Positions 1 to 64,000 of a DNA stretch of 64,000 nucleotides are shown here, piece after piece. Positions within the stretch are counted from its first letter, which is position 1, and each line of letters begins with the position of its first letter. The DNA is from Methylomonas montana (lineage in GTDB: Bacteria; Pseudomonadota; Gammaproteobacteria; Methylococcales; Methylomonadaceae), in assembly GCF_030490285.1 (NCBI RefSeq), contig NZ_CP129884.1:3038001-3102000 (forward strand). The letters are read 5' to 3'. A program made the translations under genes and the position numbers. Below the pieces are notes generated by a model. That model saw only the letters and a program-made list of their open reading frames with translations, had not been told where the DNA came from and did not search any database.

Positions 1-2
1 AT

Positions 3-344
3 TACATCGCTCATCAACACAGCTACATCGATAGACAATACTGGCGCGACAGTTTTCCGATTATTTTCTACGTGCACCGCTCGTTTTCATCGATCATTCT
101 GTTCACCAACCTTTGGCTGGCCTGGAAGATCTATCAACAAGCTGCGAAAACCAGCCCATTATTGCGCATGGCTTATATATTGATGGGATTGATTACCACC
201 GCCATTCTGGCGGGCGTCAGCCTCGACCGACTTGGCTTTCCGGCCATTGCCCAACCGGTGCATTTATTGATGGCCAATCTGATATTCGGCGCGCAATTTT
301 TCATCTATATTTGCCTGAAGTATTCGGCAAACCGGACCGAATAG
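3..344 (+). CDS. CtaA/COX15-like membrane protein, C-terminal part (5' end outside window)
   Basis: The reading frame is open to the left edge, so only the last 113 or so residues are seen; the GTG at 72 is internal. The fragment has three hydrophobic segments. It carries a VHR motif at the start of the first complete one and a PVHLLMANL motif in the last, like the paired haem-ligand histidines in the C-terminal half of haem A synthase (CtaA/COX15), an inner-membrane enzyme that oxidises haem O to haem A. The stop at 342-344 is followed by about 120 bases before the helicase gene. The family call rests on this short stretch and is moderate; another small b-type membrane protein cannot be excluded. 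Confidence 0.5.
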   Translation, partial: YIAHQHSYIDRQYWRDSFPIIFYVHRSFSSIILFTNLWLAWKIYQQAAKTSPLLRMAYILMGLITTAILAGVSLDRLGFPAIAQPVHLLMANLIFGAQFFIYICLKYSANRTE

Positions 345-466
345 ACAAGCCAGGATTTTTACTGTAATTATCAATAAGTTAAACAGGATTAGCTCGAATT
401 GCGATACAATGTCGAGCATTGCTTGCCAACGGCCGGCTACTCTCTTTTTTTCTACAGGTATTATTA

Positions 467-2197
467 ATGTCCGACACCCCCTCCTCCGCCACGCCTTCCT
501 TTAAAGATTTATCGCTTTCAGACCCCATTCTCAAAGCCCTGGAAAGTGTCGGTTACGAAACCCCTTCGCCGATTCAGGCACAGATTATCCCTTTCGTGAT
601 GGCCGGCCGCGACGTGCTGGGCCAGGCACAAACCGGCACTGGCAAAACCGCCGCTTTCGCGTTGCCGATTTTGTCGCGTATCGACCTTAAACAAAAAGAC
701 CCGCAAGCTTTGGTGCTAGCCCCGACTCGCGAATTGGCGATTCAGGTAGCCGAGGCATTTCAAAGCTATGCCGCGCATATCAAAGGCTTTCATGTATTGC
801 CGATTTACGGCGGCCAAGACTACACCAGCCAGCTGCGTCAATTGAATCGCGGCGCCCACGTCATCGTCGGCACCCCTGGCCGGGTCATGGACCACATGCG
901 TCGCGGCACGCTGAAACTCGATCAACTGAAAACCCTGGTCTTGGACGAAGCCGACGAAATGTTGCGGATGGGTTTCATCGACGATGTCGAGTGGATTCTG
1001 GAACAAACCCCGTCGACCCGGCAAACCGCATTGTTCTCGGCGACCATGCCGACCGAGATCCGCAAAATCGCTCAGAAATATCTGAACAACCCGGAACAAG
1101 TCACCATCAAGGTCAAAACCGCCACGGCGGCCAATATCCGCCAACGTTACTGGTTCGTCAGCGGCGTGCACAAAATGGATGCCTTGACCCGGATTTTGGA
1201 AGCGGAAAACTTCGACGGCATGATTATTTTCGTCCGCACCAAAACCGCTACCATCGAAGTCGCCGAAAAACTGGAAGCGCGCGGCTTTTCCGCCTCGGCG
1301 ATCAATGGCGATATGTCGCAAGCCTTGCGGGAACGGGCCATCGATAACCTGAAAAGCGGCAAACTGGACATCCTGATCGCCACCGACGTCGCCGCGCGCG
1401 GCCTGGACGTGGACCGCATCACCCACGTCGTCAACTACGATATTCCTTACGACACCGAATCTTACGTGCATCGTATCGGCCGTACCGGTCGCGCCGGTCG
1501 CACCGGCGATGCGATTTTGTTTGTCTCGCCACGCGAAAAACGCCTGCTGGCCAATATCGAACAAGCCACCAAACAAAAAGTCGAGGAAATGCAACTACCT
1601 TCGACCGAGTTCATCAACAACGCCCGCATCAACCGCTTCAAACAACGCATTACCGACACCCTGGCCGGCGAGGAACTCAGCTTTTACAACCAGCTGATCA
1701 ACCAATTCCAGGTCGAGCACAACGTACCGGCTTTAGACATTGCCGCCGCACTGGCGAAACTGTTGCAGGGCGATACACCGCTGCTGTTGAAGGAACCCAG
1801 CAAAAAACCGCGTAAAGATGCAGACGATAACAAAGGCCGCCCAGACCGTGATCGCGGTCCACGACGTGAAAAGGGCCGCGTCGGCGCGGTGGAAATGGAG
1901 ACATTTCGTATCGAAGTCGGCCATAGTGACGGCGTCAAACCCGGCAATATCGTCGGCGCCATCGCCAACGAGACCGGTATCGACGGCGACCACATCGCCC
2001 GCATCAAGATCGAGGAACACTACAGCACCGTGGAACTGCCGGCCGGCATGCCCAAAGATTTATTTCAAGCACTGAAGAAAGTCAGAGTAGCCGGCAAAAC
2101 GTTGGATATTTCCAAATTCGACGCCAACCTGGTCAAGAAAGATAAAAGCAAAAAACGCGTCGGTTCGCCGTCGAAACGCGGTAAAAACAAGGAATAA
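467..2197 (+). CDS. deaD: DEAD-box ATP-dependent RNA helicase (DeaD/CsdA type)
   Basis: This is a cytoplasmic RNA helicase that unwinds structured RNA in ribosome assembly and mRNA turnover, often important in the cold. The 576-residue protein has the Q motif, Walker A (AQTGTGKT, about residues 54-61), the DEAD box, SAT, and HRIGRTGR of the second RecA domain. A basic, charged linker near 455-480 precedes a C-terminal RNA-binding domain of the DbpA/CsdA type (FRIEVGHSDGVKPGNIVGAI). The frame opens upstream at a TTG (419), but the ATG at 467 is preferred because MSDTP leads straight into the helicase core. The long CsdA-like tail makes DeaD likelier than RhlE or SrmB. A weak hairpin follows the stop. 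Confidence 0.93.
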   Translation: MSDTPSSATPSFKDLSLSDPILKALESVGYETPSPIQAQIIPFVMAGRDVLGQAQTGTGKTAAFALPILSRIDLKQKDPQALVLAPTRELAIQVAEAFQSYAAHIKGFHVLPIYGGQDYTSQLRQLNRGAHVIVGTPGRVMDHMRRGTLKLDQLKTLVLDEADEMLRMGFIDDVEWILEQTPSTRQTALFSATMPTEIRKIAQKYLNNPEQVTIKVKTATAANIRQRYWFVSGVHKMDALTRILEAENFDGMIIFVRTKTATIEVAEKLEARGFSASAINGDMSQALRERAIDNLKSGKLDILIATDVAARGLDVDRITHVVNYDIPYDTESYVHRIGRTGRAGRTGDAILFVSPREKRLLANIEQATKQKVEEMQLPSTEFINNARINRFKQRITDTLAGEELSFYNQLINQFQVEHNVPALDIAAALAKLLQGDTPLLLKEPSKKPRKDADDNKGRPDRDRGPRREKGRVGAVEMETFRIEVGHSDGVKPGNIVGAIANETGIDGDHIARIKIEEHYSTVELPAGMPKDLFQALKKVRVAGKTLDISKFDANLVKKDKSKKRVGSPSKRGKNKE

Positions 2198-2218
2198 TCT
2201 GGTCGCGAAGCTTGAAGT

Positions 2219-2245
2219 CCCTGCTTTGTGCTGATCAAAGCGGGG
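2219..2245 (+). terminator. Terminator-like hairpin after the helicase gene
   Basis: A 10-bp stem (CCCTGCTTTG pairing with CAAAGCGGGG, one G-U) encloses a 7-base loop 22 bases after the helicase stop. There is no T-run, so termination is uncertain. It lies between the plus-strand helicase and the convergent phzF-like gene. Confidence 0.35.
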
Positions 2246-2283
2246 CCTGGCTTGCTTAAGGCCTCGCTGTTAGAACCGTTCCG

Positions 2284-3201
2284 TTAATCAGGCAAATTAA
2301 CGCTACCTTCCGCAAACAACACCGCCTGACCACCGACCCTGATCGTCAAATTCTCCAAGCCCTTATTATCCATTTCCAGCTGAATCAAGCTACGACGGCT
2401 GAATTGGTCTCCACGCTCCACCGCAAACACATGGGTGCCTTTTCGGGTTTGCTCGAACGAACACAAATAGCAGCAAAATGCCGGCATCGCGCTGCCGACC
2501 GGCGGATCATCGTGAATACCAATATTAGGCCCAAGCAAGCGCACGTTAAAGTCGGCTTCCGGACCGGACGACTTGGGCGCGAACAGCAAAATTTCCTGCG
2601 CGGCAGTCTGCGGCGCGGCCGATTGCGACCATGCGGCATAATTGAAGCGGGCCTTGCGCACCGACTCGTAATTCCATACCGGCACCGCCAGATAAGGGAA
2701 ACCGCAAGAAACCAGGCGCGGCGAGTATTTTTTATGATCCAGATCGGCCAAGTTCAAGCCAAGGAAACGACAAAGTTCGTCGTCGCTGGGGGCAAACCGA
2801 TCGATAATCGAACTGACGCTACGACTAAATTGCACCAGACTAGGCTGACCATCCCGGCTGGAAATATTGACTTCGATAGCGCCGACATTTTGTTCGAAGA
2901 CCAACTTAGTGAGTGGGTCGGTTAGCGCTATATCGCCGGAGATCGCCAATACATAGGCGGCGGCGATAATCGGGTGGCCGGCGAAATTGATTTCGCCCAA
3001 TGGCGAAAAAATCCGCATCCGCCGCCGACCGTCCTCTTGAAGTTTATGGAAAATAAACACCGTCTCCGACAGGTTCAATTCCTTGGCAAGCACAGCCATT
3101 TTCTCGGCATTCAAACCGTCGGCTTTCGGAAACACCGCAATCTGAGCACCGTTGAAAACCCGGTCGGTAAATACATCGGCGATGTAATATTGGTATTTCA
3201 C
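2284..3201 (-). CDS. PhzF-family isomerase/epimerase-like protein
   Basis: The 305-residue protein belongs to the PhzF/diaminopimelate-epimerase fold. Its N-terminus (YYIADVFTDRVFNGAQIAVF) matches the family, and LSETVFI carries the conserved catalytic glutamate, near residue 46. PhzF itself isomerises a phenazine precursor, but most family members have unknown substrates and no other phenazine gene is here. The gene starts 3 bases after the nirD stop, so it is almost surely cotranscribed with nirBD. This placement suggests a role linked to nitrogen metabolism, but nothing in the sequence reveals the substrate. The fold is certain; the function is open. Confidence 0.85.
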   Translation of the reverse strand: MKYQYYIADVFTDRVFNGAQIAVFPKADGLNAEKMAVLAKELNLSETVFIFHKLQEDGRRRMRIFSPLGEINFAGHPIIAAAYVLAISGDIALTDPLTKLVFEQNVGAIEVNISSRDGQPSLVQFSRSVSSIIDRFAPSDDELCRFLGLNLADLDHKKYSPRLVSCGFPYLAVPVWNYESVRKARFNYAAWSQSAAPQTAAQEILLFAPKSSGPEADFNVRLLGPNIGIHDDPPVGSAMPAFCCYLCSFEQTRKGTHVFAVERGDQFSRRSLIQLEMDNKGLENLTIRVGGQAVLFAEGSVNLPD

Positions 3202-3204
3202 GCG

Positions 3205-3585
3205 TTACCCCACTTCACATGCCGTCAGGGACGGCGATTTGCGTTCGACAGACATCGGCGTTGTCAACACGGCCACCTTGCCGTGTTCGAGCCGTACCGG
3301 ATAGACTGGCACACACACATTGGCATCTTCGAAACAAACCCCGGTCCGCAGATGAAAATGCTGCTTGTACATCGGCGACGCCACCATCGGTTCGCCGCCG
3401 ATATCGCCTATCATGCCCCTGGACAAGACATTGGCTCCGCTAAACGGATCGAAATTGCCTATAGCATATACCGACTGCCGGCGCGGCTGGTAAAAAATAG
3501 CCACTTGCTTCCCCTGCACCAAGGCGCACACCCCGGAATCGGCTTGCAAGTCGTCGACATGACACACCTCTATCCACGCACACAT
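3205..3585 (-). CDS. nirD: Assimilatory nitrite reductase [NAD(P)H] small subunit
   Basis: NirD is the small partner of NirB in the cytoplasmic enzyme that reduces nitrite to ammonium with six electrons from NAD(P)H. The 126-residue protein has the Rieske-like fold of NirD (YAIGNFDPFSGANVLSRG, then ASPMYKQHFHLRTGVC) and lacks the Cys-His pairs of true Rieske proteins, as is normal for NirD. The start ATG shares its first base with the TAA of nirB, and a perfect AGGAGG lies 7 bases upstream inside nirB, so the two are translationally coupled. A PhzF-like gene follows at once. Confidence 0.95.
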   Translation of the reverse strand: MCAWIEVCHVDDLQADSGVCALVQGKQVAIFYQPRRQSVYAIGNFDPFSGANVLSRGMIGDIGGEPMVASPMYKQHFHLRTGVCFEDANVCVPVYPVRLEHGKVAVLTTPMSVERKSPSLTACEVG

Positions 3586-6125
3586 TATGCCGCCTCCTCT
3601 ATCAGTTTGAAATGCCTACGCTCTTGCGCATTGGCCGGCCGAACCTGGCCGCGCTCCTCGACGAACACCACATTGTCGTCGGCTTGATCGCTGTTCACGA
3701 AATGCCGGAAGCGTTTCAGGCGCTGTTCATCGGCCAGCGTGGTTTTCCATTCGCATTGATAGGTGTCGATGACATGCTGCATCTGCTGCTCCAGCTGCTC
3801 GCCTATGCCCAGCCGATCTTCAATCACCACGCTTTTTAAATAATCCAAGCCACCTTCCATGTTTTCCATCCAGACCGAGGTACGCTGCAAACGGTTCGCG
3901 GTACGGATGTAAAAAATCAACACTCTGTCGATGTATTTGATCAGGGTTGCCTTGTCCAGATTGGTCGCGAACAGATCGGCATGACGCGGCTTCATGCCGC
4001 CGTTGCCGCACACATACAAGTTCCAGCCGTTTTCGGTAGCGATCACGCCGATGTCCTTGCCTTGAGCCTCTGCGCATTCTCGGGTGCAGCCGGACACCGC
4101 AAACTTGATCTTATGCGGCGCCCGCAAACCTTTATAGCGATTCTCCAACTCAATCGCCAAACCGACGCTATCGTCGACGCCGAACCGGCACCAGGTGCTG
4201 CCGACGCAGGATTTGACGGTGCGCAACGATTTGCCGTAAGCATGGCCGGATTCGAAACCGGCGTCGATCAGCTCTTGCCAAATCAGCGGCAATTGTTCGA
4301 CGCGAGCGCCGAAAAGATCCACGCGTTGGCCTCCGGTGATTTTGGTGTAGAGCTGGTATTTCTTGCCTACTTGTCCCAGCGCAATCAACATATCCGGAGT
4401 AATTTCGCCGCCGGTGACGCGCGGCACCACCGAATAGGTGCCGTCTTTTTGCATATTGGCCAGGAAGATGTCGTTGGTATCCTGCAAACCAATATGCTCT
4501 TTTTCCAAGATGTAATCGTTCCAGTACGAGGCCAGGATCGAGCCGACCGCCTGTTTGCAGACTTCGCAGCCAAGGCCCTTGCCGTGTTTATCCAGCAATT
4601 CGTCAAAAGTTTTGATTTCTTCCACCATCACCAAGTGATACAAATCCTGGCGGGTATGCGGAAAATGCTCGCAAATATCGGTACTGACTTCCACACCAAG
4701 CTTGGTCAGCTCGCAATCCAATACCGACTTCAACAAAGCCGAGCAACCGCCGCAGCCGGTGCCGGCTTTGGTCTCGGCTTTCAAGCCGCCTATCGTGGTA
4801 CAACCGGCTTCGATCGCACCGCACACCTGGCCCTTGCTGACATCGTGACAGGAACAGATTTGCGCCGAGGCCGGCAACGCGTCCGGACCCAAACCGACAG
4901 ATTCGTCGTGGCGTTGCGGCAAAATCAAGGCGTCGGGGTTTTCCGGCAGTTCGATGCCGTTTAAACAGTATTGCAGCAAGGTGCCATAACCTGCGGCCTC
5001 GCCGACCAATACCGCGCCCAACAGACGCTTCCGGTCTTCGCTGACGACTAGACGTTTGTAAATTTCGCTGGAGCCGTTTTGATAGGTATAGACCAGCGCG
5101 CCTTGGGTACGGGCATGCGCATCGCCGATGCTGGCCACATCGACCCCCATCAGTTTTAACTTGGTACTCATGTCCGCGCCGGTAAAATTGCCCACTTCGC
5201 CAGCCAAATCGGCCACTACGGTTCGCGCCATCGCATAACCGGGCGCTACCAAACCGAAAATCTGGCCGTTCCACAATGCGCATTCGCCAATCGCATAAAT
5301 ATCGGCATCGGAGGTACGGCACTGATTGTCGATGACGATACCGCCGCGCGGCCCGACGTCCAAACCGCAGCCGCGGGCAATATCGTCACGCGGCCTGATG
5401 CCGGCGGAGAACAACACAATGTCGGTTTCCAAGGTTTCGCCATCGGCGAAATTCATCTTATGCAGACATTCGCTGCCGTCATCGATCAAGCTGGTGTTTT
5501 TGTTTAAATGTACTTTGACGCCGAGCGCTTCAATCTTGCGTTTCAACATCGCCCCGCCGCCATCGTCGAGTTGCACCGCCATCAAGCGCGGCGCGAATTC
5601 GACCACATGGGTATCCAGCCCTAAATCCTTCAAAGCTTTGGCGGCTTCCAAGCCCAGCAAGCCGCCGCCGATCACCACGCCAACTTTGGATTTAGCCGCC
5701 GCGGCGGTCATCGCCTCCAAATCTTCGATGGTGCGGTACACCAGACATTGCGGCCTTTCATGGCCCGGTACCGGTGGCACGAAAGGATAGGAGCCCGTCG
5801 CCAATACCAATTTGTCGTAATCGACCACTACGCCGTTGGTGGAGGTGACTTGTTTACGTTCCCGGTCGATACTCGCCGCCCTATCACCTAAATGAATTTC
5901 TATGCCGTGCTCTTCGAAAAAACCGTCGGCCACCAGCGACAAATCGGCGGCGGTTTTGCCGGAAAAATATTCGGATAAATGTACCCTATCGTAAGCCGCT
6001 CTGGGCTCTTCGCAAAAAGTAACTATCCGGTAGCGATCTTTCGCGCTGCTGCTGACCAATCCAGCCAGAAAATTCTGGCCGACCATACCGTTTCCGATAA
6101 CAACCAGGGTTTGCTTTATATTCAT
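3585..6125 (-). CDS. nirB: Assimilatory nitrite reductase [NAD(P)H] large subunit
   Basis: The 846-residue flavo-iron-sulfur sirohaem enzyme reduces nitrite to ammonium. Domains in order: FAD/NAD(P)H oxidoreductase (residues 5-290, with GNGMVG and the second dinucleotide motif GGGLLGLEAA near 153), a BFD-like [2Fe-2S] domain with cysteines around 424-461 (ICSCHD, GTGCGGC), a second cysteine pair near 520 (GCEVCKQA), then the sirohaem/[4Fe-4S] half with Cys640, Cys646, Cys680 and Cys684 (STWCRFG, SGCTRECAEAQ). Full length for NirB. The promoter region shows a sigma-54-like element and a leader with a terminator, so both nitrogen status and nitrate/nitrite probably control it. No nitrate reductase catalytic gene lies in the window. 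Confidence 0.97.
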   Translation of the reverse strand: MNIKQTLVVIGNGMVGQNFLAGLVSSSAKDRYRIVTFCEEPRAAYDRVHLSEYFSGKTAADLSLVADGFFEEHGIEIHLGDRAASIDRERKQVTSTNGVVVDYDKLVLATGSYPFVPPVPGHERPQCLVYRTIEDLEAMTAAAAKSKVGVVIGGGLLGLEAAKALKDLGLDTHVVEFAPRLMAVQLDDGGGAMLKRKIEALGVKVHLNKNTSLIDDGSECLHKMNFADGETLETDIVLFSAGIRPRDDIARGCGLDVGPRGGIVIDNQCRTSDADIYAIGECALWNGQIFGLVAPGYAMARTVVADLAGEVGNFTGADMSTKLKLMGVDVASIGDAHARTQGALVYTYQNGSSEIYKRLVVSEDRKRLLGAVLVGEAAGYGTLLQYCLNGIELPENPDALILPQRHDESVGLGPDALPASAQICSCHDVSKGQVCGAIEAGCTTIGGLKAETKAGTGCGGCSALLKSVLDCELTKLGVEVSTDICEHFPHTRQDLYHLVMVEEIKTFDELLDKHGKGLGCEVCKQAVGSILASYWNDYILEKEHIGLQDTNDIFLANMQKDGTYSVVPRVTGGEITPDMLIALGQVGKKYQLYTKITGGQRVDLFGARVEQLPLIWQELIDAGFESGHAYGKSLRTVKSCVGSTWCRFGVDDSVGLAIELENRYKGLRAPHKIKFAVSGCTRECAEAQGKDIGVIATENGWNLYVCGNGGMKPRHADLFATNLDKATLIKYIDRVLIFYIRTANRLQRTSVWMENMEGGLDYLKSVVIEDRLGIGEQLEQQMQHVIDTYQCEWKTTLADEQRLKRFRHFVNSDQADDNVVFVEERGQVRPANAQERRHFKLIEEAA

Positions 6126-6232
6126 CAGTGGGCCTCTGTTTACTTCGATTTATCCAAACGCGCTACCCGGCCAAACAGGCGGTAGCGCGGTTAAATGAGC
6201 TACCGTCTCGTCGTCACCCCTTTTTCAAACCC

Positions 6233-6284
6233 AAAAAAAAAGGCATCCTGATCGAATGATTAACTCATTCAAGCAGGACGCCTT
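6233..6284 (-). terminator. Intrinsic terminator in the nirB leader (attenuator)
   Basis: Read on the minus strand, an 11-bp stem (AAGGCGTCCTG with CAGGATGCCTT, one G-U) continues into an inner GAATGA/TCATTC stem and is followed by nine T residues (6241-6233). It lies about 110 bases upstream of the nirB start and downstream of the likely transcription start. It would therefore stop nirBD transcription unless an antiterminator acts, as in nas operons controlled by ANTAR proteins. In the other direction only three T residues follow, so it is a poor terminator for the plus strand. Confidence 0.8.
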
Positions 6285-6289
6285 TGTCC
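6276..6289 (-). promoter_or_regulatory. Candidate ANTAR-target hexaloop hairpin overlapping the terminator
   Basis: On the minus strand GGAC AAAGGC GTCC forms a short hairpin whose six-base loop has A at position 1 and G at position 4, the signature of RNA hairpins bound by ANTAR antiterminators. It uses bases of the 5' arm of the terminator, so both structures cannot form together. The stem is only 4 bp plus one pair beyond a mismatch. The upstream hairpin (6307-6325) has a 7-base loop without this signature, so the match to the two-hairpin ANTAR motif is partial. Confidence 0.45.
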
Positions 6290-6336
6290 AGGTTTAATAC
6301 GGGGGTAAGTCTAACGACGAGACTTGATAAATCTAT

Positions 6337-6352
6337 AACAAAATTAGTGCCA
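6337..6352 (-). promoter_or_regulatory. Sigma-54-like promoter of nirBD
   Basis: TGGCAC TAATT TTGTT on the minus strand has the GG of the -24 element 10 bases from the G of the -12 element, the required sigma-54 spacing. Only the -12 C is replaced by T. The predicted start is near 6326, giving a leader of about 200 bases that contains the attenuator. Confidence 0.6.
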
Positions 6353-6446
6353 ACAACCTAAACCCTTGAAACATCGCATCTCCAGACCAGAGCACCGCAT
6401 CCTGCGAACCATTACGCACCCAAATAAGGCATAAAAACCGGCACTT

Positions 6447-6463
6447 TGCACCACCATGGAGCC
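6447..6463. promoter_or_regulatory. NtrC-like binding site between nirB and narK
   Basis: TGCACC ACCA TGGAGC C matches the NtrC dyad GCACC-N5-GGTGC with one mismatch. It lies about 95 bases upstream of the nirB sigma-54 element and about 40 bases upstream of the narK one, a usual distance for an enhancer serving both divergent promoters. Confidence 0.5.
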
Positions 6464-6503
6464 ACGTCAGCATCTATTGCCAGTTTCTCCGTTGCCGCGC
6501 CAT

Positions 6504-6518
6504 TGGCATACAAGATGC
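6504..6518 (+). promoter_or_regulatory. Sigma-54-like promoter of narK-nasT
   Basis: TGGCAT ACAAG ATGC has GG and GC separated by exactly 10 bases. It departs from the consensus at the last base of the -24 box and the first of the -12 box. The predicted start, about 12 bases downstream, is only some 30 bases from the narK ATG, so there is no room for an attenuator here, unlike nirB. Confidence 0.45.
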
Positions 6519-6558
6519 TTGGATTAATCCAAGGATCGATCATCACCACGGATAAACC

Positions 6559-8037
6559 ATGTCTTTTACGCCTTTTAAATTGCTGTCCCTGCACGGAAAA
6601 ACCAAAGTGCTACATATGAGCTGGATCGCGTTTTTCATCAGTTTCGTGATTTGGTTTAACCACGCCTCCTTGCTGGTGCTGATTCAACAAGACCTGGGTA
6701 TCAGTGAAACCCAAATCGAGATTCTGTTGCTGCTCAACGTCGCTCTCACCATACCCGCTCGGGTGATCACCGGCATGCTGGTGGATAAATTCGGCGCCAA
6801 GATCAGTTACAGCGTACTGCTGGCAGTGTGCAGCATCCCCTGTTTCACGTTCGCGATGGCGGAAAACTTTACCGAACTGGCCTGGTCGCGCTTCTTGCTC
6901 GGCTTCATCGGCGCCGGCTTTGTAGTGGGTGTGCGTATTATCGGCGACTGGTTTCCGGCCAGCCAGGTCGGCACCGCCGAGGGTATTTACGCCGGCTGGG
7001 GTAATTTCGGCTCGGCGATCGCGGCGATTTTCCTGCCGGGGCTGGCGTTTTATTTCGGCGCAGAGCACGGCTGGCGCGCGGCGATTGCGCTGACCGGCGT
7101 CATCGCGCTGATCTATTCGGTGATTTATTATTTCAGCGTGGAAAACCTGCCACCGGAAATCGCCGCGCTGAAAACCCGCCGGCCTATGGCGATGGAAGTC
7201 ACCAGCATCCGCGACCTGTTTTTATACATGCTCAGCTTGGTGCCCTTGTACGCCACCATTTCGCTATTGGCTTGGAAACTATCGACGCCGGCGACGCCGG
7301 TTCTCAGTGAAGGCTGGAATCTGACGATCCATCTGGTGGTCTGGACGCTGTTTTTCATACACGTCTACCAGCTGGTCAACAACAATGCCGAACGCCTCAG
7401 CCAGCCAATCGCCAGCATTCATCTTTATCAATACCGGCAAGTATTCATCCTGGCGGCTGCCTATCTGATTACCTTCGGCTCCAAGCTGGCGGTATTGTCC
7501 ATGTTGCCGATGTTTTTCTTCAAAACCTTCAACGAAACTCAAGGCACCAGCATGTTGGATGCCGGCTTCCTGGCCTCCAGTTTCGTGGTGACCAATGTGA
7601 TCGCTCGGCCTGCCGGTGGCTGGTTTAGCGACAAGATCGGCCGCAAACTGTCCCTGTATGTATTCGTAGCTGGGCTGGCCGGCGGTTATTGGCTAATGGC
7701 GATGATCTCGCCACAATGGTCGATCATGGTTACGGTCGCCGTCACCTTGCTTTGCTCTATTTTCATGCAAGCGGCGGAGGGGGCAATTTTCGCGTTCGTA
7801 CCCTTGGTCAAGCGCGCCATTACCGGCGAAGTGGCTGGCATCGTCGGCGCTTACGGCAATGCCGGCGCGATCATCTATCTGATTTTGCTGACCTTCGTCT
7901 CGACCAGCCAATTTTTCCTGATCCTGGGTTTGTCCTGTTTCCTGCTGTTGGGTTTGATTTATTATCTGGAAGAACCTCAAAACTACATCACCGAAATCAT
8001 GCCGGACGGCTCCTTGCTGAAAATAGCCTTGGATTGA
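6559..8037 (+). CDS. narK: Nitrate/nitrite MFS transporter (NarK/NasA family)
   Basis: The 492-residue inner-membrane protein has about 12 hydrophobic helices and belongs to the NNP branch of the major facilitator family, which imports nitrate and exchanges nitrite. Visible family marks are VRIIGDWFP, the glycine-rich GIYAGWGNFGSA helix and the second signature GEVAGIVGAYGNAGAI. A central stretch (about residues 185-290) is longer and more polar than in many NarK proteins. It is divergent from nirB, shares its control region, and is followed after 2 bases by nasT. The position argues for assimilation rather than respiration. Confidence 0.93.
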   Translation: MSFTPFKLLSLHGKTKVLHMSWIAFFISFVIWFNHASLLVLIQQDLGISETQIEILLLLNVALTIPARVITGMLVDKFGAKISYSVLLAVCSIPCFTFAMAENFTELAWSRFLLGFIGAGFVVGVRIIGDWFPASQVGTAEGIYAGWGNFGSAIAAIFLPGLAFYFGAEHGWRAAIALTGVIALIYSVIYYFSVENLPPEIAALKTRRPMAMEVTSIRDLFLYMLSLVPLYATISLLAWKLSTPATPVLSEGWNLTIHLVVWTLFFIHVYQLVNNNAERLSQPIASIHLYQYRQVFILAAAYLITFGSKLAVLSMLPMFFFKTFNETQGTSMLDAGFLASSFVVTNVIARPAGGWFSDKIGRKLSLYVFVAGLAGGYWLMAMISPQWSIMVTVAVTLLCSIFMQAAEGAIFAFVPLVKRAITGEVAGIVGAYGNAGAIIYLILLTFVSTSQFFLILGLSCFLLLGLIYYLEEPQNYITEIMPDGSLLKIALD

Positions 8038-8039
8038 AC

Positions 8040-8621
8040 ATGGCAGCGCTAAACGTCTTAGTCGTCGACGAATTCGACAGCGAACACCTGCTGGAAGCCA
8101 CTTTGCGCCAGCACGGCTGCGAGGTATTAACGTTAAAGCTGAAAGAATTGAATATGGTGCAAATCGTCCAGACTCTGCATCCGGATGTGGTGGTGCTGAA
8201 TTTGTATACCCCCAGCGAGGCGGTGCTGCGGATGATCATCGAAATAAACCACCACTATTCGCTACCGGTCGTGATATTCGCCGAGGACCAGCAAACCGAA
8301 ACCATCAACAAAGTCATCAAGGCCGGCGTCAGCGCTTATATCGTCGACGGCCTGGAAGCCAAACGCATCAAATCCATCGTCGACATCGCCATCGCCCGCT
8401 TCAAGGAACAACATGCGTTGAAGGAAGAATTGAAAAAAACCAAGACCCAGCTGGAAGACCGCAAACTGATCGACCGCGCCAAGGCGATTTTGATCAAGTC
8501 GCAAGGCTACACGGAAGATCAGGCTTATCATGCCTTGCGCAAACTGGCGATGGACCGCAACATCGCCATCGGCGAAATGGCCAAGAACGTCATTTCGATG
8601 GCGGAATTGTTTAACAAGTAA
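8040..8621 (+). CDS. nasT: NasT-like ANTAR-domain antiterminator
   Basis: The 193-residue protein has a receiver-like N-terminal domain (1-120), a coiled linker (125-145) and a C-terminal ANTAR RNA-binding domain (about 140-190, AKAILIKSQGYTEDQAYHAL). ANTAR proteins bind paired hexaloop hairpins and prevent leader termination; NasT does this for nitrate/nitrite assimilation operons and is normally held by the nitrate sensor NasS. Here the usual phosphoacceptor aspartate is an asparagine (Asn54 in VVVLNL), so control by phosphorylation is unlikely. No nasS lies next to it. The ATG is 2 bases after the narK stop; a longer upstream reading frame lies inside narK and is not used. Its likely target is the nirB leader. 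Confidence 0.9.
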   Translation: MAALNVLVVDEFDSEHLLEATLRQHGCEVLTLKLKELNMVQIVQTLHPDVVVLNLYTPSEAVLRMIIEINHHYSLPVVIFAEDQQTETINKVIKAGVSAYIVDGLEAKRIKSIVDIAIARFKEQHALKEELKKTKTQLEDRKLIDRAKAILIKSQGYTEDQAYHALRKLAMDRNIAIGEMAKNVISMAELFNK

Positions 8622-8748
8622 GGCTGTATCCGAAGCGGCTTGGAAATGGTTCGAGCAGGAATCAGGCCCTTGCCGACCATTGGCCGGGAGAAAGCCAGAA
8701 AACTGCCGTTCTACATTGAACTTGGGTCGAATGGTGGTGAATTTGGGA

Positions 8749-8773
8749 ACCGCACCAACGCTGCCGGTGCGGT
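8749..8773 (-). terminator. Terminator-like hairpin between nasT and mosA
   Basis: ACCGCACC and GGTGCGGT pair over a 9-base loop, 59 bases past the mosA stop in the direction of mosBA transcription. There is no T-run in either direction. The rest of the 210-base gap shows no gene. Confidence 0.3.
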
Positions 8774-8831
8774 ACCCGTCGTTTACTGCATCTGCGGCCC
8801 TAAATTGACGGGACCGCGGAGCGCCGCCTAC

Positions 8832-9665
8832 TCAGGCCGGGCGCGCGCCGGTATGAATGATTGTCCCGACATGTTCCCCACGCAGCGCGGCAGTGAGCCG
8901 ACCCGGTACCAGTCCATTCACGATCTGCACGTGCTCGATGTGACGCGCTGTTGCCATGACCTCGATAAGAGCGCCGTCGACCGGCAGCGAGCCTTGATGC
9001 GTGGCGAGGTCGGCATGGCTGGTTTCGCGGAGTAAACACGCCTGCTCTCCGTCGGGGCCATTAGGATCGGCATTATACACACCGTCTACGTCCTCCACGA
9101 TCGTCAGGCCGGCAGCGCCAAGCGCGTCGGCTAGCAGGAATGCGCCGGTATCGGCTCGGTGAGGCGGGATGCGCGAGGTTGGAAATTCGTGGTGGTGATA
9201 CGGTGGAAAAGCACTGCCAACAACCGCGCGGGCCGCAGAAAGATGGATCGCAAGTTGACTGGCAATGGTGGGGTGCTCCACGTAGGAGACACCTTCCGGT
9301 GCGAGCAGAGAGGCAAGAATGTGGCCGTTTTGGCCGGCCTCGCTCGCGGCGAGCGGGGCGAGAGACCCGACCGGCAAGCCGAGATCGAGGCCAACGCCAT
9401 AGACATGACGGGCTCGGATACCGGCGCCAGTCAGAATCAGCAAGCGGTGTTCAGGCAGGAGTTTACGGAGTTCGTCCACGATCGGCAGGATCGCGTCGGC
9501 GCCTTTATCCATGATGGAACGCCCGCCGATCTTCACGACTTGCAGCCAGGGAAGCAGACGGATAGGCCGCACGCCCGCGACAGGACGGGTGAGGTCGCCG
9601 TCAAGGAGAGTCTGGCGCGCCAGCGGCGAAGCGACGTGTTTGATGGTATTGGTGGTTTCAGCCAT
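8832..9665 (-). CDS. mosA: Molybdenum storage protein subunit alpha
   Basis: MosA and MosB form the MoSto heterohexamer, a cytoplasmic cage that stores molybdate or tungstate as polyoxometalate clusters using ATP. The 277-residue protein has the amino-acid-kinase fold with [19 protein letters not shown] at the nucleotide site and a histidine-rich [20 protein letters not shown] segment that lines the metal cluster pocket in the Azotobacter enzyme. It closely resembles what I recall of A. vinelandii MosA over its whole length. The TTG at 9680 is possible, but the ATG at 9665 gives MAETTN, matching the family start. It follows mosB by 11 bases. The coding sequence looks more GC-rich than its neighbours, which hints at transfer. 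Confidence 0.93.
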
Positions 9666-9676
9666 GGTGTTGATTC

Positions 9677-10489
9677 TCAACTAGCAGTGATGATGGTGCC
9701 GACGTGCTCACCTGCAAGCGCGCGGGTCAGGTTGCCGGGGACGAGGCCGTTCACTATTTGCACTTGGTGGATATGTTGTGCCGCCTGAAGCAGGTCGAGC
9801 ACCGGGAATTCAAGGATAGAGTCGTGTAGCCCCTTCGCTTTCATCTCGTCAACCGAGATCTTCGGAATGAACGTGGCATTCTTCGAGGTTTTCGGGTTCG
9901 CGGTAAAGAGGCCGTCTTCGTCCTTCACGTAGATCATGGCCTTGCAGCCGAACTGTTCGGCAAGAAGGAAGCAGCCTGCGTCGGTACGATAGGGCGGGAT
10001 CACGCCTTCGACAGGCGGACGCATCCAGAGTCCATACGGCGGCATGCCGCTGAAAACGACGGCATTTACCTCCGCAAGATAAAGCGGCACCGCCGACAGA
10101 CCAGCGCCGTCGACTGCGGAGATACCGTGCTTGGCAAGGAGTTGCCCCAGCATCGCGGCGTTTTGATCGGCAACCGAGGCGCCCAACTGGGAGAGCACGC
10201 CCGCCGGCAGGTTGAGCCCCGCCGCAATGGAGTAGAGGTGGCGGGCACGGGTGCCCGCACCGGTTCCAATAAGCAGCTTGTGAGCCTTGCGGGCAGCAAC
10301 GATCTCATCCACCAGCGGATAGACTGCGGAGCGACCGCGATCAATGATGCTCTGCCCGCCAATCTTGATGACCGTTGCGTCCGGCAGAATACGGAAATCG
10401 GCTGCGGCCGATGCCGCTACCTGAAGCTGTGCATCGGTCAAAGATCGTTGCATGAGGAGCTCTTCGAGCTCGGCTGTGGTGTTGGTCAT
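9677..10489 (-). CDS. mosB: Molybdenum storage protein subunit beta
   Basis: This is the second MoSto subunit, 270 residues, the same length as Azotobacter MosB. It has the amino-acid-kinase fold with [14 protein letters not shown] and [16 protein letters not shown] near the nucleotide, and [14 protein letters not shown] plus [12 protein letters not shown] at the subunit interface. MosB binds ATP and drives cluster assembly with MosA. It is the first gene of a mosB-mosA pair; the 445 bases upstream must hold the promoter. In the window it sits beside nitrate assimilation genes, a plausible user of molybdenum, although no nitrate reductase or nitrogenase gene is here. Confidence 0.94.
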
Positions 10490-10934
10490 TTGGGGTCCCT
10501 TTCGTCGTTACTATGCACTGCAACAAGTCTCGTTAGGACTGCGATTTCCTCAAACAACACCTTGGTGTCATTCCGGGGCAGCTTTCGAGAGATTGTTCAG
10601 AGATTGTCAGGCGTAACCTGTAATAAACACATCGCGCTTGAAGCATATCGCAAACGAATTACGTATTCAACCGAACATAGTTTAACAACGCTGCCCAATG
10701 GTTTGCGGATTGTACGGATGTAACAACCGCCAAATATTTTCCGGATCATTTCCCAAAATCGCACCGACAGTTTCGCGACGGGATTAAACATTGGCATTTC
10801 CGTGAGAGGTCGTTGGAGAAAAAGCTTCTGCGATTCATTGCTAAGCTGAATCGTTGGTGAAAATAAGCCCGCCGATTCAGCCCCTAACGGTAACGATGCG
10901 AAAATTTTCTTGAATGGTGCCCCCTACTCCCTTC
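10490..10934. other. Intergenic region between mosB and the beta-propeller gene
   Basis: The 445 bases hold no convincing gene. A 66-codon minus-strand frame (10597-10797) resembles nothing I know and lacks a good start. A near-perfect direct repeat (GAGATTGTTCA, GAGATTGTCAG) lies near 10588-10610. No ModE-type palindrome was found. The mosBA promoter must be in the right-hand part of the stretch upstream of 10489 but is not obvious. Confidence 0.5.
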
Positions 10935-12869
10935 TTACTTCAAGCCGTAAACCTTCAACTGACTGCAAACCGGCAATTGATGGTCCGGCACCGTGCAGTC
11001 CGAGGTACCTACCCGGTAAATCATCACATACACGCGACCGTTGGCTACTACCGGCGGAATCATCCGCGACATCTTGCCCAGACCGCCGTTATTATCGTCG
11101 CCGGTGCGGAACAAGCGTTTTAGTTTATTCCCCGGTTCGATAGCCGTCGCATCATAGGCAATCAATTGGCCTTCGGCGAATTCCTTGTTAGCGTCACCGA
11201 ATTTGGAAAACACCGCCCAGACAATCGCCGAACCGAAATCGATGGCCTGCGGAAAACTAGAATTGGCAGACGGCTTGCCGGACACCATCAGCAACCCACC
11301 GGGCATGCCGCCGGGCGATTCCTTGCCGATCGACGCCAGATCGTCGGCTTCGGCGCGAAAAGTTGGCAGATTGCCATCCACGGTGGAAAAGTTATAGGTT
11401 TTTAATCGAGAATTTTCACCCCAAACATAAACGATGCCGCCGTTCTGATCGCTCTGTGCCAATGCCAGGGAATGAATATGGTGCATCTTGTTGTTTTCCG
11501 GATCACCGCAAGGTACGAACCAACCGTGATCGCTATTGCCCGCCGCCGGACACGGCAAGCTGCGATTCAAGTGTTGCACCCTGTCCCAATTTTCGTCGGT
11601 GCCGCCGCCATAATAGGTTGCCACCAAGGGCGGTTTTGACATTAATTGATTGAAGCGGTCGTTTTGGCCCAGATTGAATTTATCCAGCGAGTAAATAATC
11701 CCGTCCTTGGTGCCTTGCAACAGCAATCTGGAACCCGGCACCAGCATCGGCCCGGATGCGCCGAAATCCCAGTCAGCTCCGGCACTGCCGACGCCGGCAC
11801 GACCGCAAGAAACTTCAGAGTTATTGTCGTTCCACAGACATTTATCGCGGGGAACACGTTCGTCCAGAAACGCTTTGTAAAAATCCACCTTCTCCAGCTC
11901 GGGCCGTGCGCCGCCGGTACCGGGTTTAAAACGCAGTTTGATCATACTTTCGGCTAAATCGACATTGCCGTTGTTAGAGGTACCGTTCGAGGTGGCGACA
12001 TATATCATGTCATCTTCGGTAACCGGCGCGCCGCCGGCCTGCCAGATGCCGGCGCCCCAGGAATCGAATGAGGTGGCACAGAATATCGCCGCGTCCTTGG
12101 ATACACCGGCTTGACCGAGCAAAGCACGGGTGTCATAGGCCACTACAAAACCGTGCGGATTTTTGCGGCCGCCCTTAAACGACTCGCCGTTTGCCGCAAA
12201 CGCCAGCACCAGGCCATTGTTGCCGGTTAAGGCCAATCCGGCCCGCAATTTGGGATAGACGTGTTGCTTGGTTTGGTTATTTTCGCGGTAAACCGCGCCG
12301 GCATCGTTAAACCAACAGCCGTTACCTTCCTGCGATTTGCCGAAGATGCGTACCGGCTTGGATTTTTGGCTGCCGTCCAGCGGATTTAACGCATACACCC
12401 AATAATCGCGGAAGCGGTTATTGTTGTTTTTCTTTTGCCAGGAAGCAACGAACAAGGTGTTGGTAGCCGGATCGACGATAGGCGTGGCCGAAATACCCCA
12501 GGTCGGCGTATGCTTCCACATGTCCATATCCTGAGAACTGATTTCCGAACCCAATTTGACTTTATAGACTGTTTCGTTGGTGCGCCCGTTGATGCCGATC
12601 ACTTCGTTCTTCATCGTCGTGACGATCACCAGATCGTCGGCACCCGCGCCTTTCTCGATGACCAAGGGTTGCGTTTCCACTTTGGCATTGAAATCGTAAG
12701 TGCGCAGCAAACCGAATTGATCGGGATTGACATTGCTTTTGTTAAGCGTGAACTCCTGATTATTGGCCGCCGTGCGGAAATTATTCCCCGCTCGTTGAGT
12801 GATGCTGACAGCAAACACATTGTTAACCCAGAAAACCGCACCGATAAAACCAAATAGTATCAATTTCAT
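10935..12869 (-). CDS. Secreted PQQ-repeat-like beta-propeller protein
   Basis: The 644-residue protein begins with a clear signal peptide (about 20 residues ending VFA) and should be periplasmic or secreted. It carries repeated blade-like segments such as YVATSNGTSNNG, IYSLDKFNLG and IAYDATAIEPG, typical of PQQ_2/WD-like propellers. I do not see the conserved active-site set of a methanol or alcohol dehydrogenase, so enzymatic quinoprotein activity is not claimed. Several cysteines (ending DCTVPDHQLPVCSQ) suggest disulfides. It stands alone, with a spacer on both sides. Function unknown; an extracellular structural or substrate-binding role is possible. Confidence 0.75.
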   Translation of the reverse strand: MKLILFGFIGAVFWVNNVFAVSITQRAGNNFRTAANNQEFTLNKSNVNPDQFGLLRTYDFNAKVETQPLVIEKGAGADDLVIVTTMKNEVIGINGRTNETVYKVKLGSEISSQDMDMWKHTPTWGISATPIVDPATNTLFVASWQKKNNNNRFRDYWVYALNPLDGSQKSKPVRIFGKSQEGNGCWFNDAGAVYRENNQTKQHVYPKLRAGLALTGNNGLVLAFAANGESFKGGRKNPHGFVVAYDTRALLGQAGVSKDAAIFCATSFDSWGAGIWQAGGAPVTEDDMIYVATSNGTSNNGNVDLAESMIKLRFKPGTGGARPELEKVDFYKAFLDERVPRDKCLWNDNNSEVSCGRAGVGSAGADWDFGASGPMLVPGSRLLLQGTKDGIIYSLDKFNLGQNDRFNQLMSKPPLVATYYGGGTDENWDRVQHLNRSLPCPAAGNSDHGWFVPCGDPENNKMHHIHSLALAQSDQNGGIVYVWGENSRLKTYNFSTVDGNLPTFRAEADDLASIGKESPGGMPGGLLMVSGKPSANSSFPQAIDFGSAIVWAVFSKFGDANKEFAEGQLIAYDATAIEPGNKLKRLFRTGDDNNGGLGKMSRMIPPVVANGRVYVMIYRVGTSDCTVPDHQLPVCSQLKVYGLK

Positions 12870-13042
12870 GACTCACTCCTCGCTGAATGTCAACTGAGCC
12901 TAGATTGTAAATGCATAATCTGTCAATACCCTAAAAAATAAGGTATTAGGGATTTTTTGCCTAACACCAAAATCATAGCTTCCTTGCCGCCAGCGATTTA
13001 AAGCGGTTGATCTATTAAATACTTAGCACCTTAAGCAACCAG

Positions 13043-13082
13043 CGGCGACCCAGTCATGCAGACAGTCATGCAGACAGTCATG
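13043..13082. repeat. Short tandem repeat CATGCAGACAGT
   Basis: Two exact copies of the 12-base unit CATGCAGACAGT and a third partial one (CATGACAG) abut the 3' end of the next gene; the third copy runs into its stop codon region. It may arise from slippage and could change the C-terminus of the encoded protein. Confidence 0.7.
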
Positions 13083-13551
13083 ACAGCCGTAGCTGCTCCA
13101 GGCTGGCAATCTCGGCATCCTTGCCAATATCCGGAATAATGCATAACTCCAGCACGGTCACCGCGGACAGTTGCACAGGATGATCTTCGATTTCGCAGGT
13201 CGAGCCACTCGGACTGAAATTCCATTGTTGCCGGACAATGTCCTCAAATGTCTCCCCAGCATCCGCCGACCAGCGCAAGCTATATTCTTGAGTCCGTACG
13301 GCCTGGGTCTCGACAAATTTAAGAAATATCCGTCGTAGCGCTTGCGGCTGCTTGAAAATCAGCCGAATGATTTGCGGTCCTGGGCCGGCGGCGCGCCAAC
13401 CGGACACCTGGTCGGCTAGCAAGGCAAACTCAATGGGATAGTCCGGGTCTTCCGAGCTGATTTCCAGCTCGGCAATATCCTCCGGATTCAGCCAGTCCTG
13501 GTCTGGCATCTCGGCTTCCTGAGGAATGGGAACGATGATTCGCTTACGCAT
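13078..13551 (-). CDS. Carbohydrate-binding/discoidin-like hypothetical protein
   Basis: The 157-residue protein has no signal peptide. Its middle (GPQIIRLIFKQPQALRRIFLKFVE, then QEYSLRWSADAGETF) looks like an F5/8-type C jelly-roll in which a beta-sandwich binds sugar or another ligand. The acidic start (PDQDWLNPEDIAELEISSEDP) is typical of small proteins of this sort in methanotrophs. The family call comes from pattern only. The stop codon lies within a short tandem repeat. No operon partner: the acetyltransferase upstream is about 100 bases away. Confidence 0.55.
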   Translation of the reverse strand: MRKRIIVPIPQEAEMPDQDWLNPEDIAELEISSEDPDYPIEFALLADQVSGWRAAGPGPQIIRLIFKQPQALRRIFLKFVETQAVRTQEYSLRWSADAGETFEDIVRQQWNFSPSGSTCEIEDHPVQLSAVTVLELCIIPDIGKDAEIASLEQLRLS

Positions 13552-13649
13552 GGTGATGGCTCCGGTTTGGCAGAAAGGCGCCCAGTATGTTCGCCGAGGA
13601 ACTACCTTAACAGACCCGCGTCAGGCTTCGTGAAAAAGATGGCAACAAT

Positions 13650-14114
13650 CTAGTTGTTCAGCGCAACCTGCATAACCGTAACCGGACAAGCGCGATATGT
13701 TTCTTCTCCCATTGCCGTCCAGCCGAGTTTTTTGTAGAAATCCGCCTGATCCGGCGTGAATAAATACAGCTTGGCGATGCCGGCAGCCTTGGCCTGCCGC
13801 ATCACATGTTCGACCAACTTGCTGCCTATGCCCTGCCGGCGAAATTCCGGTGCCACGTAGACGCTGGCCAGCCAAGGTGTCAGTTCCGGGCGGGTATCCA
13901 TGTCGCTTTGAATAATCGCCGCCGAGCCGGCCAGTTGGCCTTGATGTTTATAAATGAAGGTGCTCGGAACTAATTTGTCACTTAAATAAGCTTGCATTCT
14001 TTCGATGCGGTGTCCCAGGGTTTGGCCGGGATTGAGATCAGACCATTCGGCGTGGTGCCATTTGGCTAGGATTGGGATGTGGTGGGGTTCTTGGGAGAGG
14101 TTGATGATGGTCAT
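13650..14114 (-). CDS. GNAT-family N-acetyltransferase
   Basis: The 154-residue cytoplasmic protein shows the GNAT core: the acetyl-CoA pyrophosphate loop RRQGIGSKL (residues 92-100), the preceding strand ASVYVAPE, and the C-terminal ADFYKKLGWTAMGEE. GNAT enzymes transfer acetyl from acetyl-CoA to amines of small molecules or proteins. The substrate cannot be told from the sequence. It is a single gene, followed upstream by a palindromic repeat region (14166-14246). Confidence 0.85.
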   Translation of the reverse strand: MTIINLSQEPHHIPILAKWHHAEWSDLNPGQTLGHRIERMQAYLSDKLVPSTFIYKHQGQLAGSAAIIQSDMDTRPELTPWLASVYVAPEFRRQGIGSKLVEHVMRQAKAAGIAKLYLFTPDQADFYKKLGWTAMGEETYRACPVTVMQVALNN

Positions 14115-14165
14115 TGTTTGTGTCTACGGAACGAACGTTTTTCAACCAATTTGAATAACAATTAC

Positions 14166-14246
14166 AAGGCGTCGCTATCGCGACGGTTTGGTTTAATCGG
14201 GTTCTCGCACCCGATTAAATTAGGCTTCGCGATAGCGAAACGCTAC
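14166..14246 (-). repeat. REP-like palindromic element with GTAG head
   Basis: On the minus strand it starts GTAGCG and forms a TTCGC/GCGAA hairpin. A central TTTAATCGGGT/ACCCGATTAAA hairpin follows, and then a GTCGC-type hairpin. The GTAG start and palindromes match the style of REP units mobilised by RAYT transposases; one is encoded at 57464-57994. A similar GTCGC hairpin occurs near 57323. Confidence 0.5.
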
Positions 14247-14290
14247 AAATAATCTATAACTGTCATGGTTATAAAAACGCGCCAATCAAT

Positions 14291-15076
14291 CTACGCATAA
14301 CTTTTCCCTGACTGCTTTTCAAATTCATCTCTGTAGTTACGAATTTGATCAAAAAGCTGATCATCACCGAATGCCTTGGCTACGAGCGCAAAAGATATGA
14401 TTCCTCTGTAGAAATAGTTCCACAAATCTTCACTGTGCTCTTCCTCCCTCTCAGTACCGAGCATACCGGTAACAAGAAACTGCGAAGGCCGACCGCCATA
14501 CATATCCATGATGTGAGGAGATGCTCCATGTACATAGCCTGAATATGCCTTGCTCACTGTTCTCGAGAGTTCGATGCCGCGGCTTTGATCAAGGGCGGCT
14601 CCTTCGATCTTAGCAAGATAAGCGCGGATTTTTCTTCTTGGAATCATTGGCCGCTTTTGCGTAGCTTCAATAGCGTTCTCATTGTCAAATTCTTCTTCAT
14701 AGAAGGCTGCAAGGTAATCTTCATGCAATGCAGTAATATCACTGTATATGCAAGCGTAAGCAAGCATAGATATATCTTCGTGAAATTCGTCAAGCATTCG
14801 TTGCAAAGCAGCTTGCTCCTGAAAGAAACCGCGCTGAAGCAGCAGACGGGCAGCATGCAACCCGCTAATCACTCGGGCGAGTTTTTGAATCAGAGCTTGA
14901 TGAATGGTGCGTTCAACATACCGATAGACGAAACCATCTTTTATAGGCACTCGTTGTGGTGGAGGTACACGCTTTTCAAGCAACAGTAAGGTCTGCTCCA
15001 TATATCGTAATATTTGAATGTAACGTGTGTCTATATCTATCACGCAATACCTATAGGAGTTCCGCTCTGAAAACAC
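14291..15076 (-). CDS. Hypothetical protein, all-alpha, unknown function
   Basis: The predicted 261-residue protein is not recognised. It is helix-rich with a coiled-coil-like middle (EEEFDNENAIEATQ) and no signal peptide or membrane segment. It lacks motifs of known toxins or nucleases, though the general look resembles abortive-infection or DUF5677-type helical proteins. The first codon is a GTG; the ATG for MEQTLLLLE 25 residues later is an alternative. The region is visibly more AT-rich and uses different codons from the adjoining kdsB, and it lies just after kdsB, which suggests an acquired gene. Its start is within about 10 bases of the kdsB stop, so it could be read from the same transcript. 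Confidence 0.6.
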   Translation of the reverse strand: MFSERNSYRYCVIDIDTRYIQILRYMEQTLLLLEKRVPPPQRVPIKDGFVYRYVERTIHQALIQKLARVISGLHAARLLLQRGFFQEQAALQRMLDEFHEDISMLAYACIYSDITALHEDYLAAFYEEEFDNENAIEATQKRPMIPRRKIRAYLAKIEGAALDQSRGIELSRTVSKAYSGYVHGASPHIMDMYGGRPSQFLVTGMLGTEREEEHSEDLWNYFYRGIISFALVAKAFGDDQLFDQIRNYRDEFEKQSGKSYA

Positions 15077-15082
15077 TATTGC

Positions 15083-15856
15083 TTAGTTCTTTCTTGACTG
15101 CAAACGCCTAGAAACCCTAACCAAATCCTCCTCCGTATCCACCCCCGCCTCCGGCGCCTTATCAACAATCTTCACCAACACCTTCTCCCCATGCCAAAGT
15201 ATCCGAAGCTGCTCCAGCGACTCGACACTCTCTAACGGCGAAGCCGGCCAACTGCAATAGCGCTGCAAAAAACCGACGGTGTAGGCATACATGCCGATAT
15301 GTCTGAGATGCGGCAAAGACGAAACGGCGGGATCGTGTTTATCAGGGAAAGTGGAACGGTTCCAGGGAATCGGCGCGCGGCTGAAATACAAGGCATAACC
15401 GTTTTTATCCAAAACGACCTTAACCGCATTCGGGTTGAAAATTTCTTCCACATCCAACATTTTTGCGGCCAAGGTGGCGATGCCGGCTTGATTCTGGCTG
15501 GCTAAAGCCAATGCGGCATCGCGGATGTAAGCCGGCGGAATCAAAGGCTCGTCGCCTTGCAGATTGACGACGATCTGCTCGTCCTGCCAACCCATAACGC
15601 GCGCCACTTCGGCAATGCGTTCGGTGCCCGACTGGTGGTTGGGATCGGTCATCACCGCCTGCAAACCCAGGTCGCCGACCGCGTCAAAGATGCGTTGGTC
15701 GTCGGTCGCCACCACCACTTGCTCGGCGTCGGCTGCCAACGCCCGTTCGCACACGTGGACGATCATCGGCTTGCCGGCGATGTCCAGCAGCGGTTTGCCC
15801 GGCAAACGGGTGGAACCGTAACGGGCCGGGATGACGACTTTAAAGCCGCCGCTCAT
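15083..15856 (-). CDS. kdsB: 3-deoxy-manno-octulosonate cytidylyltransferase
   Basis: KdsB activates KDO with CTP to CMP-KDO for lipopolysaccharide inner core. The 257-residue protein has the nucleotidyltransferase start [38 protein letters not shown] and [11 protein letters not shown], all diagnostic. Length is normal. Its ATG overlaps the stop of the Trm112-like gene by 4 bases, so it is the last gene of exbB-exbD-lpxK-ycaR-kdsB. Confidence 0.97.
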
Positions 15857-16044
15857 TTGCGCAGGGCTTCCGCTTCTTCAAAACTCAATTCGCGGGCATC
15901 GTCTTCCAGCATCACCGGGATACCGTCGCGAATCGGGAACGCCAAGTTATCGGCCTTGCAGATCAATTCCTGCTTATCCTTATCGTAAATCAACGAACTT
16001 TTGCACAAGGGGCAGGCCAGAATATCGAGCAGTTTTTTATCCAT
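15853..16044 (-). CDS. ycaR: Trm112/YcaR family protein (UPF0434)
   Basis: The 63-residue protein has the zinc-ribbon-like pattern [16 protein letters not shown] and [11 protein letters not shown] of the Trm112/YcaR family, found between lpxK and kdsB in many gammaproteobacteria including E. coli. Only one CxxC is present. Its biochemical role in bacteria is unclear. It overlaps lpxK upstream by 8 bases and kdsB downstream by 4. Confidence 0.92.
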
Positions 16045-17038
16045 GAGTTTTGTCTTTGAGTAATTTCAAGAGTTGTTGGGAAAATGCCTCGGGCAATTCG
16101 GCATCGATGGGTAAATACCAGTAACGATCGGTGGCGAAGCGACGGCATTTGACGGCATCTTTTTCGGTCATGATCAGCGGGCGCTGGTCGTTGAATTGCA
16201 AATCGGCGGCACTAAACGGATGATGGTCCGGGAAGGCGTGGGTTTGGCAGTCCAGGCCGGCGCCGGCCAGTTGCGCGAAGAAGCGTTTGGGGTTGCCGAT
16301 CGCGGCGACGGCATTAACGGCCATGCCCTTGAATTCTGAAAGCGGTTTACGTTCGCCGCTGTGCAAATTGACCAGTTGCCGGCCTTGGCATTGCATCGGC
16401 AATTCGCCTTCCAGCAATTCTTCCGGGCCGTTGACGACCACCAGATCGACCTGCTTGACCCGTTCCGGCGACTCGCGCAATGGGCCGACCGGCAGGCAAT
16501 AACCGTTACCGAAGCGACGCTGACCGTCTATCACCACGATTTCGATATCGCGCTGCAACGCATAATGCTGCAAGCCGTCGTCGGAGATCAGTACGTCGCA
16601 AGCATGGCTAGACAACAATTGCCGCGCCGCCGCGACCCGCTCGGCACCGACCACCACCGGACAATCGCAGCGAACGGCCAACAGCACCGCCTCGTCGCCG
16701 ACCTGGGCCGGATCGCTGTCGGCCGTGACCGCTTGCGGGCTGCTGCTGGCCGCACCGGCATAGCCGCGGCTGATCACGCCGGGTTTATAACCGTTTTGTT
16801 TCAAAAACTCGACCATCCAGATCACCAGCGGCGTCTTGCCGGTGCCGCCGACGGTGATGTTGCCGACGACGATGACCGGCACCGGCAGCTTGGTCTTTTT
16901 CAATACGCCGATGCGGTACAGAAAACGCCGCAAGCGCACCGCATCGACATAAAACATCGACAACGGCATGAACCAGGCCGAGATATACATCTCCTTGTAC
17001 CAGGCATCCTCAAACCAGCGGACCAGTTTTTTGTTCAT
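16037..17038 (-). CDS. lpxK: Tetraacyldisaccharide 4'-kinase
   Basis: LpxK phosphorylates the 4' position of the lipid A disaccharide at the inner face of the cytoplasmic membrane. The 333-residue protein has the P-loop [14 protein letters not shown] (residues 57-70), the DDGLQHYAL motif and the DHHPF motif near the C-terminal half. A hydrophobic N-terminal helix (about 15-30) anchors it. It overlaps exbD by 4 bases, the classic arrangement. Confidence 0.97.
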
Positions 17039-17469
17039 CGTTTTTCCGGTTGGTTGATCGCGAAGGTGATGTGATGAAAACCCAATTGATTGGCCACATC
17101 CAGCGCGCTGACCACCGCTTGATGCGGCGCTTTGCCGTCGGCGCTAATGATGAACGGCAACTGTCTGGATTCGCCGGCCGTTTGCGCCAAGGCGGCTTTC
17201 AAACCATCCAGATTTTGGTTGACCAGTTCGTGGAACTGGTTGTCGTCGCCAGCCAAGGCATAAGTACCCTTGACATCGACGTATAAATTGATGGTCTTGC
17301 CTTGCTCGTTGGCCTCGCTGCCTTGAGCCTCCGGCAGATTGATCTTCAGTTCGGAATGATGGCGAAATGTCGTCGCGACCATGAAGAAAAACAGCAAGAC
17401 CAGCAGCACGTCTATCATCGGGATCAAGCCGATGTCGACCGGCGTGCGGCGTTTGCGGCGGAACTCCAT
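17035..17469 (-). CDS. exbD: ExbD/TolR-type biopolymer transport protein
   Basis: The 144-residue protein has one N-terminal membrane helix (IGLIPMIDVLLVLLFFFMV) with the aspartate used in proton flow, then a periplasmic domain. With ExbB it converts proton-motive force into movement of a partner. In this context (next to lpxK) such pairs are common in methanotrophs and other gammaproteobacteria; the partner is not defined. Its start shares a base with the exbB stop. Confidence 0.92.
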   Translation of the reverse strand: MEFRRKRRTPVDIGLIPMIDVLLVLLFFFMVATTFRHHSELKINLPEAQGSEANEQGKTINLYVDVKGTYALAGDDNQFHELVNQNLDGLKAALAQTAGESRQLPFIISADGKAPHQAVVSALDVANQLGFHHITFAINQPEKR

Positions 17470-18083
17470 CAGATGTCCTCTCTTTCGCCCTGCATGATGT
17501 CGATCAGGCGCAGCGACTCTTCTTCCATCCGCACCACGTGATCGTCAACCAAGCGCTCGAAATAGCGATGAAAAAACAGGCTGGGGATCGCCACCGTCAA
17601 GCCCGAGGCGGTACAGATCAAGGCTTCGGAAATACCGCCACTCAACACCGCAGGATCGCCCATGCCGCCGACCGCAATATCGGAAAACACCCGAATGATA
17701 CCGTCCACGGTGCCCAGCAAACCCAGCAAGGGCGTAATAGAGGCGATGCTGCCCAAGGCGTTCAGATAACGCTCCATATCGTGGGTCACCTGGCGACCGA
17801 CTTCTTCGATGCTGGCTTTCATGATCTCCCGGCCATGCTTGCGATTCAGCAAACCGGCGGCCAGAATCCGGCCCAAGGGCGAACTAAGCTTGATACGGCG
17901 AATGGTGGCTTCGTCGAGCTTGTTGTCGCGATGCAATTGCCAGATATACGGCACCAGATCGGTGGGAATAATGCGCTTGCGCTGCAAGGACCAAAAGCGC
18001 TCGCCGATGATCGCCATCGCCGCAATTGAACACAGGATGATAGGCGCCATCATCCAACCGCCGTTTTTAATAACCTCAAACAC
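17469..18083 (-). CDS. exbB: MotA/TolQ/ExbB proton channel family protein
   Basis: The 204-residue inner-membrane protein has three helices (about 10-30, 110-135, 150-175) with the family stretch SIASITPLLGLLGTVDGII followed by GISEALICTASGLTVAIPSLFFHRYF. It is the ion-conducting half of the ExbBD complex. It opens the lpxK operon; no TonB gene is present, so coupling to TonB receptors or to another envelope task cannot be decided. Confidence 0.93.
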   Translation of the reverse strand: MFEVIKNGGWMMAPIILCSIAAMAIIGERFWSLQRKRIIPTDLVPYIWQLHRDNKLDEATIRRIKLSSPLGRILAAGLLNRKHGREIMKASIEEVGRQVTHDMERYLNALGSIASITPLLGLLGTVDGIIRVFSDIAVGGMGDPAVLSGGISEALICTASGLTVAIPSLFFHRYFERLVDDHVVRMEEESLRLIDIMQGEREDI

Positions 18084-18117
18084 TTTTGCTATTCCTCATT
18101 GCTGAAACCAGCCGATT

Positions 18118-19272
18118 TTAACTCAATCCGGGTCGAGATTCGCGGGCCACGCCGACAAAGGCAATCAGCAAGGCCACGCAACAGACCATGGCGGCGATGA
18201 TATACACCAGACGCCCGCCCAATATATCCCAGAAATAACCGCTATACAGGCTGCCAACCATGCCGCCCACACCGAAACTGACGCTGCTGTACAGCGCCTG
18301 GCCCTTGCTCTGGTGGCGTTTGCCGAAATATTGATACAACAACTGCATCGCCACCACATGCGCCACGCCGAAGGTTGCCGCGTGCAAAACTTGCGCGCAA
18401 ATAATCAAGGCCAACGAATCGACGCCATCGGCGATCAACAGCCAACGCAACACGCTGAGCAAGAGCGCCCCCAACAGCAAACCGCGCGGCTTAAACCATT
18501 TCAGCAACTGACGCATCGCGATGAACAGCACCACTTCCGCAGCGACACCGGTGGCCCACAGCAAACCGGTCTCGGTGGCCGAATAAGCATGCTGTTTTAA
18601 GTAAACCGAATAAAACACATAGTACGGGCCGTGCGCGACTTGCAGCAGCATGTAAACCAGCAAAAAAGCCAGCAACTCCGGCTTCAGTAAAATCTGCCGG
18701 ATGCCGGCGGCGTCGCTATGTTCGAAGCGCGGTCTGGCTTCCGGCGTGATCAGCGCCATCAGCCAATTCAGCAGCATCAAGCCGCCGATAATCCACGGCA
18801 AATAAGCAATGCTGAAATCATCCAGAAAGCGGCCAATGCCCAGTACCGCCGCGATAAAACCTATCGACCCCCACAGCCGGATCTGGCTATAGCGTTGCGG
18901 CTCGGCTTGCAGATGAAACAGCGTCGCCGCCTCGAATTGCGGCAGCGTAGCGTTCCAGAAGAAGCTGAAAATCACCGTCACGGCGGCGAACCAGAAATAA
19001 TCGCTGCGGTACAAAAACGCCGCGAAGCACAGCACCGACAGCAAGGACGTGACGCGGATCAGGCGCAGATTGCGGCCGGTTTTGTCGGCCAGCCAACCCC
19101 AGTAATTCGGCGCGATGATTTTGGTGGCCACCAGCAAGGCCGTCAGTTCGCCGATTTCAGTAGCGACGAAACCGACTTGCTTGAGGTACAGACTCCAAAA
19201 CGGCAGAAACGCGCCCAGCGTGGCGAAATAGCAAAAATAAAAGCCGGATAAGCGCCAGTAAGGTACGCTCAT
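18118..19272 (-). CDS. MFS transporter (HcaT/LacY-like MFS_1 group)
   Basis: The 384-residue protein has 12 predicted membrane helices and the N-terminal FYFCYFATLGAFLPFWSLYLKQ typical of the HcaT/nucleoside-proton-symporter-like branch, with the loop motif GWLADKTGRNLR between helices 2 and 3. The substrate is unknown. It begins directly after the aroC stop, without spacer, in a prmB-aroC-MFS operon, but this does not prove a link to aromatic metabolism. Confidence 0.85.
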   Translation of the reverse strand: MSVPYWRLSGFYFCYFATLGAFLPFWSLYLKQVGFVATEIGELTALLVATKIIAPNYWGWLADKTGRNLRLIRVTSLLSVLCFAAFLYRSDYFWFAAVTVIFSFFWNATLPQFEAATLFHLQAEPQRYSQIRLWGSIGFIAAVLGIGRFLDDFSIAYLPWIIGGLMLLNWLMALITPEARPRFEHSDAAGIRQILLKPELLAFLLVYMLLQVAHGPYYVFYSVYLKQHAYSATETGLLWATGVAAEVVLFIAMRQLLKWFKPRGLLLGALLLSVLRWLLIADGVDSLALIICAQVLHAATFGVAHVVAMQLLYQYFGKRHQSKGQALYSSVSFGVGGMVGSLYSGYFWDILGGRLVYIIAAMVCCVALLIAFVGVARESRPGLS

Positions 19273-20361
19273 TCAGCGCAGGATCGGCAATCCGGAATTT
19301 ACATGCAGATTTTGAGCGCGATGCCGTAGCAAATGATCCATTAACACCAGCGCCACCATCGCTTCGGCGATCGGCGTGGCGCGGATGCCGACGCAAGGAT
19401 CGTGACGGCCTTCGGTGACCACTTCGATAGGCTCGCCTTTGCTATTGATGCTACGCCCCGGTAAGCGCAGGCTGGAAGTGGGCTTCAACGCGATCCGGGC
19501 GATAATGTCCTGGCCGCTGGAAATGCCGCCCAAAATACCGCCGGCATGATTGCTCAAAAAGCCGGCCGGGGTGATTTCGTCGCGGAATTTTGTGCCCTTG
19601 CTATCGATACAATCGAAACCGTCGCCGATTTCCACGCCTTTTACTGCATTGATGCTCATCAAGGCATAAGCCAGTTCGGCATCCAACCGGTCGAAGATCG
19701 GCTCACCCAAGCCTGGCGGCACGTTGTTGGCGATTACTTCTATCTTGGCGCCTATCGATTCACCTTCCTTGCGCAGGGCATCCATGTAGCTTTCCATTTC
19801 CGCAACCTTGCCGGCATCCGGGCAAAAAAACGGATTGTTGGGGATTTCATCCCAGTCGAACTGTTCGATTTTGATCGGCCCCAGTTGCGACAGATAGCCG
19901 CGCACCTGAATGCCGTGCTGCTGGAACAAATATTTCTTGGCAATCGCGCCGGCCGCGACCCGCATCGCCGTCTCGCGCGCCGAGGAGCGGCCGCCGCCGC
20001 GATAATCGCGGATGCCGTATTTTTGCTGATAGGTGTAATCGGCGTGGCCAGGGCGGAAGCTTTCGGCGATTTTGCTGTAATCCTTGGAGCGCTGATCGGT
20101 GTTTTCGATCAGCAAGCCGATTGGACAACCGGTGGTTTTGCCTTCGAACACGCCGGAGAGAATTTTCACTTCGTCGGCTTCGCGGCGCTGCGTGGTGTGC
20201 CGCGAAGTACCGGGTTTACGCCGGTCCAGATCGCCTTGCAGATCGGCCTCCGACAATTCCAGTCCGGGAGGGCAACCGTCGACGATGGCGCCTAGCGCCG
20301 GGCCGTGGCTTTCGCCGAAGGTGGTAACGGTGAACAGTTTGCCTATGGTATTTCCGGACAT
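19273..20361 (-). CDS. aroC: Chorismate synthase
   Basis: AroC converts EPSP to chorismate with reduced FMN, the last common step to aromatic amino acids. The 362-residue protein carries the signatures [41 protein letters not shown] and the [15 protein letters not shown] near the C-terminus. Length is normal for the bacterial enzyme. It lies 3 bases after prmB, an order conserved in many proteobacteria. Confidence 0.98.
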
Positions 20362-20364
20362 AAG

Positions 20365-21294
20365 TTATAGAGCGCTAGCAAAGAGTGAGTGATAAAGATC
20401 GACTTGTTCGGCGGTGAGCAGGAACACGCCGTCGCCGCCATGCTCGAATTCCAGCCAGTGGAACGGCACGTTCGGGAACATGTCCTGCAAGGTTTCGGCA
20501 CTGCTGCCGACTTCGATAATCAAGATGCCCTGCTCCGCCAGATAATGTTTGGCATCCACCAAGATGCGCAAGACCAGATCCAGACCGTGTTCGCCGCCCT
20601 TGAAGCCCATGGCCGGCTCGGCATGAAACTCTGCCGGCAGATTTTCCCATTCGGCGATGGCGACATAAGGCGGATTGCTGACAATGATGTCGTAAGGCTT
20701 GGCCGGCAACTCGTTGAACAAATCGGATTGATACAGCTCGACCTGATGTTCCAACTGATGTTTTTGCACATTGATCTGCGCGACCGCCATCGCATCGTCT
20801 GACAATTCCACCGCGTCGACTTGCGCATCCGGAAACGCGTAAGCGCAAGCGATGGCGATACAGGCGCTACCGGTGCATAAATCCAGAATATTGAACACCT
20901 GGGTTTCGTCCACCCAAGGCTCGAAGCGTTCGGCGATCAGCTCGGCAATCGGCGAGCGCGGCACCAGCACCCGTTCGTCGACATAAAACGACAGGCCGGC
21001 AAAGATCGCTTCGTGAGTCAGATAGGCGGAAGGCTTGCGCTCGTTAATCCGGCGCTCGATCAACGCAACCACCGCCTCGCGTTCGGCCAAGGTCAATTTC
21101 GCATCCAGATAGGCATGATCCAGATCATAAGGCTGGTGCACTGTATGCAACACGATCGCCGCCGCCTCGTCCAGCGGCGCGACTGTGCCGTGTCCGAGAA
21201 AGATCTCATGCTCGGCAAAGCGGCTGGCGGCCCAGCGAATATAGTCTCTGATGCTGACTAGGGTTGTGATAACATCCGGGCCTGTTATATTCAT
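20365..21294 (-). CDS. prmB: Ribosomal protein uL3 N5-glutamine methyltransferase
   Basis: PrmB methylates a glutamine of ribosomal protein L3 using S-adenosylmethionine. The 309-residue protein shows the Rossmann SAM motif ILDLCTGSACIAIA and the catalytic NPPY (IIVSNPPYV). A longer frame reaches 21567, but the ATG at 21294 gives the usual PrmB start and avoids overlap with the divergent HDOD gene. It is the first gene of prmB-aroC-MFS. Confidence 0.95.
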   Translation of the reverse strand: MNITGPDVITTLVSIRDYIRWAASRFAEHEIFLGHGTVAPLDEAAAIVLHTVHQPYDLDHAYLDAKLTLAEREAVVALIERRINERKPSAYLTHEAIFAGLSFYVDERVLVPRSPIAELIAERFEPWVDETQVFNILDLCTGSACIAIACAYAFPDAQVDAVELSDDAMAVAQINVQKHQLEHQVELYQSDLFNELPAKPYDIIVSNPPYVAIAEWENLPAEFHAEPAMGFKGGEHGLDLVLRILVDAKHYLAEQGILIIEVGSSAETLQDMFPNVPFHWLEFEHGGDGVFLLTAEQVDLYHSLFASAL

Positions 21295-21381
21295 AGCGTG
21301 TCTATACTTAGAAATACGTTTAAAAATGCAGGGGCGGATTTTAAACCAAACCCCGCCTCTTGTCCGAATAAAGCAAAGTTC

Positions 21382-22260
21382 ATGACCGAAACCCAATCCC
21401 ATCCGTTGTCCGCCAAGCTGGCAAAAAATCGCCTCTATCAAGATTGCTTTAAATACATGCAATCGGATTCCTTGGCCTTGCCGACCATTCCCGACGTCTC
21501 GGTAAAAATCCGCCGCGCCATCAACGAGCCCAGCGCCAACAGCAATAAAATCGCCAGAGTCGTGCAAATCGACCCCAGCATCACCGCCCGTTTGGTGAAG
21601 ATTTCCAATAGCCCGCTGTACCGCGGCCGGCGCCGCATCGAAAGCTGTCCGGAAGCCTTGACCCGGCTGGGCTTGAAAGCGGCGCAGGACATCATTACCG
21701 CCTTTGCGTTAAAAGCGGTATTCAATGCCAAATCGCCGGTGATCCGCCGCAAGATGCAGGACTTATGGGCTCACAGCAGTTACGTCGCGGCGATCAGCGC
21801 GGTGTTTGCCCATAAAACCCCCGGCTTCGATCCGGACCGAGCCATGCTGGCCGGCTTGATTCACGACATCGGCGTGGTGCCTATCCTGGCTTATGCCGAT
21901 CGCCAGCCGGATATTCTGGAAAATCCCACCGATCTGGCCGACGCGGTGCGTGAACTGCGCGCGCCCATCGGTGTGCAAATCGTCCGAAAATGGGATTTTC
22001 CCAGCGATTTTGAAGATGTGATTATCCATGCCGAGAACTGGCACCGCGATAGCGGCGAGAAAGCCAGTTATGCGGACATCGTGATGATCTCGCAATTGCA
22101 CAGTTTTTTCGGCAAGATAGACATCAAGCAAATGCCGAAACTGGACGAGTTGCCGGCCTATAAGAAATTGGCGGCCGGTAATCTCGATGCCGATCTCAGC
22201 CTCAACATTCTCGACCAGGCCAAGGATGAAATCGAGAATATCCGGCAAATGCTCAGCTAA
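21382..22260 (+). CDS. HDOD-domain signalling protein
   Basis: The 292-residue protein is one HDOD domain: LPTIPDVSVKIRRAI at the start, QIDPSITARLVKISNSP, then the HD-like LAGLIHDIGVVPIL. HDOD proteins are catalytically degenerate relatives of HD-GYP phosphodiesterases that act as protein-interaction modules in second messenger and motility pathways. The longer frame from 21298 would overlap the prmB promoter; the ATG at 21382 is preferred. Monocistronic, divergent from prmB. Another HDOD gene lies at 46787. Confidence 0.88.
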   Translation: MTETQSHPLSAKLAKNRLYQDCFKYMQSDSLALPTIPDVSVKIRRAINEPSANSNKIARVVQIDPSITARLVKISNSPLYRGRRRIESCPEALTRLGLKAAQDIITAFALKAVFNAKSPVIRRKMQDLWAHSSYVAAISAVFAHKTPGFDPDRAMLAGLIHDIGVVPILAYADRQPDILENPTDLADAVRELRAPIGVQIVRKWDFPSDFEDVIIHAENWHRDSGEKASYADIVMISQLHSFFGKIDIKQMPKLDELPAYKKLAAGNLDADLSLNILDQAKDEIENIRQMLS

Positions 22261-22385
22261 AGACTATCAACCACCGTCACTGGCATTATCGCCAAGTTAA
22301 GGAATAATCTGACCCGACCGTCAATCCGGATTGTCTATCCCGGAACAAACGAAGTCTATTTTTTACCGTAAAGAGGAGTAAGCCG

Positions 22386-22733
22386 ATGAAACCCATCTTA
22401 CCGTTAGCCATTCTGTTGGCGACTTTCTTCGCAAGCCAGGCCAGTGCCGGCTCTCTGGCCAACGGCAGCTGGCAACCCAGCGGCTGCGGCAGCGTCCCGG
22501 AAGCGCCTACTGTGGACGGCGGCAACATCGATGCCTACAACAAAAGCATTGCCGCGATTAATACCTGGCAGCAGAAATCCCGCGATTATTTCGAGTGCTT
22601 GATCAAGGAAGCCAATACCGATAACGGCATCATCGCCGACCATGCCAATCGGGCCCAGGCCAAATACCGGGAAACCGTGGAAAAAATCGGCGCCGAAGCC
22701 GAAGCCGCCAAGAAAAAACTGGATAAGGAATAA
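22386..22733 (+). CDS. Small exported hypothetical protein
   Basis: The 115-residue protein has a clear signal peptide cleaved after ASA (about residue 21). The mature part has a conserved-looking GSWQPSGCGSVPEAPTVDG start with two cysteines in all, and a charged helical tail (EKIGAEAEAAKKKLDKE). A strong GAGGAG-type ribosome site lies about 9 bases upstream. Similar small periplasmic proteins are common in methanotrophs but without a known role. Confidence 0.75.
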   Translation: MKPILPLAILLATFFASQASAGSLANGSWQPSGCGSVPEAPTVDGGNIDAYNKSIAAINTWQQKSRDYFECLIKEANTDNGIIADHANRAQAKYRETVEKIGAEAEAAKKKLDKE

Positions 22734-22911
22734 TCCCCTCGCAGCCGGACGGGCCAGCGCCGTTGGCCCGTCCGATCCGCATAGCCGGTCGCCGTCATGC
22801 GCCGCGCGACGATTTGTCATAAAATCCACCTATCGAGATAGACGGGCAAACCGGGCCGAAAAAACCCGCTTCTTGATCGACATCAAACTCCAGCAATCCA
22901 ATAGACACCTC

Positions 22912-24159
22912 ATGAAAAAAATCGACATCAAGCTGCTGCTCTTAATGGTCAGCGTGCTGTTAAGCGGCTGCGCCAGCATCGGCAAGGGCATTACCGAAGC
23001 CATTCTGGAAAAACAGGAAGAAGAAGACACTCGCATCTGCGAGATTAAGGGCGAAAAATTCAACGGGATTAAGCCGCAGTTGCAGGTACCCAACCGCAAG
23101 ATGAAACTGTTGATGGTACACGGGGTCGGCAATCACCCGCCCGGCTATTCCACCCAATTCATGGAAAAACTGGCCAAGGAATTGGAGCTGAATGTCACCG
23201 CCAAAAACGACAAAAATATCGCGCTGGCCGATCCGAAAGACCCGGCCAAGCCTATGGGCAATCTGCGGATCCATCGCTATCTGGACCAGAATAAAGACCA
23301 GGAAATGCTGTTTTACGAATTTACTTGGTCGGAAATTACCGCCAAGGACAAGGAAGTGTTGTCTTACGATAATTCCGGCGAACAGTCGTTTCGACGCGCC
23401 GAGGTCAACGATCTGCTGAAGAAGTTTTCCAACGATACCGGCCCGGACCCGATTATTTATCTGGGCGAAAAACGCGAGGACATTTTGGTGGCGTTCGCCC
23501 AATCGTTTTGCTGGATGATTAGCGGCGGCTGGGATAGTCTGCCGGACGATGTCCATCAAGTGTGCTCATCAAAAAACGTCACGCCGTTTTACAACGACAG
23601 CTATGCCTTCGTCTCGCACAGCCTGGGCAGCCGTATCACCATCGACGGATTGCAACATATCGCCTCGATACTAGGTAATGGCGAAACCGCCACCTATTAC
23701 ACGGCATTAAACAATGTGTTGAAAAACAAGGAAGTACCAATCTACATGATGTCCAACCAATTGCCGATGCTGCAATTGGGGCGGGCCTTGCCGGAAATCA
23801 GCAATCAGGATAACGCCTATTGCCGCGCCAATGGCGAGAAGTACACCGAACGTTTTCTGTCCAAAACATCCATCATCGCTTTCAGCGATCCGAACGATTT
23901 ATTGAGTTATGCGATCCCTGACGACTTTGTCAATAAATACCTAGACTCACGACTCTGCTTCAATGTCACCAATATCAACATCAATGTCGCTAGAGTCTAC
24001 GACGCGTTCGGTTTGGGCAAGCTAGCCAACCCGATGGATGCCCATATCGGCTACGATACCGACGACCGCGTCATCGCGCTGATCGCCAAAGGCATCGCCA
24101 ACGAGCGCACTGCACCGATCGTCAAGGAGCGTTGCAATTGGATCGAGACGATCGATTAA
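22912..24159 (+). CDS. Alpha/beta-hydrolase-like lipoprotein
   Basis: The 415-residue protein starts MKKIDIKLLLLMVSVLLSGC, a lipoprotein signal with cysteine at residue 20. It contains MLMVHGVGNHPPGYS (oxyanion-type HG motif) and AFVSHSLGSR, a nucleophile-elbow-like S-H-S-L-G, near residues 240-250, so a lipase/esterase fold is likely. No closer family is recognised. The upstream frame to 22642 runs across an intergenic space and is not used. The 178 bases between it and the previous gene show no terminator. Confidence 0.65.
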   Translation: MKKIDIKLLLLMVSVLLSGCASIGKGITEAILEKQEEEDTRICEIKGEKFNGIKPQLQVPNRKMKLLMVHGVGNHPPGYSTQFMEKLAKELELNVTAKNDKNIALADPKDPAKPMGNLRIHRYLDQNKDQEMLFYEFTWSEITAKDKEVLSYDNSGEQSFRRAEVNDLLKKFSNDTGPDPIIYLGEKREDILVAFAQSFCWMISGGWDSLPDDVHQVCSSKNVTPFYNDSYAFVSHSLGSRITIDGLQHIASILGNGETATYYTALNNVLKNKEVPIYMMSNQLPMLQLGRALPEISNQDNAYCRANGEKYTERFLSKTSIIAFSDPNDLLSYAIPDDFVNKYLDSRLCFNVTNININVARVYDAFGLGKLANPMDAHIGYDTDDRVIALIAKGIANERTAPIVKERCNWIETID

Positions 24160-24191
24160 GGGCAGGTATTTTCTAGCAATGATCCTCAGAA

Positions 24192-24213
24192 CCGTTCCCG
24201 GCTTCGGGAACGG
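24192..24213. terminator. Bidirectional hairpin between convergent genes
   Basis: CCGTTCCCG and CGGGAACGG pair perfectly over a GCTT loop between the lipoprotein gene and the convergent YbdD-like gene. There is no T-run, but position and stability fit a shared terminator. Confidence 0.5.
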
Positions 24214-24232
24214 CTAACCGATTAGACTTCAA

Positions 24233-24424
24233 TCAGCAGCAGCGCTTGACTCCACTCCATTTACGCCGGGTCTCGGCGGCGAAAAACGCCTTGCGACTGA
24301 GCGGGGCTTGCGCTTCCTCGAGATGGTGGCTCCGCCAATGTGCCAGGTAACGTTCGTAGGCTGCATCACCGTTAAGATTACGCCAGCATTGCATCAACCA
24401 GCCATAAGCCAAACGCTTGCTCAT
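24233..24424 (-). CDS. YbdD/YjiX family small protein
   Basis: The 63-residue protein matches the YbdD/YjiX (DUF466) pattern: an N-terminal aromatic helix, YERYLAHWRSHH, then PLSRKAFFAAETRRK and a C-terminal KRCC. In E. coli such proteins are encoded beside the peptide/pyruvate transporters CstA and BtsT. No CstA-like gene is here. The open frame extends to 24466 into the PilZ gene; the ATG at 24424, 5 bases after the PilZ stop, is preferred. Function unknown. Confidence 0.7.
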   Translation of the reverse strand: MSKRLAYGWLMQCWRNLNGDAAYERYLAHWRSHHLEEAQAPLSRKAFFAAETRRKWSGVKRCC

Positions 24425-24431
24425 CGCAAGC

Positions 24432-24797
24432 CTAGCCTTCGCCATTATGTGGCGCCAGCTTGACACACTCGAACATCAACTCGTCGAACTCGTCCTCGCT
24501 GTGTTTATCCAGATTGTATTGTAGGCCGCACTCGCGCTTCTCGTGGATATGCTTGATCATGCCGTGTATCGATACCGGCACTCTCGACTCCGGCAACACG
24601 ATCGAAATTCGCAGTTCTGCATCTTCCACAGCCTGCCCCAGAGGTTCCTTCAAACGAATCTTGATGCCGCTGTAACTCATGTCGACCACTTGGCCGTCGA
24701 TGATGATTTCGCCGCCCGGCGGTGGCGGATCGATAATGATATGCGCCGCCAATCCTTCCGGGTTAAAGCGAATTCGGGTGCGATTTTCGTTATCCAC
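24432..24797 (-). CDS. PilZ-domain c-di-GMP-binding protein
   Basis: The 121-residue single-domain protein has the N-terminal RTRIR (RxxxR) loop and the DMSYSGIKI (DxSxxG) motif, the two elements of PilZ that bind cyclic di-GMP. The beta-barrel continues with LRISIVLPESRVPVSIHG. It probably acts as a small receptor that interacts with another protein. It lies upstream of the YbdD-like gene in a short minus-strand pair. Confidence 0.9.
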   Translation of the reverse strand: MDNENRTRIRFNPEGLAAHIIIDPPPPGGEIIIDGQVVDMSYSGIKIRLKEPLGQAVEDAELRISIVLPESRVPVSIHGMIKHIHEKRECGLQYNLDKHSEDEFDELMFECVKLAPHNGEG

Positions 24798-24873
24798 TGC
24801 AATGCTCCATATTGGGTTGCCGAGAGTATAGGCAGAAACGGTACGGCGGCAAAATTTATCTGCGGACAGTGCT

Positions 24874-27153
24874 CTAGTGCTGCGGTGCCGGTGTCATCCA
24901 ATAACGTCGGCGCCGCTCGCGTTCCGACTGCACCTTTATCGGCTCATCGGCGCTGGAAAGGCTAACAGCGCCTTGGTTTGCGCTACTTAACCAAGGTATC
25001 CCCAGCTGTTTATAACGCTCGACAACCTGCCGATGCGGAAAACCGAAACGGTTCAGATAGCCGGCCGGAATTAATATCAGCTCGGGATCGACTCGTTCCA
25101 GAAAAGCCAAGCTGGAGGAGGTTTTGCTGCCATGATGCGGCGCCAACAACACGCTGCTGGCTAATTTTTCAGCGTATTGATGCACTAGCCAGCTTTCCGC
25201 CGCTTGCTCGATATCGCCCGTCAACAGAAAGCTATGCCGCCCCGCCTCAACCCGCAACACACACGAATTATCGTTTTCCCCGGCGAATTCCGCTTCCGGC
25301 GGCGACAGCACTGTAAAGTCCACGCCATCCCAGCGCCAGGCTTGTCCAGCCCGGCAATACTCGCCGTGTGGGCGTTCGGCCCATGCAGCGACGCTGCTCA
25401 TCGTTCGCTCAACCGGCAACTCTTTCAATAAGGTTTCCGCGCCGCCCGCATGGTCGTTATCGCCATGACTAATCACCAAAGCATCGATTCGCGCGATGCC
25501 TTGCTCGCTCAGGAACGGCAACAACACCGAATCGCCCATATCGGAAAATTCCGAATAACGGGCGCCGGTATCAAACACCAGAGTATGTTCGGCGGTTTGG
25601 ACGACCGTCGCCAAGCCCTGCCCGACATCCAGCATGCTCAACCAGGCTTCGCCGGGTTTGGGTTTATCCCCCGCGACCACTAGCAGCGGCAGAAACAGCA
25701 AGGGGCTTAAATGACGGCAGGGGAAACCGCGCGGCGCCAGCCACAGCAAAATGCCGACACCCGCCAATGCCATGCCGTACCAAGGCGGCGGCAGACAAGA
25801 CACGCTGGCCAAAGGCAAGTCCGCCATCACCGAAAGCAGCCACCACAAGCCTTGCAGCATATAATCCAGCACAGTCAACATCAACGACGCCAGCCACGGC
25901 CAGACAAACAGCAAAACCACCGCCAACAAGGCCGCCGGCACGATCAATATCCCGATCACCGGCACGGCCAGCCAGTTGGCGACCGGCGATATCAACGACA
26001 CTTGCTGAAAAAACACGATTAATAACGGCGACAAGCCGACTGCTGTCGCCCATTGAGCCAGCGCGGCTTCGCGCCAATGCGACCGCCTTGCCAGCCTGCC
26101 CGCCGAGATATAAATCAACAAGGCCACCGCCGCGAACGATAACCAGAAACCCACCGACAACACCGCCAAGGGATCGAACAGCAGCACAGCCACTAAGGCC
26201 AGCAACAATATCTGCATCGGCGCGGTATTACGTTGCCAGGCGATGGCCGCCAAGGCCACGCCGAGCATGATCACCGCCCGTAAGGTCGGCACCGAATAAC
26301 CGGCCAAACCGGCATAAAACAATGCCGCCAGCCAGGCAGACAAAGCCGCTGCCCGTTGCGGCGCTACGCCGAGTATACCCGTCCAAGCCCAAAGCCGGCG
26401 GACCCAAAGATAAACCAGGCCGGCAATCAAGCTGATATGCGAGCCGGAAATCACAATCAAATGCACGACACCGGTGGTTCTGAACACCTGCCATTGCTGC
26501 TGGGTGATGGTGTTCTGACTGCCTATCGTCAAGGCTTTGATCACCCCAAGTTGCTCGCCGCCCGGCAAAGCCGCATCCAGCCGGTCGGCAATCGCTTGTC
26601 GGAAAATAGCAAAATATTGGGCGATGCCAGGTGAAATATCGATGCGGCGCGGCACCGGTTTAGCCCGTAGATAACCGGTCGCACCAATCCGATTGGCAAA
26701 CAGCCAGGCCTCATAATCGAAACCGCCGGGATTGAGCCGGCCATGCGGTTTTCGCAGTTTTACGTTCAATTCCCAGGCTTGCCCGGCAGCCAAACTCAGA
26801 TCCGGGTAATACCAACTCAAACGAATCTTGTCCGGAAAATCGCTAGCCGGTTCTGTCACCACAAAATCGAAACTCAGCCTTTGCGCCTGGGCTTGCGGCA
26901 AACTGGAAATGTAACCCCGCACCGCCACTTCAGCATTTTGATAGGCATCCGGTAATTGCTGGTCCATGCGCCAGCTACCGTATAGACTCGCCCACAATAT
27001 TCCGCCCGACAACGCAAAAATCCGCCAATAACGCCGATAAGCCGACAGCAGACAAGCGCAAGTCAGCGCCGCCAATTCAAACATGTCGGGTAATCGGCTA
27101 AATTGTTGAACGGCGACAATGCCCAACAGGAACGACAAGCTGATCAAGCTCAC
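24874..27153 (-). CDS. comEC: ComEC/Rec2-family DNA uptake channel
   Basis: ComEC carries single-stranded DNA across the inner membrane during transformation. The 759-residue protein has N-terminal membrane helices, an OB-like DUF4131 domain (about 40-170), the Competence membrane domain with VIKALTIGSQNTI and HLIVISGSHISLIAGL, and a C-terminal metallo-beta-lactamase-like domain (SHGDNDHAGG, about residue 560; APHHGSKTSS). It is of normal length and uninterrupted. No other competence gene lies adjacent. Confidence 0.95.
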   Translation of the reverse strand: MSLISLSFLLGIVAVQQFSRLPDMFELAALTCACLLSAYRRYWRIFALSGGILWASLYGSWRMDQQLPDAYQNAEVAVRGYISSLPQAQAQRLSFDFVVTEPASDFPDKIRLSWYYPDLSLAAGQAWELNVKLRKPHGRLNPGGFDYEAWLFANRIGATGYLRAKPVPRRIDISPGIAQYFAIFRQAIADRLDAALPGGEQLGVIKALTIGSQNTITQQQWQVFRTTGVVHLIVISGSHISLIAGLVYLWVRRLWAWTGILGVAPQRAAALSAWLAALFYAGLAGYSVPTLRAVIMLGVALAAIAWQRNTAPMQILLLALVAVLLFDPLAVLSVGFWLSFAAVALLIYISAGRLARRSHWREAALAQWATAVGLSPLLIVFFQQVSLISPVANWLAVPVIGILIVPAALLAVVLLFVWPWLASLMLTVLDYMLQGLWWLLSVMADLPLASVSCLPPPWYGMALAGVGILLWLAPRGFPCRHLSPLLFLPLLVVAGDKPKPGEAWLSMLDVGQGLATVVQTAEHTLVFDTGARYSEFSDMGDSVLLPFLSEQGIARIDALVISHGDNDHAGGAETLLKELPVERTMSSVAAWAERPHGEYCRAGQAWRWDGVDFTVLSPPEAEFAGENDNSCVLRVEAGRHSFLLTGDIEQAAESWLVHQYAEKLASSVLLAPHHGSKTSSSLAFLERVDPELILIPAGYLNRFGFPHRQVVERYKQLGIPWLSSANQGAVSLSSADEPIKVQSERERRRRYWMTPAPQH

Positions 27154-27403
27154 CCAATCACCGTTTATACATAGTCTTTCCTTCGTGAAACAAGCCTTTA
27201 CTCCCTACCAAATAATATCAGCGGCTAATCTTGATCAACGCAGTCTAGCGGATTTTTTAGGGTTGTCGTGGTGGGCCAATGGGCTGGCTACTGGTGATGA
27301 CCGATTTAATCCTGCAAAATAGCACCCATCAGGCAGCAAACCATGCTCGCCGTGCCGCTTGTTAAACCACTTCAATCATAAAACCAACCGATTCCAACCA
27401 GAA

Positions 27404-28717
27404 ATGTCAGAAACTCAGCATCCCTTGATCGTCCGTCCGCGCTTCATCGTCAACGGCCGAAAATGGTGGCGGCTATGCCATATTTACCTGGCACTGAGCC
27501 TGGGTTTGCTGTTTGCGCTGATCGGCCTGACCGGCAGTTTAAGTATTTACCGGGAAGAGTTGGATAGTCTGTTCAATCCCCAACTAAGCATAGCCACGCC
27601 GTCAGGCCCAGCCTTGTCGCTGGATAAGATTATCGCCTCGGTACGCACCGCTCACCCCAATCGGCATGGCGCCTGGACCTTGGAGATGCCGCGCTCGCCG
27701 GACGGCATGATTACCGCCTGGTTTGAAACACCCAAGGAAAGCGTCGACGCGTTTTACGCGCCGCTGATGGTGTCGGTCAATCCTTATACCGGCGAAGTAG
27801 CGGCCAGCCGGTTTTGGGGGCAAACGCTGACGACTTGGCTGCTGGATCTACATACTCAGTTGCAGTTGGACGGCTTCGGCCGCAACGCACTGGCTGCACT
27901 CGGCTGCTTGTTGATGCTGTCGGTGCTGAGCGGCTTGTACTTATGGTGGCCGGGCTGGCGGCAACTGCGTAGCGCTTTTACGGTGCGTCACGATGCCGGC
28001 TTGATGCGCTTAGTATTCGATCTGCATAGACTGCTGGGATTAGGCAGTTCGGCGATTTTATTGCTGCTAGCTTTTACCGGCTTTCATTTGGCCTACCCTA
28101 GCCTGCTGGAAAGTTTGACCGCCGCTGCCGGCATGGGTCACGGCGATGCCGGCCCCAATGTCCGCAGCACCGCGATACCCAACGACCGACCGGTCAGCCT
28201 TAGCGAAGCCATACTGGTCGCGCGCGGACCGTTCCCCAGTTCGGAAGTGCGGCGTATTACCACGCCGGTCGGCGAATTGGGTACCTATCGGATCAATCTG
28301 CGCCAACCCCACGAGATCAATCAACACCATCCGTTTACCACGGTCTGGGTGGACCGCTGGAGCGGCCAGATTCGCGACGTGCAAAACCCCAGCAAATTTT
28401 CGGCTGGCCAGACCTTCACCACTTGGCTCTGGCCGCTGCATACCGGCGAAGCCTTCGGCAAAGGCGGCCGCTTGCTGTGGTTCTTCATAGGCCTTACGCC
28501 TGCGCTGCTATTCCTGAGCGGCCTGCTGCACTGGCTATACCGGCATGATTTGGTCGCCGATCGGCAAATCGACTGGCAGCGCTTGGCGGCGTCGGCCCGG
28601 ACCGATTCCGTCAAGCTGACCAGCCGCTTTGTGCGGCATGCTTCGCAAGTTTTAAAACCTTTGCTGAGCAAAGCGCTGCTAGTATGTCGCGCTTGGCTGG
28701 CCCGGCTCCAAGCTTAA
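27404..28717 (+). CDS. PepSY-associated transmembrane protein
   Basis: The 437-residue inner-membrane protein has four membrane helices: an N-terminal one with WWRLCHIYLALSLGLLFALIGLTG, two central ones (LGCLLMLSVLSGLYLWWPGWR, then LLGLGSSAILLLLAFTGFHL) and a C-terminal one (LLWFFIGLTPALLFLSGLLHW), with periplasmic PepSY-like segments between. The histidines in HIYL, LHT, DLHR and LHTG helices suggest haem binding, as in iron-uptake or ferric-reductase-type members of this family. The frame extends to a TTG at 27359; the ATG at 27404 is better. No TonB receptor lies adjacent. Confidence 0.82.
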   Translation: MSETQHPLIVRPRFIVNGRKWWRLCHIYLALSLGLLFALIGLTGSLSIYREELDSLFNPQLSIATPSGPALSLDKIIASVRTAHPNRHGAWTLEMPRSPDGMITAWFETPKESVDAFYAPLMVSVNPYTGEVAASRFWGQTLTTWLLDLHTQLQLDGFGRNALAALGCLLMLSVLSGLYLWWPGWRQLRSAFTVRHDAGLMRLVFDLHRLLGLGSSAILLLLAFTGFHLAYPSLLESLTAAAGMGHGDAGPNVRSTAIPNDRPVSLSEAILVARGPFPSSEVRRITTPVGELGTYRINLRQPHEINQHHPFTTVWVDRWSGQIRDVQNPSKFSAGQTFTTWLWPLHTGEAFGKGGRLLWFFIGLTPALLFLSGLLHWLYRHDLVADRQIDWQRLAASARTDSVKLTSRFVRHASQVLKPLLSKALLVCRAWLARLQA

Positions 28718-28815
28718 GAGCACTTGACCGGATCGATCGTAACTGTTCAGGGGTTTATGTGTTATGTTTCAACGTAAGCGCGGCCAAAGATAATTCCAGA
28801 CCCAAGGTAACACTC

Positions 28816-29595
28816 ATGCAAATCGGAAAAACCAATACGATGCTCAATATTTTCGGCGCAGCGGTTTTACTGGGCGGTTGTGCGACGACACCAGTCGCCG
28901 ATTCCCAGGATCCCTGGGAAGGCTGGAATAGAAAAGTACAGACCTTTAATGATCGGTTCGACGATTATCTGATGAAACCGGTGGCCCGGGGTTACCGTTG
29001 GATAACGCCTAGCTTTGTCGACACCGGCGTCAGCAATTTTTTCGGCAATATCGGCGAGGTGCGCGTGCTGATTAATAATGCCTTACAGGGCAAGCTATTA
29101 ATGGCCGGCATGGACGGCGCCCGTTTTTTGGTCAATACCACGGCCGGACTGGGCGGTTTATTCGATGTCGCCAGCGAAATCGACTTACCCCGGCACAAGG
29201 AGGATTTCGATCAAACCTTGGGCTATTGGGGCGTTGAGCCTGGCCCTTACCTAGTACTGCCCTTTCTGGGGCCGAGTTCCCCGCGCGGCTTGTTCGGCTT
29301 GTTGGGCGACACCGCGATGAACCCCATCAGCTACACCGGCCTTTATTTTACGTCAGCCTGGACATCGCGAGCGGTATCGGGCGGTTTGGGCGCGCTGAAT
29401 GCGGCTGATTTACGTGCCGATAATTTAGAAAACGAGAAAATCGCCAGCGAAGCGGCCTTGGATCGGTATGCGTTTTTCCGTGCCGCCTATATTTCGCAAC
29501 GCCATTATCTGGTTCACGACGGCAACGTGCCGCCCGAAGAGGAATTTAATCTGGATGATTTGGACGAAACCCTGTCGCCCGTCACCCCTTATTGA
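28816..29595 (+). CDS. mlaA: MlaA/VacJ outer-membrane lipoprotein
   Basis: MlaA removes mislocalised phospholipids from the outer leaflet of the outer membrane and hands them to MlaC. The 259-residue protein has a lipobox LLGGC with Cys at about residue 20, followed by DPWEGWNRKVQTFNDRFDD, the family signature, and DFDQTLGYWGVEPGPYLVLP. The frame starts earlier, but the ATG at 28816 gives the signal peptide. No mlaBCDEF genes are next to it. Confidence 0.93.
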   Translation: MQIGKTNTMLNIFGAAVLLGGCATTPVADSQDPWEGWNRKVQTFNDRFDDYLMKPVARGYRWITPSFVDTGVSNFFGNIGEVRVLINNALQGKLLMAGMDGARFLVNTTAGLGGLFDVASEIDLPRHKEDFDQTLGYWGVEPGPYLVLPFLGPSSPRGLFGLLGDTAMNPISYTGLYFTSAWTSRAVSGGLGALNAADLRADNLENEKIASEAALDRYAFFRAAYISQRHYLVHDGNVPPEEEFNLDDLDETLSPVTPY

Positions 29596-29604
29596 TCGGC
29601 ACTC

Positions 29605-29634
29605 GGCTGCGCGACTTGGCCAAGTCGCGCAGCC
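29605..29634. terminator. Strong hairpin between convergent genes
   Basis: A perfect 13-bp GC-rich stem (GGCTGCGCGACTT with AAGTCGCGCAGCC, GGCC loop) lies 9 bases past the mlaA stop, between it and the convergent gene. It lacks a T-run but fits a two-way terminator. Confidence 0.6.
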
Positions 29635-29684
29635 TCTGAGAACCAGATTATAGGGTGTCGAACGATGCCTCTTTAATCATGCAA

Positions 29685-30749
29685 TCAAACCGCAAAATTA
29701 AGCTGCTGCACACTTCCGGCGGTGCCTTGCTCCGTTAAATAAATGCCGCTGCTGGCGACCTCGCCCAGCGTCCGGTTAGCCGCGTCTTTGATTTGAAACG
29801 GCGTGGTGAGGTGGCCCAAATAAATCGCGCCGACGTTTTTATCGCCCAAGGCCAACAGTTGTTGCGAGCCGTCGTCGTAGCGCTGCCAGATTCTTAGCTG
29901 CGCATAGATCGCATCCGCTGCGTCGATGAACTGGTTTTTATCGTCGTCGTAAGCCGCTAGTTCGACAAAACCGTTGCCGGTTTTAGGTCCGAACAGTTCG
30001 GAACCGTCGTTGATTTGCCCGTCCTGATTTTTGTCCAGCGCTAACATACCACTACCGGCCTTCAAGCCGGCGATTTGATCCAGACTGCCGTTGGCGTCGA
30101 TATCGAATTGAAAGCGCGTGCTGCTAAGTTCGGCGGCAGTGCCTTCAAAATTGATCACCAAAGGATCGGTTTTCGCCGCATCGCCGGCGCGGATGCTCAA
30201 ATTCGACTCGGTATAGAATGAGCGGCTCATCGACAAGGACACCGAAAAACTGAAACTTTGCCCGTCTTTGGTGGCGATACTGCCTTCCGCGCTGAAGCTG
30301 GTGGTCTCGCTCTCGAAGTAAGAAGACGATTGCTGATAAACCAAACCGTAACCTTCGCGTGCCGGCGCGGACGGCGTGGCGGCCGGCGGTTGTTGCGGCG
30401 CTTGTATGCTGAGTTGATCGGCTTCGCCCGCGAAGTCTTTGGGCGACAATAATTTGAAGTCGTGACCGGTGATTTCTTTAACCAGGCGCCTGATGATTTG
30501 CAGGGTCAGATTATCCATGGAATCCAGCGGTTGATCGGTATCGACAGACTGTGTTTCGGTCGATGCCGTTTTTGCAGCATCGCTCAGTTTAACCGTATCT
30601 TTCAGTCGCCCGTAGTCTCGAGCGTGTTCGGCTCTGTCGGGCTTTTTCTCGGAGTTATCGGTCCAAAACCGCAAGGATTCGCTACGCTTGGCCAGCTGTT
30701 GCAGCTGATGCTGGCCTTGAAATTTGATGGCGGAGTTCTCGATAATCAT
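29685..30749 (-). CDS. Calcium-binding-like hypothetical protein
   Basis: The 354-residue protein has no signal peptide. The C-terminal half holds EF-hand-like loops: FDIDANGSLDQIAGL, ALDKNQDGQINDGSELFG and AYDDDKNQFIDAADAI. The middle (YQQSSSYFESETTSFSAEGSI) is a beta-rich region also seen in such proteins. The N-terminal 100 residues are charged and low in order. Relatives occur in Shewanella, Vibrio and methanotrophs as hypothetical proteins. It starts just past the adenylate cyclase stop (57 bases) on the same strand. Function unknown. Confidence 0.65.
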   Translation of the reverse strand: MIIENSAIKFQGQHQLQQLAKRSESLRFWTDNSEKKPDRAEHARDYGRLKDTVKLSDAAKTASTETQSVDTDQPLDSMDNLTLQIIRRLVKEITGHDFKLLSPKDFAGEADQLSIQAPQQPPAATPSAPAREGYGLVYQQSSSYFESETTSFSAEGSIATKDGQSFSFSVSLSMSRSFYTESNLSIRAGDAAKTDPLVINFEGTAAELSSTRFQFDIDANGSLDQIAGLKAGSGMLALDKNQDGQINDGSELFGPKTGNGFVELAAYDDDKNQFIDAADAIYAQLRIWQRYDDGSQQLLALGDKNVGAIYLGHLTTPFQIKDAANRTLGEVASSGIYLTEQGTAGSVQQLNFAV

Positions 30750-30805
30750 GGCAGCCCCCTCGGCATACTTGTTTCCAGCAAGGTAGCGGCCAACCGACAG
30801 GAAAG

Positions 30806-33604
30806 TTAAATATTTAATTTATCTTCTATTTTTTGTTTATAGTTCAGGAAATGCACGGTCTGCAACAGCTCGACATGCTCCACGCCCAGCACTCGGCAAG
30901 GTACGTCTATTTCAGTGATATGAAAGGGATAGTCGTCGTGACTTTTCCGGAAGCCCAGTATATGCGCTCTGATTTGTTTAAAACTATCGGCATTAGCGAC
31001 GGAAAATTTCCGTTCGTTGCAATAAATAGCCAGGCTACCGGCCTCCTCGCTGGCAATCCTGACTCTCAGATCCATCACACTGGCGCTAAGCCTTACTTGC
31101 ACAGCCTGACAGGACAATACACCCGCAGAGTTTCTCTGGATTTCGTAACATTTAACCGTTGACCCTTCCGCCAATTGGGCTTGTGCCAATAAGGTAGCCA
31201 AAAAGACGGAATAATGCGTCAATACATGTTCCGGATTGGCATTGTTGTGCTGACGCACAAACAGCGCGCCTTTTTCGTCGATGACATAAACCCCAATGTA
31301 TTTGCTAGTCGCATGGTAGAACAGCTGAATCACATCGGCGGCATTATGGCTGTACAGAAACGGTATAAACGTTTGATCTAGCACATAAGCATCAAAAAAC
31401 ACCGGGGAAAACTGTTCAGACGGCTTGGCCAATTCCTGTAACAGCTGATTATGCGTATCCAGCCGATAATAGCTCAAGCTGTCGCTTTTGATCTGAAACA
31501 CGCAATAACCGGCTTCGGCGGCGATAATATAGCGTTGTAAGCCGTTAGATTCCGCAGCAAAACACTTCAACAAATTGCCGAACAAAGCTTCTATGCGGAA
31601 AGTGATGCTTCTGCCGCGCACCGGGGTGTAACACAATACTTGCAGCTTGTCGGCCGTGATGGGAGTAACGCTATTATTGAAAATATCGATGAGGCAATTG
31701 AAAACGCCATCCAACCCGACATAGCGTTGTAAAGTTGCTTCCCCCCAGTTGGACACCGACAATTTTTGGATACTCTGCACAAAACACTGCCGACTGTCGC
31801 CGTAACTGAGCGGATCGGAGCGATCGCTCATCACCAATTGCTGACTATTAGCATCAATGGCCAGGCTTTCGCCAAGATTGATCAGTACCAGCGACGATGC
31901 TATCCGATTGGGCGTACCGTATACCTCCAGATCGTTTTCCCTACCGCCCATATAACGGCTTAATAACGCATTCAGCTCGCTAAATAGCTGATATAAATCG
32001 TTATTGGCTATTTTAAGACTTTGTGTCACCAACTGCAGATTAAGCGATTTTTTATATAAACCGTTCACCACCGCCCAGCACAAAACTTCCAGCAAACTCT
32101 CGCCTTGCTTGATAATTGTTTCCGGGAAAGCTTGCTGCGAGGTGATTCTATCGATGTATAAACACCAGTTTGTCGGCGTATCGTCGGCAGTGACCTCCAC
32201 GATGACCAAAAGATCGGGCTTGGCCTGAACGGTGGCTCGGGTGGTCAATACTTCGATCTTGCCAGGGCGCTGATCCAGTGCGGCCCGTAATTTACGGGTG
32301 ATCAATGTCAAGTCCTTGTTTCCCAGCTGAGCCTGATCCAACGGCAAACCGGCGAATTTCAAAATCATCCGTAGACATTGCTGCAATTGATCGCGAATCA
32401 CGACATGTTCGACACTCGCCTTTTTAATATCCCAAAATTTTTGACTGGCCAAATTGTCCAGCAGATCATCCGGCCATTGCCATTGGGTCGCTACACTGTA
32501 CAAATAATCTTCACGCCGCAGGCGTATCCGGTTTTCCGTCGCATTTTCGGAAGCCGCCATGATTTTTATGTAAAAACATTCCCGGATCAGATTGAGCCGC
32601 TGCCGGGAATGCGCTTGGCGAAGATATTCGTCGACTTTACGATAGATCAGCAAGTAAGGGTCCATACTATCGACGCTGAAATCGCCCTGATAAATAGCTT
32701 GTTTCAAAGAGACGCATAGCCATTGCGGGTCGGGAAATTCGCTGGCATAACTTTCCATGAGCAGCAGTTTTAACAACGATTTATGTGGCGACGTCAGGGA
32801 TTTATATATTTGCCAAAGCGTGGCGCTGACAAATTCGGCCAGCGGCATATCTTGCAGCCCGCCGAAATCGATGACATCCGCTTCCGAAACAAACCGATTT
32901 TCCAGCAAATGCGCGACATACTGTTTGTAGTTTTTTTCCTGCTGCGGAGGCACTAGCCACCAAACCGGCACCCTCCCGGCGATATAAATCGAGGTTCGGT
33001 AAAACTCTTCCAATAACAAATAATGCTGGGTCTCGCCGCTACTTTCCTTGGAAATGGGTGTATTTTCGCCGCGTAAAAACTGTTCGGCATCGATCAGAAA
33101 AAAATGCACCTCAATTTTTAACGATGCCGCCCATTTTTCCACTTCCTGAGCTTTTTGGCGCAATTCATTCAGTTCATCGTCCGCCAGGCTTGGCGAGTGA
33201 CAAAGCCAGATATCAATATCGCTGTCTTTTGAAAAAGCCATACTACCGGCGCTACCCATGAGAAAGATAGCCTGGATAGGATAATGCCTAAGCGCCTTGC
33301 GTTTATAAGCAAAGCCCTTGGAAAACTGTTTGGCGACGTCGGTCGTCTGCTTATTGGGCGTGTAATCGGGAATACCGGCCGGACCTTCCAGCGATACGAA
33401 ACCGGGTAATAAGGGATGATTCTGATGAAATAACAAAGGCAACAGCTTCAAGAAATCTTGCTGGCGGGGTTGCAGGAAACCCTGTACCTGCTGCAAACGC
33501 AGCTGATTGAAATTCTTGAAACGCTGAGCCACTGCGTGTAGATCTTTTTTGCTGATCTCTTCGCCTGGCGCGCCTAGATGGATAGGTAAGAATCGGTTAG
33601 TCAA
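30806..33604 (-). CDS. cyaA: Class I adenylate cyclase
   Basis: CyaA makes cyclic AMP from ATP. The 932-residue protein matches the enterobacterial/Pseudomonas class I enzyme in length. The N-terminal catalytic half has the nucleotidyltransferase-like GSAGSMAFSKDSDIDIWLCH (residues about 117-136), and the long C-terminal half is the regulatory region. The cAMP made probably acts through a CRP/Vfr-type regulator not seen here. It follows the histidine phosphatase gene by about 45 bases and could share a promoter with it. Confidence 0.94.
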   Translation of the reverse strand: MTNRFLPIHLGAPGEEISKKDLHAVAQRFKNFNQLRLQQVQGFLQPRQQDFLKLLPLLFHQNHPLLPGFVSLEGPAGIPDYTPNKQTTDVAKQFSKGFAYKRKALRHYPIQAIFLMGSAGSMAFSKDSDIDIWLCHSPSLADDELNELRQKAQEVEKWAASLKIEVHFFLIDAEQFLRGENTPISKESSGETQHYLLLEEFYRTSIYIAGRVPVWWLVPPQQEKNYKQYVAHLLENRFVSEADVIDFGGLQDMPLAEFVSATLWQIYKSLTSPHKSLLKLLLMESYASEFPDPQWLCVSLKQAIYQGDFSVDSMDPYLLIYRKVDEYLRQAHSRQRLNLIRECFYIKIMAASENATENRIRLRREDYLYSVATQWQWPDDLLDNLASQKFWDIKKASVEHVVIRDQLQQCLRMILKFAGLPLDQAQLGNKDLTLITRKLRAALDQRPGKIEVLTTRATVQAKPDLLVIVEVTADDTPTNWCLYIDRITSQQAFPETIIKQGESLLEVLCWAVVNGLYKKSLNLQLVTQSLKIANNDLYQLFSELNALLSRYMGGRENDLEVYGTPNRIASSLVLINLGESLAIDANSQQLVMSDRSDPLSYGDSRQCFVQSIQKLSVSNWGEATLQRYVGLDGVFNCLIDIFNNSVTPITADKLQVLCYTPVRGRSITFRIEALFGNLLKCFAAESNGLQRYIIAAEAGYCVFQIKSDSLSYYRLDTHNQLLQELAKPSEQFSPVFFDAYVLDQTFIPFLYSHNAADVIQLFYHATSKYIGVYVIDEKGALFVRQHNNANPEHVLTHYSVFLATLLAQAQLAEGSTVKCYEIQRNSAGVLSCQAVQVRLSASVMDLRVRIASEEAGSLAIYCNERKFSVANADSFKQIRAHILGFRKSHDDYPFHITEIDVPCRVLGVEHVELLQTVHFLNYKQKIEDKLNI

Positions 33605-33648
33605 AATCGCCGCGCCAAAATCAAGTGTGTGGCCAGTATAGAAGAAAA

Positions 33649-34248
33649 TCAGCCCGGCTTGTGGAAGTTAAGCTGCACAAAACGACCGTTGCCATCGTCG
33701 AAGCAGGTAAAACGCGTCAAGCAGCCGTGGGGAACTTCGATCCGAAAGCTATGCGTGGCCGGCATATCGAATACATGCGCAAATAATGCCCGAATCACCC
33801 CGGCATGCGTCACCACCAGCAATTTTTGCCCAGCACGATCAGCCAACAGACCTTCCCAGCCATTACGCACTCTTTCGGCAAAGTTTGGGTAAGTTTCGGC
33901 ATTGGGTGGCGGATATTTGACCGGATCGAGATAAAAAGCCTGTAATGCGTCCGGCGAATGCAGGCCGATTTGTTCGGCTGTCTGGCCTTCCCAATCGCCA
34001 AAATCGATTTCCATCCACGCCGGTTCGACCAGCAACTCCAATTGCTGCTGTTCGCACCAGGCTGAGGCAAACGAACGGCAACGCCGTAACGGCGAACAAA
34101 TCACCGCATCCCACTGCCCTTCCCCGCATTGGCTATACATCTGTCGCCAACCGCGCTCGGTCAACGGATCATCGGTGATACCTCGGTAATACTGTCCGCC
34201 TCGGGCTTCGCCATGGCGGAGAAAATCAACTGTGATCGGCTCGATCAT
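33649..34248 (-). CDS. Histidine phosphatase family protein
   Basis: The 199-residue protein has the phosphohistidine motif FLRHGEA (residues 10-16) and the later THAGVIRALFAHVF, so it is a branch-1 histidine phosphatase. CSPLRRCRSFASAW and DFGDWEGQTAEQIG resemble alpha-ribazole phosphatase (CobC) and phosphoglycerate-mutase-like proteins. No cobalamin gene is adjacent, so the substrate stays open. It lies between the signalling cluster and cyaA. Confidence 0.85.
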   Translation of the reverse strand: MIEPITVDFLRHGEARGGQYYRGITDDPLTERGWRQMYSQCGEGQWDAVICSPLRRCRSFASAWCEQQQLELLVEPAWMEIDFGDWEGQTAEQIGLHSPDALQAFYLDPVKYPPPNAETYPNFAERVRNGWEGLLADRAGQKLLVVTHAGVIRALFAHVFDMPATHSFRIEVPHGCLTRFTCFDDGNGRFVQLNFHKPG

Positions 34249-34276
34249 AACAATTAATTTCGACCCAAAGGGAAAC

Positions 34277-35023
34277 TCAAGTATTCAGGGTATCCATCAA
34301 ATCGATCATGAATTCCATTTCTTCATCCTCGATGCGTTGCCATGCGTTAAAGCCCAGGCTGGCCAAAACACCGCTGCCTTTTTCGTCTTTATCCATCTCG
34401 ACCAGTATTTTCTGAATATCATCGCGCCGGCTTTGCAGTCTGGGGCCTATCATCAAGGAATGATAAATCACGCTGATTTGGCTACGCACCAATATCCGCA
34501 ACTGCTTTTTAATCACACTGGACAGATTATCGTACGCCTCTGCCAAAATGATGCCGACATCCGCCTCGCCTTTTAACAGGTGTTTGGCAACCAGTACGTG
34601 ATTATCCGACAGCAGCGGCACGATATTCTCGGCCCCCAAATCGGCCGGTTCCAACATAATCATACCCATCAAACGCACATCGGGATCGTCTGTGAATGCC
34701 ACCCGGGTGTTCGGCATCAACTCGGCCACATCGTGGACATGGCTGTCGGCGTTGACGGCGATAATCGCTTCGTCCGATTCGCCATTGGCACGGACTAGCG
34801 GCAAAAACCCCTTTTCTCTCACCAACATCGCCGCATCGAAGGGATTGGCGTAGACCAGATCGATCTTATCGGATGCTATCGCCTGATGCAGGTCATGATA
34901 GTGGTTATACATCTCCAGATGTATCGCTTCGCCGGTTTGTTTTTGCAACCAGGTATTGAAGATATACCAACCCGACAGGCGATCTGGGGCGAAATCCGGA
35001 CTCACTGTAAACATGAAAGACAT
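34277..35023 (-). CDS. Phosphonate-binding-protein-like (PhnD superfamily) protein without signal peptide
   Basis: The 248-residue protein has the type 2 periplasmic-binding fold of the PhnD family: FTVSPDFAPDRLSGWYIF, IDLVYANPFDAAMLV, TRVAFTDDPDVRLMG and KGEADVGIILAEAYDNL. No signal peptide or lipobox is present at either candidate start (35068 or the ATG at 35023), so it probably stays in the cytoplasm. No ABC transporter genes accompany it. As last gene of the GTPase/roadblock/PAS cluster it is likelier a sensor domain than a transport protein. That is inference. Confidence 0.75.
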   Translation of the reverse strand: MSFMFTVSPDFAPDRLSGWYIFNTWLQKQTGEAIHLEMYNHYHDLHQAIASDKIDLVYANPFDAAMLVREKGFLPLVRANGESDEAIIAVNADSHVHDVAELMPNTRVAFTDDPDVRLMGMIMLEPADLGAENIVPLLSDNHVLVAKHLLKGEADVGIILAEAYDNLSSVIKKQLRILVRSQISVIYHSLMIGPRLQSRRDDIQKILVEMDKDEKGSGVLASLGFNAWQRIEDEEMEFMIDLMDTLNT

Positions 35024-35037
35024 GACGATTCCTCTAA

Positions 35038-35514
35038 TCAAAAAAGTGTCGGATACAGCTTGATGCATTCATCAACTTTACTGCGTGAAGGTTTTCTACG
35101 CACCGAGGTATAACCCACCACCTTGCCGCCACGCACATTGGGAATCACCGTGGCTTTTACCCAATAAAAACCGCCGTCCTTACGCAAGTTTTTGACAAAA
35201 CCCTGCCATTTTTCGCCTCTGGCCACCGTATCCCATAAGTCTTTGAAGGCAACGGCCGGCATGTCCGGATGCCTAAGAATATAGTGCGGCGCGCCGAGCA
35301 ATTCGGCTTCGCTGTAACCCGACATTTCCACAAACGAACGATTTACGTGAGTGATGACGCCATCCGGGCTAGTGGTGGACACAATCAATTTGCCGTCCGG
35401 ATAAGGCGTTTCGATCTCGGTATACAGCACTTTTCGGGATTTGCCGTCGTAATAGGTAAGAGTCGTATCCTGGTACTCGCCAACGATGTCTTCCGGTTTC
35501 ATATCAACGATCAT
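35038..35514 (-). CDS. PAS-domain sensor protein
   Basis: The 158-residue protein is a single PAS domain (about residues 45-150): LIVSTTSPDGVITHVNRSFVEMSGYSEAELLGAPHYILRHPDMP, then GEKWQGFVKNLRKDGGFYWV. This resembles the flavin- or haem-type PAS of aerotaxis receptors such as Aer. No output domain follows, so it must signal by protein contact. It lies between the roadblock gene and the PhnD-like gene and starts with ATG; MKPEDI (35502) is an alternative. It could report redox or oxygen to the GTPase module. Confidence 0.85.
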   Translation of the reverse strand: MIVDMKPEDIVGEYQDTTLTYYDGKSRKVLYTEIETPYPDGKLIVSTTSPDGVITHVNRSFVEMSGYSEAELLGAPHYILRHPDMPAVAFKDLWDTVARGEKWQGFVKNLRKDGGFYWVKATVIPNVRGGKVVGYTSVRRKPSRSKVDECIKLYPTLF

Positions 35515-35541
35515 GATTTACTCCAGATTGCCGTTCGAGGA

Positions 35542-35904
35542 TTACAACATTTCGGAAATGCTTTCCGCGGCACGCTTGACGTCCAGAAAGATCAACCCCA
35601 GTTTGGCATTAGGCTTCGCCAGTACCGTCAATACCGCTTCATTGCCGGCATAGGTCATCAGCACATAGCCTCTAGCGCCTTTGATCAACACCTGCTCCAA
35701 ACTGCCACGATTCAACTCCTGCGCTGTCCTATCGCCCAAGGACAGCATCGCGGCACTCATCGCGCCAACCCGGTCTTCGTCCATTCCAGCCGGCAATACC
35801 GAAGCCATCATCAAGCCATCGGTGGAAATCACGCCCGATGCTTCAATATCCGCCGAGGTTCCGTTCAGTTCGGTCAAAACCGAAGTCAGCATATCCGCTT
35901 TCAT
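35542..35904 (-). CDS. Roadblock/LC7-domain protein (MglB-like)
   Basis: The 120-residue protein is one roadblock/LC7 domain: VLTELNGTSADIEASGVISTDGLMMASVL, then GRGYVLMTYAGNEAVLTVLAKP-type strands (KGARGYVLMTYAGNEAVL). MglB-type members act as GTPase-activating proteins for MglA. It lies 50 bases from the second roadblock-like gene and two genes from the GTPase, so it is a plausible GAP or scaffold for it. Confidence 0.87.
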   Translation of the reverse strand: MKADMLTSVLTELNGTSADIEASGVISTDGLMMASVLPAGMDEDRVGAMSAAMLSLGDRTAQELNRGSLEQVLIKGARGYVLMTYAGNEAVLTVLAKPNAKLGLIFLDVKRAAESISEML

Positions 35905-35955
35905 AATTCAATTCCTCTCCAATGTGTGATGTTGCAAAGCGCTCAGTTTGAAACG

Positions 35956-36600
35956 TCAATCGCTCTTCTTTAAATAACGCGTAATCAAAGCCCAGGCCAA
36001 AGTCACGAACTCGGCATGGTTAAAATGCGGAATCCCCGTTATCGCCAGTACGAAACGGTGGCTACCTATGAACATGGGCCAAAAACCAATTTGACTGTTG
36101 CCGAAAGGATCGACGATAGCCCAGGCATGACTGGATATACCCATATTGTTAATCAACAATCCGGAACGACGCTTATGCACCGTCGCCAATTCGGCGCTAA
36201 GGGCGGACAACTCCTCGGCCACTTCATGAGGAAAGCCGCTGCAAGCCAAATAAAATCCCTGATCGTCGGCCAGCAATACCTTGCCGCTTTCCGATATTTT
36301 CCCCAACAAGTCCGGCAAAATATCCTCCAGCGCCCCTTGTGGCGACTGCATGACAGCATCGACGCCCTGCACCCAACCCAGCTTTTGGCAATACAACAAT
36401 AATTGCAAGGCCTTCTCTTCGTCGTCGGTTTCCATTAGCTTTAGCAATTGCTGAACATTTAAAGCCGGTGTCTGTTCCTGCTGCAGCAAGCGGATTAAAA
36501 ATCGCCGCGTCTTGTCGGCCTCCGGAGAGGAAACCGCGTAATAAGCACCTGCGGGTGTCGGGTACAAATACAAGCCATCGATCAGTTTGAATTTATCCAT
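35956..36600 (-). CDS. Winged-helix/roadblock-like two-domain protein
   Basis: The 214-residue protein has an N-terminal helical part that resembles a winged-helix (about 35-85, RRFLIRLLQQEQ, LKLMETDDEEKALQLLLYCQKLGWV). A roadblock-like domain follows (about 92-200), with LLGKISESGKVLLADDQGFYLACSGF and HKRRSGLLINNMGI. The start is 5 bases past the GTPase stop. The second domain suggests it pairs with the GTPase or with the first roadblock protein. The match is by eye only. Confidence 0.6.
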   Translation of the reverse strand: MDKFKLIDGLYLYPTPAGAYYAVSSPEADKTRRFLIRLLQQEQTPALNVQQLLKLMETDDEEKALQLLLYCQKLGWVQGVDAVMQSPQGALEDILPDLLGKISESGKVLLADDQGFYLACSGFPHEVAEELSALSAELATVHKRRSGLLINNMGISSHAWAIVDPFGNSQIGFWPMFIGSHRFVLAITGIPHFNHAEFVTLAWALITRYLKKSD

Positions 36601-36605
36601 CGCAA

Positions 36606-37142
36606 TTACCCTGCCAAGCCCGGATCCAGCGAATACAATAAGGCCTGCACCAGCAACGAAACGTCGTTCTTTTCCCTGGCATCCACCGCGAAAACCGGCG
36701 GTTTCAGACCAAATCCCTGTAAGTGGAGATGGTAATCTTCTATGTTGGGTTTGTTACTCAGATCCATTTGCGTCACCCCGATTGCCACGGTGGTATCGCC
36801 GATAAACTTACCGAATGCATCCAGGAAAAACTTCATATCCTGGAATGGATCAGCACGGGTGTTATCCAGTAATAAAATCAGGCCGATGCCGCCCACGGTT
36901 AAAATGTCCCACATGAAATCGAAGCGTTCTTGGCCGGGCGTTCCATATAAGTGAATTTTTTCGCCGCCGGCCAAATTCATCACCCCGTAGTCCATCGCAA
37001 CAGTGGTTGACGATTTACGATTTTTGGTCATATCGCTAGCCGCGGCGTCTGTTTTAATCGGCGGTACGTCGCTGATGGCATTAATCGCCGTTGTCTTGCC
37101 GGCACCCACCGGACCAGTGAAAATAATTTTGTATTGGCTCAT
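36606..37142 (-). CDS. MglA-like small GTPase (COG2229 group)
   Basis: The 178-residue protein is a Ras-like bacterial GTPase. It has P-loop GPVGAGKTT (residues 10-18), a switch region with DYGVMNL, and G3-type YGTPGQERFDFMW (residues 66-78). The usual DxxG aspartate of G3 is Gly67, and the NKxD motif is replaced by TQMD (124-127), as in the COG2229/MglA-type group. MglA in Myxococcus sets cell polarity with MglB and other roadblock proteins. Two roadblock genes directly follow. Confidence 0.88.
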   Translation of the reverse strand: MSQYKIIFTGPVGAGKTTAINAISDVPPIKTDAAASDMTKNRKSSTTVAMDYGVMNLAGGEKIHLYGTPGQERFDFMWDILTVGGIGLILLLDNTRADPFQDMKFFLDAFGKFIGDTTVAIGVTQMDLSNKPNIEDYHLHLQGFGLKPPVFAVDAREKNDVSLLVQALLYSLDPGLAG

Positions 37143-37161
37143 CGAGATTCCTTATCGGTTG

Positions 37162-38394
37162 TTAAGCGCCACGCAATTTGCTAAGAATTTTGCTTAATAA
37201 ACCTTCGTTTTTGGGTTTCTTGGTCGGCTCCGCCGTGATTACCATATCGGCCTGGCGCTCGCTCTGCCGCAATATGCCTATGGCGTGGCAAGCACTAATA
37301 AATGCAAAGACATACTGAGGGCTTATCTGTAACAAACTAGCCACTTCCAAGGGTGTTCTAGGCGCTTCCACAAGCAATGCGGCAATCCGCAGAGCATCGG
37401 GCGTAATCACCAGCCGGGTAAAATTAGGCCATCTTGCCAAGAATACCGGCCGCTGAATATCCAAACCAATCGGAAAACGGCCTTTGGAAGTCCAAATGGC
37501 CAATTTCCAGATAAAGGCATGCATGTCCTGAAACTTGTCCAACGCCCGATTGGTCGTCTTTGTCAAGTCTACGGCGGTTAAGGTCATCTGGCTGATAGAG
37601 CTCTTGCCTAATGGCATACCGGCGAAGGCTCTAGTCTGTTTATCGTCGGCATCCAGCCAGATTTCCTGACTCTCCGGAAAAATAATCAACGGCTTCCAGA
37701 TTGAATTGAGTTGCAACACTCGAGATTGTAGCTCGGCAGTCTTATAAGCCGATTGCACGTAACCCAGGAAAAACTGTCTTGAGTCGTAACAGGCGGTCAA
37801 CACTTGGGTTTCATCGTCAAAATCGACGTCGCTCAAGGTCCCCAAAAATGCGGTAAAGCCCCCTTCATTGAGCTGCATGGCCGATTGATGCTTGGCGGTT
37901 TTTTGGTGCTCTTCGGTGACAATCGGCTTAACGTCGGCGGACTTGTTGACATACACATCGATAGCCACTTGCTTTGGCGGTTCAACTTTGGACGGTTCCA
38001 AGGCCACTGCGGGAGAAGCGATCGCGGTTTTAGCAGGTTTCGGCGCCTCGGCAACCGGTTTACGTGCCGTGCCGATGGTTTTGATTTTGTCCAGTACCGC
38101 CAGAATTTGCTCGACATTGACAGGCTTTTTGATAAAAAAAGTATTATCGATTTGCAGAGTTTGCAAAGACAACAAAATCACCGGCCTATCCGGTGCTGCG
38201 GCTTTTCTGGTGTGCAGAATTTCCTTGGCCTTAACATGATCGGCATCGATCATATCGATATCCGCGTCGGCTTCGCCAACCACGACAGCCGCGCCACGAC
38301 AAGGACCTTTCAGATACATCTCCATGGTTTTGCAGGTTCGGCTATCCATGCCGTACAAGGCGATTCGAAACGCTTTCTTAGACGTTTTATTCAT
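37162..38394 (-). CDS. Receiver-like protein with C-terminal winged helix
   Basis: The 410-residue protein starts with a receiver-like domain (about 8-105): RIALYGMDSRTC, the acidic run DIDMIDADH (Asp50 as possible phosphoacceptor) and FFIKKPVNVEQIL (Lys90-Pro91). A low-complexity linker (110-170, rich in Ala, Lys and Pro) is followed by a large beta-rich part and a C-terminal winged-helix-like segment (RTPLEVASLLQISPQYVFAFISACHAIGIL, near residues 345-375). A similar N-terminal half without output suggests an adaptor. It overlaps the TPR-like gene by 4 bases. Confidence 0.6.
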   Translation of the reverse strand: MNKTSKKAFRIALYGMDSRTCKTMEMYLKGPCRGAAVVVGEADADIDMIDADHVKAKEILHTRKAAAPDRPVILLSLQTLQIDNTFFIKKPVNVEQILAVLDKIKTIGTARKPVAEAPKPAKTAIASPAVALEPSKVEPPKQVAIDVYVNKSADVKPIVTEEHQKTAKHQSAMQLNEGGFTAFLGTLSDVDFDDETQVLTACYDSRQFFLGYVQSAYKTAELQSRVLQLNSIWKPLIIFPESQEIWLDADDKQTRAFAGMPLGKSSISQMTLTAVDLTKTTNRALDKFQDMHAFIWKLAIWTSKGRFPIGLDIQRPVFLARWPNFTRLVITPDALRIAALLVEAPRTPLEVASLLQISPQYVFAFISACHAIGILRQSERQADMVITAEPTKKPKNEGLLSKILSKLRGA

Positions 38395-39095
38395 AATGAA
38401 TGACCTTCAAAAAAATTCGCCGTCACCAGCCATTCTTTTACCAGCGACACGCCTGATTCACTAAATGTTCGCCGGAAGGTTTGAAAGCGCTCGCGGTTGC
38501 CGGTTGATTTGTATAGCTCCAATAAAGCTTGTTGCAAATCCTGCCGATCCGGATGCAAGCCAATACCAGTTTCTAACGCCTCCATGGCCTGTTCGAGCTG
38601 GCTGTATTCGATAAAGTCGTTAGCCAACACCAAAAAATCATGTTGTGTTTCGGCTTGTTGCTGATAATCAACCAGTTCGCATCGCCCTATTTGGCCCGTG
38701 CTAAACAATGAGTAAGCATTGCCGAGCCTATCGTGACCAGCAGCCTGCGTTAAACTCTGCAACTGCCGACTATCCAATTGCGAGCGGCTAGCTTCGATCA
38801 TCCTGCGACTAAGGGTTCGCCCCTTGCCCTGCAGCACGATGACAAAATCCAACAAGGCAGCGTAAAGTTGGGCGGACAAACGCTGTTGATAACAAAAATA
38901 AATACGACGCAGATGTGCCAGCAAATCCTTCGGATTTCTGCGAACTTTGAAGACCAAGGCGTTTAGGGCTTGGTCTTCATCGCTATGATAATAGCTGAAT
39001 ACGGCTAATTCTTGGTCATCCCATAGACTAAGTTCCTGCTGCTGAAATTCATCGCTATGTTGACCAACCACCAGCTTGGAAAAAAATTGGGACAT
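38391..39095 (-). CDS. TPR/FimV-like helical hypothetical protein
   Basis: The 234-residue protein is helical with TPR-like pairs in the C-terminal half (ANDFIEYSQLEQAMEALETGIGLHPDRQDLQQALLELY). These resemble FimV-type C-terminal repeats. No signal peptide or membrane helix is seen. The ATG at 39095 is preferred over 39116. It is the first gene of the cluster that runs to the PhnD-like gene, so it should be transcribed with the receiver-like protein and GTPase. Confidence 0.55.
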   Translation of the reverse strand: MSQFFSKLVVGQHSDEFQQQELSLWDDQELAVFSYYHSDEDQALNALVFKVRRNPKDLLAHLRRIYFCYQQRLSAQLYAALLDFVIVLQGKGRTLSRRMIEASRSQLDSRQLQSLTQAAGHDRLGNAYSLFSTGQIGRCELVDYQQQAETQHDFLVLANDFIEYSQLEQAMEALETGIGLHPDRQDLQQALLELYKSTGNRERFQTFRRTFSESGVSLVKEWLVTANFFEGHSL

Positions 39096-39155
39096 ACCAC
39101 CCTCCGAATCAATCAATGCCGGTAGGGTAGCAGTTATATGGTTATTTTCCAGAAT

Positions 39156-40547
39156 TTAGAAGGGTATTTGCTGCCTTGCGTCACAAATTGCCTGACGAAC
39201 CGTGTCTGGTGCCGTGCCGCCGATATGATTTCGCGCCGCTACCGAACCTTCGAGTTTCAGAATGTCGAAAACATCGCTACTAATCGTTTCAGAAAAGCCC
39301 TGCAACTCGTCCAACGTCAATTCGGACAAATCGCGCTCGGTTTGTAGACCCAAACGCACAGCCTGCCCCACGACTTCGTGCGCATCGCGGAACGGCATGC
39401 CTTTACGTACCAGATAGTCGGCCAGATCGGTGGCGGTGGCAAAGCCGCGTTTGGCGGCGTTGTACATATTCTCGCGTTTAGCCTGAATGCGCGGCATCAT
39501 GTCGGCAAAAGCCCGTAGCGAGTTGATCAAGGTGTCGGCGGTGTCGAACAAGGGTTCCTTGTCTTCCTGGTTGTCCTTGTTATAAGCCAGGGGCTGGCTT
39601 TTCATCAGCATCAACAAAGACACCAAATGCCCGGCCACCCGGCCGGATTTGCCGCGCACCAGTTCCGGCACATCAGGGTTTTTCTTCTGCGGCATGATGG
39701 ACGAACCGGTGCAAAACGCATCGGGAATGTCGATGAAGTTGAATTGGGCGCTGGCCCACAACACCAGTTCTTCGGAGAAGCGCGACAAATGCAACATAAT
39801 CAAACTGCCGGCCGCGGCAAATTCGATCGCAAAATCGCGGTCGCTGACCGAATCCAAGGAGTTGTTCGACGGCCGGGAAAATCCCAGCAATTCGGCAGTC
39901 ATGAAGCGGTCGATAGGATAACTGGTGCCGGCCAGCGCCGCCGCGCCCAAGGGCATCACATTGAGGCGTTTGCTGCAATCTTGCAAACGCTCCTTATCCC
40001 GGCACAGCATCTCGAACCAAGCCATCAGATGGTGACCGAAAGTCACCGGCTGCGCCACTTGCAGATGCGTAAAGCCAGGCATGATAGTGTCGGCTTCGCG
40101 CTCGGCCAAGTCCAGCAAGGCGACTTGCAAACGCTGCAATTGCAGCAAAATCATCTCGATTTCGCTGCGCAAATATAAGCGAATATCGGTCGCCACCTGA
40201 TCGTTGCGCGAGCGGCCGGTATGCAGTTTCTTGCCGGCGATGCCGATCAGATCGGTCAAGCGCGCTTCGATGTTCATGTGCACATCTTCCTGCTTGATCG
40301 ACCAGATAAATTCGCCGCGTTCGATCTCACCGCCGATTTGCGCTAAACCACTGCGGATGTCGGCCAGCTCCTGTTCCGTTAAAATACCGATCTTGCACAG
40401 CATCGCCGCATGCGCCAGCGAACCTTCAATATCTTGTCGGGCCATGCGCTGGTCAAAGCTGACGGACGCGGTAAACTCTTCGACGAAAGCATCGGTCGCT
40501 TCGGCAAAACGGGCGCTAGAAAGTTTTTCGGTATTAACGGTGGTCAT
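39156..40547 (-). CDS. argH: Argininosuccinate lyase
   Basis: ArgH cleaves argininosuccinate to arginine and fumarate. The 463-residue protein carries the fumarase-superfamily signature [15 protein letters not shown] (near residue 275), [16 protein letters not shown] and TSYPIDR. The length is normal. It is a single gene, 60 bases from the cluster to its left and 265 bases from dusA to its right, which is divergent. Confidence 0.97.
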
Positions 40548-40721
40548 AGGCTATCAATCGGTTAAGGCAAAAATAAACGCCGATTATACCTTTGCTGCCG
40601 TCATTCACCTTGGGAATTGCACGCAATGCGTCAAGCCGCCATATTTGCTGGCTCCGCGAACGTAACGGATTCCGCGCCTACCAAGCCCACCCAGTCTTGC
40701 TTTTTCCTAGCCCTATAAGCA

Positions 40722-40751
40722 ATTTGCTCAAAAACAAATTTTTGAGCAAAT
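40722..40751. repeat. Perfect 13-bp hairpin upstream of dusA
   Basis: ATTTGCTCAAAAA and TTTTTGAGCAAAT form a perfect 13-bp stem over a CAAA loop, in the 265-base gap between argH and dusA. It has five T residues on one arm but no T-run past it, so it is likelier an operator or RNA structure than a terminator. The rest of the gap shows no gene. Confidence 0.45.
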
Positions 40752-40812
40752 GCCCGGCAGCGAATAGACTAAAAAACTGAAAATATGTCAAAAAATCGAC
40801 CAGAACTTAAAA

Positions 40813-41802
40813 ATGACCGAAACCCATAACACCAATCAATTCAGTGCACATCGCTTCTCGGTTGCACCGATGCTGGATTGGACAGACACCCACTGTCGGT
40901 ATTTCCACCGCCTGTTGAGTCGACACACCCTGCTTTACACGGAAATGGTCACCACCGGCGCCATTATCCATGGCAATCGCCAGCGGCATTTGCAGTTTAA
41001 CGCCGAGGAACATCCGCTCGCCTTGCAATTGGGCGGTAGTAGCCCGGCCGATCTGGCTGAGTGCGCCAAGATCGCTCAAGACTACGGTTACGATGAGATC
41101 AATTTGAATGTCGGCTGCCCCAGCGATCGGGTGCAGAACGGTCGTTTCGGGGCCTGCCTGATGGCTGAACCCGAATTGGTGGCCGAATGCGTGTCGGCAA
41201 TGCGGCAAGCCGTATCGATACCGGTGACGATAAAATCGCGGATTGGCATCGACCAGCGCGATTCCTACGAAGAACTGACGCAGTTTATCGGCACGGTCGC
41301 CGCGGCCGGTTGCGAGACTTTTATCGTGCATGCCCGCAAGGCCTGGTTGTCCGGCTTATCCCCCAAGCAAAACCGCGATGTTCCACCGCTACGCTACGAG
41401 ATGGTGTTTCAACTAAAACGGGATTTCCCGCAGTTGCAGATTGCCATCAACGGCGGCATCGAAACACTGGATGCCTCGCTGGATTTGCTGAAGCAAGTCG
41501 ATGGCGTGATGCTGGGCCGCGAAATTTATCACAATCCTTATCTTCTGGCAGACGTGGATCGGCGCATCTTTCTCGACGACCGGCCGCTTAGATCACGCCA
41601 GGAAATCGTACTGGCCATGTTGCCGTATATCGAACTGCAATTACAACAGGGTGTACGACTGCATTGTATTGCCCGCCATTTGCTAGGCCTATTTCATGGC
41701 GTCGACGGCGCGCGAGCCTGGCGCCGGCATCTTAGCGAAAACGCCACCCGACATGCCGCCAACAGCCAAGTGATTTTTGACGCCTTAGAATTTACCAGTT
41801 GA
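40813..41802 (+). CDS. dusA: tRNA-dihydrouridine(20/20a) synthase
   Basis: DusA reduces uridine to dihydrouridine at position 20/20a of tRNA with FMN and NADPH. The 329-residue protein starts with [19 protein letters not shown], contains [21 protein letters not shown] with the catalytic cysteine, and ends with the dusA-type helical tail. The length fits DusA. Divergent from argH. Confidence 0.95.
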
Positions 41803-41841
41803 TACTGTATACTCACGACATTTTTTTACCCGGGGGCGGCA

Positions 41842-42387
41842 ATGGAAGAATATTATTCCAAAATCATTCAGGCGATAGGCGAAGACGTGAATAGAGAAGG
41901 TTTGCGCGATACGCCAAAGCGCGCCGCTAAAGCCTTCAGGTTTCTGAATAACGGCTACGAAAAAACCCTGGACGAAGTATTGAACGGCGCGATTTTTCAG
42001 GCCGATACCGAAGACATGGTGATCGTTAAGGACATCGAATTATATTCGCTGTGCGAACATCATCTGTTGCCTTTCATCGGTAAATGCCACATCGGTTATC
42101 TGCCGCAAGGTAAAGTATTGGGCCTATCCAAGCTGGCGCGTATCGTCGATATGTACGGCCGTCGGTTGCAGATTCAAGAACAGTTAACCCGGCAAATTGC
42201 CACGGCGGTGGAAACCGCGATCAATGCTCGCGGCGTGGCGGTGGTGATAGAAGCTAAACATTTGTGCATGATGATGCGCGGCGTGGAAAAACAAAATTCG
42301 GTGATGACCACCTCGGTGATGCTGGGTGTCTTTAGGGAAGAGATCAGCACCCGCTCCGAGTTCCTGAACTTAATCAACCGCAAATAA
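41842..42387 (+). CDS. folE: GTP cyclohydrolase I
   Basis: FolE makes dihydroneopterin triphosphate for folate and pterin cofactors. The 181-residue protein has the zinc ligands in [12 protein letters not shown] and in [11 protein letters not shown], and [13 protein letters not shown] near the pocket. It is the first gene of folE-hemH-MutS-like-purT-lytic transglycosylase-HDOD; hemH starts 2 bases past its stop. Both GTP-requiring and metal cofactor steps are thus next to each other, although no direct link is known. Confidence 0.97.
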
Positions 42388-42389
42388 GC

Positions 42390-43367
42390 ATGACCGAAAC
42401 CGGCGTTAAAAAGACCGGGGTGTTGCTGGTCAACCTAGGCTCGCCGGCCTCCCCCAAAACCGGCGATGTGCGCCGCTTTTTACGCGAGTTTCTCGGCGAT
42501 CGGCGCGTCGTCAATCTGCCCCGCCCGCTGTGGTGGCTGATTCTGCATCTGTTCGTGCTGCCGTTCCGGCCCAAAAAATCGGCACATGCTTACCAGTCGA
42601 TCTGGACCGCACAAGGTTCTCCGCTGGTAGTGTTTACCCAGCAACTGACCGACAAATTAAACACACTTTACGGCAACCAACAGTTGCTGATCGACTGCGC
42701 GATGCGCTACGGTAAGCCGGCATTGCGGGACAAACTGCAAGACTTTAAGAAACACGGCGTGGACGAAATCGTCATCCTGCCCTTGTATCCGCAATATTCC
42801 TCCACCACCACGGCCTCGATTTTCGATGTGGTGGCCGAGACTTTCTTAGGCTGGCGGCACATGCCCGGCCTGCATTTCATCAGCGACTTTCACCAGCATC
42901 CCAGCTATATCGAAGCAATGGCCGCATCGATTCGCCAGCACTGGCAAACACATGGCCAGGCGGAATTGTTATTGATGTCGTTTCACGGTTTGCCGGCTAA
43001 ACTAACCGAATGGGGCGACCCGTATTTCCATCAATGCCAAACCACCGGCCGCCTGATCGCCGAACAGTTGGGACTAAACGACCAACAATGGCGATTGGTG
43101 TTTCAATCGCGCTTCGGCAAAGCCGAATGGCTAAAGCCTTATTGCGTGGAAGTACTGCGGGATTTGCCAAAACAAGGCATCAAAAATGTTGACGTGGTTT
43201 GTCCGGGATTCTCGGTAGACTGCCTGGAAACACTGGAAGAGATTGCCATAGCCAACCAGGAAATTTTTCTGGAAGCCGGTGGAGACACCTACCGATATAT
43301 CGCTTGTTTAAACGACAGCGATGCACATGTCGAGGTGATGTACGATTTAATTGAAACCGCGCACTAA
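42390..43367 (+). CDS. hemH: Ferrochelatase
   Basis: HemH inserts ferrous iron into protoporphyrin IX to give haem. The 325-residue protein contains GVLLVNLGSPASPKTGDVR, the catalytic histidine in MSFHGLPAKL (near residue 200) and CPGFSVDCLETLEEI with a glutamate used in iron delivery. No [2Fe-2S] tail is present. It lies two bases after folE. Confidence 0.97.
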   Translation: MTETGVKKTGVLLVNLGSPASPKTGDVRRFLREFLGDRRVVNLPRPLWWLILHLFVLPFRPKKSAHAYQSIWTAQGSPLVVFTQQLTDKLNTLYGNQQLLIDCAMRYGKPALRDKLQDFKKHGVDEIVILPLYPQYSSTTTASIFDVVAETFLGWRHMPGLHFISDFHQHPSYIEAMAASIRQHWQTHGQAELLLMSFHGLPAKLTEWGDPYFHQCQTTGRLIAEQLGLNDQQWRLVFQSRFGKAEWLKPYCVEVLRDLPKQGIKNVDVVCPGFSVDCLETLEEIAIANQEIFLEAGGDTYRYIACLNDSDAHVEVMYDLIETAH

Positions 43368-43399
43368 ATAAAGCGCGGCTTATAAAAACCGGGGGCAAT

Positions 43400-44992
43400 A
43401 TGCAACAAAACATCCTACAAAGCTGGAACGATGAATGGCCGACGGTGCGCTCGAGCAAACCCCTGCCGACCGGAGAAGGCGTTGTCGATCAAGGCGCGTT
43501 TAACACCATCGAAGTGGACGAGCTATTCGATTACGTGAATTACGCCAGCACCACGGCCGGCAAAACCGTGCTGTACCGCTCGCTGAGCCAACCCTTGGAC
43601 GATTTGGACGCGATAGCCGCCAAGCAGGAAGCGGTTCGCGAGATACGCGATAATCCGGATGTGCGCGCCAACGTCGAAAATATCGTCGCCAATGCCGCTT
43701 CTTCGGAAAACAGACTCTACTTATTATTGTTTGGCGAATTTCTGGGCGGCTTCGGCACCGCTCGCGAAGACCATCAAATCGAAGGCTACGGCTACAAACA
43801 ATATAAGCGTGGCGTACGCTTTGTATTGAATCTAGTCGGCGCGATTTACAACTCCGGCAAACCGCGAAGCCCTTACCTGCAAAGCGTATTTGACAAAATC
43901 GGCAATTTCTCTCACAGCAACGAATATTCGCTGATGGTCGGCCCGGTCTATAACAGCGAAAAAGGTCTGCAAAGCAAGGAAGAACGCAAAAACGCCTTCT
44001 CGCCGGCGACGATCTTTCATCCGACCTTGTTCAAACCGATGCTGATCGGTTTGTTGATCGCCGCGATTTGGGGACTGATGAAAATTTTCCCGACCGATCT
44101 ATTCCAGGTCACGCGCGACGGCTTGTCGGTGGCGTCGGTGTTTTTTCTGCCCTTGGCGCTGGCCTATATTCCGGTGATCGGCGGTTACGACCGCGATAAC
44201 TGCATCATGCCGTTACGCACTATCTATAAAAACTCGCAGGCGCTCGGCGACATGCTGGATGGCCTCGGCCAACTCGACGAGTTGCTGGCTTTTATCAAAT
44301 ACGCCGAGGATTACGGTAGCGAGATGGTGCTGCCGGAAATGAACGCTAGCGAACGTCACAACATCAAGCTGGTTGCCGCGAAAAACCCGGTGCTGGGCCA
44401 GAAAAACCCGGCCTATGTCGGCAACGACTTTAACATGAACGACGAGCGTCTGGTCTGCGTCACCGGCCCGAACAGCGGTGGTAAAACGGCGTTTTGCAAA
44501 ACCGTCACACAGATTCAATTGCTAGCGCAGATTGGTTGTTTCGTGCCGGCGCAAGCCGCTAGCTTGAGCGTCGCCGACCGGATTTTCTATCAGTGCCCGG
44601 AGATCAGCCACCTCGACGATGGCGAAGGCCGCTTTGGTACCGAATTGAAACGCACCCGCGATATTTTCCTGGCCAGCACTGCTAAAAGCCTGGTGGTGCT
44701 TGACGAAATGGCGGAAGGCACTACCTTTGAAGAAAAGATGCAGTCTTCCATCGATGTATTGGACGGGTTTTACCGCAAGGGCAACAGCACCATTTTGATT
44801 ACCCACAACCATCAACTAGTCGATGTGTTCGTCAAGAGAAAGATCGCGGTGCCTAAACAAGTGGAATTTGCCGACGACCTGCCGACATTTAAATTGATAG
44901 ACGGCATTTCCAGGGTCAGCCACGCCGATCGCGTTGCTAAGAAAATCGGCTTTTCTAAACAAGATATCGACAACTATTTAGCAAAATCATGA
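43400..44992 (+). CDS. MutS-like membrane ATPase
   Basis: The 530-residue protein has the MutS-family ATPase C-terminus: [18 protein letters not shown] (Walker A, near residue 355), [31 protein letters not shown] (Walker B), and [13 protein letters not shown]. It lacks the mismatch-recognition and connector domains of MutS. Two membrane helices occur in the middle (residues about 212-232 and 240-262), so it should be anchored in the inner membrane. Such proteins are known only as MutS-related; their role is unclear. It overlaps purT by 4 bases. Confidence 0.82.
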
Positions 44993-46185
44993 AAATAGGT
45001 ACGCCTGACAGCACCAGCGCCACTAAAGCTTTGTTACTGGGAAGCGGCGAATTGGGAAAAGAAATCGCCATCTCCTTGCAACGCTACGGCGTGGAAGTGA
45101 TTGCCGTCGATCGCTATGCCGGCGCGCCGGCCATGCAAGTGGCGCATCGCAATCATGTGATCGACATGACCGATGCCGTCGCGGTAAAGACGCTGATCGC
45201 CGCCGAACGGCCTAATTACATCATTCCTGAAATCGAGGCGATCGCCACCGATGCGCTGGCGGAGATAGAAGCGCAAGGCCAAACCACTATCGTCCCCAAC
45301 GCCAGGGCAATTCAATTGACGATGAACCGTGAAGGCATCCGCCAGTTGGCCGCCGAACAATTGGGCTTGCCAACCTCAAAATACGCTTTCGCCGAAACCT
45401 ATGATCAATTGAAAACCGCCGTCGACAACGGTATCGGCTACCCGTGCTTTATTAAACCGACCATGTCTTCGTCCGGCAAGGGCCAGTCCATGGTGAGAAG
45501 CGCCGATCAACTGCAAGCGGCCTGGGATTACGCCAAGGCTGGCGGCCGCGCCGACACTGGTAAAGTGATTGTCGAAGCGAAAGTAGATTTTGATTTTGAA
45601 ATCACCTTGCTGACGGTACGGGCCATGGATACTGAAGGCCAAGTACAAACCTATTTCTGCGCCCCCATCGGCCACCGCCAGGAAAACGGCGATTACCGGG
45701 AGAGCTGGCAACCCCAAGCCATGAGCGCCAAGGCTATCGAACTATCGCAACAGATCGCCGGCAAAGTCACCACAGCCCTGGGCGGACAAGGTTTATTCGG
45801 CGTGGAATTATTCATCAGTGGCGATCAAGTCTGGTTTAGCGAAGTCAGCCCTCGGCCGCACGACACCGGCATGGTAACGATGGCCAGCCAACGGCAAAGC
45901 GAGTTTGATTTGCATGCCAGGGCCATTCTTGGCTTACCGGTCAACACCGTCTTGGATAAAACTGCCGCCAGCGCGGTGATTTTGGGTGGCATCGACGCCA
46001 AAGCCGTCACCTACCATGGCCTGGATAAAGCCCTGGCCGTCCCGGACAGCGAGATTCGCCTGTTCGGCAAACCGGAAGCCTTTGTCTCGCGGCGGATGGG
46101 CGTGGCGCTAGCAACGGCCGATAACGTGAACGATGCTCGCGCTAAAGCCGTTCAGGCCGCCGGCCTGATTAGCGTCAGCCAATAA
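44989..46185 (+). CDS. purT: Phosphoribosylglycinamide formyltransferase 2 (formate-dependent)
   Basis: PurT makes formyl-GAR in purine synthesis from formate and ATP. The 398-residue protein is an ATP-grasp enzyme: [23 protein letters not shown] at the start, [16 protein letters not shown] for nucleotide, and [16 protein letters not shown] for metal. Formate-based synthesis suits a methylotroph, where formate is a central intermediate. It overlaps the MutS-like gene. Confidence 0.97.
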
Positions 46186-46210
46186 GTTGCATCCATTAAT
46201 GGTGACCTCG

Positions 46211-46786
46211 ATGAAACCACTGCTGATCGCCATTTTATACCTAGCACTGATCGCGGATGTGGCGGCGGATATTTTCAAATATACCTCGCCGGACGGTCGG
46301 GTTTACTATACCGACGAGCCGAAAAAAGGTTTCGATTACCGCTTGATCATCCGCACCCGGCCGCGCACCTACAGCCGGGACCTGAAATTCATGTCGGGCA
46401 ATAAAATCAAGTTCAATGACTTGGTCGCCAAGGCCGCAGCCAAGCATCAAATGGATCCTAAACTGCTACACGCAGTGATACAGGCCGAATCGGCCTACAA
46501 TCCCAATGCCGTGTCTTCGGCCGGCGCGGTAGGCTTGATGCAGTTGATGCCCGACACCGCGCGCCGTTATGGCGTCACCGATAGACGCGATGCCGAACAG
46601 AATGTCGATGGCGGCACCCGATATTTGAAAGACTTGTTGGCGATGTTCAACTCCAATCTGACGCTGGCAGTGGCAGGCTACAATGCCGGCGAAGGCGCGG
46701 TGATGAAATACAACAACAGCGTGCCGCCCTACCCGGAAACCCGCAATTATGTGCAGCAAGTATTATCGCTGTACCGGAAAAGTTAG
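46211..46786 (+). CDS. Lytic murein transglycosylase (SLT) with DUF4124
   Basis: The 191-residue exported protein has a signal peptide (about 19 residues to VAA), then the DUF4124-like FKYTSPDGRVYYTDEPKK, and a C-terminal SLT domain (about 75-185). In the SLT domain the catalytic glutamate is in AVIQAESAYNPNAVSSAGAVG, followed by LMQLMP and LAVAGYNAGEGAV. It cleaves peptidoglycan in the periplasm. The frame starts with TTG at 46187; the ATG at 46211 gives the signal peptide. The HDOD gene starts immediately after its stop. Confidence 0.9.
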   Translation: MKPLLIAILYLALIADVAADIFKYTSPDGRVYYTDEPKKGFDYRLIIRTRPRTYSRDLKFMSGNKIKFNDLVAKAAAKHQMDPKLLHAVIQAESAYNPNAVSSAGAVGLMQLMPDTARRYGVTDRRDAEQNVDGGTRYLKDLLAMFNSNLTLAVAGYNAGEGAVMKYNNSVPPYPETRNYVQQVLSLYRKS

Positions 46787-47650
46787 GTGCAATCGCCGGC
46801 GTTAAAACACTTGATTGCCGGCTCGACCGAGCTGTTTTCGCTGCCGGATATTTATTTTCAACTCAGCGAAATGATCCGAGACTCGCGCTTCTCGCTGGCC
46901 GACATCGGCAAGGTCATCGCCAAGGATCCCGCATTAAGCGCGCGTTTGCTGCGCATCGTCAACAGTCCTTTCTACGGTTTCCAAGCCCGAATCGATACCA
47001 TTTCCAGGGCCATTGCCGTGATCGGCATCGACGACTTGAACAATCTGGTCCTTGCCACCACGGTCGTGGATCGCTTCGGCAAAATCCCCTGCGAATTGAT
47101 CGATATGACCTCATTTTGGATACGTAGCGTGCAATGCGCAGTAATCGCCCGTCTGCTAGCAAAACACAGCGCCGTGCTGCACACCGAGCGACTGTTTCTG
47201 GCTGGCCTGCTCCACGACATCGGTTCTTTAGTGTTAAGCCAGAAAATGCCCGAGCAATATCTAAAAGCATTGCTGGCCGCCAATCACGACAGACGCTTGC
47301 TAGCTGGTTTCGAACAAAGCCTAATTGGCTTCACCCACGCCGATGTCGGCAGGGAATTGCTCAAAACCTGGGGACTGCCGGAATCTTTATACGAAACCAT
47401 AGGCTGCTATCTACACCCTGCCGATGCCCAAGTGCATAAACTGGATGCGCATCTATTACATATGGCGTCGCGCCTGGCGGACAGTGTCGGACAAGCCGAA
47501 GGTATCGAAGCTGCCATTGAAGAATTCTCCAAACAATCCCTGATTTTGGTTCGCCTGAGCGGGGAGCAAATCGGTTCGATTATGGAGCAGGTGGACGGCG
47601 AGTTTTTACAAATGTTTGAATTGCTGGCCCCAAACAAGAAATTTCATTGA
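46787..47650 (+). CDS. HDOD-domain signalling protein (second copy)
   Basis: The 287-residue protein is an HDOD domain: LPDIYFQLSEMIRDSRFSLADIGKVIAKDPALSARLLRIVNSP, with LAGLLHDIGSLVLS in place of an active HD-GYP centre. It starts with GTG directly next to the lytic transglycosylase stop. The only ribosome-site-like stretch is GGAA in the gene upstream. HDOD proteins sit in c-di-GMP and stress pathways; the partner is unknown. Confidence 0.87.
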   Translation: MQSPALKHLIAGSTELFSLPDIYFQLSEMIRDSRFSLADIGKVIAKDPALSARLLRIVNSPFYGFQARIDTISRAIAVIGIDDLNNLVLATTVVDRFGKIPCELIDMTSFWIRSVQCAVIARLLAKHSAVLHTERLFLAGLLHDIGSLVLSQKMPEQYLKALLAANHDRRLLAGFEQSLIGFTHADVGRELLKTWGLPESLYETIGCYLHPADAQVHKLDAHLLHMASRLADSVGQAEGIEAAIEEFSKQSLILVRLSGEQIGSIMEQVDGEFLQMFELLAPNKKFH

Positions 47651-47707
47651 GTTTTTAGCCAAAAATACCGTCATTGTTTAATAATCGAGCGCCGATACTG
47701 CTCTCAG

Positions 47708-48286
47708 CTAAAGAATGTGGACGCCGAATTGTCCCAGCAACGCTACCAGTTTGATCAACGGCAAACCGACCAGCGCATTCGGATCTTCGCCAACAATTTT
47801 ACTAAACAGCGCAATACCCAAGCCCTCGGACTTGAAGCTGCCAGCACAATCGAACGGCTGATCGAGATCGACGTAATTTTGGATTTGCTTGGACTCAAGG
47901 GCTTTAAAATGCACGCTACAGATATCCAGATCGGTCAGATAGCGGCCGGTTGCGCTATTCAAAACGCAGATGCCGGTATAAAATTGCACGGTCCGGCCGG
48001 ATTGCTTGGCAAGTTGTTGAATTGCCGCGTCTCGTCTGCCGGGTTTTCCCAATATTTCTTGTCCCAGCACGGCAACCTGATCGGAACCGATGACCAAATG
48101 ATTGGGGTATGTTTTGCCTACTGCTGCGGCCTTGGCTATTGATAATCGGCTTACCAGCGTCTCCGGCGATTCGTCTGGATGCGGGCTTTCATCGACGTCG
48201 CTACTGCAACTGAGAAAATCTAGTCCCAGTTTCTCCAACAACTGGCGACGGTATTTTGAGCTTGAAGCAAGGACAATGGCGGTCAT
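47708..48286 (-). CDS. Maf/YceF-type nucleoside triphosphate pyrophosphatase
   Basis: The 192-residue protein has the Maf start VLASSSKYRRQLLEKLG and the VIGSDQVAVLGQEILGKPG motif. Maf proteins hydrolyse non-canonical or methylated nucleotides. The presence of the yceD-rpmF-plsX genes on the other side suggests it is the YceF (7-methyl-GTP) branch, as in E. coli. Divergent from yceD with 69 bases between starts. Confidence 0.92.
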   Translation of the reverse strand: MTAIVLASSSKYRRQLLEKLGLDFLSCSSDVDESPHPDESPETLVSRLSIAKAAAVGKTYPNHLVIGSDQVAVLGQEILGKPGRRDAAIQQLAKQSGRTVQFYTGICVLNSATGRYLTDLDICSVHFKALESKQIQNYVDLDQPFDCAGSFKSEGLGIALFSKIVGEDPNALVGLPLIKLVALLGQFGVHIL

Positions 48287-48355
48287 CGGCTAACGAGTGG
48301 TTTGAGAAGGTGTGCGTTTGACGCAACAGATAGTTATCTGTATTATTGTACAGTT

Positions 48356-48874
48356 ATGTCAGACAAGTTTCCCGACCTTATCGATCCCCTCCTCTTCGCC
48401 GAGAGACGAAGCGCTTTGTCCGGGGAATTAAAAATCGCTGTGCTTGAGCGCTTGTCTGATAGCGTGGTCGATCGCGGCGGCAGTGTTAGCGTCGGAATCG
48501 AGTTCGGCAAGGAAGGCAAGCGGGTCGTCATTTCCGGCCATATCGAAGGCACCGTGGAATTGGAATGTCAATCCTGTTTGCAAATGCTGGCGTGGCCGCT
48601 CGATATCGATTTTAAATTGGCTGTTGTCGCTTCGCTACAAGAAGCGAAGCAATTGGACGATTGCGAACCGCTCATGCTGGACGGCGACACCATTTCGTTA
48701 AACGCGTTGATCGAAGACGAAATCCTGCTGGCATTGCCCGACTACCCTCGGCATGAACACGATTGTCTCGCACACAACCGTTCCGAAGATGCCGATTACC
48801 ACGCAACAGATAGTCAGATTAAGGTTAACAACCCTTTTTCTGTTTTAGCAAAACTTAAAAAAACTGGAGATTGA
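48356..48874 (+). CDS. yceD: YceD/DUF177 family protein
   Basis: The 172-residue protein has the YceD pattern [18 protein letters not shown] and [15 protein letters not shown]. YceD relatives lie next to rpmF in nearly all bacteria and are linked to 23S rRNA maturation. The frame runs back to 48302; the ATG at 48356 is preferred. The rpmF ATG is 1 base past the stop. Confidence 0.9.
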
Positions 48875-48875
48875 A

Positions 48876-49058
48876 ATGGCAGTACAAAAGAGCAAAGTAT
48901 CGCGTTCCAGACGTGGTCAACGTCGTTCGCACGATGCATTAGTCGGCAAAACCCTGGCTCAGGATCCATTGACCGGCGAAACCCATCTGCGTCACCACAT
49001 GACGCCCGACGGCTTCTTCAAAGGCCGTCAAATTGTTGCAGGCAACGACGAAGATTAA
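48876..49058 (+). CDS. rpmF: 50S ribosomal protein L32
   Basis: The 60-residue protein is unmistakable L32: [20 protein letters not shown] and [18 protein letters not shown]. The GGAG ribosome site 7 bases upstream lies within yceD. It is followed by 210 bases with a GACTCG/CGAGTC hairpin near 49081-49109 before plsX. Confidence 0.98.
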
Positions 49059-49080
49059 TCGCTTTAAATCGCCATGGATC

Positions 49081-49108
49081 CTGACTCGATACCGCATAAG
49101 CGCCCGAG
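49081..49108 (+). other. Hairpin in the rpmF-plsX gap
   Basis: GACTCG and CGAGTC pair over a 16-base loop in the 210 bases between rpmF and plsX. There is no T-run. The gap contains no gene and may hold a plsX promoter or an RNA processing site. Confidence 0.3.
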
Positions 49109-49268
49109 TCGGGTAAACCTTGGCGCGATTGGTCGCATTATCGCGTTTTCCGACGCAATCATCAGGGCAGCAGGCAGTGATATCTGATTTATCGATTGTC
49201 TCTGGGTAAAGCCGACGCGTTGCTCGACAACGGTGGGCTCCTTTCAACTACTGGAGTTAGTCCTAAGC

Positions 49269-50297
49269 GTGAGCTCAACTCTCTCAATTGATGCCATGGG
49301 TGGGGATTTCGGTCCTCAAGTAACGGTTCCCGCCTCACTGGCCTGTTTAAAAAAAAATCCGGACTTAAAACTGATCATGGTCGGAGACGAAGCGGTTCTT
49401 AGCGAACTGCTGTCCCAGGCTTTAGTCGAATTCAAAGACCGGATCAGTATTCAGCATGCGTCGCAAGTCGTCGAAATGGACGAAGCGCCGCAAAAAGCCT
49501 TGAAGAACAAAAAAGATTCTTCGATGCGCGTCGCAATCAATCTGGTTAAAGAAGGCCAAGCCGACGCTTGCGTCAGTGCCGGCAATACCGGCGCCTTGAT
49601 GGCGACCGCCCGTTTTGTGTTGAAAATGATTCCTGGCATCGAACGGCCGGCCATTATTTCCACCTTACCCTCGGTTTTCGGCCACACCCACATGCTGGAT
49701 CTGGGCGCAAACGTCGATTCCAGTGCCGAACATCTCTACCAATTTGCCGTGATGGGCGAAGAAGTCGTCAAAGCCGTTGAAAATATCGACCGGCCACGGA
49801 TCGGCTTGTTGAACATCGGCGAAGAAGACATGAAAGGCAATGAACAAGTCAAAGCGGCGGCTAAATTGCTGGAAAACTCCACGCTGAACTATATCGGTTA
49901 CGTGGAAGGCAATTCGATCAACGCCGGCAACGTCAAGGTTGATCTGATCGTCGCTGACGGTTTCGTCGGCAACGTGGCGCTAAAATCGATCGAAGGCGCG
50001 GCAAAGATGATAGGCGGCAAACTCAAAGATAGTTTTTCGCAAAACTGGCTGACAAAATTGGCAGGACTGGTCGCTTATCCGGTTCTGAAACGATTCAAAG
50101 ACAGTATCGATCCGCGCCTGTATAACGGCGCCAGTTTCATCGGCCTGCGCGGTCTGGTTATCAAAAGTCACGGTGGCGCGGACGCGCTGGCTTTTGAAAC
50201 CGCCATCCATCTGGCGGAAGTAGAAGTTGCGCAAGGCGTTATTCGTAAAATCAGCGAAAAACTAGAACTCGCGCTGACTCAAAAGGTTGAAGAATGA
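49269..50297 (+). CDS. plsX: Phosphate acyltransferase
   Basis: PlsX converts acyl-ACP to acyl-phosphate, the first step of phospholipid synthesis in most bacteria. The 342-residue protein starts with SIDAMGGDFGPQVTVPAS and has DACVSAGNTGALMA and IGEEDMKGNEQVKAAA. The GTG at 49269 matches the usual PlsX start better than the GTG at 49233. fabH overlaps its end by 4 bases. Confidence 0.96.
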   Translation: MSSTLSIDAMGGDFGPQVTVPASLACLKKNPDLKLIMVGDEAVLSELLSQALVEFKDRISIQHASQVVEMDEAPQKALKNKKDSSMRVAINLVKEGQADACVSAGNTGALMATARFVLKMIPGIERPAIISTLPSVFGHTHMLDLGANVDSSAEHLYQFAVMGEEVVKAVENIDRPRIGLLNIGEEDMKGNEQVKAAAKLLENSTLNYIGYVEGNSINAGNVKVDLIVADGFVGNVALKSIEGAAKMIGGKLKDSFSQNWLTKLAGLVAYPVLKRFKDSIDPRLYNGASFIGLRGLVIKSHGGADALAFETAIHLAEVEVAQGVIRKISEKLELALTQKVEE

Positions 50298-51262
50298 CAC
50301 GCTGGACTCATGTTATCGGCACGGGCGGTTACCTGCCTGAAACCATACGCACCAACCATGACATTTCCGCCATGGTGGACACCTCCGACAGCTGGATCTA
50401 TGAAAGAACCGGCATTAAAAGCCGCAGGATAGCCAGCGCCGAAGAAACCGCATCGAGCATGGCGGAAATTGCCGCCCGGCAGGCCATCGAAATGGCCGGC
50501 ATCGACGCTCAAGACATCGACATGATCATCGTCGCCACCGGCACGCCGGATCTGGTTTACCCCAGTACTGCTTGCCTGTTGCAACAACGCCTGAAGATAG
50601 AACATTGCGTGGGCTTCGATGTGCAAGCCGCCTGCTCCGGTTCGATTTTCGGACTGAGCATTGCCGACCAGTACATCAAGACCGGCTTTGCCAAAACCGT
50701 TTTGGTAGTGGGATCGGAGATATGCTCGCGTATCGTCGATTGGACCGATCGTGGCACCTGCATCTTGTTCGGTGACGGCGCCGGCGCCGTTCTGCTGACC
50801 GCTAGCGACCAACCCGGCATCCTGGCCACTCACATCCAATCCGACGGCGGCTACGACGACTTATTGTATTGTCCCAATCCGCAGGCCGCGGCAACGGATA
50901 AACCAAGCGAAGCCGGCTACATCAAGATGCGTGGTAACGAAGTATTCAAGGTGGCGGTGAACACGCTGGGCCGCATTGTTGACGAAACCCTGGAAGCCAA
51001 CGGCCTGGAGCAAAGCGACATCGATTGGCTGGTACCGCACCAAGCCAACACCCGGATTATCGCGGCCACCGCCAAAAAACTGGGCATGTCGATGGAGCAA
51101 GTAATTCTAACCTTGGAAAACCAGGGCAATACCTCATCAGCATCGGTATTACTGGCGTTTAACGAAGGCGTTCGCGACGGCCGCATCCAACGTGGACAAA
51201 CCGTATTAATGGAAGCGTTCGGCGCGGGATTCACTTGGGGTTCGGCATTAATCAGGTACTAA
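50294..51262 (+). CDS. fabH: Beta-ketoacyl-ACP synthase III
   Basis: FabH condenses acetyl-CoA with malonyl-ACP to start fatty acid synthesis. The 322-residue protein has the catalytic triad Cys (VQAACSGSIFGL, near residue 113), His (PHQANTRI) and Asn (NQGNTSSASV). The length is normal. It overlaps plsX by 4 bases and fabD starts 2 bases after it. Confidence 0.98.
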   Translation: MTRWTHVIGTGGYLPETIRTNHDISAMVDTSDSWIYERTGIKSRRIASAEETASSMAEIAARQAIEMAGIDAQDIDMIIVATGTPDLVYPSTACLLQQRLKIEHCVGFDVQAACSGSIFGLSIADQYIKTGFAKTVLVVGSEICSRIVDWTDRGTCILFGDGAGAVLLTASDQPGILATHIQSDGGYDDLLYCPNPQAAATDKPSEAGYIKMRGNEVFKVAVNTLGRIVDETLEANGLEQSDIDWLVPHQANTRIIAATAKKLGMSMEQVILTLENQGNTSSASVLLAFNEGVRDGRIQRGQTVLMEAFGAGFTWGSALIRY

Positions 51263-51264
51263 AC

Positions 51265-52221
51265 ATGACGACGATAGAGCAAAGTTACAATCTGGCATTC
51301 GTATTTCCGGGGCAAGGTTCGCAAACCGTAGGCATGCTGGGAACGCTGGCGACAGCCAACCCCATCGTCAAACAAACCTTCGAACAAGCCTCTGATGTAC
51401 TGGGCTTCGATCTATGGAATCTGGTCCAAAACGGCCCGGAAGCGGATCTGAATCAAACTCACAATACCCAGCCGGCCATGCTGGCGGCCGGTGTCGCCGT
51501 CTGGCGGGCCTGGTGCGAAAAAACCGCGATCAAGCCCGCCTGGATGGCTGGTCACAGCTTGGGCGAATATACCGCACTGGTCTGCTCCGGCGCGATCGGC
51601 TATGAAGACGCCATTCGCCTGGTCGCCGAACGCGGCCGACTGATGCAGGAAGCCGTACCGGCCGATCAAGGCGCGATGGCGGCGATACTGGGCCTGGAAG
51701 ACCATCAAGTGGTCAACACCTGCACCGAGGTTGCCAACGGCCAAATCGTCGCAGCGGCCAACTTCAACGCCCCCGGCCAAGTCGTGATTGCCGGCGAAGC
51801 TGCCGCCGTCGAACGGGCCATGGAGGCCCTGAAAGCCCTCGGCGCTAAACGCGCGCTGAAACTGCCGGTCAGCGTCCCGTCGCATTGCGCGCTGATGACA
51901 ACGGCTTCGGACCAATTGAACGAGATATTGCAAGGCATCAACATCGACATGCCCAACACCACGTTGATCCACAATGCCGATGTCAAATCGCACGGCTCCC
52001 CCGAGGTGATTCGCTATGCTCTGAAGGAACAACTGTTCAAACCGGTTCGCTGGGTGGAAAGTGTCAAATTCATGCACGAACAAGGCGTCACCGCCTTCGT
52101 CGAGTGCGGGCCCGGTAAAGTATTAATGGGCTTGAATAAACGCATCGCCCCCGATGCGGCGCATCTGACCATGTTCGACCCCGACACCATCAACAACGTT
52201 GTGGAGCAACTCCATGGATAA
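51265..52221 (+). CDS. fabD: Malonyl-CoA:ACP transacylase
   Basis: FabD moves malonyl from CoA to ACP. The 318-residue protein contains VFPGQGSQTVGML, the nucleophile GHSLGEYTAL (Ser near residue 93) and the histidine in LPVSVPSHCALM (near 200). The frame runs back to 51235; the ATG at 51265 is 2 bases past the fabH stop and is preferred. It overlaps fabG by 8 bases. Confidence 0.97.
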   Translation: MTTIEQSYNLAFVFPGQGSQTVGMLGTLATANPIVKQTFEQASDVLGFDLWNLVQNGPEADLNQTHNTQPAMLAAGVAVWRAWCEKTAIKPAWMAGHSLGEYTALVCSGAIGYEDAIRLVAERGRLMQEAVPADQGAMAAILGLEDHQVVNTCTEVANGQIVAAANFNAPGQVVIAGEAAAVERAMEALKALGAKRALKLPVSVPSHCALMTTASDQLNEILQGINIDMPNTTLIHNADVKSHGSPEVIRYALKEQLFKPVRWVESVKFMHEQGVTAFVECGPGKVLMGLNKRIAPDAAHLTMFDPDTINNVVEQLHG

Positions 52222-52942
52222 AAAAATCGCCATCGTTACCGGCGCCAGCCGCGGCATAGGCCGAGCCATTGCCGAAAAACTGGTCGCCGACGGCTTTTTC
52301 GTGATCGGCACCGCCACTTCCGACAGCGGCGCCGCAGCCATTTCCAGTTATCTGGGCGAAAACGGCAAGGGCTATAAGCTCAATGTCGCCGACGCCGCCG
52401 ATATCGAAAGCTTTATCAAAACCACCGGCGATGCCTACGGCACACCGGCCGTTCTGGTCAACAATGCCGGCATCACCCGCGACAACCTGTTGATGCGGAT
52501 GAAAGACGAAGAATGGGACGACATCATCAACACCAATCTGACTTCGATTTTCCGGATGAGCAAAGCGGTGTTGCGCGCCATGATGAAGGTCCGCTACGGT
52601 CGCATCATCAATATTTCCTCGGTCGTCGGCTCCACCGGCAACGCTGGCCAAACCAACTACGCGGCGGCCAAAGCCGGCATGGTCGGCTTCGCTAAATCGA
52701 TGGCGAAAGAAGTCGGTTCGCGCGGCATCACCGTCAACACCGTCGCGCCGGGCTTCATCGATACCGACATGACCAAGGAACTCAGCGCAGACATCAAGAA
52801 TGCGCTGTTGGGTTCGATTGCGCTGGGCCGCTTGGGCCAACCGGAAGAAATTGCTCACGCCGTATCCTTCCTGGCTTCTGAGCAAGCCTCTTACATCACC
52901 GGCGAAACCCTGCACGTCAACGGCGGCATGTATATGCCTTAA
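52214..52942 (+). CDS. fabG: 3-oxoacyl-ACP reductase
   Basis: FabG reduces 3-oxoacyl-ACP with NADPH. The 242-residue short-chain dehydrogenase has GASRGIGRAIAEKL, NNAGITRDNLLMRM and the catalytic YAAAK with upstream Ser (IINISSVVGSTG). It overlaps the end of fabD. The usual next genes acpP and fabF are missing: a two-way terminator follows at once. Confidence 0.98.
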   Translation: MDKKIAIVTGASRGIGRAIAEKLVADGFFVIGTATSDSGAAAISSYLGENGKGYKLNVADAADIESFIKTTGDAYGTPAVLVNNAGITRDNLLMRMKDEEWDDIINTNLTSIFRMSKAVLRAMMKVRYGRIINISSVVGSTGNAGQTNYAAAKAGMVGFAKSMAKEVGSRGITVNTVAPGFIDTDMTKELSADIKNALLGSIALGRLGQPEEIAHAVSFLASEQASYITGETLHVNGGMYMP

Positions 52943-52966
52943 CGGCCGACGCGCTACCGTACCCAT

Positions 52967-53002
52967 AAAAAAGGCCGACACCCCATGGTTCCGGCCTTTT
53001 TT
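52967..53002. terminator. Bidirectional intrinsic terminator
   Basis: An 11-bp stem (AAAAAAGGCCG with CGGCCTTTTTT) over a 14-base loop, ending in T on both strands, lies between fabG and the convergent response regulator. It should end both transcripts. Confidence 0.92.
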
Positions 53003-53013
53003 ATTGAGGCAAA

Positions 53014-53946
53014 TTAGTTGCGCTGCAACACCATCGCCACGGCGGCGGAGCGGGTGGATACACCCAGCTTCTCGAAAATATGTTCCAGATGTTTATTCAC
53101 GGTTCTAGGGCTGGTGGTCAGGATAATACCAATCTCTTTATTGGTTTTGCCACGCGCTATCCACATTAAAATCTCGGCCTCGCGAAAGGTCAGTTTTAAT
53201 TTGTCGCGCAGATTTTCCGGCGTCCATGGCGCTTCTTCCCGATGTAACAGCAATAAGTATTCGTCCGGATGCTGACAAGCGCTGATCCGGATCGAAAATC
53301 CGGGCGCCAGACGATGCTGATCCGCTTCGCCGTCCGGGCGGCCGCCTTGCCGCAACCAACGCAGAAACCAGCCATGTATCCCGGCCGGCAAAGTCTGGTC
53401 CGATTCACAGGCGACTGGCAAATCCTGCTGCAGCCGAAAATCCGTCAGCCAGCGCGCACCGGCCGGCGTCTGCCAATTGATCCGGCCCTGCACATCGACC
53501 GCCAGCGCGGCAAACTCGCCGTGCGCCAATACCCGTTCCGCCCTGAGCAGATTACGGGTCTGCGTCAGATGCACTTCGATCCGCGCCAACACCTCCGCCG
53601 GCCGGATCGGCTTGACGATATAATCCAGCGCGCCCTCGCCGAAGCCGCGCAGCAAGTTTTCCAGCTCGCTCAAGCCGGTCATGAACAACACCGGAATCGG
53701 CGCGGTCGCCGGATCGGCTTTTAGGCGGTTACAGGTTTCGAATCCGTCTATGCCGGGCATCATCACATCCAGCAAAATGATGTCGGGCTTGATGTATTGA
53801 ATCTGCTCGATGGCCGAACTGCCGTCGGTAGCCACCAACACCCGGTAATTGGCCTCCGACAAGGTATCCGACAGCAGCGCCAGATTGCCCGGCGTATCGT
53901 CCACGATCAACACCGTACCGTTACTAATCGACGATTCCACCATCAC
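53014..53946 (-). CDS. LuxR-type response regulator
   Basis: The 310-residue protein has a receiver domain (about 10-125) with TVLIVDDTPGNLALL, phosphoacceptor Asp60 (DIILLDVMMPGIDGF) and DYIVKPIRP. A middle domain resembles a PAS-like sensor (about 145-190, AALAVDVQGRINWQTPAGARWL). The C-terminal LuxR HTH (about 245-305, LTFREAEILMWIARGKTNKEIG) should bind DNA. The start ATG overlaps the kinase stop by 4 bases, so it is the cognate output of the hybrid kinase, though the kinase has its own receiver too. Target genes may be the porin and urea genes; inferred from position. Confidence 0.93.
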   Translation of the reverse strand: MMVESSISNGTVLIVDDTPGNLALLSDTLSEANYRVLVATDGSSAIEQIQYIKPDIILLDVMMPGIDGFETCNRLKADPATAPIPVLFMTGLSELENLLRGFGEGALDYIVKPIRPAEVLARIEVHLTQTRNLLRAERVLAHGEFAALAVDVQGRINWQTPAGARWLTDFRLQQDLPVACESDQTLPAGIHGWFLRWLRQGGRPDGEADQHRLAPGFSIRISACQHPDEYLLLLHREEAPWTPENLRDKLKLTFREAEILMWIARGKTNKEIGIILTTSPRTVNKHLEHIFEKLGVSTRSAAVAMVLQRN

Positions 53947-56900
53947 GAGGCCTCCCGTTTGGTCATATTCAACAATTTCCTGATTTGGCCGACCCGAAAC
54001 TCGTCCGCCAGCGTTTGCAGTTTTGCAAAAAACGGCGCGTATTGCGGTTCACGCTGGCTCAGTTCAGCCAAGACTTTCTTCAAGCCCAGTAAATCGCCGA
54101 TCCGCACGCAATCGACGCAAGCGTCCAACAGCGCTTGCGGCGGCATTTCGATGGTTTCGGTCGGCGCAGAAACCGGCCGTTCGGCAGCATCCCGATACAA
54201 CCAGTCCAAGGACAGATACAGCTTCAATTTGTACATCAAATCCTGAACCTGGATGGGTTTGGACAGGAAATCGTTGCATCCGGCGTTCATCGCCGCCATC
54301 CGGTCGCTGGCATAGGCATTGGCACTCAGCACCACCACCGGCATCGCCCAATCCTGCTGCCGCAACAGCATCGCGGTTTCGATGCCGTCGATCCCGCTCA
54401 TGGAAATATCCAGCATAATCAGATCCGGCGGATTTTCCTTGACCTTTAAAAGGCATTCCTCGCCGGAACAAGCTTCGCTCAAATAAAACCCTAATGGCTC
54501 CAGCATGGCCAGCAATAACTCCCGGTGTTCGCGCTGGTCGTCGACGATCAAAATCTTCCGCCGCGGCCCCTGGTAGCCGATGATAGTCGCCTGCGGATTT
54601 TGTTCGATCTCGGCGCCGAGGCTAGGCAACAACAAGCGTACGGTAAACGTAGAACCCTGCCCCACCTGGCTCTTCACGGTCAATTCGCCGCCCATCACCT
54701 CGGTCAGAATCTTGCTGATCGTCAAACCCAAACCACTGCCGGCCACCGCATTGCCGGTCGGATTGGCTACTCGGGTAAACGGTTGAAAAATATTGTTCAG
54801 TTGCTGCTCGTCGATACCGCCACCAGTATCGATCACCTGAAAATTAGCGACGCCACCGCTGTATCCGATCCGAAACACGATACCCCCGCTCTCGGTAAAT
54901 TTGACGGCGTTGCCCAACAGATTAATCAACACCTGCCCCACCCGCTTTTCGTCGCCGCGTACCCGTTGCGGCAGCTGATTGCCGATCTGGCAGCTGAAGC
55001 TCAAACCTTTGTCTTCCGCTTGCAGCTTGTAGGTGTAAACCAGATGTTCAATGAAATCCGGAAAATGGATCGGTTGGAATTTCAGCTCGAATTTACGCGC
55101 TTCGATGCGGGCAATATCCAAAATATCTTCCAGCAGCGCGCACAAATGTTCGCCGCTACGCTTCAAGGTCTCCACCGCTTGCCGGCGGTGTGCCGGAATC
55201 TCCGGATCTTGATGCAGAATATGCGCGTAACCGATGATGCTGTTCAGCGGCGAACGGATCTCGTGACTCATGCTGCTCAGAAAGCGGCTTTTAGCCTGAT
55301 TGGCGGTGTCGGCGAGCTTCATGGCCTGTTGCAACTTGCTGTCGGTTTTTTTGTGCTCGTCGATTTCCAGCAGCAATAATTGCGTCTGCTTGGCGGTTTC
55401 TTCGTGCGCGACCCGCCGGCTTTCCGCATTCAGGATCAGCCACCAGGTACACAAACCGATGAACACCAGCAAGGACGCATAGATCTTGAAAAAATTGTTC
55501 AACAACAGTGCAAACGCCGGCAGGTTTTGCTGAACGCTCAACAAGTCCTGATAGTAAATGATGCTGACGAAGATCCCGGTCAACACCGACAGGAACAAAA
55601 ACATCATGCTAAAGCGCAGCAAGCGCAAACGGGCGTTGATGCTCATCGCCGCCGGCATGAAACGCTTGGCCAAGGCTTCCAGATAATCGTCGAACCGAAA
55701 CCCCACCTTGCAGGCATCCAGGCAGCGGGCGTCCAATGTGCAGCACAGCGAGCAGATACTCCCGCCATAAGCCGGACAATAAGCGATGTCTTCATGCTCG
55801 AAATCGTTCTCACAAATCGAACATTGAGTATGCAGTTTGCGGTTATGTTCTTTCCGGTCGCGGGCCAGATAATGTCTGCCGCCGCAACAATAAGCGATGA
55901 CCGGCACCAACACGAACGACAAGCTCAAGGCGATAAATGCCGAAAAGGCCTTGGGCACCTCGCCAAACAAGCCTACATAGGCCAGTATCGACATCACCGA
56001 GGCAACGAAGGTGGCGATAATCCCGACTGGATTCAGATCGGACAAATACGCGCGTTTGAACTCCACCACTTTCGGGCTCAAGCCCAGCGGTTTGTTGATC
56101 ATCAATTCCGCCGCCACCGCGCTGATCCAGGCGATCGACATATTCGAGAACAAGCCCAGCACCTTTTCCAGCGCACCGAACACCCCAAATTCCATCAGCA
56201 GCAGCGCGATCAACACATTAAACAACAACCACACCACCCGGCCTGGATGGCTATGCGTCAAGCGTGAAAAGAAGTTGGACCAAGCCAGCGAGCCGGCATA
56301 GGCGTTGGTGACGTTGATCTTGATCTGACTGAGGACCACGAACAAGGTCGTGGTCGCCAGGGCCCATTGCGGATTGTCGAACAGCTCGTTATAAGCCACC
56401 AGATACATCTGGGTCGGCTCGTGAGCGTGGGCAGGATCGATACCGTGACGTATCGCCAGATGCGCCAGCAAGGCGCCGGCTATCTGCCGAATCACCCCAA
56501 ACACGATCCAGCCCGGCCCGGCCGCCAACATCGCCGCCCACCATTTAAACCGATTGGCCTTGGTTTTATCCGGCATAAACCGTAGAAAATCCACTTGTTC
56601 GCCGATTTGCGCGACCATCGAAAACGCCACCGTGGTGGCGGTGCCGAACAACAGCCAATCGAAACCCTGGCCGCTGCCGGCGATCCAGAAATAGGTTTTC
56701 AGTGTCAACAACGCTTCGGGTTCGCGCATCGCCACGGCAATATAAGGCGCGATTAACAAGGTCAGCCAGACCGGTTGGGTCCAGAGTTGCATCCTGCTGA
56801 TGGTGGTGATGCCGAAAGTCACCAACGGCACCACGATCACCGCACTGACCACATGGGCGATGGCCAACGGAATCTGAAAATACAATTCGATCGCCAGCGA

Positions 56901-57314
56901 CATGATCGAGGCCTCCAGCGCAAACAGCGTGAAAGTAAACGAGGCGTAAATCAACGAAGTGACGGTGGAGCCGATGTAACCGAAACCCGCCGCGCGGGTC
57001 AGCAAATCGATGTCGATATGGTAACGGGCGGCGTAATAACTGATCGGCAAGCTGGTGATGAAAATCACCACGCCGACGATCAGAATCGCCCAAAAAGCAT
57101 TGGTAAAACCGTAATTGATCGACAGGAAACCGCCGATGGCTTCCAGCACCAGAAACGAGGTCGAGCCGAACGCGGTGTTGGCGACCTGAAACTCCGACCA
57201 CTTGCGGAAGCTACGCGGCGCGTAACGCAATGCGTAATCCTCCAACATCTCGTTGGCGACCAGGGCGTTGTAATCGCGGCGGATTTTAGTGATGTTTTGG
57301 TGGATGGCTTTCAT
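53943..57314 (-). CDS. Hybrid histidine kinase with N-terminal NCS1-type transporter domain
   Basis: The 1123-residue protein starts with a 12-helix transporter of the nucleobase:cation symporter-1 type (about residues 40-475). A cysteine-rich segment follows (498-535, CSICENDF, YCPAYGGSICSLCC, CLDAC), probably a zinc or metal site. Then come two more helices (570-590, 605-630), a coiled-coil, and HisKA with His684 (SHEIRSPLNS). The HATPase has NAVKF and GSGLGLTISK, and the receiver carries Asp969. The tail (1050-1123) is an HPt-like helix bundle without obvious His. It is comparable to CbrA, where a transporter-like domain senses substrate. Purines, pyrimidines, hydantoins or related nitrogen compounds are possible ligands. 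Confidence 0.88.
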   Translation of the reverse strand: MKAIHQNITKIRRDYNALVANEMLEDYALRYAPRSFRKWSEFQVANTAFGSTSFLVLEAIGGFLSINYGFTNAFWAILIVGVVIFITSLPISYYAARYHIDIDLLTRAAGFGYIGSTVTSLIYASFTFTLFALEASIMSLAIELYFQIPLAIAHVVSAVIVVPLVTFGITTISRMQLWTQPVWLTLLIAPYIAVAMREPEALLTLKTYFWIAGSGQGFDWLLFGTATTVAFSMVAQIGEQVDFLRFMPDKTKANRFKWWAAMLAAGPGWIVFGVIRQIAGALLAHLAIRHGIDPAHAHEPTQMYLVAYNELFDNPQWALATTTLFVVLSQIKINVTNAYAGSLAWSNFFSRLTHSHPGRVVWLLFNVLIALLLMEFGVFGALEKVLGLFSNMSIAWISAVAAELMINKPLGLSPKVVEFKRAYLSDLNPVGIIATFVASVMSILAYVGLFGEVPKAFSAFIALSLSFVLVPVIAYCCGGRHYLARDRKEHNRKLHTQCSICENDFEHEDIAYCPAYGGSICSLCCTLDARCLDACKVGFRFDDYLEALAKRFMPAAMSINARLRLLRFSMMFLFLSVLTGIFVSIIYYQDLLSVQQNLPAFALLLNNFFKIYASLLVFIGLCTWWLILNAESRRVAHEETAKQTQLLLLEIDEHKKTDSKLQQAMKLADTANQAKSRFLSSMSHEIRSPLNSIIGYAHILHQDPEIPAHRRQAVETLKRSGEHLCALLEDILDIARIEARKFELKFQPIHFPDFIEHLVYTYKLQAEDKGLSFSCQIGNQLPQRVRGDEKRVGQVLINLLGNAVKFTESGGIVFRIGYSGGVANFQVIDTGGGIDEQQLNNIFQPFTRVANPTGNAVAGSGLGLTISKILTEVMGGELTVKSQVGQGSTFTVRLLLPSLGAEIEQNPQATIIGYQGPRRKILIVDDQREHRELLLAMLEPLGFYLSEACSGEECLLKVKENPPDLIMLDISMSGIDGIETAMLLRQQDWAMPVVVLSANAYASDRMAAMNAGCNDFLSKPIQVQDLMYKLKLYLSLDWLYRDAAERPVSAPTETIEMPPQALLDACVDCVRIGDLLGLKKVLAELSQREPQYAPFFAKLQTLADEFRVGQIRKLLNMTKREAS

Positions 57315-57322
57315 TTATGTTG

Positions 57323-57388
57323 TGTCGCTGTCGCGACGGGCTATTTTAAATGTTGGTTCGGAACCGACGGCCGCAATATTTTCGCTAC
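57323..57388 (-). repeat. REP-like element downstream of the RAYT gene
   Basis: On the minus strand it begins GTAGCG and holds GTCGG/CCGAC and GTCGC/GCGAC palindromes. It lies in the kinase upstream region and resembles the element at 14166-14246. The assignment is tentative. Confidence 0.4.
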
Positions 57389-57428
57389 GAAAACCATCTC
57401 GAATTTTAAATTTATAAAAACGGGATCG

Positions 57429-57459
57429 GTAGGTCCGATTAGCGCAGCGTAATCGGACG
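57429..57459 (+). repeat. REP element, left flank of the RAYT gene
   Basis: A 31-base REP unit with head GTAGG and palindrome CCGATTAGCG/CGTAATCGG. The same unit, differing at one base, stands in reverse orientation at 58042-58072, so the two flank the transposase gene as an inverted pair. Confidence 0.85.
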
Positions 57460-57463
57460 CATG

Positions 57464-57994
57464 TTAATCATCCCCTTCCACCGACATATCCACGTTACCA
57501 CCCCAATATTCCGGATAAACGCCATTTTCGACATACCGATGAAAACTGGAATAAGGCCAATCAATAGCCCGTCCCACAAGACCATGTTTAAGCGGATTGA
57601 CGTGAACATAATCAACATGGCGTTCGAAGTCTTTTTCATCGCGTATCGAATGCTCCCAAAAATGCCGTTGCCATATTCCGCGTTCATTGGCAGCTTTTCG
57701 TACACTCGACCGAAACTCCATTTTCGGTAACGCCCGCGAAAACCCGCTTTTGATTAAACGCCATCGCTTGCTGAAATCGGCATCGCCAGACGGCAACGTC
57801 CAAACTGCATGCATATGTTCCGGCAATACCACCCAGGCGTCGATTTGAAACGGATATCGTTTACGCACCGCCCGCACAGACTCACGTAACAATTCAATTT
57901 CCCGAATCAATAAATCGTTGTTTTTACGTTCCAATAAATTAACCGTAAAAAACCATGTGCCACCGGGAATAAATGCGCGTCGGTAATTGGGCAT
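57464..57994 (-). CDS. REP-associated tyrosine transposase (RAYT)
   Basis: The 176-residue protein is an IS200-like Y1 transposase: RRAFIPGGTWFFTVNL, VVLPEHMHAVWTLP (HMH with the two metal-binding histidines), and the tyrosine in HVDYVHVNPLKHGL. RAYTs cut and join REP sequences and are normally single copy and host-adapted. An inverted pair of REP units (57429-57459 and 58042-58072) flanks it, with GTAG heads outermost. The ATG at 57994 (MPNYRR) fits the family start better than that at 58012. Confidence 0.92.
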   Translation of the reverse strand: MPNYRRAFIPGGTWFFTVNLLERKNNDLLIREIELLRESVRAVRKRYPFQIDAWVVLPEHMHAVWTLPSGDADFSKRWRLIKSGFSRALPKMEFRSSVRKAANERGIWQRHFWEHSIRDEKDFERHVDYVHVNPLKHGLVGRAIDWPYSSFHRYVENGVYPEYWGGNVDMSVEGDD

Positions 57995-58041
57995 GGTTCT
58001 GTACGATTTCAAGAATGTGAATTTTGTTGGTTTTATACATT

Positions 58042-58072
58042 CGTCCGATTACGCTCCGCTAATCGGACCTAC
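58042..58072 (-). repeat. REP element, right flank of the RAYT gene
   Basis: The reverse complement of this unit reads GTAGGTCCGATTAGCG and so on, identical to 57429-57459 except at one base in the loop. With the left copy it forms an inverted pair around the transposase gene. Confidence 0.85.
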
Positions 58073-58159
58073 GCGGGCTCCGATGCTCGGCGCGGCATCA
58101 GGGGATGAAAACCATCCCGCAATCAAAACGGATTTGGTCAAATCAACGAAACCAAATTC

Positions 58160-58234
58160 GTAGGCCAGAATAAGCCGCCAGGCGTTTCTGGCATTCAACG
58201 TTTGCCGGAAACGCTAACGCTTATTCCGGCCTAC
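58160..58234. repeat. BIME-like pair of inverted REP units
   Basis: Two units, GTAGGCCAGAATAAGC at the left and the reverse of GTAGGCCGGAATAAGC at the right, point toward each other with GCGTTTCTGGC and GCCGGAAACGC halves in between. The GTAGGCC head is a second REP family, in the same neighbourhood as the RAYT gene. Confidence 0.75.
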
Positions 58235-58352
58235 ATGGCTTCAAATTAGTACATCGTACAACACAATCAAATACTTAGTTCTCGATACCGTCTAACAGCT
58301 TATTTCCTTAAAAAGTGGACACAATTCCCGTTATTCCGCCCCGAGCATCGCA

Positions 58353-58682
58353 GCTTTTGGCGAGAACAGCCCGAAAGGGGAGCGGCAGGGATGCCGCTCG
58401 TTTTCCGCAGGGGCTGGATGCCCCTTCGGAAAACCCTCGCCAAAAGCGACAAATTTGCCTGGAGCAAATTTGAACAGCCGATAGGCTGGCCCGGAGGGCG
58501 AAAACCATGGATGGTTTTCGCAAAAGCGCAGGAAATTGGCGAAATTCCGGGTGGCCTTTTCTTTGAATACTTTCTTTTGGCCACGCAAAAGAAAGTATTT
58601 CGGCCGTCGGGCCGACAAATCGGCAGGATAGCCGATTTGCATGCGAGAGCACCCGTAGGGCGAAAAACAGGGAGGTTTTTCG
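58353..58682 (+). ncRNA. Hairpin array with GGA loops (possible noncoding RNA or repeat element)
   Basis: Within about 330 bases there are ten or more near-perfect hairpins. Loops with GGA on the plus strand: 58380-58399 (GGGA), 58401-58433 (TGGAT, 13-bp stem with one mismatch), 58450-58472 (CTGGA, 9 bp), 58489-58499 (GGA), 58499-58520 (TGGA), 58616-58639 (AGGATA, 9 bp), 58661-58682 (AGGGAG, 8 bp). Others lack GGA: 58475-58488, 58566-58599 (14 bp), 58601-58614. An outer 12-bp stem (GCTTTTGGCGAG at 58353-58364 with CTCGCCAAAAGC at 58436-58447) encloses the first two. GGA in hairpin loops is the CsrA/RsmA target. No promoter is certain. A dispersed, highly structured repeat is the main alternative. 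Confidence 0.55.
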
Positions 58683-58742
58683 TGAAACCGACTTCAACAA
58701 AACCCGTCGCGCCAGCGACACCTTCTTATCCCCTCATCCTAG

Positions 58743-58763
58743 CCTTCTCCCTGAGGGAGAAGG
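58743..58763. repeat. CCTTCTCCC/GGGAGAAGG hairpin
   Basis: A perfect 9-bp stem with TGA loop. Sequences of the form ctcatcctagccttctccctgagg are common interspersed units in proteobacterial genomes. It lies downstream of the exported-protein gene and may act as its terminator. Confidence 0.5.
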
Positions 58764-58825
58764 AACAGACCGTCCCGCAATCAAATACATATGAGCGCCA
58801 CACGCAAATCGTGCCAAGCAAAACA

Positions 58826-59569
58826 TCACTTCCTGTCATGCCCAAACTGAAAGATAACCGGCGTCCCCTGATTATGAATAATAATCTCCTTCTTCGGCTC
58901 GTCGCCGACAGCGGCCGGCTGCGCGACGCCATTCGCATCGACCGCGCCCGGCACTTCTCTTACTTCCACCCGCACATCCGGCATCCATTTGGGCTTGAAC
59001 AACTCGGTCCTGGCACGGCCCGGCTGCTTAGGTAGCGGCACATGTTCCAACACATCCAGACAGGCGGTGCCAATCTGATCGACCAATTTATCGATGATGC
59101 GCGGCGGCAACACGTCCTTATCCAAGGCATGCGCGCTAAAAGTCGATTCACGCTCGATCAACACGGCTTGAGTCCCCGCATCGCGCAACGTACAGGTAAT
59201 CGGCAACACGTCGGCCTTTTGAAAATCGGTCGCGCGCGGGTCGGAGTTACCGCTGGAAAAGGAAAAACCCACCGGCGTTTCACGGTGCGTCACTTTACCG
59301 AGCTTGGTCAGTAGGCGGTGACTGTAAGGGCCTTTGGCTGTTAATGGAAACTCCCACTCCGTCAAATTGACGCGCACCCGCTCGGCGATTTGCGCCGGCT
59401 CCACTGCGACCCCGAACTGTTTCAGATTCTCATCAGCCAACACAAATTCGATAGCCTGCAACGGTTTAACGGCGTCGGCTGCCGGCTCCGCCGAGACCGG
59501 GCGAATCAACACCAATGCCAACCCACACCAGCCGGCAATACAATAAAAACTGGACGTTATTTTCATCAT
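58826..59569 (-). CDS. Exported hypothetical protein
   Basis: The 247-residue protein has a signal peptide (about 27 residues to VSA). The mature part has alternating beta segments: TEWEFPLTAKGPYSHRLL, DVLPITCTLRDAGTQAVLIER, and a C-terminal IIIHNQGTPVIFQF. Two cysteines could form a disulfide. No family is recognised. It is divergent from the porin with 177 bases between. Confidence 0.7.
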   Translation of the reverse strand: MMKITSSFYCIAGWCGLALVLIRPVSAEPAADAVKPLQAIEFVLADENLKQFGVAVEPAQIAERVRVNLTEWEFPLTAKGPYSHRLLTKLGKVTHRETPVGFSFSSGNSDPRATDFQKADVLPITCTLRDAGTQAVLIERESTFSAHALDKDVLPPRIIDKLVDQIGTACLDVLEHVPLPKQPGRARTELFKPKWMPDVRVEVREVPGAVDANGVAQPAAVGDEPKKEIIIHNQGTPVIFQFGHDRK

Positions 59570-59628
59570 CGTAAATCTCCCAAGTTAAGACGCACTCTAC
59601 GGAAGCTCTCTGTAGCCGGCCATACGTC

Positions 59629-59648
59629 AAATGACTGATGAGTCATTT
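59629..59648. promoter_or_regulatory. Perfect inverted repeat upstream of the porin gene
   Basis: AAATGACT GATG AGTCATTT, 8 bp on each side of a 4-base centre, lies about 100 bases upstream of the porin start in the divergent region. Size and symmetry fit an operator, possibly for the LuxR-type regulator at 53014-53946. No sigma-54 element with the correct spacing was found beside it. Confidence 0.45.
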
Positions 59649-59746
59649 ACCCGATTGTGGCGGGTGCCTGCAAATTCAACAATCTCCCCGACGTTTTCGA
59701 TCGCCATCGCCGCTGGCAATGGTTTGTTTAATCCAGATAAAGGGGA

Positions 59747-60985
59747 ATGCAAATGACTGGTTTTAACCCACAAAAATTAAGCGGCCGGGCCATCGGCTTG
59801 CTGAGCGGGGTGGCCTTGGGCGCCATCGGCCTGGGACAAACGCCCGAAGCGCAGGCAGGCGCCACCTTCAAAATCGACGATACCAAATGGGTTAGCGTCG
59901 GCGCAGGTCTGAGAACCAGTTTCCGCGCCCAGGAAAGCGGCGCCGGGGCGAATGGCGAAAAATGGAACAACGACTTCAATCTGGACAACATCCGTTTATA
60001 TATCAACGGTCAGATTCATAAATATTTGAAAGTGGAATTCAACACCGACTGCCAAACCTGCGGCAACGGCGGCGAAGTACGGGTGCTGGATGCGATCGGC
60101 AAATTCGAGGTTAATCCATACGCGAACTTGTGGGTGGGCCGGATGCTGGTGCCAGCCGAGCGCCGCGAGATGAACGGTCCGTTCTACAGCGCGGTCTACA
60201 ACATCTTTTCGGCCGGCACGCCGTTCGAACCGGCCGATTATAATCTGGTGATCAAATCCGACGGCACTTCCGCCGGTTCCTTCGGCCGCGACGACGGTGC
60301 GACGTTTTGGGGTGCGGCGTTTAACGGCCGCTTCCAATACGCCGCCGGTTTCTTCCGCGGCCTGCGCGGCGGTGCCAACGTCAACGACAATATTTTGTAC
60401 GGCCAACGCTTTGCTTATAACTTCTGGGACGTGGAGAAAAATCCCGGCTATTACACCTCCGGCACTTATTACGGTAAAGGCGGCGACATCCTGACAGTGG
60501 GTGTTTCCAATCAATATCAAGAAGGCGGCGCCGGCACGGCCGCCGATCCAGGTAACTTTCGCGGTACCACGGTCGATGTGTTGATGGAAAAAGTCTTAGC
60601 TGGCGGCGGTGTGGTCACCGTGAACGGCGAGTACAAAAACTACGGTATCTCCAACGGCTACAGCCAGGCATCGCGCGATGCCGGCGGCGGCTTCGATATG
60701 TTCGAAGGCAACGCTTATGACGTCAGCGGCATGTATTTATTCCCGCAAAAAGTCGGCATCGGCCAGTTCCAACCCTTCCTGCGCTATGTCAACGTCGATC
60801 CCAGCACCAGCAGCACCCGCGAAGTCTACGAAGGCGGCGTCAATTACATCATCGACGGCCACAACGCCAAGGTGTTTGCCAGCTACCAATACGGCGATTT
60901 GTTGACCAAAGGCCTGAATTACAAATCCACCGCGACCGGCGAGAACTCCAGCCAGGTCATGGTCGGCTTTCAATGGCAAATTTAA
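59747..60985 (+). CDS. Outer-membrane porin (FmdC-like)
   Basis: The 412-residue protein has a signal peptide (cleavage near AQA, about residue 37) and alternating beta strands ending in the terminal aromatic-type VMVGFQWQI, typical of a beta-barrel porin. A cysteine pair (DCQTCGNGG) lies in one loop. The position, just before urtA, recalls FmdC, the amide/urea porin of Methylophilus. RBS GGGGA lies 4 bases upstream of the start. It should admit urea or short-chain amides. The link is by context. Confidence 0.82.
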   Translation: MQMTGFNPQKLSGRAIGLLSGVALGAIGLGQTPEAQAGATFKIDDTKWVSVGAGLRTSFRAQESGAGANGEKWNNDFNLDNIRLYINGQIHKYLKVEFNTDCQTCGNGGEVRVLDAIGKFEVNPYANLWVGRMLVPAERREMNGPFYSAVYNIFSAGTPFEPADYNLVIKSDGTSAGSFGRDDGATFWGAAFNGRFQYAAGFFRGLRGGANVNDNILYGQRFAYNFWDVEKNPGYYTSGTYYGKGGDILTVGVSNQYQEGGAGTAADPGNFRGTTVDVLMEKVLAGGGVVTVNGEYKNYGISNGYSQASRDAGGGFDMFEGNAYDVSGMYLFPQKVGIGQFQPFLRYVNVDPSTSSTREVYEGGVNYIIDGHNAKVFASYQYGDLLTKGLNYKSTATGENSSQVMVGFQWQI

Positions 60986-60987
60986 AG

Positions 60988-61098
60988 GTAGGGTGGGCAC
61001 GGTTTATGTGTCCACGCGGAACAGATGTCTTCGCGCGTGGGCAAAAATGCCCAACCTACGGCTGTAATTGAACGATGGGCGAATAAATTCGCCCCTAC
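60988..61098. repeat. Two REP-like units between porin and urtA
   Basis: 60988-61059 begins GTAGGGTGGGCAC and ends TGCCCAACCTAC, an inverted repeat with an inner TGGGCA AAAA TGCCCA hairpin. 61077-61098 is a second palindrome (GGGCGAAT/ATTCGCCC) whose reverse reads GTAGGGGCGAA. Both have GTAG heads and fall 3 bases past the porin stop; they may end its transcript or set the urtA level. Confidence 0.65.
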
Positions 61099-61126
61099 AA
61101 ATTTCTCTTTAAATAGGACTATTAAT

Positions 61127-62428
61127 ATGAAAATACCAAGCAATCCTTTCCGTAAACTGGCTATAAGCGCCGCGCTGTCGTCGCTGCTATTCATGGCCGC
61201 CTCCCCGGTCGGCGCCGAAGACACCATTAAAGTCGGTGTGTTGCATTCTTTGTCCGGCACGATGGCGATCTCCGAAACCACCTTAAAAGACACCATGTTG
61301 ATGCTGATCGACGAGCAAAACAAAAAAGGCGGTCTGCTCGGCAAGAAATTGGAGCCAGTGGTCGTCGACCCGGCCTCCAACTGGCCGTTGTTCGCCGAGA
61401 AAGCCCGCGAGTTACTGACCAAGGATAAAGTTTCGGCAATCTTCGGTTGCTGGACCTCCGTATCCAGAAAATCGGTGCTGCCGGTGATCGAAGAACTGAA
61501 CGGCATCCTGTTCTACCCGGTGCAATACGAAGGCGAAGAATCTTCCAAAAACGTGTTCTATACCGGCGCCGCGCCCAATCAGCAGGCGATTCCGGCGGTC
61601 GATTACCTGATGAACGACCTGAAAGTGCAGCGCTGGGTATTGGCCGGCACCGACTACGTCTATCCGCGCACTACCAATAAAATCCTTGAAGCCTATCTGA
61701 AAGCCAAGGGCGTCAAGGAAAAAGACATCATGATCAATTACACGCCGTTCGGCCATTCCGATTGGCAAAGCATCGTCGCCGACATCAAGAAATTCGGCTC
61801 GGCCGGCAAGAAAACCGCGGTGGTTTCGACGATCAACGGCGACGCCAACGTGCCGTTCTATAAAGAGTTGGGCAACCAAGGCGTTTCCGCCGAAAACATT
61901 CCGGTCGTCGCCTTCTCGGTCGGCGAGGAAGAATTGTCCGGCATGGATACCAAACCATTGGTCGGTCACTTGGCGGCCTGGAACTACTTCATGAGCGTCG
62001 ATACCACCAAAAACGCCGCCTTCATCCAGCAATGGAAGGATTACATCAAAAACCCGAAACGCGTGACCAACGACCCGATGGAAGCGCATTACATCGGCTT
62101 CAACATGTGGGTGAAAGCGGTCGAGAAAGCCGGCACCACCGATCCCGAAGCGGTACAAAAAGCCTTGATCGGCGTGGAATTCCCTAACCTCAGCGGCGGC
62201 GTAGCCAAAATGCTGCCCAACCATCACATCAGCAAACCGGTGTTGATCGGCGAAATTCAAGGCGACGGCCAGTTCGTCACGGTTTGGCAAACCAACAAAG
62301 TCGTCGACGGCGACGCTTGGTCCGACTTCCTGCCGGACAGCAAACCCATCATCGCCGACTGGACCGCGCCTATCAGCTGCGGCAACTACAACACTAAAAC
62401 CAAAAAGTGTTCAGGACAGAACTACTAA
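61127..62428 (+). CDS. urtA: Urea ABC transporter substrate-binding protein
   Basis: UrtA binds urea in the periplasm for the UrtBCDE transporter. The 433-residue protein has a signal peptide (about 29 residues, SPVGA), then TIKVGVLHSLSGTMAISETTL, and the UrtA/FmdD-type VSAIFGCWTSVSRKSVLPV and EELNGILFYPVQYEGEESSKNVFY. Binding of short amides (formamide, acetamide) is an alternative, as in FmdD. The frame extends to 61025, but the ATG at 61127 gives the signal peptide and is preferred. A hairpin follows the stop. Confidence 0.95.
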   Translation: MKIPSNPFRKLAISAALSSLLFMAASPVGAEDTIKVGVLHSLSGTMAISETTLKDTMLMLIDEQNKKGGLLGKKLEPVVVDPASNWPLFAEKARELLTKDKVSAIFGCWTSVSRKSVLPVIEELNGILFYPVQYEGEESSKNVFYTGAAPNQQAIPAVDYLMNDLKVQRWVLAGTDYVYPRTTNKILEAYLKAKGVKEKDIMINYTPFGHSDWQSIVADIKKFGSAGKKTAVVSTINGDANVPFYKELGNQGVSAENIPVVAFSVGEEELSGMDTKPLVGHLAAWNYFMSVDTTKNAAFIQQWKDYIKNPKRVTNDPMEAHYIGFNMWVKAVEKAGTTDPEAVQKALIGVEFPNLSGGVAKMLPNHHISKPVLIGEIQGDGQFVTVWQTNKVVDGDAWSDFLPDSKPIIADWTAPISCGNYNTKTKKCSGQNY

Positions 62429-62443
62429 CACGGATGTTATCCC

Positions 62444-62472
62444 GATTCCCACGGCAGGAGGCTGTGGGAATC
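62444..62472 (+). terminator. Intercistronic hairpin between urtA and urtB
   Basis: GATTCCCAC and GTGGGAATC pair over an 11-base loop, 15 bases past the urtA stop. There is no T-run, so it probably protects or lets through the urtA message and lowers urtB, as is usual for abundant binding proteins. Confidence 0.5.
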
Positions 62473-62496
62473 GCCTCCAGAACAGGAACAACTGTC

Positions 62497-64000
62497 ATGA
62501 AGATGCGAACATTTAAAAGCCGTTTAAAAACGCCGCCCGGTTTTGGCTCGGTCGCGGTTCAACCCCACTCTCCTCAAGTGTTGCCTACCATTTCGACGCT
62601 GGCCTGGTTGGAGATCGGCGGCGTTTTTAAACGACTTTCCATACTGGCCTGTCGGCTGCTAACGGTGTTGATCCTGGTCAGCCAACCGCTGGCCGCACAG
62701 GCAGCCGATCAAGACAGCTTCGAGCAAGCGCTTAACCTGCTTAGACAAGGCAACATCAACGAACGCGAGCAAGCCATCGAACAACTGGGCAGCGACATGC
62801 GCAGTTTGACGTTGTTGCAAGCCCTGCAAGACGGCAAACTGTTCGAGTTGAAAAACGAGGCCAAACTGGTGATAGGCCAGGAAAGTGAAACCGGCTACCG
62901 CTTGACCGATCCGCTTACAGGCGAGTCGTTGGCAGAGGTCGAGCGCGGCGCGGTCGGCAAAATCAATCTGAATAACAAGTTGCGCGGCAATATCCGCAAA
63001 ATCGTCGGCCAGCTGCAACTGAATGCTGCCGATCCCAGCTTGCGCTTGGCGGCGGTAAAAGCGATGAACAAAGACATCGACGCCAAAGCGGTCGAACTGC
63101 TGCGATCTCACCTTGGCGACGAGCCCGATCAACAGGTTCAACAAGCCATACAACAAGTCTTGCTGTTGCAAGACCTGAATAGCACCGATAAAACCTTACG
63201 CATCAAGGCCATCGACGCGTTGAAGGATCACGATAGCCAGGACGTGGTCAATAGCCTGCAAGCCATCATCGAAACCGACGCCGACGGTCATAACCTGGAA
63301 GCCGATAGCGATGTGCGCAATCTGGCCGAAGCGGCTTTGATCAAGATCCGCGAACGCATGCAGGCTTACGCCGCCGTCGAGACGGTATTCTTCGGTTTGA
63401 GTCTGGGCGCGGTGCTGGTGTTATCCGCCATTGGCTTGGCCATCACCTTTGGGGTGATGGGCATCATCAACATGGCCCACGGCGAACTGATGATGCTGGG
63501 CGCCTATACCACGTACGTGATGCAGCAATTGCTGCCCAGCTATTTAGGCACTGCGTTGATCCTGTCGATACCGATGGCGTTCTTAGTCGCGGCGCTGGTC
63601 GGCATCGCCATCGAACGCGGCATCATCAGATTTCTATACGGCCGACCACTGGAAACCTTGCTGGCGACCTTTGGTGTCAGTTTGTTTCTGCAACAAGCCG
63701 TACGCTCGATTTTCTCGCCGCTGAACCGTAGCGTTTCTACACCAGACTGGATGAGCGGCTCCTGGCAGATCAACGACTTTTTATCGCTAACCTGGAACCG
63801 TTTTTACATCCTGATCTTCTGTCTGCTGGTGTTTACCGCGCTGCTGCAAATCCTGAAGCGTACCAAGCTGGGACTGGAAGTTCGGGCTGTCGCCCAGAAC
63901 CGCGGCATGGCTAGGGCAATGGGTATTCCTACTGCTCGGGTCGATGCGATGACGTTTGGCTTGGGATCGGGTATCGCCGGTGTGGCCGGTGTGGCCTTGA
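62497..64000 (+). CDS. urtB: Urea ABC transporter permease UrtB (3' end outside window)
   Basis: About 501 codons are seen, open at the right edge. After a signal-like segment (ACRLLTVLILVSQPLAAQA) there is a periplasmic helical domain (about residues 70-290) as in UrtB proteins that are longer than LivH. The permease part follows with GLSLGAVLVLSAIGLAITFGVMG and INMAHGELMMLGAY, the BPD_transp_2 motif. It moves urea with UrtC, D and E. The first 48 residues up to GVFK include a peptide encoded by an inverted-repeat element (62516-62638), so the original start may be elsewhere. ATG at 62497 is the first in frame. Confidence 0.9.
   Translation, partial: MKMRTFKSRLKTPPGFGSVAVQPHSPQVLPTISTLAWLEIGGVFKRLSILACRLLTVLILVSQPLAAQAADQDSFEQALNLLRQGNINEREQAIEQLGSDMRSLTLLQALQDGKLFELKNEAKLVIGQESETGYRLTDPLTGESLAEVERGAVGKINLNNKLRGNIRKIVGQLQLNAADPSLRLAAVKAMNKDIDAKAVELLRSHLGDEPDQQVQQAIQQVLLLQDLNSTDKTLRIKAIDALKDHDSQDVVNSLQAIIETDADGHNLEADSDVRNLAEAALIKIRERMQAYAAVETVFFGLSLGAVLVLSAIGLAITFGVMGIINMAHGELMMLGAYTTYVMQQLLPSYLGTALILSIPMAFLVAALVGIAIERGIIRFLYGRPLETLLATFGVSLFLQQAVRSIFSPLNRSVSTPDWMSGSWQINDFLSLTWNRFYILIFCLLVFTALLQILKRTKLGLEVRAVAQNRGMARAMGIPTARVDAMTFGLGSGIAGVAGVAL
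62516..62638. mobile_element. Inverted-repeat (MITE-like) element in the 5' end of urtB
   Basis: The left end AAAGCCGTTTAAAAACGCC (62516-62534) continues three bases. Its reverse complement, with one base changed, is at 62617-62638, so 22-bp inverted repeats flank 79 bases. The 123-base unit is 41 codons long and is open in the urtB frame, adding about 41 residues (PPGFGSVAVQPHSPQVL and so on) in front of the hydrophobic signal. No clear target duplication was seen. It encodes no protein of its own. Confidence 0.65.

Follow-up and report, generated by a model that had tools for sequence, protein, structure and literature searches.

Related RNA families and repeats

Small RNAs of the CsrB/RsmX/Y/Z type carry many hairpins with GGA in the loop, in a context that follows the consensus of CsrA targets. 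In SELEX experiments this consensus was RUACARGGAUGU, and 51 of 55 ligands presented GGA in the loop of a hairpin; the ligands mostly had no more than four contiguous pairs, and very stable hairpins may disfavour CsrA (review, PMC7652899). A further family is TwoAYGGAY (RF01731, clan CL00106, CsrB/Rsm), an orphan RNA family known since 2010 from the human gut, gamma-Proteobacteria and Clostridiales. Its discovery paper classes it as a probable RNA that is unlikely to be cis-regulatory (PMC2864571), Rfam gives its type as Cis-reg, and CsrA binding has already been proposed for it in a passage of a motif paper (PMC4333381). Passages on the family in three papers do not mention paired arms, cargo genes or repeats. 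REP/RAYT systems combine a RAYT gene with REP palindromes. Integron cassettes are often single unrelated genes that vary between strains at one place and lie next to strand-specific hairpins.

The locus described here, located in a 64-kb window (the whole stretch of Methylomonas montana DNA that was analysed), resembles each of these systems in part. Like the CsrB/RsmX/Y/Z RNAs, its hairpin array has many GGA hairpins and a CsrA-type loop consensus; unlike them, it exists in tens of copies, often paired around genes, with a fixed covarying scaffold and scores below the Rfam cut-offs. With TwoAYGGAY it shares two adjacent GGA-type hairpins within a larger stem, the presence of several copies per genome, and divergent pairs. 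The window copy resembles REP/RAYT systems in holding a RAYT-like gene and REP-like palindromes; here, however, the REPs are palindromes separate from the array, which folds in its own way and has tips of its own, and RAYT genes are rare in divergent pairs elsewhere. As in integron cassettes, often single unrelated genes vary at one place beside strand-specific hairpins, whereas here the arms stand on both sides, are inverted, and are scattered over the chromosome. Searches of open-licence PMC texts brought up no title or abstract describing such arms in pairs around cargo genes. The best reading, to which a probability of about 0.6 is given, is that the array forms one arm of a repeated element bracketing gene cassettes, an RNA arm predicted to bind CsrA.

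The hairpin array and its element

The hairpin scan of the window found eight perfect hairpins with stems of 6-14 bp, as well as shorter ones, within 58353-58682. Six of the eight have GGA in the loop (58380-58399, 58409-58425, 58450-58472, 58498-58521, 58616-58639 and 58661-58682), compared with one of 139 perfect hairpins (stem >=6, loop 3-8) in the rest of the window (Fisher p 1.5e-8), where TCC is found in 10 loops. The density of the array and its loop design are thus far beyond chance. The fold of the 411-nt stretch has z = -9.65, and none of 100 shuffles was equally stable. The preliminary description had reported dense hairpins, a 12-bp outer stem around the first two and seven GGA loops on the plus strand. 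The hairpins, the outer stem (58353-58364 with 58436-58447) and the plus strand of the GGA loops are confirmed, and six of these loops belong to perfect hairpins of at least 6 bp. The seventh, GCCC-GGA-GGGC at 58489-58499, looks fortuitous, since GTA stands at this position in the corresponding hairpin of the array (58651-58661).

The same description had noted no clear promoter and had likened the array to CsrB/RsmZ. In 57250-58900, no sigma-70-like promoter was found by a method confined to that promoter type. Across all Rfam families searched in 56000-61000, the best overlap on the array was RsmW, of the same clan as TwoAYGGAY, with 22.4 bits against a cut-off of 52, and neither RsmZ nor CsrB reaches its cut-off in this genome. 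A sponge sRNA gene of CsrB/RsmZ type standing alone at this locus would agree with the array of GGA hairpins and with the lack of a CsrB or RsmZ above cut-off elsewhere in the genome; it is nevertheless very improbable, given multiple copies, paired arms, the lack of a sigma-70-type promoter in the stretch searched and scores below the Rfam cut-offs. What survives of the comparison is the CsrA-type design of the GGA loops, not a dedicated sRNA gene. A protein-coding reading was rejected because stem covariation explains the conservation and the open reading frames (ORFs) at 58308-58721 (minus strand) and 58391-59035 (plus strand) have no Pfam match at E 0.001.

The array is the right arm of a multi-copy element, rather than a single CsrB/RsmZ gene. 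This arm covers 58322-58720 on the plus strand and begins, on its inward side, with the A-module (58322-58452; 140.3 bits, E 1.7e-34), which consists of a conserved 5' flank, the outer stem (58353-58447, helix 1 of the covariation analysis), a short hairpin, and two GGA hairpins. The first of these is A1 (58380-58399, GAGCGGCAGGGATGCCGCTC, helix 3), and the second is A2 (58400-58434, inner perfect stem 58409-58425, helices 4 and 5). In the aligned A-modules the inward start is a conserved stretch around CCGCGCCGAGCAYCG. The A-module is followed by the GGA hairpins B1 (58450-58472) and B2 (58498-58521, with a CATGGATG loop), by hairpin C (58566-58599, 14 bp) and hairpin D (58600-58615), both without GGA and recurrent in many arrays, by GGA hairpin E (58616-58639), and by a last GGA hairpin (58661-58682). 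These were located by the hairpin scan, combined for C, D and E with array comparison. The right outer tip hairpin, CGTCGCGCCAGCGACA (58705-58720), was recognized by comparing tips across arrays, whose outward end is a single hairpin CGTCGCG-NN-AGCGACA with variations, then mostly C. Since hairpins C and D and the tip lack GGA, the arm has another role as well.

The left arm, on the minus strand, is broken, with a RAYT-like gene and REP-like palindromes between its parts. Its outer tip hairpin, TGTCGC..GCGACG (57323-57338), which is the same in same-site relatives, lies 8 bases from the start codon of a histidine-kinase gene (57312-57314, minus strand) and belongs to a remnant of the left array made up of the tip and degraded hairpins (57320-57407, converted from the coordinates of the extracted stretch). 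The gene nested in this arm (57464-58012, minus strand), which we take to be a RAYT-type (IS200-like Y1) transposase, has a weak Y1_Tnp match (E 6e-4; 20.3 bits against a Pfam cut-off of 23), and its ORF clusters with 16 others. It is flanked on the far side by a REP-like palindrome read in the sequence (GTCCGATTAGCG..CGTAATCGGAC, 57433-57458) and on the near side by one from the hairpin scan (58043-58068). Next comes a truncated left-arm A-module, which is its conserved inner flank (58068-58109, minus strand; model match 25.3 bits, E 8e-5). The left tip, the minus-strand inner flank and the right arm together span about 1.4 kb and form a divergent pair, of which the array is one half.

The centre between the two arms (58110-58321) includes another REP-like palindrome, GTAGGCCAGAATAAGC..GCTTATTCCGGCCTAC (58160-58234), for which Rfam gives a weak minus-strand match to naRNA4 below cut-off. 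The element ends at 58720. Just beyond it, at 58743-58763, is a perfect 9-bp hairpin, CCTTCTCCCTGAGGGAGAAGG; in several same-site relatives a similar sequence comes after the end of the array, so that this hairpin probably represents another repeat family.

Copies and distribution

That the array might belong to a multi-copy repeat family, as had been suggested alongside the CsrB/RsmZ comparison, was borne out by the genome-wide search. The 411-nt stretch has 109 matches in its own genome in a DNA search, and R1, a covariance model of the A-module built on GGA-bearing copies, has 44 at E <=0.01 (38 above 80 bits), or 42 after the removal by hand of two antisense echoes. In 30 regions extracted around own-genome matches for comparison, the modules of the array recur in differing order. 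Matches to the DNA query are found in 28 of 31 genomes of the genus, own genome included, and matches to another copy (L025) in 45 of 101 genomes and 15 of 29 genera of the family. Across Gammaproteobacteria, R1 matches occur in at least 41 of 369 genomes and at least 35 of 272 genera; these figures, like the RF01731 genome counts given below, are lower bounds, since they derive from the best matches alone, with at most 9 or 7 candidates scored per genome under strict filters. With copy L025 as the query, the plasmid and phage collections returned no match, and on this ground a plasmid or phage origin was rejected.

Covarying stems and conserved GGA loops

For the covariation analysis, 128 copies of the A-module were selected by overall similarity and not by GGA, and 89 non-redundant copies were aligned. 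The fold is under selection. RNAalifold gives 33 pairs, of which 27 have compensatory double changes; 97.0% of the cells are paired, falling to 50.6-55.3% when the partner is slid by one base. Double changes fill 395 cells compared with a shuffled mean of 98.3, and none of 500 shuffles reaches any of five measures; as copies within a genome are related, such cell counts do not represent independent events. At pair 62-79, for example, A-U occurs in 45 copies, C-G in 29 and U-A in 15, and the pair is never broken. On the GGA strand, G-U exceeds A-C in both cells (80 vs 18) and distinct contexts (63 vs 16), which identifies it as the folding strand. This asymmetry fits RNA and is also compatible with folded single-stranded DNA.

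GGA is present in the loop of A1 in 87 of the 89 copies and in that of A2 in all of them, the commonest A1 contexts being CAGGGATG (51 copies) and CATGGATG (17). The preliminary description had stated that conserved stems with unconserved loops would speak against its proposal; the opposite is found, as the loops are conserved and the stems vary. In 118 arrays, selected by similarity, 517 perfect hairpins have GGA in 305 loops, TCC in 3 and neither in 209, the last being mostly the recurrent hairpins C and D. Outside the family, 43 modules at 28 loci have stems unlike those of the family and keep the GGA hairpins, with two in 28 modules, one in 9 and none in 6, and a single TCC loop in all, although these counts lean towards GGA because R1 was built on GGA-bearing copies. 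A further hairpin type with GGA in the loop was observed outside the arrays, at L032:3100-3123 (TTCCCAACCTGGAGGTTGGGAA) and L025:3435-3456 (TTCCCAAGCCGGAGCTTGGGAA).

The structure could also be that of a passive repeat, in which structured 3' ends stabilise mRNA or stop transcription and GGA is kept only for the sake of stable loops. Terminator-like sites in 57250-58900 number 10 against a shuffled mean of 2.6, and one arm lies sense-downstream of the bracketed gene whichever way the gene points, both of which agree with this explanation. It is made improbable by the retention of GGA in loops of differing length and with differing neighbours, and by the absence of a T-run after hairpin C; moreover, we do not know of GGA as an extra-stable loop.

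Relationship to TwoAYGGAY and CsrA

In a search with RF01731, the window array was not listed at E <=5, remaining short of the gathering cut-off of 43 bits, and no match was obtained in this genome at E 0.001. The window copy nonetheless has two neighbouring GGA hairpins whose loops, in CAGGGATG and CTGGATG contexts, are AYGGAY-like; the exact word AYGGAY is not in both loops, and GGA is common to both. The connection is made by intermediates. Among 13 distant loci scanned, five match RF01731 at sub-cut-off scores, the best being 40.6 bits vs 43. RF01731 itself has matches in at least 23 of 369 gammaproteobacterial genomes, at least 15 of them above cut-off and many with multiple copies, and its near pairs, among the matches listed, are divergent in five of six cases, four of these 153-171 bp apart. 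At least 8 genomes have matches to both R1 and RF01731, which overlap in G257, G431 and G468, and at L205 the two opposite arms are split between the models, one scoring 62.4 bits with RF01731 and the other 52.5 bits with R1. Matches on the same places or on opposite arms indicate that TwoAYGGAY and the window element are one kind, and the scaffold is, as judged through these intermediates, homologous to that of TwoAYGGAY. The Rfam search recommended in the preliminary description thus left the array below the cut-offs of the clan and the genome below those of CsrB and RsmZ, and led, through intermediates, to TwoAYGGAY.

CsrA binding by the arms is predicted from the loop consensus, the covariation and the TwoAYGGAY kinship. 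The arm loops CANGGAUG fit the core of the SELEX consensus; the stems comprise 6-15 bp, and their length is a mild argument against binding. One CsrA match is present in this genome, and CsrA is found in 49 of the 55 other genomes with R1 or RF01731 matches. In good assemblies, it occurs in 43 of 44 array-bearing genomes, compared with 280 of 314 in the sample (carriers vs the rest, own genome added: Fisher p 0.03). The carriers without a CsrA match are G169, G230, G295, G318 and G422, which are incomplete or contaminated, and G254, which passes the filter. This co-occurrence is consistent with a CsrA link but supports it weakly. As for the proposal that the array is a CsrA-sequestering RNA, near-invariant GGA, covarying stems, the SELEX consensus and the TwoAYGGAY homology support a CsrA-type design; the RNA would be a divergent arm and not a lone sRNA.

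Divergent pairs

In the own genome, 15 pairs of neighbouring A-modules lie less than 4 kb apart, of which 11 are divergent, four tandem and none convergent (p 1.2e-4 vs one in four). Divergent pairs hold only 22 of the 42 modules of this genome; the rest are single, in tandem, or have a mate without an A-module. Across the class, with R1 and RF01731 combined, 20 of 30 pairs among the matches listed are divergent, five convergent and five tandem, and 18 of 28 are divergent when the own genome is left aside (p 1.3e-5). The input for these pairs comprised 137 and 55 rows together with 38 weaker or partial ones, which add one tandem pair (G221). Evidence for orientation comes from the own-genome and class-wide counts, not from the regions picked for opposite-strand pairs. 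Divergent arms have inverted ends with a common outer tip, also in same-site relatives, and are separated by 0.1-3.3 kb, often by one gene. One pair (L227) brackets what by eye resembles the core gene metG. Among the matches listed, convergent pairs were seen in G296 (L232) and G140 (L229) and perhaps form a sub-type.

Cargo turnover at the histidine-kinase site

The sequence flanking the histidine kinase, searched against 37 genomes of the genus, gave 30 matches, one of them in the own genome. The locus was read in 27 genomes, that is, in the window and in 26 of the 29 others (all except G028, G030 and G001). An array adjoins the kinase start in 18 of the 27 loci, and none was detected in nine. 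The array-less loci belong to some of the more distantly related genomes, and the array may thus go back to a single old insertion; all nine are too diverged for a target-site duplication to be read. The cargo at this site turns over: in these Methylomonas elements, 14 of 18 have a further cargo protein, belonging to 13 families without BLAST similarity at E 1e-5. The window, L127 and L130 carry RAYT only, and L129 consists of a left arm only. Two cargo families are also bracketed at another site: a 188-aa protein shares 79-80% identity with an L068 ORF, and a 450-aa protein 62% with one from L083.

Among the copies compared, the nearest relative of the left arm lies at the same site in nine cases, mostly as the left arm in another species, and at another site in one, compared with two and ten for the right arm (Fisher p 0.002; 5 of 27 rows are excluded, their nearest relative being the opposite arm at this site or a further array within the element). 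On these nearest scores, which are not a tree, cargo and right arm appear to be swapped as a unit, the left arm remaining in place. RAYT-like ORFs are common at this site (14 of 18 elements), but occur in only 2 of the 29 divergent pairs read at other sites (L034 and L081); RAYT as a general mover was therefore rejected. No common transposase was found among the ORFs inside the brackets read, a survey that would overlook an enzyme working in trans.

Common inverted tips, divergent arms, cargo turnover and the same cargo family at two sites are also what would be expected of a mobile element acting at the DNA level. Its hairpins would form in single-stranded DNA and, with the strand specificity of REP or attC hairpins, be recognized by a recombinase or transposase that contacts GGA; strand-specific folding of DNA would look similar to that described above. 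However, the loops match the CsrA consensus, and we know of no transposase contact that matches the array loops. The scarcity of RAYT in divergent pairs elsewhere and the lack of matches to copy L025 in the plasmid and phage collections also count against this explanation, which is considered unlikely, though not negligibly so.

Proposed mode of action

According to the preferred reading, that of a CsrA-binding RNA arm of a cassette-bracketing element, each arm is a structured array with the A-module as its core, in which an outer stem surrounds two GGA hairpins, and with the fixed tip hairpin at its end. The arms commonly lie in pairs that point away from a shared centre, which is either almost empty or contains a cargo gene. 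As RNA, the GGA strand would act when transcription of the cargo or a neighbour runs outward through the arm, and CsrA dimers could then bind the paired GGA loops, as their consensus, the covariation and the kinship with TwoAYGGAY suggest. With tens of arms per genome, such binding might stabilise or silence the carrier transcripts and titrate CsrA. Similar arms would also let cargo change places, by a recombination suggested by the arm pattern. At the window locus, the left arm looks inherited, and the cargo and right arm look as if brought from elsewhere.

A wider proposal is offered tentatively, as a possibility for which the odds are rather against than in favour. It holds that a class of gene cassettes occurs across Gammaproteobacteria with CsrA-binding RNAs at both ends, and that TwoAYGGAY represents the arms of this class. 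The arms would be exchange points that swap defence and orphan genes between sites and, at the same time, a dispersed CsrA sponge that ties the expression of captured cargo to the Csr system. The analysis gives an anatomy to TwoAYGGAY and suggests that hairpins of the CsrA type may move and be linked with accessory genes, which are sometimes of defence type. If the proposal is true, CsrA would be titrated by tens of dispersed copies rather than by one sRNA gene, and the arms could serve as a search handle for unknown defence genes, as the retron, SIR2 and HEC-04-like cargo hints.

Genes carried between the arms

The cargo includes a retron, a SIR2 gene, orphans and RAYT. In total, 68 cargo ORFs fall into 45 clusters; they were called mechanically (>=75 aa, longest first), with some spurious ORFs and some real ones displaced, such as the Tae4 gene of L013. 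Pfam searches with 30 non-RAYT ORFs, from the brackets and their like, gave matches above cut-off for 10, weaker matches only for three and none for 17. The families above cut-off are RVT_1, Tae4, SIR2_2, a zinc-ribbon-like Ribosomal_L32p match, SMI1_KNR4, HSDR_N, DUF2628, pentapeptide, AAA_15 and ankyrin. The SMI1_KNR4 gene (L014) is flanked by two arrays that point the same way, rather than by a divergent pair.

PADLOC matched five of ten cargo proteins and left five unmatched, a proportion that is not a rate, since the ten had been picked as possible defence genes. The matches are a type II-A retron reverse transcriptase and its NDT partner (L012), SIR2 (L025), a HEC-04-like ATPase (L074) and, weakly, a restriction-type system (L054). 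The two type II-A retron genes lie inside a divergent pair of the own genome (L012:1747-4682), with a transposase-like ORF between them that appears IS1595-like by eye. An identical 319-aa ORF, IS110-like by eye, was observed in two cassettes of one genome (G011), at L118:1277-2236 and L081:1716-2675.
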